In this document: piece after piece, positions 1 through 31,837 of the stretch
Layout: each line of letters starts with the position of its first letter
Position numbering within the stretch: position 1 is the first letter of the stretch
Source of the DNA: a virus
IMG/VR virus record: IMGVR_UViG_3300044732_000268
Span: 1-31,837 of that record
Strand: one strand, 5' to 3'
Length of the DNA stretch: 31,837 nt
Made by a program: the position numbers and the translations under genes
The notes under the pieces: model-generated
The model's input: only the letters and a program-made list of their open reading frames with translations
Database searches by the model: none
What the model was told of the DNA's origin: nothing

Positions 1-662
1 GTATAGTCTGGTATGCCTTCTTCAAGTGCACCAGCAAAACTACCTTGTCCAGGTCTTAAACCAGAACCACTGTTCCCGCTACTCTGGCGAAGAAGTTTAG
101 GATTACCCTGAGCGACTTCATTTACGAGACCATTGATTGTTAGAGGAGAACCATCTATACCATAGCGTTCACGACCCTTGTTATCTACAATTGCATAGGT
201 ACCATCATCGTACCATTCAATGTTTGACTTTACTTTAGTTAAAGCATAGTCAAGTAGATCGGAATCAAATCGCTCACCCATTGCTCGCTGAATCTCTGAG
301 TCCAAATCACGTTCTCTCAACTTTTGTTCCTTCAAAGAAAGGTCCTGTTGGAGACGATTGAACTGTTCAGCCAAGTCATTGTTAGTAACACGATTGGAGC
401 GTCTATCTGTATTCTGTTGTTCTACTGGCTGTACGTTGCCACCGCTGGTTTGTTGAGCAGATGTTCTTGCCATAAAACTTAACGCTGCTTCTACTGATTC
501 AAAGTTCTGTCCACTCGCATTACTGAGAGCATTTAGAATTGAATTAGTGGTGCTTTTACGAATTGCACCTGCATTAACATTCTGTTCTGTATTGTTACCA
601 GTTGCCTGGTCCTGCATTACTTCAGGGGCTTGTTCGTTGCCAACGAAAGTATCTTCATTCAT
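1..662 (-). CDS. Scaffold-like capsid assembly protein (partial, N-terminal 220 residues)
   Basis: Open from an ATG at 660-662 to the left edge of the window, so the C-terminus is missing. A good Shine-Dalgarno (AAAGGAAC) lies 8 nt before the start. The N-terminal 85 residues are Asn/Gln/Thr-rich and look disordered. They are followed by a charged stretch with coiled-coil character (around LAEQFNRLQQDLSLKEQKLR), then a more compact segment rich in aromatic and acidic residues. The role is inferred from position. It follows the portal gene, and if the genome is circular the next gene is the major capsid protein at the other end of the window. This is the classical scaffold or scaffold/protease slot. 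No protease motif is visible in the part present. A different internal virion protein remains possible. Confidence 0.6.
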   Translation of the reverse strand, partial: MNEDTFVGNEQAPEVMQDQATGNNTEQNVNAGAIRKSTTNSILNALSNASGQNFESVEAALSFMARTSAQQTSGGNVQPVEQQNTDRRSNRVTNNDLAEQFNRLQQDLSLKEQKLRERDLDSEIQRAMGERFDSDLLDYALTKVKSNIEWYDDGTYAIVDNKGRERYGIDGSPLTINGLVNEVAQGNPKLLRQSSGNSGSGLRPGQGSFAGALEEGIPDY

Positions 663-731
663 TTAATTGTTCCTTTGATTGTACGTTATCACCGAGTTTG
701 TATTGTATTTATTCTATTGTAATTAATAGAA

Positions 732-2360
732 TTATCTACCTGTGTTTACCCCACCAGTCAACTGTACTGCAATTGCCTGCTGAGGTGTATATGTTATTCC
801 TAGATTAGTGATGGGCGTTCCCGCTCCACCAAGTAATGTAGCGTTGTCATCATCGCCGCCAGCATCGTCACTGGCTTCTTCCATATTGCTGTCTTCCTCA
901 TCTTCGTATTCTCTCTCTACAGGGATCATACTTGGCATAAGGTCACGACTCAATACTTCTTGATTAGTTTCTGTCATCAAGCCCTTAAGTGCAGGGTCTT
1001 GAATAGTGTCAATGTATAGTTGCTCATAGTCAGCAATTTGAGTAGAAGGTGCAAGCATACCAATAATTTCTTTATTGACTAATGCATTGATTACTGGGTC
1101 TTCTGGAGACAATGCTTTTGCTTCTTTGATTAATGCTAATCTATAGTTGGTATCGTGGCTTTCGTAGTCAGTATTGTATCTAACTTCGCCAGCCCAACGC
1201 ATACCCATATAACGAGCAGCATATGTAAGAATAGTTTCTTCTGCTGCTTCCATCAATCTCGCTTTTGCTTTTGCAAGTCTATGCAATTGCTTTCGTTCTT
1301 CAATGATGGCAACGCCTGATGCGATTTGATTCTTTGTATTGCGTAAACCACCTAAGCCAGTCAACGCTTCAATTTGTTCTAGAATGTTATCTTGCTTCTT
1401 GATGATTGTGTCAACATCACCAGTATCAATACTGATGGCTTCAATTTGTCCTTCAGTTGCACGAACGATTGCACCAGAGTGTACTGGAACTTTAACGCCA
1501 GGTTCTGCACGAATGATTGTGTGAGCAAATTGAATAGAACTGTATGCTTCGCATTCTAGTTTGTAATGTTCTCTTTGTGCATCTGTTGCACTGTCAATGT
1601 CTGATACGCCTAAGTCAATGCGACGAGGGTCACGACGACCATATGCAATGAATACAGGGATAGACATTCCTAATGGGAACACGCCTTCTCCTGTAAGTTC
1701 TGCTGGTGCATTTAATTGAATAGTGTTTCCGTTCTTCTCAACTTCATATGATTTCCAATACGAAGGAGTAGTTGCGTCACCTAAGTGATAGCATTTGATA
1801 TAGTAGCAATTCTCATCTTCCATCTCAAGTATCTTTACGTGCTTGAGAATAGGTCTGCCACCGTAATAGTCAAACTCCCAGTCCCATACATTGAGGGGCT
1901 GAATAGCAACAGTATAGGGACGACCTAATGTACCGTCACCTTGCTGTGGCATATCAACTGCAATCCAGCAATGTCCGTAGATGCTTGTTAAATCACCTAC
2001 TTGTTCCATAAATGCTGTCAAACTGCTGTTGTTTAAGTCAGCATCAAGTAGGAATAAATCTGCCCACTCAGCATTTTTAGGGTTGATGAACGAACCAGCG
2101 GGTGTGCAGAACTGTAGATTGCGCTTTACACCTGGGTCAAACAATACATCGTTGATAGTGTCTACAATATAACGGCAAATAGGCTGTGCAATTGTGTTAT
2201 TAATTAAGTCAATCCATAGATTGCTATCTTCACTTGGGCGTTTCTTACGCACATACTGTTTAAAACTGTAACCTCCAAGATATGCCAACTGATAAGCCAG
2301 CATTTGGTCATAAATTACATTATAAACAGGATTTTTCTTCAGTAAATCTGAATTATTCAT
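732..2360 (-). CDS. Portal protein
   Basis: A 542-residue protein of normal portal length, lying directly after the terminase/HNH genes and before the scaffold candidate. Portals form the dodecameric ring at the capsid vertex through which the terminase pumps DNA. The sequence has the usual mixed alpha/beta wing, then a helical central part rich in Lys and Glu (around EQIEALTGLGGLRNTKNQIASG), which fits the stem and crown. The C-terminus is acidic (EREYEDEEDSNMEEASDD) and then Gly/Thr-rich. The assignment rests on length, context and overall character, not on a signature motif. Its start ATG has only a weak GAGA-type ribosome site. A 12-bp palindrome (CTCATATATGAG, 2373-2384) lies just upstream. 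Confidence 0.8.
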   Translation of the reverse strand: MNNSDLLKKNPVYNVIYDQMLAYQLAYLGGYSFKQYVRKKRPSEDSNLWIDLINNTIAQPICRYIVDTINDVLFDPGVKRNLQFCTPAGSFINPKNAEWADLFLLDADLNNSSLTAFMEQVGDLTSIYGHCWIAVDMPQQGDGTLGRPYTVAIQPLNVWDWEFDYYGGRPILKHVKILEMEDENCYYIKCYHLGDATTPSYWKSYEVEKNGNTIQLNAPAELTGEGVFPLGMSIPVFIAYGRRDPRRIDLGVSDIDSATDAQREHYKLECEAYSSIQFAHTIIRAEPGVKVPVHSGAIVRATEGQIEAISIDTGDVDTIIKKQDNILEQIEALTGLGGLRNTKNQIASGVAIIEERKQLHRLAKAKARLMEAAEETILTYAARYMGMRWAGEVRYNTDYESHDTNYRLALIKEAKALSPEDPVINALVNKEIIGMLAPSTQIADYEQLYIDTIQDPALKGLMTETNQEVLSRDLMPSMIPVEREYEDEEDSNMEEASDDAGGDDDNATLLGGAGTPITNLGITYTPQQAIAVQLTGGVNTGR

Positions 2361-2372
2361 AGATTATTGTCT

Positions 2373-2384
2373 CTCATATATGAG
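2373..2384. promoter_or_regulatory. 12-bp perfect palindrome in the portal 5' region
   Basis: CTCATATATGAG reads the same on both strands and lies 12 nt before the portal start codon, in the short gap after the HNH gene. It could be an operator for a dimeric regulator or a small hairpin near the ribosome site. No partner copy was seen elsewhere. AT-rich palindromes of this length can also arise by chance. Confidence 0.3.
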
Positions 2385-2416
2385 TGTAGAACACATTGCG
2401 CTTAATGTATTTATAC

Positions 2417-2860
2417 TTACTGTTTGTGTTTACACTTATCATTATGGTATCGTGCAAGTAGATTAACACCCATAGTAATATTACAATGTTTACAAGTGCC
2501 TTGAGGAACTTTTAATCCTACAAGCCCTAACTTTGCTCTACCTTTTGATACCATATCATCGTAATTGTCTTTCATAGTGCCAGCCCATAGATGTTCTGGG
2601 TTAACACATAAAGGATTGTCACACGTATGACACACTGATAGACCAGTTGGTATCGGGCCTTTGTGTAGTTCGTAACTTGCTCTATGCGCTGTACGCATTT
2701 TGCCAGTTGACCAGCGAAACATTCCGTATCCGATATTGTTAGTAGCGTTCTGCCACTCCCAGCAATCTGTTACATCATTGATTACATATTTCTTATTGAA
2801 TCGTTGTTCAACTGTTTCGGTTGATACTCTGCCTTTGTAATTACCGTTAGTGTATGCCAT
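2417..2860 (-). CDS. HNH endonuclease
   Basis: A 147-residue protein with a clear HNH (beta-beta-alpha metal) core. It has AHRASYELHKGPIP at about 58-71, CHTCDNPLCVNPEHL at 77-91, and GTMKDNYDDM with a following KGR at 94-108. The Cys pairs probably bind structural zinc, and the His/Asn residues bind the catalytic metal. The tail adds a second CxxC...HxxxC set (C123, C126, H139, C143), suggesting another zinc site. The gene lies between large terminase and portal with a strong AGGAG ribosome site. HNH proteins beside terminases either help packaging or are free-standing homing endonucleases. The sequence does not settle which. Family confidence is high, role is not. Confidence 0.88.
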   Translation of the reverse strand: MAYTNGNYKGRVSTETVEQRFNKKYVINDVTDCWEWQNATNNIGYGMFRWSTGKMRTAHRASYELHKGPIPTGLSVCHTCDNPLCVNPEHLWAGTMKDNYDDMVSKGRAKLGLVGLKVPQGTCKHCNITMGVNLLARYHNDKCKHKQ

Positions 2861-2883
2861 AAGTTTTATCTCCTATATTGTAT

Positions 2884-4323
2884 TTAGTTCCAGGACATAA
2901 AGTCTTCTTCTTGGTCGCCCTTTAGAATCTCTTCCCAAGTAGGACCACCGGGGTAAAGAGGACTGTGAGGCATATAATCAGTCCCAGGATTGTTTGCACG
3001 GGATAAACGCTGATCAGAGTTAACATACTCTGATATGCCAATGGTATGATGTTGAATGGGGAAAAGGTGGTGTATGCCATATCTAATTGAATCTCCTAAG
3101 CCGTCTATGTGGGCGTATTTTTGTTCTGTGTATTTTACTAATTTCTTGCGTGTACCATCTTCAAAGTGGTAAGTCTGTAATGCTTCTAATAATTTCTTAT
3201 CATTAGGGTCAACGATTAGTCCACCTCTGTTGATGAATCCATTGCTCGTATTATCTGTGTCAGTGATAAGGGGGTTTGATTTCCTACTGTTGACGATTGT
3301 AAATCCATACTTCTCAAGTAACACTCTATCAGTGATACCAAAGGGCGAAGTTGTATCTCTATTCGCTTGAGTTCCTGACATATCAATGACTGCGTTAATT
3401 CGTCTTCTGGGGAAGTCTTGTCTGATAGCCTGCGCAAGTCCTTCAGTCCCGCAGTCAGGTATTGCATAAGATTTAAGTATCTCAATAGTTCCGTTTGGTT
3501 GTCCTGCATTTGTCACCTGTGCTACTGTTGCACACATAACACGCTTGTTGAAGTCGTGGAATGTATACAAGTCTTGTTGTTTGTCTACTATTTCCCTACA
3601 ATACTTATGTTTGTCCCAAGTGTAGAAGAACTGGTCTGCTACGCTTTCCCATTGACACATATAGTCTTGATTAAACTTGAGGGGACTTAGTATTCGCTTT
3701 TGTTCATCAATGAAGTCACGGTTACCGCTGCGCATTTCTTCATAGTTCAAGTGTCTAACAATATATTTCTGAGGCATTTCAAGTGCCATCTTAAACAAGT
3801 CATAGAGAGGCCCGGCACCGTTAGGCGTACTGATGACAATCAATCTACCTTGTGTGTCAGGCTGACCCACTTTAGGTCTAAGTCTGTTTGTAATTTCTTG
3901 CAATGTCTCAGATGTATACAGTGCTGCTTCGTCTGCTACCCACACACCAACGTTAAGACCGCGTAAGTTCTCTCTTTGTTCTGCTGATTTACAACGAATG
4001 AACACGCCACCTGGGAACTTGATTGTTAGTTCACTATTGTTAATGTCTTTACCATCTACTAAGCCAAAGTATTCTATGCACGATTTCTTTAACGGTTCCC
4101 ATATCAATGACTTAATCATTGACCCAGTAGGAGCACTATAGATAATGTCTTTACCCTTGTGATACTTTTCATTACTCGCAAAGATAGGCAGTGCAATAGC
4201 AGCAAGAAATGTCTTACCACTACCAACAGGCACAATGTCTATGCAATGCTTATCGGTCGTTAGCCAGTCTTGAAATATAGTTGACTGCTGACCAAATAAA
4301 GGTATCTCTATCTTGTTACTCAT
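2884..4323 (-). CDS. terL: Terminase large subunit
   Basis: A 479-residue packaging motor with both expected domains. The ATPase has a Walker A loop VPVGSGKTF at 31-39, Walker B VGVWVADEAA at 125-134 (D131, E132) and a coupling motif STPNG at 165-169. The C-terminal RNase H-like nuclease shows HDFN (D257), AVIDMSG (D314) and HIDGLGDSIRYGIHHLF (D411), giving a plausible acidic triad for cutting concatemers. It pumps DNA through the portal into the prohead. Its start overlaps the small-terminase stop as TAATG, indicating translational coupling. The stop codon is embedded in the TAAATACAA element that recurs at gene ends in this genome. Confidence 0.95.
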   Translation of the reverse strand: MSNKIEIPLFGQQSTIFQDWLTTDKHCIDIVPVGSGKTFLAAIALPIFASNEKYHKGKDIIYSAPTGSMIKSLIWEPLKKSCIEYFGLVDGKDINNSELTIKFPGGVFIRCKSAEQRENLRGLNVGVWVADEAALYTSETLQEITNRLRPKVGQPDTQGRLIVISTPNGAGPLYDLFKMALEMPQKYIVRHLNYEEMRSGNRDFIDEQKRILSPLKFNQDYMCQWESVADQFFYTWDKHKYCREIVDKQQDLYTFHDFNKRVMCATVAQVTNAGQPNGTIEILKSYAIPDCGTEGLAQAIRQDFPRRRINAVIDMSGTQANRDTTSPFGITDRVLLEKYGFTIVNSRKSNPLITDTDNTSNGFINRGGLIVDPNDKKLLEALQTYHFEDGTRKKLVKYTEQKYAHIDGLGDSIRYGIHHLFPIQHHTIGISEYVNSDQRLSRANNPGTDYMPHSPLYPGGPTWEEILKGDQEEDFMSWN

Positions 4324-4685
4324 TACTTGCTTATTGTTGTAATCTTTACTGGCACTTTACTGTTTTCCCATTCAGGAAGTTCTTTAGTTGGGAAACTAAA
4401 GTTGTTTGTCATTGCCTTACCCAATGTAGTATGGTCAATCTCGTGCTTATCTGCAACAACCTTAGATAGAATCATCTTCTCATAGTTCTGTCTTGCTGGC
4501 ATATCAGCAGCCATAATAGTTAACAAGTAACCTTCTGCTACAAGTTCTTCAAAGGGTTTGCCACAAGTTAGTTCAATCTGGTCTAACAGTTTTGCTGCAC
4601 TTAACTTGCTTGTAGAACCTTTTGGTCTACCACTGCCTGGCTTTCTGCCGCCGCGCTTTGGGGCTGGCTTTGTTTCTTCTGTCAT
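4323..4685 (-). CDS. terS: Terminase small subunit
   Basis: A 120-residue protein immediately upstream of terL, overlapping it by TAATG. The N-terminus is very basic and Gly/Pro-rich (KRGGRKPGSGRPKGSTSK), like an AT-hook or flexible DNA-binding tail. A helical segment follows (KLLDQIELTCGKPFEELVAEG) and then another helix, QNYEKMILSKVV. Small terminases recognise the packaging site and hand DNA to TerL, and size, order and DNA-binding character fit. The start codon overlaps the stop of a 28-codon membrane micro-ORF (ATGA). The call depends mainly on position and basic character. Confidence 0.8.
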   Translation of the reverse strand: MTEETKPAPKRGGRKPGSGRPKGSTSKLSAAKLLDQIELTCGKPFEELVAEGYLLTIMAADMPARQNYEKMILSKVVADKHEIDHTTLGKAMTNNFSFPTKELPEWENSKVPVKITTISK

Positions 4686-4768
4686 AATAAACTTCCTATG
4701 TAAATGCCAAGCAATGTACCAATCATCAGTTCAGGCAATAAGAATCTAACAGTATACAAGTTAGGCAT
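4682..4768 (-). CDS. 28-residue hydrophobic micro-ORF coupled to the small terminase
   Basis: A 28-codon frame. The ATG lies within the last codons of the upstream Cys-rich gene, with a GAAGG ribosome site 8 nt before it. Its TGA overlaps the terS ATG as ATGA. The product is one hydrophobic segment (LLPELMIGTLLGIYIGSLL), long enough to span a membrane, with a single Arg near the N-terminus. It fills the 75-nt gap that would otherwise separate the Cys-rich gene and terS. Coupling at both ends is typical of genuine genes in this cluster. Function unknown; a small holin or antiholin-like peptide is one guess. It could also be only a coupling leader for terS. Confidence 0.5.
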   Translation of the reverse strand: MPNLYTVRFLLPELMIGTLLGIYIGSLL

Positions 4769-5093
4769 TGTCTATCGCCTTCTCAAATACTGCATTCAAA
4801 TGAAAGTGTAGTGAATTAGTTGGGGTGTAACTTTTTAGTGCGTCACGCAAGTTGATTAATTCATTCTTGCTCAATCCATACATTGCATCATAGATAATAT
4901 GGAAACTTGTTTGACAACATAAGTGTCTTGCAAGTTCTTCAATGTCTTTAGTAACACCTTCAGTTATAATATCGGTCTGCTGTTCAGGCTTAGTCTGTTC
5001 TACGATATGTTCTTCAATGTGTTGTGCTAGTTCTTCATCACAGCAAGGTTCACCGTCTATGCAATTACCGCAGCAATCTTCTTCTTTAATCAT
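4761..5093 (-). CDS. Small Cys-rich acidic protein, unknown function
   Basis: A 110-residue protein I do not recognise. The first 18 residues carry five cysteines (C7, C8, C11, C17, C18) among acids, with a second pair at C59-C60, suggesting a metal-binding N-terminus. The middle is Glu/Gln/Thr-rich and probably linker-like. The C-terminal half (LSKNELINLRDALKSY onward) looks helical. The start overlaps the preceding gene by 8 nt, so it belongs to the same translational chain leading to the terminase genes. No enzyme motif is visible. Confidence 0.75.
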   Translation of the reverse strand: MIKEEDCCGNCIDGEPCCDEELAQHIEEHIVEQTKPEQQTDIITEGVTKDIEELARHLCCQTSFHIIYDAMYGLSKNELINLRDALKSYTPTNSLHFHLNAVFEKAIDNA

Positions 5094-5394
5094 TAATTAA
5101 TCCTTCTTGGCGTAGTATCTTAGTAGCCCAGGTAAGTCCAGCGTTGCCGCCCCACATAAGATATGCTTGTGTGCCTGGAGTAGGGCTACCTGGTTGATAG
5201 TATACTTCGGCTCTCTTTAAGAAACTATAGGTTCTCTTGACTGTATCTAATGTTACATTCTCACGCTTGATGAACTGATTCGCTCTTGCAAACCCTACAC
5301 TTGTGCCACCTTTATTGCTGGGTGTTGCTTTGTCACGCATATTCATTCCTGCTTGTGCGTTGTCAGCCATTGCTTGTGTAGGTTTGTAACTCAT
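5086..5394 (-). CDS. Conserved phage protein with WGGxAGxxWA motif, unknown function
   Basis: A 102-residue protein that appears to belong to a widespread phage family with a stereotyped pattern. It has a Gly-rich GGTSVGFARANQF at 29-41, TVKRTYSFLKRAEVYYQPG at 51-69, then TPGTQAYLMWGGNAGLTWA at 72-90. In other phages I recall a similar block as a stand-alone protein or attached to head-associated proteins, with no established activity. It starts immediately before the end of the upstream gene and overlaps the Cys-rich gene downstream, so it is part of the pre-terminase accessory operon. The family resemblance is from memory and was not searched. Confidence 0.75.
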   Translation of the reverse strand: MSYKPTQAMADNAQAGMNMRDKATPSNKGGTSVGFARANQFIKRENVTLDTVKRTYSFLKRAEVYYQPGSPTPGTQAYLMWGGNAGLTWATKILRQEGLIND

Positions 5395-5777
5395 TAGATG
5401 TACACCTTCTCGTAATCGTCTTCTAAGTCTTCTGGGTCAAGCCCATCATAATAGTCACCAGTCGTTTTGCACTTGTACTTTAACTTACCAAACGATGTTA
5501 GCCACTTCTGGTTCTTTGCATTCCACGCTTTACAAATGTCAAGGAAACGTTCACTGCCTAACATCAATTGTAACTGTGTCTTACAATCTGATACTGATGG
5601 GTTACTGTCACCGATACTGTGTTCAAGAATGTACATATGGTCAATGCACTTATCAACTTCAATCTCAGTCATATAAGGTGATAACTCAGTTACCATCTTA
5701 TTAAAGTTAGCAATGTGACTAACATTCATTGGACGGTCAATAAGACCTCTTAGTTTCTTATCAGTGTTTTGTGACAT
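5394..5777 (-). CDS. Hypothetical acidic protein
   Basis: A 127-residue protein of unknown function. It is mostly helical in appearance (HIANFNKMVTELSPYMTEIE, then KTQLQLMLGSERFLDICKAW). It ends with a strongly acidic tail, DPEDLEDDYEKVYI. Its start lies 17 nt inside the preceding gene and its stop abuts the next start, so it is translated in the same chain as its neighbours. No signal peptide, membrane segment or catalytic motif is visible. Confidence 0.72.
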   Translation of the reverse strand: MSQNTDKKLRGLIDRPMNVSHIANFNKMVTELSPYMTEIEVDKCIDHMYILEHSIGDSNPSVSDCKTQLQLMLGSERFLDICKAWNAKNQKWLTSFGKLKYKCKTTGDYYDGLDPEDLEDDYEKVYI

Positions 5778-6099
5778 TTTTGAAACCTTCCCCTATTGGA
5801 CTGTAACTATCGCTTGTGTTAAGTGGCACTGTACCCTTAAGTTCTGCGGCTTTGTCCCTTAACATTTGTTCAGTAACGAATGCACCTAGGAACTCATACA
5901 CAGTTGTAAGTCCCAACATCTTTAAGTCAAAGATACGCTGGTTCTCGTCGCTTAAATCACTGATATCCATCGTGTGCATCTGTGCAACACTTGCAGCAAT
6001 GTCTTTCATTAGTGGCTGAATACTTACATATAAGAAGCCATCGCCACCTTTCATTAGTTTATAGGTATAATCAATACCCTCGTTCACTTGTTCAGTCAT
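5761..6099 (-). CDS. Hypothetical helical protein
   Basis: A 112-residue protein with an AAGGA ribosome site upstream of the ATG. The central region (QPLMKDIAASVAQMHTMDISDL, then DENQRIFDLKMLGLTTVYEF) is predicted by eye to be helical and mildly amphipathic. The C-terminus is polar and Gly/Ser-rich. It shares no motif with other proteins in the window. It sits after the arginine-rich repeat protein and overlaps the next gene by 17 nt. Confidence 0.7.
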   Translation of the reverse strand: MTEQVNEGIDYTYKLMKGGDGFLYVSIQPLMKDIAASVAQMHTMDISDLSDENQRIFDLKMLGLTTVYEFLGAFVTEQMLRDKAAELKGTVPLNTSDSYSPIGEGFKNVTKH

Positions 6100-6107
6100 A
6101 TTAGTCC

Positions 6108-6410
6108 TTATCTACGCTTACGCTTCATATCGTATTCAATGTCTCTAGTAACTGTGCGTCCAGCACGTTCTGCTTTTGCATCACGCATTCTTGCTGGCTC
6201 ACGTGTGCCACTACGCTTGTCATCATATTCAATATCTCTTGCAACTTGACGACCAGCACGTTCTGCTTTGTTATCTTCGCTGCTACGATAGCCACTTGCA
6301 TACATTGCACGACCCTGCTTTTCAGCCTCGTCACGGGTCTTGTACATCTTACCGCTATCACCGTAACGATACATTGTCATTCCACCTTTAGTAATCTTTT
6401 GTACTGGCAT
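6108..6410 (-). CDS. Basic protein with YKT-EAE domain and a duplicated ERAGR-RDIEYD repeat
   Basis: A 100-residue, strongly charged protein. Residues 1-36 form a small domain (VQKITKGGMTMYRYGDSGKM, then YKTRDEAEKQGR). This is also seen in the protein at 6413-6778 and, more distantly, at the N-terminus of the protein at 12726-13196. The second half contains two tandem copies of about 19 residues, KAERAGRQVARDIEYDDKR and KAERAGRTVTRDIEYDMKR, followed by a basic end. The ribosome site AGGAAG lies within the end of the upstream gene. The repeats and charge suggest a nucleic-acid or structural-protein partner, but function is unknown. Confidence 0.75.
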   Translation of the reverse strand: MPVQKITKGGMTMYRYGDSGKMYKTRDEAEKQGRAMYASGYRSSEDNKAERAGRQVARDIEYDDKRSGTREPARMRDAKAERAGRTVTRDIEYDMKRKRR

Positions 6411-6412
6411 TG

Positions 6413-6778
6413 TTATCTTCCTTTTACTTTAACACAACGGTCTTTGCCGTCTTTAGTTCCTGCATAACGATAGCCTTCCCAACAGGCTTTCCCATCAGCG
6501 CCCTTTTTCTTCATTGATGTAGTATTGGATTCGGCTTCTTCTTTGGTCTTGTAGAGTTTGCCGTCATTGCCTCTACGAAAAAATGATTGGTCACCTTTAG
6601 TTACACGTTGAATAAGCATATCTTCTCCTGACTTAATTCTCTTTATTGTATTTATTCTTTCGCAATCTTCTTCGTGTTTGGTCCAATAGCGTTCTTGTTT
6701 GAATACTCGTTCGCAAAACTTACACGCATAACTTATAATTATCCACTCATTATTCTTGTACTTGTACACTTCTGCCAT
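6413..6778 (-). CDS. Zinc-finger-like N-terminus joined to a YKT-EAE domain; internal start possible
   Basis: A 121-residue frame starting in a TAATG overlap with the upstream gene. Residues 19-39 form a C2HC finger (C19, C22, H35, C39) within CKFCERVFKQERYWTKHEED. From M54 the protein becomes a copy of the small domain found in the next gene (LIQRVTKGDQSFFRRGNDGK followed by LYKTKEEAE). M54 (ATG at 6617-6619) has its own strong AGGAG ribosome site. Just upstream of that site lies a 15-nt element (6644-6658) identical to one in the portal-scaffold gap. The frame may therefore be two genes fused through a former intergenic stretch, or one gene with two products. Confidence 0.7.
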   Translation of the reverse strand: MAEVYKYKNNEWIIISYACKFCERVFKQERYWTKHEEDCERINTIKRIKSGEDMLIQRVTKGDQSFFRRGNDGKLYKTKEEAESNTTSMKKKGADGKACWEGYRYAGTKDGKDRCVKVKGR

Positions 6779-6978
6779 TAATCATCTTTTTTATAGTTGG
6801 CCAGTATAGTTGCTGATATCTTCCAAGAAGGATAACCTAACTCTTGCATTAATGCTTTCATTAGTTTTTCGTGGCGTTTGACTTGTTCCTTATGTGTTTT
6901 GATTTGCTTCTTCTGCAAGTCTACGGTCTTTTGTAATATCTTAATATTTATCCGTTCAATTGTTTCAGTAATCTTCAT
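6778..6978 (-). CDS. Small coiled-coil protein
   Basis: A 66-residue protein, largely one Lys/Glu/Gln-rich helix (LQKTVDLQKKQIKTHKEQVK and on to KLMKALMQELG) with heptad-like spacing of Ile/Leu/Val. It ends in a short aromatic segment, YPSWKISATILANYKKDD. Both ends are translationally coupled to neighbours by TAATG junctions. Function unknown; the coiled coil suggests a dimeric partner-binding protein. Confidence 0.72.
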   Translation of the reverse strand: MKITETIERINIKILQKTVDLQKKQIKTHKEQVKRHEKLMKALMQELGYPSWKISATILANYKKDD

Positions 6979-7175
6979 TAGTTATCCTCCATCGTACACT
7001 TGAATGAGTCAGTGTAATGCAATATGTAAGTTGCTTTAGCAATAGGGTTGTGTGCGATGTTCTCTGGTACATCACTGTTATCCCAATCTTCAAGGCTCAT
7101 ATGGTACATAATCATATCATCTGTTTCTACATAGATGGTATCGTCTTCGCCGTCGTGGAAGGTAACTACTTTCAT
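6978..7175 (-). CDS. Small acidic protein, unknown function
   Basis: I chose the ATG at 7173-7175, which overlaps the upstream stop as TAATG like its neighbours, giving 65 residues. A longer in-frame extension to 7244 exists, but it lies wholly inside the NUMOD3 gene in another frame. The protein begins MKVVTFHDGEDDTIYVETDD and looks like a beta-rich start followed by an acidic helix and a short C-terminal segment, KATYILHYTDSFKCTMEDN. No known motif is visible. Confidence 0.68.
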   Translation of the reverse strand: MKVVTFHDGEDDTIYVETDDMIMYHMSLEDWDNSDVPENIAHNPIAKATYILHYTDSFKCTMEDN

Positions 7176-7540
7176 TATGCTTGCCTCATTCTCTGTAACA
7201 TTGCTACTGCTTCTTTGTACTTGTCCTGGCGTTTCTTCTGCCAAGATAGTTTCATATTCTGCTTATGTTCTTCAGACTTAGGAACGCCCAACTTAGCCTG
7301 TCGCATTTTCTCTTTTTGTTCTTCTGATTTGGGTACGCCAACACAGGCATTACGCACTGCTGTTGTAACGTTCTTATAATGTTCTTCTGTTAACTTACCA
7401 GTACCACGCTCCCACATACTGTAGCCATCTTCTACTAATGGTGTAGGTGTTTCGTCTATCTTAAACTTCTTAATCTGTTTGTAGCCGCTGTCATCATAAC
7501 GATGCCAACGACTCCACAGTCCTTTATACTTTGCTGTCAT
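7175..7540 (-). CDS. NUMOD3-motif DNA-binding protein (homing-endonuclease-like, no nuclease domain)
   Basis: A 121-residue protein. Its C-terminal half carries two NUMOD3-type helices, GVPKSEEQKEKMRQAKLG and GVPKSEEHKQNMKLSW. These are the DNA-contact modules of many GIY-YIG and HNH homing endonucleases. The N-terminus (YKGLWSRWHRYDDSGYKQ and DETPTPL...MWERGTG) carries no GIY-YIG or HNH catalytic motif, so it may bind DNA without cutting. It starts 17 nt inside the end of the FkbM gene, with an AAGG ribosome site. It could be a remnant of a mobile endonuclease or a domesticated DNA-binding protein. Confidence 0.78.
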   Translation of the reverse strand: MTAKYKGLWSRWHRYDDSGYKQIKKFKIDETPTPLVEDGYSMWERGTGKLTEEHYKNVTTAVRNACVGVPKSEEQKEKMRQAKLGVPKSEEHKQNMKLSWQKKRQDKYKEAVAMLQRMRQA

Positions 7541-8330
7541 ATTCTTTAGCCTTAATGAATCTTCCTAAAGCAATGTTATAGTTATCTGTGCGGTCTAGCA
7601 TTTCAGGTAGCCCAGCAATCTTACCGTGATGTGCAGGCAATGCGATGCAATTGATTACGCCTCCACCACCGAATACATTCTGAGTATTGTTCTTGAAGTT
7701 ATTTGGATTGTAGTTAGCAGCAGGGAAGTAATAGATACGATACCCAAATGCTGTTAGTGTATCATAGATTACATCAAAGCCAGTGCCGTGCATTGACTCA
7801 TAGAATATCACTGGGCGATGTTTGCTGATTGTGTTGTAAGCGCCCTGAAAGACTTTTAGTTCGTGTCCCTCAACATCAATCTTAATAAGATCGGGAGGAG
7901 GGAGATCCATATCATCAATACGAACTGTCTTGCAAGGTTGACCAGTCTCGCTCATCATACATTCACCATAGTTACCAGGAGTACTAGTATCATAATCACT
8001 GATGAATGCTTCGCCCACTACATTGCTACAGGCACAGTGATACAGTTTGACATTACTCAAATGCTGTGTGTTTTTCTCTAATAGCAGGTAGTTACGGTCA
8101 TTCGGTTCAAAACTGTGTACTTCCTTTGCCATTGAGGCGAAAGCAACAGTGTGGTATCCTATATTGCCACCAATGTCATAGACAACTGTATTGGCATTAA
8201 TGTAATTCTTAAGTAAATCAACTTCTACTTGAGTGTATTCACCATACATCTTAATGCTGGCTCCGATAATGTAATCGTTCTCATAGAAGTAGAACTTGCT
8301 TTGATAGCGTATGGGTGCGTGAGTAATCAT
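7524..8330 (-). CDS. FkbM-family SAM-dependent methyltransferase
   Basis: A 268-residue class I methyltransferase. Motif I is VYDIGGNIGYH at 50-60, the acidic ribose-binding residue lies in HSFEPN (E75), and the family hallmark LIKIDVEGHE is at 148-157. The length is normal for FkbM enzymes, which usually O-methylate sugars or small metabolites. In phages they occur as accessory genes near capsid or glycan functions, so the substrate may be a host surface glycan or a virion glycan. This is an inference. Its ATG overlaps the stop of a 51-codon Pro-rich gene (ATGA). It lies among accessory genes, not structural ones. Confidence 0.92.
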   Translation of the reverse strand: MITHAPIRYQSKFYFYENDYIIGASIKMYGEYTQVEVDLLKNYINANTVVYDIGGNIGYHTVAFASMAKEVHSFEPNDRNYLLLEKNTQHLSNVKLYHCACSNVVGEAFISDYDTSTPGNYGECMMSETGQPCKTVRIDDMDLPPPDLIKIDVEGHELKVFQGAYNTISKHRPVIFYESMHGTGFDVIYDTLTAFGYRIYYFPAANYNPNNFKNNTQNVFGGGGVINCIALPAHHGKIAGLPEMLDRTDNYNIALGRFIKAKEYDSKV

Positions 8331-8482
8331 TGTGGCGTAGTCTTTACTGGGCTAGTGAGCCAAACATTATCGTCACGCTGAGGCAAACGCTGGGGCAAAA
8401 TGATGTTTATTGGCGTGACCTCAATGTTTATTGGCAAAGCATTGGGGTCAATTGGAATGTCGTTCATTTGTTTGTGTATCAT
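8327..8482 (-). CDS. Small Pro-rich protein (51 residues)
   Basis: A 51-codon gene starting at ATG 8480-8482, preceded by GAGAG 6 nt upstream, and ending in an ATGA overlap with the FkbM start. The product contains two related INI/P segments (PNALPINIEVTPINIILPQ) and a polar C-terminus, DDNVWLTSPVKTTPQ. The tight coupling and the lack of any alternative gene in this stretch support it as real. Function unknown. A competing plus-strand frame over the same bases has no ribosome site or coupled neighbour. Confidence 0.6.
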   Translation of the reverse strand: MIHKQMNDIPIDPNALPINIEVTPINIILPQRLPQRDDNVWLTSPVKTTPQ

Positions 8483-8534
8483 TGTTTCTCTCACTTAAAT
8501 ACTATTTACGTCAATTAAAAAAGAATAAATAAAT

Positions 8535-8613
8535 TGTAGGGCAAGCGTATCTTTGTCCATAAGATTCTGCTCTTGATAATGAATGGCTTTGTTATCACAC
8601 TGCTTGCCCTACA
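8535..8613 (-). terminator. 12-bp inverted repeat with T-rich tail, probable minus-strand terminator
   Basis: TGTAGGGCAAGC (8535-8546) and GCTTGCCCTACA (8602-8613) form a perfect 12-bp stem around a 55-nt loop. On the minus strand the stem begins inside the last codons of the gene at 8595-9038. It is followed by a run that becomes T-rich (ATTTATTTATTCTTTTTT). This fits termination or 3'-end protection of the leftward transcript before the next operon. The loop is longer than in a standard intrinsic terminator, so it could also be a processing or regulatory structure. Confidence 0.55.
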
Positions 8614-9038
8614 CTCCAAATATTCTCTTGAATCCATAACTTAGTAAACATTCTGTTCTGCTGTAGGCTCACACCTTTATCATCCATAATAGCATCAATG
8701 ATATCTACACAAGTGTTGACAATATCTTGGATTGTCTGCAATTGTGTAAGACTAAAGTCCTTTTGATTGCCAAACTGAATGTTGTTGATTGTGCCTGCGA
8801 GATATGATTGCGGGCTGTTATAACGCTTTAGTTTGTTGTTGTAGTGATATCTTTTGTCTGGTGTAGTGAACCACTTAGTGAAATCACGAACATCTTTATC
8901 CTTGCTGATTGATAGTTCAGTCATATATGTGAGCAATCCTAACACTGTGATTTGTACTGTTGCCATATCGTCATTCTCAAGAATTAGATAGTCAGTGTTT
9001 GCGCTAGTTGACTTGATGTTGTAGTTAATCTTGTGCAT
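8595..9038 (-). CDS. Hypothetical protein
   Basis: A 147-residue protein without a recognised family. It has an N-terminal hydrophobic helix (ATVQITVLGLLTYMTELSI) and a basic central part, KRYHYNNKLKRYNSPQSYL. A helical C-terminal half (LTQLQTIQDIVNTCVDIIDA) follows. The last codons form one arm of a 12-bp inverted repeat. It follows the polymerase-like gene and a 51-residue gene and is probably transcribed with them. The hydrophobic stretch is not convincing as a membrane segment because of neighbouring acids. Confidence 0.7.
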   Translation of the reverse strand: MHKINYNIKSTSANTDYLILENDDMATVQITVLGLLTYMTELSISKDKDVRDFTKWFTTPDKRYHYNNKLKRYNSPQSYLAGTINNIQFGNQKDFSLTQLQTIQDIVNTCVDIIDAIMDDKGVSLQQNRMFTKLWIQENIWSVGQAV

Positions 9039-9058
9039 TTGATTTGTTCCTAATAATG

Positions 9059-9214
9059 TTATTTGTTAAATTGTTTGTGATACTGATACCTGTACCAGTC
9101 TCGTTTTCTTTTGTTAATGTACTCATCTTTTGTCATAGCAGGACTTCTTAGCGTGTAGTACTCTTTCTGCCATTGACTTAGTTCAATGATTGTGGGTTTC
9201 GGTAAGTCTGTCAT
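9059..9214 (-). CDS. Small basic aromatic protein (51 residues)
   Basis: A 51-codon frame in the gap between the polymerase-like gene and the gene at 8595-9038. It starts at ATG 9212-9214, 12 nt after the polymerase stop. It is rich in Lys, Arg and Tyr toward the C-terminus (KDEYINKRKRDWYRYQYHKQ), which suggests a nucleic-acid-binding peptide. No Shine-Dalgarno is evident, so translation may depend on re-initiation after the polymerase gene. It accounts for most of a gap that is otherwise unusually long for this packed genome. Confidence 0.5.
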   Translation of the reverse strand: MTDLPKPTIIELSQWQKEYYTLRSPAMTKDEYINKRKRDWYRYQYHKQFNK

Positions 9215-9226
9215 CGTATATACTAT

Positions 9227-10852
9227 TTATACCAAAACATTTGATTTATATCCTTTGGCTAACTCCTCTTGTTCTTTGATAAATTGCTTGTGTTCTGCGT
9301 CTTCGTTTATAAAGTACTCAAAGCGTTTTGCTTCCTCTTGACTAAACGATATCAGTTTAGTGCCTAAATAGTTGCCTGCGCCTGGAGTGAAAGCCTCTGA
9401 TAACATAAGATGTAGTTCTGCTAGGTCTACACGCTTTTTCGTATAAATTGCATCGTGTACTCTTAGTAACACTTGATTGCCTTCGCTTGTGATGAAGTCT
9501 TCGGTCTTGTCCATAATGCCACGCTCAAATGTTTGAAAGATGTAAGCCATCAGTCTGTTCTTGTTGAAACTGTTTCTACCATCTACTAAGAAACTGTGGT
9601 CTTGCTTGTTGACTTGTTCATTGTCAATGTACCACTTAGTAATGATATCTGTCATTTCTTTCTGTTCACGCATAAACTCTTTGAGCCAGGGGTCTTGTAG
9701 CAATCGTTCGTATTTGTCCTTAGCAAGAACCATTCTGTCTGTTGTCTTGCTCTTGTATGATAGCAAGTCTGCAATGCTAGTTGATTGCCAGGTTCCGTTA
9801 TCGTCAAAGTAGCCCTTAGTGTTCATTGTTGCGCCAAAGCCAATCGCAGTGATGACTTTCTTGATTACATCTACTTGCCAGTCTGCTGGGCTAAAGTCAG
9901 GGCAGAATACAGTGTCAGCAATGCGTCTACGAATGCTGTCTTTGAACTTAGCGCCGCCTTCAATGTATTCACCAGTGTAAGTGAACTTCTTATCTGACAT
10001 ATGTGAGCAAAGAAAGAACTTGATTGCGTACACAGCAGCGTTCAAGTCGTATTGGAAATGATTGCCTAAGGCTGCGCTACGCACATTGCTGTTCATTGAC
10101 TGCAAACTCTGCCCAGTGTAATATCTACGACCATAACTTGATTCTTTGATGATTTGAGGGAAGAAGCCACCAGTAAGTTCGGCAATGAGTAGCACTTGCT
10201 GCGCTTGCTCACGATACTTACGCATTGTGTCGTTTTGAATGTGATAGTGTTCATTGCCCATAATAAACGCTTTGAGACTGCCTATATCAACAGGGGTAAT
10301 ATCAACAAGTTTTGTATCTGTAATGTCAATGTTGCCATACATTGCTACTAGAAGTTCGTTTGCGTCTTTGAGTTGAATAAGATGTTTAAGTTCGTTGTAG
10401 GGCTTCACGAGAGATACCTTTCCTGTTAAATTGCTGCCGTCAGTTATGATTTGATATTGCGGTTGTAGTTGCTCTACTACCTGCGTGAAATACATTCGCT
10501 TCTTTGAACCAAAGATAGTTTGATAACCTACCTTTCTGTTGAACTCATCGCTGGGTAATTGTAGGTAATCAGTGCCCAAAGTATAATGCTGTCTTGAAAT
10601 TACATAATCGCTTAATGTGTTTTGGTAAAGACGAATCTTATCGTCAATGTTCCTCTTCTGCCAATCTGATTCGCAATTGAAGTAGGTGTAGAAGCGATTT
10701 GCTTCTAGAGGAATTAAGTCTTGAATAGAGAACTTACTCAGATTACTTAATTCAGGGGCGTTCCCCGTAAGGGGATATGCCCTTATATTACATAGATAAC
10801 TATTAGTCGCTTCACTTTTTTGACCTATATTAGTCGCTTCACTTTTTATCAC
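9227..10852 (-). CDS. Divergent polymerase-palm-like protein (possible phage RNA or DNA polymerase)
   Basis: A 541-residue protein starting at GTG, with AAAGG 9 nt upstream and a T9 run between. Three segments resemble the palm of the T7-RNAP/family-A polymerase superfamily in the right order. They are YGRRYYTG...LNAAVYA at 240-276, with a conserved Asp at 269 like motif A; KKVITAIGFGA at 331-341, like motif B (K-x7-[YF]-G); and LLRVHDAIY at 462-470, like the His-Asp of motif C. It is shorter than T7 RNAP, and its spacing differs. It is the only replication- or transcription-like gene seen. A plasmid-type replication protein is an alternative. Codons 2-17 contain a tandem KSEATN repeat. Confidence 0.4.
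   Translation of the reverse strand: MIKSEATNIGQKSEATNSYLCNIRAYPLTGNAPELSNLSKFSIQDLIPLEANRFYTYFNCESDWQKRNIDDKIRLYQNTLSDYVISRQHYTLGTDYLQLPSDEFNRKVGYQTIFGSKKRMYFTQVVEQLQPQYQIITDGSNLTGKVSLVKPYNELKHLIQLKDANELLVAMYGNIDITDTKLVDITPVDIGSLKAFIMGNEHYHIQNDTMRKYREQAQQVLLIAELTGGFFPQIIKESSYGRRYYTGQSLQSMNSNVRSAALGNHFQYDLNAAVYAIKFFLCSHMSDKKFTYTGEYIEGGAKFKDSIRRRIADTVFCPDFSPADWQVDVIKKVITAIGFGATMNTKGYFDDNGTWQSTSIADLLSYKSKTTDRMVLAKDKYERLLQDPWLKEFMREQKEMTDIITKWYIDNEQVNKQDHSFLVDGRNSFNKNRLMAYIFQTFERGIMDKTEDFITSEGNQVLLRVHDAIYTKKRVDLAELHLMLSEAFTPGAGNYLGTKLISFSQEEAKRFEYFINEDAEHKQFIKEQEELAKGYKSNVLV
10801..10847. repeat. Pair of 20-bp direct repeats in the polymerase 5' coding region
   Basis: TATTAGTCGCTTCACTTTTT occurs at 10801-10820 and again at 10828-10847, 27 bp apart. 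The spacing keeps frame, so the protein carries KSEATN twice near its N-terminus. The repeat lies next to the T9 run and the structured leader. Iteron-like pairs beside a replication gene may mark an origin, but two copies are few, and slippage duplication of coding sequence is an equal explanation. Confidence 0.6.
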
Positions 10853-10866
10853 AAAAAAAAACCTTT

Positions 10867-10943
10867 CAATGTTAGTCTAAACAATGTCACTTTAGCGAGA
10901 TTGTGACCCGCCGCGCTAACAGCGGGCCACTAACATTGTTTAG
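10867..10943 (-). promoter_or_regulatory. Structured leader of the polymerase-like gene with mutually exclusive stems
   Basis: In the minus-strand leader an 11-bp stem (10877-10887 with 10933-10943, CTAAACAATGT/ACATTGTTTAG) can enclose inner hairpins. One inner hairpin is GGCCCGC/GCGGGTC (10922-10928 with 10905-10911). The other is GTCAC/GTGAC (10886-10890 with 10903-10907). Alternatively a 10-bp stem pairs 10867-10876 with 10929-10938 (ACTAACATTG/CAATGTTAGT). The 11-bp and 10-bp stems share 10933-10938, so they exclude each other. The second lies directly before the AAAGG ribosome site and T9 run, so choice of fold could set translation or transcription of the gene. Confidence 0.6.
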
Positions 10944-10945
10944 GA

Positions 10946-10967
10946 GTAAGTCTGTCAAAAGACTTAC
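10946..10967 (-). promoter_or_regulatory. 5'-terminal stem-loop of the polymerase transcript
   Basis: GTAAGTC (minus strand, 10967-10961) pairs with GACTTAC (10952-10946) around an 8-nt loop. The predicted first transcribed base is 10967 or 10968, so the RNA begins in the stem. 5' stem-loops of this kind protect mRNA from 5'-end-dependent decay. The other three promoters in this region fire into similar stems. Confidence 0.6.
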
Positions 10968-10974
10968 AAGACTA

Positions 10975-11003
10975 TTTATACATTATATAGTATTAATTGT
11001 CAA
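10975..11003 (-). promoter_or_regulatory. Sigma-70 promoter for the polymerase-like gene
   Basis: On the minus strand TTGACA (11003-10998) is followed by 17 bp and TATAAA (10980-10975), an almost perfect host-type promoter pointing at the polymerase-like gene. The intergenic position, directly after the terminator of the upstream non-coding RNA, supports it. Confidence 0.8.
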
Positions 11004-11022
11004 AAGTTTTGGGTATTTTGGC

Positions 11023-11061
11023 AAAAAAAGAGCGACCTAACCTGGGGAGTTAGACCGCTCT
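11023..11061 (-). terminator. Strong intrinsic terminator of the candidate small RNA
   Basis: On the minus strand AGAGCG-GT-CTAAC pairs with GTTAG-GT-CGCTCT around a 7-nt loop, followed by seven T (11029-11023). The two central positions are tandem G-U wobble pairs only when the minus strand is the RNA. On the plus strand they would be A-C mismatches and the T-run would be absent. This fixes the direction as leftward. Confidence 0.85.
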
Positions 11062-11143
11062 CTCGTTTCTGTTCTGACAGTAGGGTATGCAAGTTTACGA
11101 AAAAACACACCCTAGTTGTCAGCGAGCCTCATTGCTGCTGACT
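11023..11143 (-). ncRNA. Candidate phage small RNA, about 121 nt
   Basis: A complete transcription unit without a gene. A TTGTAA-N17-TATAAT promoter predicts a start at 11143 or 11142, and the T7 terminator ends it near 11023. The RNA starts with a stem GTCAGC-AGC/GCT-C-GCTGAC (11142-11118) capped by AATGAG. A second stem pairs CTGACA-AC-TAGGGT (11122-11109) with ACCCTA-C-TGTCAG (11086-11074). The two share CTGAC and cannot form together, so the RNA is potentially bistable. It holds no credible reading frame. It matches no RNA family I recognise. Possible roles are trans-acting regulation, replication priming or antisense control of the divergent modules. Confidence 0.65.
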
Positions 11144-11149
11144 GTTGTA

Positions 11150-11178
11150 ATTATACAACACAATTCATATTTTTACAA
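11150..11178 (-). promoter_or_regulatory. Sigma-70 promoter of the small RNA
   Basis: On the minus strand TTGTAA (11178-11173), a 17-bp spacer and a perfect TATAAT (11155-11150). The predicted start falls one base before or at the first base of the GTCAGC stem. The minus -35 is a 4/6 match; the -10 and spacing are ideal. Confidence 0.7.
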
Positions 11179-11205
11179 ATATTTTGGGCAAAGCGATATA
11201 ATCGG

Positions 11206-11234
11206 TTGACAATGGGTACCCGTTTTGCTATAGT
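11206..11234 (+). promoter_or_regulatory. Sigma-70 promoter P1 of the rightward genes
   Basis: TTGACA (11206-11211), 17-bp spacer, TATAGT (11229-11234). The spacer contains the 8-bp palindrome GGGTACCC (11214-11221), placed where a repressor would block polymerase. The 13 bases TAATCGGTTGACA (11199-11211) recur exactly at P2. The predicted start is the first base of a stem-loop. Confidence 0.85.
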
Positions 11235-11240
11235 GAGAAT

Positions 11241-11256
11241 GTAGCGAGATTGCTAC
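11241..11256 (+). promoter_or_regulatory. 5'-terminal stem-loop of the P1 transcript
   Basis: GTAGC-GAGATT-GCTAC begins at the predicted +1 (11241). The flanks ATGTAGCG...TTGCTACGACA recur at P2 with a changed loop, so the stem is kept while the loop varies. TAGCGAGATTG (11242-11252) is the exact complement of a loop in the polymerase leader RNA (10893-10903). Confidence 0.7.
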
Positions 11257-11275
11257 GACATTTGGAGTGAATGAT

Positions 11276-11494
11276 ATGATCAAGCAAATTAACATTCTCG
11301 TTGGCGCTGATGCAATTCAAGACAGTATGGTTGACCAGGACCTCTACATTGCGGAAATCGTTGACGCTGACAATTTTACTGAACGTCTGATTGTTAGCAT
11401 TGAAATGCTGATTGACGCAGGTTATATGAATGATAAGTTGACAGAAACTCAGGTATATAACAATCTTAAGAAAGTTTTGCCTACGATCAATTAA
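11276..11494 (+). CDS. Small acidic protein, first gene of the rightward module
   Basis: A 72-residue protein of unknown function (begins MIKQINILVGADAIQDSMVD). I chose ATG 11276 because GGAG (11264-11267) lies 8 nt upstream. An in-frame GTG at 11267 overlaps that ribosome site and is less likely. The protein is acidic and helical in appearance (RLIVSIEMLIDAGYMNDKLT). It is the first gene after promoter P1 and its 5' stem-loop, so it is probably an early product. A second promoter follows only 5 bp after its stop. No DNA-binding helix-turn-helix is obvious. Confidence 0.75.
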   Translation: MIKQINILVGADAIQDSMVDQDLYIAEIVDADNFTERLIVSIEMLIDAGYMNDKLTETQVYNNLKKVLPTIN

Positions 11495-11498
11495 TCGG

Positions 11499-11527
11499 TT
11501 GACACGACCGTATAAATACTATATAAC
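11499..11527 (+). promoter_or_regulatory. Sigma-70 promoter P2
   Basis: TTGACA (11499-11504), 17-bp spacer, TATAAC (11522-11527), placed between the first and second rightward genes. It shares TAATCGGTTGACA (11492-11504) with P1 but not the GGGTACCC palindrome in the spacer, so the two promoters may differ in repression. Confidence 0.82.
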
Positions 11528-11534
11528 AGTAAAT

Positions 11535-11550
11535 GTAGCGCAGTTGCTAC
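11535..11550 (+). promoter_or_regulatory. 5'-terminal stem-loop of the P2 transcript
   Basis: GTAGC-GCAGTT-GCTAC starts one base after the predicted +1 (11534). It copies the P1 element: identical 5-bp stem and flanks (ATGTAGCG and TTGCTACGACA), different loop. Confidence 0.7.
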
Positions 11551-11574
11551 GACACATTTTTTAGGATTACTTTT

Positions 11575-11973
11575 ATGTCTACTACTACTATTGATTTTGA
11601 TAATGTTCAAACAGTTATTCGTCAGGTTATGCGTTCTATCGCATCGCTCAATGTTTCATCTTATACCGCAGGTAACAGTGATAAGGTTGAGGACGATGTT
11701 GACGCTTCGTTCTTTGCGCTTGATTATGCTATGCCCGAAGTTTCTTGCTTGAGCGACACTGTGACACGCCGTTGTGCTAAGTCAGAGATTTACAGCGTTC
11801 TTGACCAGGTCGTAGCATTTCGTGCTGCTAATCCTGGCGTTGCTTTCTATCATTTGTTTGACAGCATCACTGCCGAGTCTGTAATGGAAGACATTATGGA
11901 TATGAACGAAGACGATGACGACGATGACGCATATCTTGAAGATATGTTCAATCTCATTTCAAAGGCAGCGTAA
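11575..11973 (+). CDS. Acidic protein with Asp/Glu-rich C-terminus
   Basis: A 132-residue protein with AGGA upstream of its ATG and its own promoter P2. The body appears helical (IRQVMRSIASLNVSSYTAG; EIYSVLDQVVAFRAANPGV). It ends with an extremely acidic stretch, MNEDDDDDDAYLEDM. Such tails are common in DNA mimics and anti-restriction proteins, or in proteins that bind basic partners. This is only a suggestion. It overlaps the next gene by TAATG. I do not recognise the family. Confidence 0.75.
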   Translation: MSTTTIDFDNVQTVIRQVMRSIASLNVSSYTAGNSDKVEDDVDASFFALDYAMPEVSCLSDTVTRRCAKSEIYSVLDQVVAFRAANPGVAFYHLFDSITAESVMEDIMDMNEDDDDDDAYLEDMFNLISKAA

Positions 11974-12278
11974 TGCATAAGTTTCTAATCGCTCTTGCTC
12001 TCGTTGCAAGCCCTGCTGTCGCTGAACCAGCGATGCCAGGGCCCGACGCTTCATATGAAGAACGCCGCGAATATATGAATCAGGTTCGTGCAGAGGCTGC
12101 TGAAAAGCATAAACAAGCCGTTGCTGAAAGCGAACAGCGTATGCGTGACTTCAATGTTAAGGTGGGATTACCTGCTGACTATCAGAGTTATGGCACTGGG
12201 CGCGGCTGTCGCTACTCGTGTGTCACTACAGTCATCGCTAATGGCAAGGTCTATCGCTTTCAGGTGAGTAGACGGTGA
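11973..12278 (+). CDS. Small exported protein with signal peptide
   Basis: A 101-residue protein starting with a classic Sec signal, MHKFLIALALVASPAVA, cleavable after AVA at about residue 17. The mature part has a charged helical segment (YEERREYMNQVRAEAAEKHK onward) and a C-terminal compact piece with two cysteines (GCRYSC) that could form a disulfide outside the cytoplasm. It is translationally coupled to both neighbours. A periplasmic protein made early could act in superinfection exclusion or envelope modification, or in lysis timing. Nothing in the sequence chooses between these. Confidence 0.8.
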   Translation: MHKFLIALALVASPAVAEPAMPGPDASYEERREYMNQVRAEAAEKHKQAVAESEQRMRDFNVKVGLPADYQSYGTGRGCRYSCVTTVIANGKVYRFQVSRR

Positions 12279-12589
12279 ATTATCACGGTATGGAACCAGC
12301 AAAGCATTTAGAGTTTATGTTCAATGCAGTCATTGAGCAGACTGGGCAGAGACGCTACCTTAAAGAAGATTTACAACTCTGTAATAGAATGAGTTACGGC
12401 GAACTGATGCCACAGAATGCGGCTGTTCGTATGGAAAACGAAATCGCTGTAAAGATGGGTGAGGGTGACTATCAGAACTTAATGGATAGTTACGGCAGAT
12501 ATCTTGAACTTGTGTACGCTATGGAGCGAGACCCTGTTGTTAAAGATATGTTTGAGAAGATGATTATTTATCTACGCCTAAAATACTAA
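12275..12589 (+). CDS. Hypothetical helical protein, last rightward gene
   Basis: A 104-residue protein beginning at GTG in a GTGA overlap with the previous stop, with AGGTGAG about 7 nt upstream. An internal ATG at 12290 is a weaker alternative. The protein is Met/Tyr/Leu-rich and helical in appearance (YQNLMDSYGRYLELVYAMER; VVKDMFEKMIIYLRLKY). Function unknown. A terminator follows 4 bases after its stop, ending the rightward operon. Confidence 0.72.
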   Translation: MNYHGMEPAKHLEFMFNAVIEQTGQRRYLKEDLQLCNRMSYGELMPQNAAVRMENEIAVKMGEGDYQNLMDSYGRYLELVYAMERDPVVKDMFEKMIIYLRLKY

Positions 12590-12592
12590 AGT

Positions 12593-12626
12593 AGCCCCGA
12601 AAGGTTTTTAATCTCTCGGGGCTTTT
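12593..12626 (+). terminator. Intrinsic terminator of the rightward operon
   Basis: AGCCCCGA (12593-12600) pairs with TCGGGGCT (12616-12623), followed by TTT. It lies directly after the last plus-strand gene. The T-run is short, but the position between convergent operons supports the call. On the minus strand the stem is followed by ACTTTAGTATTTT, so weak bidirectional action is possible. Confidence 0.75.
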
Positions 12627-12652
12627 CATAGGATCATCCACTACGATGAAAG

Positions 12653-12712
12653 TGTAGTCAGCCAACTTATGGCATCAAGTATCAGAGTTCAATCGGAAAA
12701 AGACTGACTACA
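12653..12712. repeat. 9-bp inverted repeat between convergent operons
   Basis: TGTAGTCAG (12653-12661) and CTGACTACA (12704-12712) enclose 42 bases that contain a smaller GCC/GGC hairpin. It lies just past the stop of the leftward gene at 12726-13196. No T-run follows on either strand, so it is not a standard terminator. It may stabilise the 3' end of the leftward transcript or be a protein-binding site. Confidence 0.5.
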
Positions 12713-12725
12713 AATATATTTATGC

Positions 12726-13196
12726 CTACTTAATTGGTCCGCCTGTAACCCACGCACCGCAAGTTCTGTCTCCCGCACATTTGAACTTGAACAATACGCA
12801 ATAGCCTAAATTACCTGCGTTAACAACATCCATTGCATCGCTGCCTGGCTCATTACCAATGCCATCAGCCATACACTGCTTCATCTTAAATGTCATATTG
12901 AATGCAGCGCAATTGCTGCAACGAGCAGTCTTTGCTTGTGCTATGCTAACGCCCCACATATCTGCGATTTCACCCCAAAACTCAGGATTAGGTTGACTTG
13001 GGTCTAAAGGACCATACATATACTCATCAATTGCGTGTTGACGATTATCAAGATTAACGTGAATATCCTGCGTTGCGATAGGGCAACCAGTTGATTTCTG
13101 TTCTGCTTCTTCTAGTGTTCTGTACAAAGGTCCCATTTTACCATCACGGTAACCGATTACCTTACCAGCACTGTTCTTTTCTTCTATGATTGCCAT
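12726..13196 (-). CDS. Conserved Cys-rich phage protein, probable metal binder
   Basis: A 156-residue protein. The N-terminus (residues 13-32, containing MGPLYRTLEEAE) resembles the YKT-EAE domain of the two proteins at 6108-6778. The C-terminal half has six ordered cysteines: CSNC at 93-96, C108, C133, C140 and C146, in the pattern RCSNCAAFNMTFKMKQCMAD ... LGYCVLFKFKCAGDRTCGAW. This matches, from memory, a family seen in many aquatic phages near tail or lysis genes. A zinc or iron-sulfur site is likely. The activity is not known to me. It follows the XhlA-like gene and is the last gene of the leftward tail operon. Confidence 0.78.
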   Translation of the reverse strand: MAIIEEKNSAGKVIGYRDGKMGPLYRTLEEAEQKSTGCPIATQDIHVNLDNRQHAIDEYMYGPLDPSQPNPEFWGEIADMWGVSIAQAKTARCSNCAAFNMTFKMKQCMADGIGNEPGSDAMDVVNAGNLGYCVLFKFKCAGDRTCGAWVTGGPIK

Positions 13197-13205
13197 ACTA
13201 TATCC

Positions 13206-13505
13206 TTACATACCTTGTGCAAATAAAATTAGACCTGCAACTGTTGCACTTGCTAAGATGGGTACTATCCAACTGACAAAGGCAGATTTTATGTTATCGT
13301 TTTGCTTTTCTTGCTTTGTCATTTGGTCGTCAATCCAGTGCAACATTTCTACAACTTCGTGAGGTGTATAGCCGTTGCGACTTGCTTCTAAATCAGACTT
13401 AAGTTGCGCTTGTTGCAATGTTAAGGTGTTGATAGATTTCACGACTTCCTTTTGGTCATCGTGAATCTCTCTCACTAACTGTAGCAGCAATTCTTCGTTA
13501 GTCAT
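13206..13505 (-). CDS. Coiled-coil protein with C-terminal membrane anchor (XhlA/holin-like)
   Basis: A 99-residue protein. Residues 5-70 form a charged amphipathic helix (LVREIHDDQKEVVKSINTLT). Residues 75-97 form one hydrophobic segment, AFVSWIVPILASATVAGLIL, ending almost at the C-terminus. This is the layout of XhlA-type phage membrane proteins that take part in lysis. Its place just after the fibre genes is where lysis genes often lie. No endolysin is recognisable beside it, so the lysis role is an inference. The start overlaps the fibre stop (TAATG). Confidence 0.7.
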   Translation of the reverse strand: MTNEELLLQLVREIHDDQKEVVKSINTLTLQQAQLKSDLEASRNGYTPHEVVEMLHWIDDQMTKQEKQNDNIKSAFVSWIVPILASATVAGLILFAQGM

Positions 13506-16500
13506 TATGCGCCTATCGGGTTGATATCAACAATGACTGATGGGATAGCAACACCACTGATAGTGTTAGCGCCAGGGACTGCTGTTATTTGAACATCAGT
13601 ATCTGGACTTGCCCAAGCAAGACGGAAGTAATCGTTGACATTTGCTGCATTGACATTGAAGTCCCACGCTGCAACCGACTTAGCATTATTACCTGCTAAT
13701 TGAATCTGTGTAGCACTGTTAGCAACAGCAGTACCATTCTTGTCTAACCAGATTTCAATGATATCACTACCACTATCTGTCTTCTCAAGTTGTGCTGAGA
13801 ACTGAATGTTGTAACGACCAGGTCTTGCTACAGTTATTTGTGTGCTGCTTGCAATGCTGATACCATTAGCATCCTCAGTGTTGTTCAATGTCATATAGTT
13901 AGTTGTGTTTGCACCATTGCTTGTTTGCGTAGCGTTTGATGTGAACGAACCGAATGTTCTTAGATAATCAAGTCTACCAGTAGCAGTAATGTTACCAGTT
14001 GTATCAAGAACAACATTACCAGATGCTACATTAACATTACCAGCAGTTGTTACTGTGCCAGCAACATTTGCAGTACCAAAGTTAACTTGGAATACGCTGT
14101 TTGCTTGGTCATCTTGGGCGCCGATTACGTAAGTTGCAGCAACAGTATTACTAGGTGAGAACGAAAGAACATTTACATCAGCATTGAATATATTATGAGT
14201 AGTACCATCATAACGAACCTGAACTCTTTCATTAAATGCAGCATCACCTACTTGAACATCTGCTGGGGTTCCTGGATCGCCTCTTGCAGTAAAGTAGTTC
14301 ATAGGATCCATAAAACCACTGATGTAGCGATTCATACCGAACGGTGTTCCACCACCAAAATTAGTGTTGTCTAGAGTCCAGTTCAACGCACCGTTGATTA
14401 GATTGATACTTGAAATATTACTTGGTCCAGTATTAAGACCAGTCAATTGTATTTGACGACCACTTACCTGCACACCATTAGTAATGTTATTAGTGCTAAT
14501 CAGCAGGTCGCCGTCAACTCCAGTAAACTGAACACTACTGTTACCATTCTGAATGCTGTTGACATTAGTAATGTTAGACCCATCACCGCTGAAGTAGTTA
14601 GCAGTAACATTACCATTAAGAGAAATAGTATCGTATCCTGAAATACTAAATGATGAACCAGGATGTGATGCAGCAAAGTTGGTAACAAGACTTATTGCGT
14701 TTCCGCTGTTTGTGCCAACCTTGTTTTCTTGATAACCAAGACTTACATATGTATTTCCACTATCACCATACGCACCGTAATTTTGTGTAAAGACAGTATC
14801 GTTTGTGCCTACTGCTGTTCTTACCGCATTATTGCCGCGTGTTCTATAGAAGTTTTGAACAGCAAAAACGCTTGTATCATTGTACATATTATACGATGAA
14901 ATGCCGCCATTGCCTTCGTTGTTCACAGTTATTGGCTGATTAGAGGTATTTGCGTTGACAGATATATTACCTGTTACTTGTAAATTAGCACCATCAAAAG
15001 TTAATGCACTAGATGCACCAAATGCACCATTGCTGTTAAATTGAATTTCCGTATTAGACCCAGCGACTGAACCACCGCCTGCTACTGGAGCAAAAGTACC
15101 ATTACCATAGAGAACATTGCTACTTGAAGCATCAAGATTTATAGTAGCGATATTACCTAAGCCAGACACATTTGCAGCGGCTACCGAGTATGCAGTGTTA
15201 GCAACATTAGCATTAGGTACAAATCCAGTAACGTTTGCACCAGTTAATGCAGTTATTCCGCTACCATTGCCGACATATCTACCTACATTAGCAAGGGTGA
15301 TATTACCAACATTGAGATTACCATTACCAGCAATAATATTACCATTAAACTGACCTGTGAAAACATTACCAAGAATAATGTTTTTAGCGATAACATTACC
15401 ACTACCACCAACCGTGTGACGGAGGTCACCGTTTGTTAAGAACTGCCAATAACTTCTAATGTTTCCAGTGCCGATATTACCTGCAGCAGTATTAGCCATA
15501 TAATAGCCAAATCCTGCTTCATCTGCACCAAATACTACCGTTAAATTAGATGTTGGATTTTGATATGCAAACTCTAGTCTTCTACCGGCAGTGTTTGCGC
15601 TATTAATGGTATTGAAAGTAACATTTCCATTAGTGCTAACAATACTGATAGGAGTACTTGTATTTGCAGCCAATGCAGTAAGTGTACCAACACTTGTAAT
15701 GTTAGGCTGTGCATTAGTTAAGACAGTACCAGCAAAGTTTGCGTAGTTAGCGTTTGCAACATCTGTTGGGATAGCAACGAATGTACCGTTGCCAGTCAAT
15801 AGATTGCTGACGTTACCATCTAAGTTAATAGTTGCAATATTGCCTAAACCCGACACGTTTGCTGCGTCTACTGAATATGCAATATTAGCGATGTTTGCGT
15901 TACCTGCATCAAGTGCAAAAGTAGCATTTGCTACAGTTCCACTGACATTAGCCCCATCTACTGAGTATGCAATGTTTGCAATGTTAGCATTACCAGCATC
16001 TAATGCGAATGTTGCATTTGCTACTGTGCCACTGACATTAGCGCCATCTACGCTGTAAGCAATGTTTGCGATGTTTGCGTTACCCGCATCTAGTGCGAAT
16101 GTCGCATTTGCTACTGCGCCTACGACATTTGCACCGTCAACTGAGAATGCATTGCCCGCAAAGTTTGCATAGTTAGCATTACCTGTTGAACCTTCAGGTC
16201 CAAAACTTCCATTTCCAAATAACACATTGCTGGCATTACCATCTAAGTTGATAGTTGCGATGTTACCTAAGCCAGACACATTTGCTGCGGCAACTGAATA
16301 AGCGATATTTGCAATATTAGCATTGCCTGCATCTAATGCAAATGTTGCGTTAGCAACTGCACCTGAGACATTAGCGCCTGATACTGAGTATGCAATGTTT
16401 GCGATGTTAGCATTACCAGCATCAAGTGCGAAAGTAGCATTGGCTACAGCACCTACGACATTGCTGCCATCAACTGAGAATGCGTTACCAGCAAAGTTTG

Positions 16501-17167
16501 CGTAGTTTGCATTACCCGTTGACCCTTCTGGTGCAAAGGTACCGTCACCTCTAAGAACATTGCTAGATGAACCATCAAGATTGATTGATGCAATGTTTCC
16601 TGCACCGCTGACATTAGCAAGCGTTACGCTGTTTGCGCTGTTTGCGACAGTAGCACTATTGGCAAAGTTTGCATTACCTGCGTTATCAGCATAAGTTGCG
16701 TTAGCAACAGTACCAGATACATTTGCGCCTGCAACAGCATTTGCTGAGTTAGCGACTGTTGCACTATTTGCAGTGTTAGCAGAACCGGCAGTTGTTGCGA
16801 AAGTAGCATTTGCTACTGTCCCGCTGACATTTGCGCCTGCTACTGCAAAAGCATTGCCAGCAAAGTTTGCGTAGTTTGCGTTATTAGCAACGAGATTTCC
16901 TACTGATAAGTTACCAGTTACAACAAGATTATTAGTTGTAATTGTGTTTGCTACAGTAAGATTGCTTAATGTACCTACGCTTGTGATATTAGGCTGTGCT
17001 GCATTTACAACATTACCAGCAAAGTTTGCGTAGTTAGCACTTGCAACATTAGCAACTGTACCAATGACTGAACGGCTAACTGTAACAGTGATATTTCCAT
17101 TGCTGTCTACGATTACTTGTTGCGCTCCTGCGCCAGAACCTGTGTTTACTGAGATTTGATTAGCCAT
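13505..17167 (-). CDS. Long repetitive tail fibre protein
   Basis: A 1220-residue protein. I chose ATG 17165-17167, which overlaps the upstream stop and has GGAG 9 nt before it. An in-frame start at 17185 is inside the neighbour. The N-terminal 500 residues are Asn/Ala/Gly repeats (NANYANFAGNAFSVDGANV type), including tandem 30-residue units at DNA positions 15875-16144 and 16298-16477. The rest alternates similar linkers with globular beta segments. The C-terminus (LEKTDSGSDIIEIWLDKNGT to the end) resembles a TNF/C1q-like jelly-roll cap. It probably trimerises and contacts the host surface. It lies in the fibre cluster after the tail-tip gene. Confidence 0.85.
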   Translation of the reverse strand: MANQISVNTGSGAGAQQVIVDSNGNITVTVSRSVIGTVANVASANYANFAGNVVNAAQPNITSVGTLSNLTVANTITTNNLVVTGNLSVGNLVANNANYANFAGNAFAVAGANVSGTVANATFATTAGSANTANSATVANSANAVAGANVSGTVANATYADNAGNANFANSATVANSANSVTLANVSGAGNIASINLDGSSSNVLRGDGTFAPEGSTGNANYANFAGNAFSVDGSNVVGAVANATFALDAGNANIANIAYSVSGANVSGAVANATFALDAGNANIANIAYSVAAANVSGLGNIATINLDGNASNVLFGNGSFGPEGSTGNANYANFAGNAFSVDGANVVGAVANATFALDAGNANIANIAYSVDGANVSGTVANATFALDAGNANIANIAYSVDGANVSGTVANATFALDAGNANIANIAYSVDAANVSGLGNIATINLDGNVSNLLTGNGTFVAIPTDVANANYANFAGTVLTNAQPNITSVGTLTALAANTSTPISIVSTNGNVTFNTINSANTAGRRLEFAYQNPTSNLTVVFGADEAGFGYYMANTAAGNIGTGNIRSYWQFLTNGDLRHTVGGSGNVIAKNIILGNVFTGQFNGNIIAGNGNLNVGNITLANVGRYVGNGSGITALTGANVTGFVPNANVANTAYSVAAANVSGLGNIATINLDASSSNVLYGNGTFAPVAGGGSVAGSNTEIQFNSNGAFGASSALTFDGANLQVTGNISVNANTSNQPITVNNEGNGGISSYNMYNDTSVFAVQNFYRTRGNNAVRTAVGTNDTVFTQNYGAYGDSGNTYVSLGYQENKVGTNSGNAISLVTNFAASHPGSSFSISGYDTISLNGNVTANYFSGDGSNITNVNSIQNGNSSVQFTGVDGDLLISTNNITNGVQVSGRQIQLTGLNTGPSNISSINLINGALNWTLDNTNFGGGTPFGMNRYISGFMDPMNYFTARGDPGTPADVQVGDAAFNERVQVRYDGTTHNIFNADVNVLSFSPSNTVAATYVIGAQDDQANSVFQVNFGTANVAGTVTTAGNVNVASGNVVLDTTGNITATGRLDYLRTFGSFTSNATQTSNGANTTNYMTLNNTEDANGISIASSTQITVARPGRYNIQFSAQLEKTDSGSDIIEIWLDKNGTAVANSATQIQLAGNNAKSVAAWDFNVNAANVNDYFRLAWASPDTDVQITAVPGANTISGVAIPSVIVDINPIGA
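15875..16144 (-). repeat. Three tandem 90-bp coding repeats in the fibre
   Basis: Three in-frame units, 15875-15964, 15965-16054 and 16055-16144, each encode about SVDGANVSGTVANATFALDA plus GNANIANIAY (30 residues). The protein is nearly identical between units, while the DNA differs at many third positions. A related pair lies 423 bp away. Confidence 0.85.
16298..16477 (-). repeat. Two tandem 90-bp coding repeats in the fibre
   Basis: Units 16298-16387 and 16388-16477 encode the same 30-residue motif as the triplet at 15875-16144. The two arrays sit in a larger repeated block of about 423 bp that also includes an NANYANFAGNAFSVDG segment. Confidence 0.85.
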
Positions 17168-17924
17168 TGTTAACAACTCCATCACTTGCTACTAAGAATA
17201 AGAGAAATACGATTTCATCATATGCGGGCTGACTGCCTACTGCTGGGAAACTTAGTTTAAGTCTACCAGTAAAGCAAGCGGGTTCAGGTGCATTGATGTT
17301 TAAGTCAGGGTCACCTGCAATGATATCCCAAGTATCGTCATCAATTGTCATTGTGAATGTACCATCTACTGCTACAATATTTGTAATTGGTAGACTGACT
17401 GGAGTTGGCTTGATAGTGTTTGCCTTCATTGACCCAGTTGCAGTTGTTAGTGCAAATGTTCCGCCACCTGAAGTTGCTGAGATTGTGAATGTAGTTGCTG
17501 TAGGAATGCTTGTAACATAGTAAGTTGTATTGATTGCTACGCCACCAAAGACAGTTCCGGTGAACTGAATGGGCTTACCAATGTAAAGAAGTTCAACTGT
17601 GTCACAAGTGAATGTGTCATCTGTTGCTTCACTTGCTGTTACAACTGCTACCTGAGGAACTAATGGATAATCATTGATTTGGAAATCAAGACCAGTGCGG
17701 CTGTCACGGAAGTTCGTGATTGCTCTGCGAATGATAGTTGCATCAATCGTTGCACCAGTCAAATCTAACGGAGTTGAGCCAGTGACCCAACCACCTGTGT
17801 AAGTTAGGTCGCTTGACCACGCAAAGTTCCAGAAATCTTTTTGGTCGTATACAAGTTCTTGTGCAATGACTTGACCGTCAAAGCCCGCGACTTGGTTTAG
17901 TGTATTTTGTGAAAACTTAGCCAT
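17160..17924 (-). CDS. Tail fibre-associated structural protein
   Basis: A 254-residue protein with GAGGAA before its ATG. The N-terminal part (DFWNFAWSSDLTYTGGWVTG) and central Thr/Val-rich region look all-beta. One segment (TCDTVELLYIGKPIQFTGTV, then YYVTSIPTATTFTISAT) resembles the short beta modules found in many phage fibres and baseplate wedge proteins. It lies between the FG-GAP protein and the long fibre and overlaps the latter by 8 nt. It is likely an adaptor or secondary fibre at the tail tip. The precise role is not visible. Confidence 0.68.
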   Translation of the reverse strand: MAKFSQNTLNQVAGFDGQVIAQELVYDQKDFWNFAWSSDLTYTGGWVTGSTPLDLTGATIDATIIRRAITNFRDSRTGLDFQINDYPLVPQVAVVTASEATDDTFTCDTVELLYIGKPIQFTGTVFGGVAINTTYYVTSIPTATTFTISATSGGGTFALTTATGSMKANTIKPTPVSLPITNIVAVDGTFTMTIDDDTWDIIAGDPDLNINAPEPACFTGRLKLSFPAVGSQPAYDEIVFLLFLVASDGVVNNG

Positions 17925-17992
17925 TTTGTTCCTCGCTATCTCGCTAATGACTCCACCGTGCTAACTCGCAGTTGTGAAGTGTTATGTTGTAT

Positions 17993-19222
17993 TTATGTAA
18001 AAGATTGAAATAGATATAAAGCGCCAGTATTAATATTTCCAGATTTCCTTTGCGGGTCGCCCACTATCATTCTTTTACCATTCTGTGTCATTGCAAGCCC
18101 GTGACCGAATGAACCAATTATAGAAACGTTCCCGACTGGATTTAATATTTCTTGGTCTTGTATATAATTGTTTGCATCATCTTTGCTGAATACGTACACA
18201 GCACCTTGTTGAACATTTGATGAAACATTAATAGCATCTTGATCACCTATCGCAACAGTATTACCATTGTTAGATATTGCTACTGTCCTGCCAAAACCCT
18301 GGTTAGTTAAAGTTGATGATGTTGGAGTCAATATTGCTAATTCACTCCAGGTATTTGCAACATTACCGAATACATATGCATTTCCAGGTCCTGGACCAAA
18401 TGCACCAACGACCAAATAATTACCATCAGAACTTATTGCACACGAATCACCAAAACTATCATCATTAGACGAAACTGATGGAAATATTCGTGCTACTTGA
18501 GTGTTGGCTACAAAAATAAAAACCGAACCCGGCCCTGAAGCCCCCGCATCACCTACGGCTAAAGTATTATTATTTGAATAAGATATTGAATCCCCGAATC
18601 CCCCGGATAAGGGTATATTTCCAACATTTGGTGTTAAACTAGTCCCGAGAGACCAAGTATTTCCACTCCTAGAATAGATATGTATCACATTAGCGCCACG
18701 TGCGTTTAATGCTACAAGTGAACCATCATAATTTATATCGTTGGGTCGGTAATAATCCGTGTTTGCCAAAGGACTCAAAATTGAAGTTTGTAGTGTAAAA
18801 TTATAATTAGCATCGGCAGAATATATAATCAAATTAGCCTGATCTAACGATGCATTCGTGTTACCAGTTGCTGCAATATATTTACCATCACCCGATATTG
18901 TTACATTGCTACCAAATGTTATACCAGGAAACGGACCAAAGATGCCGCCGCTATTTGCCCCAGTAAAGGTTTGTTTTATACCATTAAACTCAGTTGTATA
19001 GATTCTAGCAGGATTACTGTTATTCTGAAATTCCGATGAAGTTACACAAAGATTAAAATTCCCTGCAATATTAGATTGATATTCACTAATATCACCACGA
19101 TAGCCCAAACTTTGATTGTTAGGACCAAATTGAGAATCTATCTGCGAATAAAACTGCTGTCCGCCAGCAGCAGATTGCCAGCCTCTACTACTAAGTGATG
19201 AGTAAGTTGATATAAATGACAT
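17993..19222 (-). CDS. FG-GAP-type beta-propeller protein, candidate receptor-binding protein
   Basis: A 409-residue protein made of about six or seven related blades. They repeat the pattern FG-hydrophobic...ISSDGNYLVVGA...AYVF, for example DSFGDSCAISSDGNYLVVGA and QGFGRTVAISNNGNTVAIGD. This is the integrin-alpha FG-GAP/VCBS-like propeller. Such propellers bind glycans or proteins, and here the gene sits among fibres, so host recognition is a reasonable inference. The start overlaps the upstream fibre stop as TAATG. The stop codon lies in the TAAATACAA element. No signal peptide is present, consistent with a virion protein. Confidence 0.78.
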   Translation of the reverse strand: MSFISTYSSLSSRGWQSAAGGQQFYSQIDSQFGPNNQSLGYRGDISEYQSNIAGNFNLCVTSSEFQNNSNPARIYTTEFNGIKQTFTGANSGGIFGPFPGITFGSNVTISGDGKYIAATGNTNASLDQANLIIYSADANYNFTLQTSILSPLANTDYYRPNDINYDGSLVALNARGANVIHIYSRSGNTWSLGTSLTPNVGNIPLSGGFGDSISYSNNNTLAVGDAGASGPGSVFIFVANTQVARIFPSVSSNDDSFGDSCAISSDGNYLVVGAFGPGPGNAYVFGNVANTWSELAILTPTSSTLTNQGFGRTVAISNNGNTVAIGDQDAINVSSNVQQGAVYVFSKDDANNYIQDQEILNPVGNVSIIGSFGHGLAMTQNGKRMIVGDPQRKSGNINTGALYLFQSFT

Positions 19223-20412
19223 TAAGCGTACCTCGTTGCACTACCCAATACTGTGTAAGTCGGAGTTGTTGCTGTTTTTACAGCAGTAAATGTATAAGCC
19301 ACTAGCGAATTGCTTGCCCCTAAAGGAACGGAACCATTCACCCAATTGATAGTTTGGTTTGCACTATCTATTTGCAAGGTAGTTACTGTGTAAACACTTG
19401 CACCAGTTTTAATTAGTATGGTGTTTGTAATGCTTTGCCCAACACTCACTATAGAGTTAGCAGTGACAGAACTATTCCCTCTAATGTTAAGAATTGTATT
19501 AGCAGTAGCGTTTGCTGTGCATAACACAACTGAACTTGATAACAAGTTTAGATTAAAAGTATTAGGGGCAGTAGTTGTAATAGTTACTGCTTCTGAACCA
19601 TATGGTAAACTTGCAATTGGTGTATTCGCAATATTGCCTGCAACAATGTTACCTACAGCAGTCACAACATTTGAAACATTATTGAAAGTCAATGCAGGAC
19701 TACCGGCGAATAATCCACCATTGTTGTATTGTATTTGAGTATCAGAACCACCTACAGTACCGTTGCCTGTTCCGCCACCAGTAACCCAAAATAAATTACC
19801 AGTACCGTCAGTTTGCATATATTGACCGTTAGTTCCACCAGTAATCTTAACATTACTAATAATATTTAAGTTACTAACACCAGTAACACGCAATGATGTA
19901 AGATTACCCACGCTTGTAATGTTAGGTTGAGCAGCAATAGTAACATTGCCAGCAAATGCAGCATAGTTAGCATTTGCAATCGTACCGGTAATGTTTGCAG
20001 CACTTACGCTGTACGCAACATTTGCAATGTTAGCAATATTAGCGTTACCTGCATTATTTGCGAATACCGCATTGCCAGCAAAGTTTGCATAGTTAGCATT
20101 TGCTGTATCGCCCCAAGATAAGTTACCAGCACCATCTGTAATTAACGCATAGTTAGGAGAACCACCGCTAATAGTGATATTGTTAGTATCACCTAAACTT
20201 AGTTTAGTACCAGTCCAAAAGACACTAGGAATTCCTCCTAGTACACCGCCATTGTTGTATTGAACAGTTCCGTTATTTCCAGCAGCCTGCGCAAACCCAC
20301 CAGCATATACTGATAGATTGATTGCTTCGGGCTGAACAGTTAGTGTTGGTTGCTCAATCGTAACCCCTAGATTAAATGGTTGAACAACAATATTTGCGGT
20401 AATGTCTGACAT
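19222..20412 (-). CDS. Second repetitive tail fibre protein
   Basis: A 396-residue protein with the same repeat language as the long fibre (NANYANFAGNAVFANNAGNA; AAQPNITSVGNLTSLRVTG), so the two share ancestry or exchange modules. The N-terminal 40 residues (MSDITANIVVQPFNLGVTIE onward) are distinct and probably attach to the tail tip. The C-terminal part is beta-rich and Thr/Asn-rich. It is separated from the upstream gene by a single base, so the fibre cluster forms one operon. Confidence 0.8.
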   Translation of the reverse strand: MSDITANIVVQPFNLGVTIEQPTLTVQPEAINLSVYAGGFAQAAGNNGTVQYNNGGVLGGIPSVFWTGTKLSLGDTNNITISGGSPNYALITDGAGNLSWGDTANANYANFAGNAVFANNAGNANIANIANVAYSVSAANITGTIANANYAAFAGNVTIAAQPNITSVGNLTSLRVTGVSNLNIISNVKITGGTNGQYMQTDGTGNLFWVTGGGTGNGTVGGSDTQIQYNNGGLFAGSPALTFNNVSNVVTAVGNIVAGNIANTPIASLPYGSEAVTITTTAPNTFNLNLLSSSVVLCTANATANTILNIRGNSSVTANSIVSVGQSITNTILIKTGASVYTVTTLQIDSANQTINWVNGSVPLGASNSLVAYTFTAVKTATTPTYTVLGSATRYA

Positions 20413-20413
20413 T

Positions 20414-20932
20414 TTACTGATACCTTACGATGAATCCAAGTGGTTCCTTATTAATCTCGGCTAATGAAGCGTTTGCTTGACTTTGCTTGCTTATTTGTAA
20501 TGTAACAATAACAAGCGTTGAGTTAGCGCCGCTGTTAGCAAGAGCAACAGTTGGAGTTGGGTTAGGACTTCCTGAGCCACCTGTTAAAGTAGCAGGGATG
20601 TAAAGATAACCTGTTCCAGCAGCAGCATTTGTAAATGCAGCAATTAAGTTTGGTGAATAAGTTCCTGCTCCAGTACTTGGCTGAGGAGTATCCAGTGTAA
20701 TGTTACCTAATACGATTTCGTTTTCATTAGGATATGTTACATTATCAACATCGTAGAACTTAGCAGAAGTTGCTAGTGCCCAGGCATTTGGAACTAATGC
20801 GTTAGCCGGGTTTCCATTAGCGTATGAAAATGTTAAAGGTAAAGTATACGCTTCTCCGGTGTAAATCTCTAGGCACTGCATTTCAGTACCAGCGATTGTC
20901 ATCGTTTTAGCGCCGTTTAGTAATAGACTCAT
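20414..20932 (-). CDS. Tail-tip accessory structural protein
   Basis: A 172-residue beta-rich protein lying between the tail-tip protein and the fibres. It starts MSLLLNGAKTMTIAGTEMQC and has a Pro/Gly/Ala-rich middle (GAGTYSPNLIAAFTNAAAGT) with no transmembrane segment. Position and composition suggest a small fibre-attachment or baseplate protein. I do not recognise a family. A small gap upstream contains the recurring TAAATACAA element and a GAGGA ribosome site. Confidence 0.68.
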   Translation of the reverse strand: MSLLLNGAKTMTIAGTEMQCLEIYTGEAYTLPLTFSYANGNPANALVPNAWALATSAKFYDVDNVTYPNENEIVLGNITLDTPQPSTGAGTYSPNLIAAFTNAAAGTGYLYIPATLTGGSGSPNPTPTVALANSGANSTLVIVTLQISKQSQANASLAEINKEPLGFIVRYQ

Positions 20933-20967
20933 ATGTTTGATTCCTCTATATTGTATTTATGTTTTTA

Positions 20968-23805
20968 TTAGTAGTACGGGGTTTGGCCCTTACTTGATGC
21001 TATACTTCCTTTAACTATTATCACATTGCTACCAGTAACTATATTTCTAAGAAATACAGCAGCACTAACCATATTAGCAACAGGAGCGCCAGACACATTG
21101 AAACTACGACCTATTACTTTAGGTTGATTAGCAACTAATTGAATAGTGTCAAACTCATCAGTACCGCACTCGTAAAATCCAGCGTTAAAGTCAAAGCCTC
21201 TAGTTAGTTGAACTGTAGTATTAGCATCTGATACCATAGTAATGCCCCAACTTGCATTATAAGTCATATTTGAAGGAATTGTTCCTAGTGGAAAATCATC
21301 AAATAATACTTTATACCAGTTGTCTTCTCCATCATTGATAGTAAGAATACTTGCACCGACAGGATTCCAACTTGATGTACTACTTGCACCGTAGTAATTA
21401 TTACCACTAGAACCGGGGTTTATGTTAGATGTACCTTGATACCAGGGATAATAGTTAGTTGCTGCTACTGTTGTACCTGGAACAATTACTGGTATGTTAC
21501 GAGTGCTAGTACTCGTAACACTGACTGGCATAGTGATATTAGCACCACCTGAAATACTAAAGTTATTACCACCAAATCCTTGACTTACTGATAGATTCTT
21601 ATCTAAATTAGTTAATGTAATCGTATTAGCAGTTATATTATTGCCAGTAATAGTGTTTCCCTGAATCTCATTACCAGTAATACCACCAGTGTTAATAGTG
21701 ATACAAGCATTGCTCAACGCTATGAGTGGGGCAGGATTGACAGTAAATTGAGTGTTGCTTAATACGCTTGAAACTATTGTATTAGCAGCAACATTACCAG
21801 TACCTGAAGTAATACTAATGATACCACCAGTTTGCAAGTTAACAATTGGATCTGTTGTTACTAAAGTACCAGTAGAATTGGCATTACACGCTGATTGCGA
21901 TATAGAAGTAGTAACATTAGCCCCTGGCCAAAATATAGCAGCACTTGACAGTGATTGAACACCTACAGTTCTATTTCGTGCAGTAGTAGACCAAAAGATA
22001 TTACCACTCTGTTCAATATCATTGACATTAATTGTATAGTTGCTATTTGGTATTAGAGGTGCACCATTGCTATAGTTAACAGTTGTATAATACAAGTGAT
22101 TTGCAGTATTACTATCAAAACCATAGTTAAAGTCAAGATTCATTGTCAACCCAACATTAGGTACATTAGCACTAACGTTTAAGAAGTTAAGCGTACCAGA
22201 GGCATTTGCTGCAACAATCGGAGTATCTGGTACTGCAATAATGTTAGGATCCTGCAATCCTGTGTTATCTGCTGGAATGAAATCAGTGATATCAAGGTCG
22301 TCATCATAAATGTTTCCGTTGTATTCAAAGCCAGTCAACTTTGCAAATAGATTGCCCTCAGCGTCTTTTTCTTCAATAACATTGCTTACACGAAACAGTT
22401 TGTCCGTCCAGCCATATGTTTCATTGGTAACTCTAATTACATCACCTGCTTCTACTTGAATGCCTGAATAATCAGTTTGTAAAGTGATGATTAAGTCTTC
22501 ACGACCCTGCAAGAGTCTACGAATAGCAATAAACTTAGCCTGAACATAGTTGTTAACTAAGTCGTTCTTAAGACCTAGTTTGTTAATTGGCTCGTTCTCA
22601 CTCAATAAGCCAGGTAAGTCATCTTGCAATGAGATAAAGATAAAGTCTAACTGGTCCTTAATGTTCGTGTTAGGATACTGATACTCTACCTGATTGAATG
22701 TCTGATTTAAATCAGTTGGATTTACTTGAATACCGCTTGTCAAGTTGTTGCTTGTAACACTATACAAATCATTGAATGTAACAGCATCTGGAGTCTCATC
22801 ATACGCTTTGTTGATGACAACTTTCCATTGTCCAGTCAACTCACTATATTGCATCCAACTATCACACGCATCCACCATATCTTGTAAGTTAGCAAGACAG
22901 TTTTGAGTAGTGTCTAACGGGCCGTTGAAGCGATAGCGAACTTGTGTGGTAGTTGGGCCTCCCCCCATTGGAGTGTAAATGATAGGCTTGTCACTATAAT
23001 CGTTTAGCGCAGTTAAACTTGCTGTGTTAATACCTGCAAGAGGCACAGCACAACCATACCTATCACTTAACAAATAGTCTTTGATACAGTCACCGGGCTT
23101 TGTTCTGCTGTTTGTAATCTTAGCAGTAACAGCACCTAATGAAGTTGTACCGGCATCTGAATTGTAGATTACTTTAACAATAACAAACGCAGTGTTAGTC
23201 ATTGCTGCACTTTGACCACCTGCTGTATAGATACCTTGATTCCATCTTTGGTCTAATGGAATCGCTGCATCGCTCATAATGTCAATTGCACTTAGCCCAC
23301 CTGTGTTTGTGCCTGAACTTGAACCATTAGGGAACAAATACATAAACAGATTACCATTAATCTTAGTGTCAACCTCTGCACCACCAGCAGTGTTTGTTGA
23401 CAATGAGGTAACTTGTGCGCCGCTAAGCGTAACTAACTTACCATCATAATAGAGTTGGTCAAATGTAATTGAGTCAGGAATATCGCCCGGCATTGTATTA
23501 GTAACTTCTGCGATTGAAAGACAGTACCACATTGTCTGTAAGTCTGTACTAATCTTAGCGTCTGTGATACTTCCACCAACGAATGCAGTACCGTATACTA
23601 CTGGGAGTTTGTTGTTAGTTGCTGGTGGCAACTGAACTCTTGAACCAGTTACTGCATCTTCTTGCTGTGTGTTTCCACTTTTGCCTCTTGGTGCAATGAG
23701 TTTACTAACAACAAAAGATGCTGCAACAGTAAGCACAGTGGATGCAACTGCGGCAGCGATGCCAGTAAGACCGATTGCAGCGACGATTGCTGTAAAAATT
23801 GCCAT
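20968..23805 (-). CDS. J-like tail tip / host-specificity protein
   Basis: A 945-residue protein in the position of lambda J. The N-terminus has a long hydrophobic stretch (IFTAIVAAIGLTGIAAAVAS, then VLTVAASFVVSKLIAP). It is followed by PVVYGTAFVGGSITD, a pattern common in tail-tip proteins of siphoviruses. The middle (RRLLQGREDLIITLQTDYSG, GDVIRVTNETYGWTDKLFRV) matches the hub domains, followed by fibronectin-like and Asn/Thr-rich segments. It closes the tail tube and binds the receptor or anchors the fibres. The gene directly follows the GNAT gene with only one base between. Confidence 0.85.
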   Translation of the reverse strand: MAIFTAIVAAIGLTGIAAAVASTVLTVAASFVVSKLIAPRGKSGNTQQEDAVTGSRVQLPPATNNKLPVVYGTAFVGGSITDAKISTDLQTMWYCLSIAEVTNTMPGDIPDSITFDQLYYDGKLVTLSGAQVTSLSTNTAGGAEVDTKINGNLFMYLFPNGSSSGTNTGGLSAIDIMSDAAIPLDQRWNQGIYTAGGQSAAMTNTAFVIVKVIYNSDAGTTSLGAVTAKITNSRTKPGDCIKDYLLSDRYGCAVPLAGINTASLTALNDYSDKPIIYTPMGGGPTTTQVRYRFNGPLDTTQNCLANLQDMVDACDSWMQYSELTGQWKVVINKAYDETPDAVTFNDLYSVTSNNLTSGIQVNPTDLNQTFNQVEYQYPNTNIKDQLDFIFISLQDDLPGLLSENEPINKLGLKNDLVNNYVQAKFIAIRRLLQGREDLIITLQTDYSGIQVEAGDVIRVTNETYGWTDKLFRVSNVIEEKDAEGNLFAKLTGFEYNGNIYDDDLDITDFIPADNTGLQDPNIIAVPDTPIVAANASGTLNFLNVSANVPNVGLTMNLDFNYGFDSNTANHLYYTTVNYSNGAPLIPNSNYTINVNDIEQSGNIFWSTTARNRTVGVQSLSSAAIFWPGANVTTSISQSACNANSTGTLVTTDPIVNLQTGGIISITSGTGNVAANTIVSSVLSNTQFTVNPAPLIALSNACITINTGGITGNEIQGNTITGNNITANTITLTNLDKNLSVSQGFGGNNFSISGGANITMPVSVTSTSTRNIPVIVPGTTVAATNYYPWYQGTSNINPGSSGNNYYGASSTSSWNPVGASILTINDGEDNWYKVLFDDFPLGTIPSNMTYNASWGITMVSDANTTVQLTRGFDFNAGFYECGTDEFDTIQLVANQPKVIGRSFNVSGAPVANMVSAAVFLRNIVTGSNVIIVKGSIASSKGQTPYY

Positions 23806-23806
23806 A

Positions 23807-24262
23807 TTATACTCCTGCTACCCAGACTTCTTCGGTCTTCTTGAATCCAAACTTCTCAAACTTTAAGTCAGGTGAATTAACCATCTTGACCATACTGTAA
23901 GCAGTGATTCTACCGTTGTCTACCATCTCATCACTCTCTTTTACATACTGTGCAAGTAATCTGTAACCAGCAGTTGAACCACGATATTCTTCGTCAACCC
24001 AGTATACGATTTCTCGCAATACTCTTGTGTCTGGGTCCCAAATTAATGAGTCAATCATACCAATCAGTATCCCTGCTAGTTTACCGTCTTTCTCAGCAAC
24101 TAATGCAAGTCCACGACCTGCCATTATGTGAGCGTACACAGTAGCAACATAGTCACTGTTACTGAAGTTATTGCTTATTGTTGTTGGCCCCTTTAACTTG
24201 AAACGATGTAACATTTCTAAGATTTCTGGGAAGTCAAACTTGTTTGCGTGTCGTATTTTCAT
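23807..24262 (-). CDS. GNAT-family acetyltransferase in the tail operon
   Basis: A 151-residue GNAT fold protein. The acetyl-CoA loop is visible as EYRGSTAGYRLL at 92-103, preceded by the beta-4 strand IVYWVDE. The end, FEKFGFKKTEEVWV, is the usual final motif. It transfers an acetyl group, probably to an amine of a protein or small molecule. It is placed between the L-like and J-like tail genes, the slot occupied in lambda by the NlpC/P60-type protein K. It may modify a tail component or be an unrelated passenger. Starts in a TAATG overlap. Confidence 0.85.
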   Translation of the reverse strand: MKIRHANKFDFPEILEMLHRFKLKGPTTISNNFSNSDYVATVYAHIMAGRGLALVAEKDGKLAGILIGMIDSLIWDPDTRVLREIVYWVDEEYRGSTAGYRLLAQYVKESDEMVDNGRITAYSMVKMVNSPDLKFEKFGFKKTEEVWVAGV

Positions 24263-24957
24263 TAGTACTGGTTCACATCACGCATAAAGCCAGCGTCACG
24301 ACCACCGCCTCCGCCACCAAATCCACCAGTGCTACTTGAACTTGATGCTGCTTTCTTCTTAGCATCCATACCAAAGTCAAATGTCTGGTCAGCAATACTA
24401 TAAACATTGTTCATAGAACTATCTGTTGAGTTGAATACTTGCCAACTACTTTTGTTTGTCTTACGACCCGCAATACGATTCTCAAGAACAGTCTTATAAC
24501 TACTTGCGTTAACTGAAACAACAAAGTTATCAGTAGGACCATTGAAGTTAGTTTCTAAGTCTTCTGCAATACCGTAACTAGTAACAATGCCTGTAAATCT
24601 AGGATATGTATTTGTTAGAATATAGTTAGCATCATAGAATCCGCGAATGATTTCTAACTTGCTGCCCTTTAGTTTAGTACCTAATACAATTGCGATATTG
24701 TTTCCGCTGATGCCTGACAATGCCATACTTGTATCTGCTGATGTAACACGCAAGTCTCTTGGCTGAGTACCAACTGATAACAAACCACCAAGTGGTAAGT
24801 AAGTTGTACCGTCAATGACTACATTACTGTAAGCAGTACTGAAAGTATGAACAGTGACATTTGCAATGTTTCCATACTCGTTATAAATTGTTAACTTCAC
24901 AAACTCCGCAGTATTAATACTGGGCGGGCTATTTGCTACTTCTGGGATATTATCCAT
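24262..24957 (-). CDS. Minor tail protein (L-like position)
   Basis: A 231-residue protein between the distal tail protein and the GNAT gene. The central portion is beta-rich (LRVTSADTSMALSGISGNNI, then KLEIIRGFYDANYIL). A conserved-looking NRIAGRKTNKSSWQ is followed by DQTFDFGMD, a pattern often seen near the end of phage tail-tip assembly proteins. The C-terminus is a Ser/Gly run (SSSSSTGGFGGGGGGRD). It likely joins the hub of the tail tip. The assignment rests on gene order and overall pattern. Confidence 0.7.
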   Translation of the reverse strand: MDNIPEVANSPPSINTAEFVKLTIYNEYGNIANVTVHTFSTAYSNVVIDGTTYLPLGGLLSVGTQPRDLRVTSADTSMALSGISGNNIAIVLGTKLKGSKLEIIRGFYDANYILTNTYPRFTGIVTSYGIAEDLETNFNGPTDNFVVSVNASSYKTVLENRIAGRKTNKSSWQVFNSTDSSMNNVYSIADQTFDFGMDAKKKAASSSSSTGGFGGGGGGRDAGFMRDVNQY

Positions 24958-24968
24958 TCATTTGTTCC

Positions 24969-25655
24969 TTATGCTGTTGCAACCCATTCATACAAGTTGA
25001 ATGAGTCACTGAATTCAATTAATGCGTTATTGATTGTTACACCATTTTCTCTTGCTGCACCACCCGGTACTAACTTGTAAGTAGGCATATTAGGGCAGAA
25101 CATATAAAAACTACACGCATTACCTGCAATAATGTTTTCTCCTGCTACGACTCCTGTAATAATGTTGGGTCTATTAGTCGTTACAGTAACAGTTGCATCA
25201 TTTCCTCTTGTTACTTGCGTAGTGCTTGTGAACGGGAATGTATAATTACCAATCTGTATCAAATCATTTGGTTCAAATAATACACGAGTTGCACTAATTG
25301 CTGGAAGATTAGTCAATACTAATTGATTTCCGACAAAACTTTGAACTGTCATAGTATTGACTTGCGTAGTGCTTAAACTACCTTGATATTTGAATATCCA
25401 AGATAAGCAAGGGTTGTTACCGAATGTCACAACTTGTGGTGTATTACGGTCTAATGTATCAAGTTGTTCTAGCAATGCTCTTGCTTGATAGTAACGCAAA
25501 CTTGAAGGCATATCTAACACAAAACGCCAAGGGTTAAATGTTGGAGTTTGACTTGTTCTTGGTGACTCGTTGCGAGTGTACTGAATACCAACCATCTTAC
25601 GACGGTCAATATTCAATCCATTGCATCTGTCAATTATTGTTTGTAATCCTGACAT
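24969..25655 (-). CDS. Distal/minor tail protein (M-like position)
   Basis: A 228-residue protein directly after the tape measure. It opens with MSGLQTIIDRCNGLNIDRRK and a segment FNPWRFVLDMPSSLRYYQAR. A beta-rich insertion (120-180) and a C-terminal beta segment (IEFSDSFNLYEWVATA) follow. This resembles distal-tail proteins, which form the ring at the tail end and carry the hub. No catalytic motif is seen. Gene order after the tape measure is the main support. Confidence 0.72.
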   Translation of the reverse strand: MSGLQTIIDRCNGLNIDRRKMVGIQYTRNESPRTSQTPTFNPWRFVLDMPSSLRYYQARALLEQLDTLDRNTPQVVTFGNNPCLSWIFKYQGSLSTTQVNTMTVQSFVGNQLVLTNLPAISATRVLFEPNDLIQIGNYTFPFTSTTQVTRGNDATVTVTTNRPNIITGVVAGENIIAGNACSFYMFCPNMPTYKLVPGGAARENGVTINNALIEFSDSFNLYEWVATA

Positions 25656-25666
25656 AATTGTTCCTA

Positions 25667-28369
25667 TTAACCTCCGTATGGCATTTCTTTACGAGCCATC
25701 ATTGATGCTCCAAGTAAAGACTTGCGATTCTCAACAAACATTTGTGCTACTGAACGACTGTCAATTGCGCTAATGTTGTTAGTGATATAATTGTTAGTAA
25801 CTGTTGCACCCATTCCAGAATCAGCACCTGCATTCTTATTCATTGATGCATTAGTCATAATAGAACCAGCACTGTTAGGTACAAATAGTTCTGGACCTTG
25901 CTCACCAACGACATATGGCTTGTTTGCCATAACAGGACCACCTGCCGCTTTACCAAGGATTGCTCCACCAATCATTGTAAATAACTTAGTAACCGCAGCC
26001 TTCAATGCAATCTTAGCAAGGTCAGCGATGACAGATTTAGCAAAGTCACCAAACTTAAGTTTACCAGTATCAACAAAGTTGTCAAGTGCGTTACCCATAT
26101 TACTGAATAGGCTGTTAAGTCCTTCAACTGCGGTAACTGCTGGGTCAACACTGCGCTCTAATTCATCAAATCTTGCCTTCAATGCGCCTTCAACATCAGT
26201 TCGTGCTGCTTGTCTCTTAAGTTCTACAAGTTTCTTTTGTGCGTCTGCTTGATCTTTGGCTGCTTTTTGCTGTTCAGCAGTAAGTGCTTGAAGATTAGCA
26301 AGTTGATTTGCATAACGAGCCTCACCAATCTTAAGTCTTTCAGCATCAAGGTCACGCAATTTTGTTTGATAATCAAGTTCAATCTCACGCAATTTTTGTT
26401 GTAGTTCTAACTGTGCTGTGGCATTCTCAAGATTATCACCGTACAATCCAACTAACTGCAATTGGTCTTCAAGATTTTGTAGTGCAACTTTGTTGCTGGC
26501 TGCTAGATTTTGAAGTTCTATCAATCCATTGGCTTTTTCACGCTCAATGTTTACGGCTTGAATTGCTTGTAATGTTTGTTCTGATGCTGCAAGTTCTGCG
26601 GCTGCTGCTTCGTTGACTGCAACAATCTGCTGCTGAACAAGAGCCAATGCCTCTGCTTTGCCCTTCTTATTAAGGTCTTCGCTTTCATTGATTTCTGTTT
26701 GTTTTGCTGCAAGGTCAGCAAGAGCAGTTTTTTGTTCTTTTAATATATCGCGGCGTTGAGTTTCTAGTGCAACTTGGTCTTCGCTCATAGTCATTGACTT
26801 AAGTTGGAACTGTAAGTCTTCTATTCTTGCTGCTGAACTTTCTTTGAATGCAGCGGTAATCTCAATAATAGCCTTCTTAACATCTCTAAGAGCGTTTGCA
26901 TAATCTTTAGCAGACTTTCCTGCAGCCTTACCAACATCATCCTTTGGACTAATCTTAGTACTTGCATCACCAAATACATCGTTTTTACCTGTTTTGGGTG
27001 GAGCAGATGCTGCTTGACTGCCCCAATTAGATCCGCCTCTAACCTTTTTCGGATCTGCTGCCATAATATCTATTTTGATACCGGCAAGTCCAGCAAGCCA
27101 GGTAGCAAACTGTTTCATTTTATACCAAAGTTTATTAATCAATGGCATTACATATTCGTCAATGATGCTGAAGCCAAAGAACTTCTTAACTAGGAAGTCA
27201 ACTGCTTGAGCAACAGCCATTACAATACCGATCCAGCCAGCGAATCTAAATGCAATTCTAAGAACATTTCCTAGGATAGCAAATACTGAGAATAGTACTT
27301 GTAATACACGAGAAAATGCTTTACCTAATACGCCAGCATTTTTAGCAGCAACCATAATTTGACCAGTTGCCTTAGTGAAAGGACCAAAAGCCATCGTGAT
27401 ACCGGTAACACTATTTTTAATGCCCTTAAAGTTACGAGCCATAAGTCCCATTGCACTACCACTGGCCATTGCTCTAAATGCAGTTGAAACGCCGTTAATT
27501 GAGGCAGCAATACCTCGCATTACTAATGCATTTTTACCTAATGTAAGGAATGCAATACCAGCATACAATATAATTTCAGTAAGGTCTTTAATAGTTGCTG
27601 CTAATGCGTTAACATCGTTAGTTAATGTTAACAAATCTTTAATCATATCAGCAAAGACTTTACCAGCACCTTCAGAATTAGCCATCTCATCAAATGCAAT
27701 TGCCATTGCAGTCTTAAGATTGTTAAGTGCTTGCATCGCTGTAGGTACAGAACGAGCAAAAGCATCATCAATTGCTTGCTTGTTGTTCTGCATAGCACGA
27801 ACAAAGATATCACTAGTAATTTTACCTTCACTACCGAGTTTTCTTAATTCACCGATAGTAACGCCAAGTTCATCTGCCATTGCCTTTGATACAACTGGCA
27901 TATTTTCAAGAACAGAACGAAGTTCGTCACCTTGGAAACGACCAGACTGTAATGCTTGACCTAACTGTAATAGAGCACCAGCAGATTCTTGGGCACTCAT
28001 CCCAGTCATTGACATTGATTTTGCTAGTGATTCAGTAATATCACTTGTTTCTTGCTGTGAAATGCCTAAATCTTTAGCAGCACGAGCAATTCTAAAGTAA
28101 AGATCACCAGTTTCTTGTAGTGGTGCACGAGCAGCGCCAGCAATCTTAGTGATATCATTAAACATTGAACCAACAAGTGCTTGGTCACCAGTAAGTGAAC
28201 GCAACTTGTTCTGTAATCCAACAATACTATCACCAAATGCTACAATCTCACCAACAGCAAAACCACCAGCAATGGCAGCACCTAAGCCACCAAGACTCTT
28301 TTCAAGCGAACCAATGCTACTTCTTGCGCTTTTGGTATCAACATCAACTGTATATTTCAAACTGGCCAT
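25667..28369 (-). CDS. Tail tape measure protein
   Basis: A 900-residue protein. The N-terminal 200 residues match the tape measure N-terminal domain (GLQNKLRSLTGDQALVGSMF; ETSDITESLAKSMSMTGMSA; LGSEGKITSDIFVRAMQNNK). A hydrophobic block lies at about 350-395 (IAFRFAGWIGIVMAVAQAV) and suits membrane insertion during DNA entry. Residues about 500-740 are Ala/Glu/Lys/Gln-rich coiled coil. The end has the typical GGPVMANKPYVVGEQGPELF. It sets tail length; at about 0.15 nm per residue, 900 residues would give roughly 135 nm. No lytic enzyme domain is visible. Confidence 0.95.
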   Translation of the reverse strand: MASLKYTVDVDTKSARSSIGSLEKSLGGLGAAIAGGFAVGEIVAFGDSIVGLQNKLRSLTGDQALVGSMFNDITKIAGAARAPLQETGDLYFRIARAAKDLGISQQETSDITESLAKSMSMTGMSAQESAGALLQLGQALQSGRFQGDELRSVLENMPVVSKAMADELGVTIGELRKLGSEGKITSDIFVRAMQNNKQAIDDAFARSVPTAMQALNNLKTAMAIAFDEMANSEGAGKVFADMIKDLLTLTNDVNALAATIKDLTEIILYAGIAFLTLGKNALVMRGIAASINGVSTAFRAMASGSAMGLMARNFKGIKNSVTGITMAFGPFTKATGQIMVAAKNAGVLGKAFSRVLQVLFSVFAILGNVLRIAFRFAGWIGIVMAVAQAVDFLVKKFFGFSIIDEYVMPLINKLWYKMKQFATWLAGLAGIKIDIMAADPKKVRGGSNWGSQAASAPPKTGKNDVFGDASTKISPKDDVGKAAGKSAKDYANALRDVKKAIIEITAAFKESSAARIEDLQFQLKSMTMSEDQVALETQRRDILKEQKTALADLAAKQTEINESEDLNKKGKAEALALVQQQIVAVNEAAAAELAASEQTLQAIQAVNIEREKANGLIELQNLAASNKVALQNLEDQLQLVGLYGDNLENATAQLELQQKLREIELDYQTKLRDLDAERLKIGEARYANQLANLQALTAEQQKAAKDQADAQKKLVELKRQAARTDVEGALKARFDELERSVDPAVTAVEGLNSLFSNMGNALDNFVDTGKLKFGDFAKSVIADLAKIALKAAVTKLFTMIGGAILGKAAGGPVMANKPYVVGEQGPELFVPNSAGSIMTNASMNKNAGADSGMGATVTNNYITNNISAIDSRSVAQMFVENRKSLLGASMMARKEMPYGG

Positions 28370-28380
28370 ACTTTATTACC

Positions 28381-28677
28381 TTATTTTTTACGCATTATTG
28401 CTTTAACACGCTTGGTGATGTATTCTTCTGTAGGCTTGCTCATACCTTCAGGTGCTTGACGACTTCTACCAGCATCTAACTCGGTTGCATATTTGTAATC
28501 TGCTTTGATTACTTCCCCCTGCAACCGAGTTCTACGACGAGCATTGCCTGTTTTAATAGGTGTTTCACCTTTAAAGACTTTATGCGCTTCTTCTGGTAAC
28601 TTATCAAGGGCAGCAGTGATGCGTCTAAGACTAGGTGTCATAGTATTCTTAACTAGTTTAAGTCTTACTCGTCCCAC
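28381..28677 (-). CDS. HK97 gp10-like tail component
   Basis: A 98-residue basic protein. The pattern TPIKTGNARRRTRLQGEVIK, then YKYATELDAGRSRQAPEGMS matches the HK97-gp10/tail-completion family (TPVKTGxLRxS ... YA..VE.G ... aP..m). These proteins usually lie before the major tail gene. Here it lies between the tail chaperone and tape measure, an unusual place. It begins 20 nt inside the chaperone gene in another frame. The C-terminus, KRVKAIMRKK, is strongly basic. Confidence 0.75.
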   Translation of the reverse strand: MGRVRLKLVKNTMTPSLRRITAALDKLPEEAHKVFKGETPIKTGNARRRTRLQGEVIKADYKYATELDAGRSRQAPEGMSKPTEEYITKRVKAIMRKK

Positions 28678-28933
28678 TGTTTTCTTTACCCTTGTTGTAT
28701 ATTTTCAACAGATCCTCTGTTGTGTAATTGTCTATGGGTTCTTGACCCTTGTTCATTGCTTTCTTGTGATGATACTGTTCGTAAGTCATTGCTGCGTCAA
28801 TAATGTACAAATCAAATGTGTTTGCATCTTTCATTATTTCGCTTGGTAGTTTACCGTAGCGTTTTGCTAGTCCATCAATTTGCATAATGGATAGCATTTT
28901 CTGACTCTTTACGTCAAGTTCATCACCTGTTAC
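28658..28933 (-). CDS. Tail assembly chaperone, T part reached by -1 frameshift
   Basis: The frame runs open from the slippery site (28933) to 28658, giving 91 residues after the shift. Residues after the slip read VTGDELDVKSQKMLSIM and then a helical domain (KRYGKLPSEIMKDANTFDLY). An internal ATG at 28897 has no clear Shine-Dalgarno, so separate expression seems less likely. In lambda-like phages the G-T fusion binds the tape measure and recruits tail tube protein during assembly. The full fusion here would be 190 residues. Position just before the tape measure fits. Confidence 0.8.
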   Translation of the reverse strand, partial: VTGDELDVKSQKMLSIMQIDGLAKRYGKLPSEIMKDANTFDLYIIDAAMTYEQYHHKKAMNKGQEPIDNYTTEDLLKIYNKGKENSGTSKT

Positions 28934-29229
28934 TTTCCCAAATGTTCCGTAACCTTCTGAATAACCTTCATCAAGATTGAAGTAGGCAATGTGCTTTCTT
29001 TAGTTAAGATTTCGTTGCCATCTTCATCAAGTACGAGAGTTCTAACAATGTCAAGCAAGCCAGAGATATCGTTTGATTCGCTGAGATTTGCCATTCTTGT
29101 GAACACATCCATAGGTTGACGGTCCCAAGTATAGAATGTTAGGGCTTCTGCGTATTCCTTAATGACTTCTTCATCATCAATTGATACTTCAATTAGTTTG
29201 GGTTTTGCTGCGATTTGTGAAAGTTTCAT
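28930..29229 (-). CDS. Tail assembly chaperone, G part
   Basis: A 99-residue protein with AAGGAG before its ATG. It is mostly helical with acidic surfaces (DDEEVIKEYAEALTFYTWDR; SGLLDIVRTLVLDEDGNEIL). It ends HLGK-stop, with the slippery heptamer GGGAAAG over its last codons. Non-shifted translation gives the G protein; a fraction of ribosomes continue into the T frame. It lies between the small gene after the major tail protein and the tape measure, as in other siphoviruses. Confidence 0.82.
   Translation of the reverse strand: MKLSQIAAKPKLIEVSIDDEEVIKEYAEALTFYTWDRQPMDVFTRMANLSESNDISGLLDIVRTLVLDEDGNEILTKESTLPTSILMKVIQKVTEHLGK
28933..28939 (-). promoter_or_regulatory. Programmed -1 frameshift slippery site (GGGAAAG)
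   Basis: In the G frame the codons read TTG GGA AAG TAA, so the heptamer is G GGA AAG in the correct X XXY YYZ phase. This is the same heptamer used by lambda G/GT. The stop codon follows immediately, and the -1 frame is open for 91 codons. Confidence 0.9.
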
Positions 29230-29261
29230 TTGTTTTCTCCTTAATTTGTTTTCACTAGTAT

Positions 29262-29447
29262 TTAGTTAGAGTCTTTTGATTCTAACAGTTGGTTGAGCAA
29301 TGCAAGACGGAATGTTTGCTTTGCTTTTAATTGTTTAATAGTTGCCTGCATATTGTCTAACATAGGCATCATCTTTGCTTCATCTGCGATTAGACTACGC
29401 AACTTTTCTTCGTCTGTTTTTAACCAAACAGAGTTATCATCATTCAT
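29262..29447 (-). CDS. Small coiled-coil protein between major tail and chaperone genes
   Basis: A 61-residue helical protein (KLRSLIADEAKMMPMLDNMQ, then QLKAKQTFRLALLNQLLESK). I chose ATG 29445-29447 because AGGA lies 7 nt upstream. The more upstream ATG (29462) has no ribosome site and abuts the preceding hairpin. Its place between the major tail protein and the chaperone is often occupied by a small tail-assembly protein in siphoviruses. Function unknown. Its stop codon lies in a TAAATACTAG variant of the recurring gene-end element. Confidence 0.7.
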   Translation of the reverse strand: MNDDNSVWLKTDEEKLRSLIADEAKMMPMLDNMQATIKQLKAKQTFRLALLNQLLESKDSN

Positions 29448-29473
29448 TATTCTGTCCTTCATTTGTTAATAAA

Positions 29474-29497
29474 GGGAGCACCTGTGTAGATGCTCCC
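29474..29497 (-). terminator. Hairpin after the major tail protein gene
   Basis: GGGAGCA (29474-29480) pairs with TGCTCCC (29491-29497). On the minus strand it is followed by TTTATTAAC. It lies directly after the major tail gene, where partial terminators often keep the tube protein in excess over downstream products. The T-run is short, so read-through is likely. Confidence 0.65.
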
Positions 29498-29522
29498 CAT
29501 ATTGTTATTCTAAGTTACTAAC

Positions 29523-30023
29523 TTAGATAGTTCCGACAGTGAATGAACCATCAACTGCGAGAGTCATTGGTGTCACCCAAACAGGGGCTTCTGGACTTAC
29601 AGTAGGTGCAAGTGCAGAAACATAACCGGTTCCTTGATAGTAGTATGCACCGTTTGAAGATGCGTTACCATTCATAATAATCTTGAACGAAACAGGTGTC
29701 TTGTTCAATGATAGACCGTTTACGCCGCTGAATGTTGCAGCAGTGTTTGGTGTCACGTTAGCATTACCGAAGAAGCCGATAGGGTCAATTACTAGGTTAG
29801 TAGTAATTTCGTTATCTGCTGGGGTAGTAACTTTGTTGGTATCAATTGAACAGAAGTCTGTCCAAGAGAAGATACCGGTTGAGTTGGTAATAGTCACATC
29901 TTGTAAGCAAGTAACGCTTAGCGCAGTGTTTGCAGTAAAAGTATTTGCAGTAACATTGCTAATTGTGGTGCTTAGAATCAGAGTTGGCTGAGTACCAGTG
30001 GTATTTACAGTAATTCTTGCCAT
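29523..30023 (-). CDS. Major tail (tube) protein
   Basis: A 166-residue Thr/Asn/Val-rich protein of all-beta character (LILSTTISNVTANTFTANTA) with an AAGGAG ribosome site. The C-terminal part (APVWVTPMTLAVDGSFTVGT) resembles a small Ig-like or beta-sandwich extension. It lies after the tail terminator and before the chaperones, exactly where tube proteins lie, and is followed by a hairpin that would make its transcript the most abundant. The assignment is from position, size and composition. Confidence 0.78.
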   Translation of the reverse strand: MARITVNTTGTQPTLILSTTISNVTANTFTANTALSVTCLQDVTITNSTGIFSWTDFCSIDTNKVTTPADNEITTNLVIDPIGFFGNANVTPNTAATFSGVNGLSLNKTPVSFKIIMNGNASSNGAYYYQGTGYVSALAPTVSPEAPVWVTPMTLAVDGSFTVGTI

Positions 30024-30045
30024 TATAATTTCTCCTTAGTTGGCG

Positions 30046-30501
30046 TTATGTGTTAAAATCAAGTCTAGTCAAACTAAATATCCAGGTATATATTTCTGCT
30101 CTAGTAGGACCATACTCAAATGTTTGATCAAATGTTCGGCTAAAATAACCGTCAAACAACTGAGTCCCGTCATCTTTAACGCTTGTCAGAATATTTCTAA
30201 CAATAGCGTTAACTGTTGGGGCAAGCGGGTCCTCTTGGAATGAGACAAACAGTATATCAAACTCATCTACTTCTTCATAGATGTATCCACAGTATTGAAC
30301 TGCTAATTGATTTACTGACCTGCTTACTGTATCTGGCGCAGCCACATACAATCCATATCTTACTTTTGAACTATCACTAGGGAACTCATCATATATTGGA
30401 ACATCAACGACATTTACAATGTCTCGTCTCAATACTTCAAGTATTTGCTCTCTAGTAACAAATGGTCCAGTTAGGGCATTAAGAGTATTTGTAACACTCA
30501 T
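30046..30501 (-). CDS. Tail terminator / tail completion protein
   Basis: A 151-residue protein of the size of tail terminators (lambda U type). It begins with a helical segment (TREQILEVLRRDIVNVVDVP). Beta strands follow, including IYEEVDEFDILFVSFQED, and a final strand IYTWIFSLTRLDFNT. Tail terminators cap the tube at the head-proximal end. It lies between a connector gene and the major tail protein and overlaps the connector stop. No signature motif is visible, so the call rests on order and length. Confidence 0.7.
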   Translation of the reverse strand: MSVTNTLNALTGPFVTREQILEVLRRDIVNVVDVPIYDEFPSDSSKVRYGLYVAAPDTVSRSVNQLAVQYCGYIYEEVDEFDILFVSFQEDPLAPTVNAIVRNILTSVKDDGTQLFDGYFSRTFDQTFEYGPTRAEIYTWIFSLTRLDFNT

Positions 30502-31028
30502 TAGAAATACCTTCTATCACCATTAAAGTAATTAGGGTCTGCTGTCCAGTTTTCTTCCAATTTAGTCGTTGGACCATTGGGAGCATCCTGGAACAAGTCA
30601 TACCAATTGCTCAATTCACCTGCTTTCGTCCATTCATTGTAGGCTCTTTCCTTTGCAAAGTTGTAATTCTGCAAGTCTACCTCGTTCATATTTGAAACAT
30701 CAGTAACTAATGATTCATAGAAAACAAGAATAGCGCCAAAGCAATCAAGACGAATTAGGGTTTGGTCATTCTTGATTAACAAGTTCGGATTGAAACTTGA
30801 AATCAATTGACCATTAGGCAGATTGTCATAATAATATGCACCGATAACAGTATCGCAGTAGTTTTGCCACCAACCAAACTCCATTTTGTATAGCCATTCC
30901 TGACTTGCAACTTTGAAATATGGTTCCCAATCAACATTCAATGCAGCAGCCCTACGCTCCGCAGCGGGATCGTAGAAGGCAATATCTACTACAGTTGCAT
31001 TTGAGATTCTTTGATATGGTACTGACAT
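30501..31028 (-). CDS. Head-tail connector protein
   Basis: A 175-residue protein rich in aromatic residues (YKMEFGWWQNYCDTVIGAYY). It has helical elements (AERRAAALNVDWEPYFKVAS; NYNFAKERAYNEWTKAGELS) and lies directly after the major capsid gene. Adaptor or stopper proteins that link portal to tail occupy this slot in siphoviruses. Its Trp/Tyr content is unusually high compared with neighbours. The specific subtype (adaptor or stopper) cannot be chosen from sequence alone. Confidence 0.65.
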   Translation of the reverse strand: MSVPYQRISNATVVDIAFYDPAAERRAAALNVDWEPYFKVASQEWLYKMEFGWWQNYCDTVIGAYYYDNLPNGQLISSFNPNLLIKNDQTLIRLDCFGAILVFYESLVTDVSNMNEVDLQNYNFAKERAYNEWTKAGELSNWYDLFQDAPNGPTTKLEENWTADPNYFNGDRRYF

Positions 31029-31047
31029 ATTATATTTCCCTGAATAT

Positions 31048-31071
31048 GGGGGAGACCCAATTGCCTCCCCC
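31048..31071 (-). terminator. GC-rich hairpin after the capsid gene
   Basis: GGGGGAG (31048-31054) pairs with CTCCCCC (31065-31071) around 10 nt. It lies in the 51-bp gap after the major capsid gene. There is no T-run, so it is more likely an mRNA-stabilising or attenuating hairpin than a full terminator. Confidence 0.5.
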
Positions 31072-31079
31072 TAGTTAGA

Positions 31080-31837
31080 TTAGTCCTGAAGAATGTTGAT
31101 AGCGCCACCACGACGAAGGTCACCAACGCCAGAACCGAAGTATCCGACACCAGTCAACCACATCTGGAGACCACCAGGAGTTTCACCTGACTTCAACTGT
31201 AGACCTTCCTTCATAACAGTGAAGATTGCACTGTCACCGAAGTAAGCACCTACGAGTACTGGATATGCACCGCCTGAAAGACTTACGACATTGCGAGTTG
31301 CAGACTGCAAGAAGGTTGTGAACATGATTTGGCAACCATATACAGATTCAATCTTGCCGCTCTGTAGCAATTCGTTACCAAGAGCAGAAAGGTTTGAACC
31401 ACCTGACTGAGATACTGCACCGCCGGTCAATTCACCGAGCAAACGAGTTAGTGAAGAACCAACTACGCCATCGTCACCGTTAGAGTCAAGAACGATGACA
31501 GGAGCACCTGGCATACGAGCAACCTTGAAGTTCTGCTTGACATTACGAACCATTTCAAGAATCTGGTTTGAAGTGAAGCCTGCTACTGCGCTAGTTGCGT
31601 TTGTACCTTCAGGAAGAAGATCCATAGCACCAAGTTGCAATACGCGGTCAAAGCCGTCAGCAGAAGTTGGGTAGAAGGTGTTGCTTGGAGTTGCTTTGAA
31701 ATCTTCAAAAGCAGCAGTTACACGCTGGTCAACTTTTTCAGCGAATGATTCGCCAAGTTCACCACCAAGAGTAGCAGCCAACTGGAACGAAGTGGTCCAG
31801 CCGTAGAAGATATCAAATGCAGTTGAAGCAACTGCTG
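31080..31837 (-). CDS. Major capsid protein (partial, C-terminal 252 residues)
   Basis: The frame is open to the right edge of the window, so the N-terminus is missing; the first visible residues are AVASTAFDIFYGWTTSFQLA. The protein has typical capsid features: an amphipathic helix with FTSNQILEMVRNVKQNF, a Gly/Ser-rich loop (GGAVSQSGGSNLSALGNELL) and a beta-rich end, GLQMWLTGVGYFGSGVGDLR. Size and position before the head-tail connector fit an HK97-fold capsid subunit. With the scaffold fragment at the left edge, the window ends appear to be neighbours on a circle. Confidence 0.78.
   Translation of the reverse strand, partial: AVASTAFDIFYGWTTSFQLAATLGGELGESFAEKVDQRVTAAFEDFKATPSNTFYPTSADGFDRVLQLGAMDLLPEGTNATSAVAGFTSNQILEMVRNVKQNFKVARMPGAPVIVLDSNGDDGVVGSSLTRLLGELTGGAVSQSGGSNLSALGNELLQSGKIESVYGCQIMFTTFLQSATRNVVSLSGGAYPVLVGAYFGDSAIFTVMKEGLQLKSGETPGGLQMWLTGVGYFGSGVGDLRRGGAINILQD

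Follow-up and report, generated by a model that had tools for sequence, protein, structure and literature searches.

The window, by which we mean the whole 31,837-bp stretch analysed, is a complete IMG/VR virus record. Its genes, which include terminase, portal and tail-type genes, lie almost all on the minus strand, the exception being a short run of small plus-strand genes (11267-12589). Between the minus-strand genes and the plus-strand block is a divergent control region that contains a structured small RNA (sRNA) unit of 121 nt (11023-11143, minus strand). Read in the minus-strand direction, the unit follows a sigma70-type promoter (11150-11178) and comprises hairpin 1 (nt 2-26, starting from +2; 11118-11142), hairpin 2 (nt 30-63; 11081-11114), which has a mostly conserved 14-nt loop, an invariant UGUCAG (nt 65-70; 11074-11079) that complements nt 22-27 in the 3' arm of hairpin 1 and could form a minor alternative helix with it, and an intrinsic terminator (11023-11064). 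About 20 bp past the end of the terminator is a second minus-strand promoter (TTGACA-N17-TATAAA, 10973-11003), which continues as a TATAAATA box and precedes a polymerase-like gene (9227-10852, minus strand; 541 aa, with conserved YDLNAA and HD motifs). The second transcript is predicted to open with a 5' hairpin (GUAAGUC..GACUUAC; 10946-10967, minus strand), followed by a kissing-loop three-way-junction leader for the polymerase-like gene (UUAGCG with CGCUAA; 10877-10943, minus strand).

The original prediction described a self-contained transcription unit, and its elements were found as described: the promoter TTGTAA-N17-TATAAT is present at 11178-11150(-), the 121-nt body contains no gene-sized ORF, and the terminator consists of a 17-bp stem with tandem G-U pairs (nt 80-96 with 102-118) followed by a T7 tail. 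The proposed minus-strand direction agrees with the folding energies, which are -49.5 kcal/mol (z -5.84) for the minus strand versus -34.3 kcal/mol (z -1.76) for the plus strand, and the terminator helix has a probability of 0.9999 in 4/4 sRNA sequences. The strand opposite 11023-11143 also lacks a gene-sized ORF. A tiny ORF (ATG..TAG) within hairpin 1 was considered and rejected; it has 6 codons, reads on in the related contig L002, and has no Shine-Dalgarno sequence. Searches of Rfam 15 at gathering and relaxed thresholds returned no family for the sRNA, with sub-threshold scores far under the cut-off, consistent with the earlier statement that the RNA was not recognisable as a known family.

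BLAST of the region against the fetched loci identified sRNA homologues in three other phage contigs (L002, L017 and L003), all of which keep the whole unit, with 86.6-89.9% identity between the window and its relatives. In all three, the sRNA promoter is the perfect consensus TTGACA-N17-TATAAT (12/12); the window has a weaker -35 box and is missing ~20 bp of the upstream stretch. At each of the four sigma70-type promoters counted in the control region (11178-, 11003-, 11206+ and 11499+), a hairpin begins 5-7 nt past the -10 box, compared with a baseline of 5.8% of positions. This arrangement supports the predicted transcript starts, the sRNA start among them, and points to 5' hairpins as a general feature of control-region transcripts. 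The start hairpins, each at about +1/+2, are located at 11240-11256 and 11534-11551 on the plus strand and at 10946-10967 and 11118-11142 on the minus strand. An inverted repeat (TGTTGTA-TAAT-TACAACA, 11143-11160) spans the -10 box and start site of the sRNA promoter, is the same in 4/4 phages, and may serve as an operator; no repressor for it was identified.

The sRNA is more conserved than silent positions in the nearest genes. Compared with L003, 103/119 sRNA positions are identical, versus 63/107 (59%) of the 4-fold sites in the adjoining polymerase-like gene (Fisher p 2.5e-6), and compared with L017, 107/120 are identical, versus 15/25 (60%) of the 4-fold sites in p8595 (p 0.001). The contrast is clear for the nearest neighbouring genes only, since the two measures are alike for the closest relative, L002 (90% for the sRNA and 88% for 4-fold sites), and 4-fold identity in other genes ranges from 63% to 85% against L017 and L003. 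Across the four sRNAs, 98.6% of base-pair cells are retained and four pairs have changed on both sides. Compensatory changes had been named as a check for both stems and were found in hairpins 1 and 2 (n=4 sequences): all changes in hairpin 1 keep pairing, with one pair changing from C-G to U-A in L002, and three pairs in hairpin 2 are altered on both sides, with pairing kept except at the closing pair 39-54. The terminator is almost invariant. Because the unit is kept in its homologues and carries paired two-sided changes, it is, as a sequence feature, beyond chance; the covariation, coming from four fairly close relatives, is supportive but short of proof. Two sRNA patterns run over viral contigs returned the same three contigs only, with no match in bacterial and archaeal genome contigs, and a covariance model search recovered only the known members. 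A covariance-model match in L026 was dismissed as an ordinary terminator-like hairpin with unrelated genes on either side. A search for DNA similarity among named phages found none.

The shared CTGAC that led to the proposal of two mutually exclusive folds is real, and pairing of nt 22-27 with nt 65-70 is possible in 4/4 sequences, but a working balance between the two folds was not confirmed. The energy comparison suggested as a check speaks against bistability, with the alternative helix 2.6-5.7 kcal/mol worse than hairpin 1 and occupying 0.0006-0.012 of the ensemble (0.06-1.2%) at 37 C and <5e-4 (<0.05%) at 20 C. Hairpin 1 would also be completed before the alternative helix during transcription. 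The alternative helix involves only nt 22-27 and 65-70 and does not compete with the terminator, as an attenuator or riboswitch helix would, so the terminator is unchanged in either fold. A switch in which nt 22-27 swap between nt 2-7 and nt 65-70, with the choice setting activity, is therefore very unlikely, even though both pairings are feasible in all four sequences and UGUCAG is invariant beside a variable linker; the sole alternative-helix pair that varies (C-G to U-G) is weak evidence. Any two-fold behaviour would be limited to an induced rearrangement, such as one set off when a partner opens hairpin 1.

The sRNA is not tied to the gene beside it. In L017, an unrelated 262-aa ORF (2625-3413), preceded by the same leader, has taken the place of the polymerase-like gene, yet the sRNA and its promoter stay, and the upstream opposite-strand genes vary among the phages while the sRNA and promoter persist. 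Conversely, phage G008 lacks the sRNA but carries a relative of the polymerase-like gene (33% identity), and the slot between its perfect sigma70 promoter and TATAAATA box holds a small ORF instead. Together, these two patterns indicate that the sRNA looks like a separate control-region gene rather than part of the polymerase-like gene. Small ORFs (72-94 aa as listed) with an LPSWR/LPTWR motif occupy the sRNA slot in L131 (12973-13257), L043 (3650-3868) and L081 (4056-4283).

These patterns weaken the suggestion that the RNA acts in priming or copy control through the adjacent polymerase-like gene, as the RNA occurs without the gene in L017 and a relative of the gene occurs without the RNA in G008. 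A replication primer or copy-number RNA would be in keeping with a position adjoining the sole polymerase-like gene and with the AT-rich stretch past the terminator, but there is no promoter for an antisense partner and the GC-skew has no clear turn at the locus, and we consider this role extremely improbable. No strong plus-strand promoter reads through the unit as in a ColE1-type RNA I/RNA II pair; the promoters at 11206 and 11499 point away from it. Like the lambda pO/OOP unit, the sRNA is a short RNA with a dedicated promoter, an intrinsic terminator and a control-region location beside a replication-type gene. Unlike OOP, which is antisense to cII, it overlaps no gene-sized opposite-strand ORF, and it has no Rfam match. 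A primer role was also proposed for OOP and afterwards judged unlikely (PMC3985674).

The label "polymerase-like" comes from motifs read by eye, and neither family searches (no Pfam or PHROG match for the 541-aa protein) nor a low-confidence structural model settled the identity of the protein; the predicted structure, with a mean pLDDT of 38.9, was unusable. L143 and L144, phage records of 35-36 kb, each encode a relative at 33% identity. The TATAAATA box matches the core of T4 late promoters exactly and occurs in the window at 11511(+), 10973(-), 9224(-) and 2408(-), each time just upstream of a same-strand gene, with similar placement in L092, L133 and L013. Its count is not above chance (4 versus 4.1 expected), but the placement is striking in a phage that has no evident kinship with T4.

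Taken with the comparison among phages, the sequence provides a promoter, a structure, a terminator, a direction, conservation and independence from flanking genes, and 11143-11023(-) is very probably a genuine gene for a ~121-nt non-coding RNA. We favour, at roughly an even chance, an independently transcribed and probably early sRNA that acts in trans. Transcription would be initiated near 11143 by host RNA polymerase carrying a sigma70-type factor, and the transcript would fold in order into the 5' hairpin from +2, hairpin 2 with its large conserved loop, the invariant UGUCAG and the strong intrinsic terminator, which would halt synthesis ahead of the next promoter. The most likely role of the 5' hairpin and the terminator would be stabilisation of the RNA, and we infer that its expression is early and that its conserved loops target host or phage RNA. 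Phage-encoded trans-acting sRNAs with known targets among host or phage RNAs include VpdS, PreS and AgvB, of which VpdS and PreS bind Hfq (PMC12197685). The sRNA is like these in being a phage-encoded, putative regulatory RNA, although it differs from them in that their targets, and the Hfq binding of VpdS and PreS, are known; the U7 tail of its terminator would be compatible with an Hfq-dependent sRNA. Comparative support of any sort is rare for small RNAs of uncultured phages; the sRNA, whose promoter, structure and terminator are conserved while its neighbours are swapped, makes a clean candidate phage regulator.

The high sequence conservation of the sRNA would also fit a cis-acting element, and a cis-acting leader is the main rival to the trans-acting sRNA. 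HK022 put RNA suppresses pausing and termination in cis via the beta' subunit of RNA polymerase, and the lambda 6S (pR') RNA is a short transcript that heads a long operon and ends at a terminator. By analogy, the two hairpins could act on the transcribing RNA polymerase as put does, or, as at lambda pR'-tR', conditional read-through of the terminator could feed the leftward operon, the short RNA being the terminated product. The position at the head of a long leftward operon and the almost invariant terminator between promoter and operon are in line with such roles, as are the two stem-loops at +2 to +63 straight after the promoter, an arrangement that matches HK022 putL, in which two stem-loops, together spanning about 60-70 nt, follow directly after an early promoter (PMC9378689). 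The likeness to put is one of layout; in the sRNA, an intrinsic terminator follows the hairpins immediately, and Rfam gives no match. Likewise, the sRNA resembles 6S in its short length, its termination and its place in front of a long operon, but the operon here has its own promoter just past the terminator and no Q-like gene was identified. An anti-terminator pairing is also absent, the terminator helix being nearly certain in all four sequences, and few convincing downstream terminators could act as substrates for antitermination. We regard the two cis-acting variants, taken together, as possible but unlikely, and place them after the trans-acting sRNA and ahead of an RNA decoy because of the put-like layout.

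No target of a trans-acting sRNA emerged from the window. The longest complementary matches between the sRNA and phage mRNAs, at 10-12 nt, are about at chance level and unconserved. A pairing between UGUCAGAA and the loop of the 5' hairpin of the second transcript (UUUUGACA) has 8 pairs in the window and L002 and was rejected, since only 4 pairs can be read from the sequences of L017 and L003. A host search by terminase found none. The negative search among phage RNAs would suit an RNA decoy or inhibitor that captures a host protein or nucleoprotein (e.g. an RNase, Hfq or a CRISPR effector) with its conserved loops, as would the U7 tail behind the terminator and the conservation of loops and linker while stem 2 varies; with no known-family match and nothing specific pointing to it, a decoy seems doubtful.

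The leader of the second transcript is the more novel part of the locus and, judged from its sequence, a better candidate than the sRNA for two competing folds. Its fold has a z of -6.6 and contains a three-way junction, where the loops of hairpins A and B can pair with each other. This loop-loop contact covaries strongly, with five distinct loop pairs: UUAGCG/CGCUAA in the window and L002 (one pair longer in L043, L045 and L148), UUUGCG/CGCAAA in L017, UUGACG/CGUCAA in L003, CUGAUAG/CUAUCAG in G008 and CUGACGG/CCGUCAG in L145. A descriptor scan matched the window, L002, L003, L043 and L045, and gave 0 matches in 15.7 Mb of order-1 resampled sequence; as the descriptor was written after the first members had been seen, L043 and L045 are its only independent finds. 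The leaders of L145 and L148 were found by a separate pattern, and a match in L127 was judged to be chance.

The outer 5' strand of the leader has alternative partners, one an inner strand and the other a second, more 3' strand, in the window (13 versus 10 bp), L002 (13 versus 10 bp), L043 (7 versus 9 bp) and L145 (10 versus 11 bp). The second strand covers an AGGA Shine-Dalgarno-like sequence in L043 and L145, and is a weak partner in G008, L017 and L003. A broader, rather improbable reading is that two new RNA families work together in the control region: an early sRNA that took the slot held by a small early gene in related phages, and a leader that acts as a phage translational switch. In that reading, the leader would let this phage group sense a ligand or protein, and the three-way junction would compete for one strand with a pairing that lies close to the Shine-Dalgarno sequence or covers it. 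Should the leader prove to switch translation, it would represent a new control element of phages, open to in vitro tests that need no host. The leader precedes whichever gene comes first in the operon, as at 13302-13371 in L131, 3908-3969 in L043 and about 5655-5727 (-) in L145.
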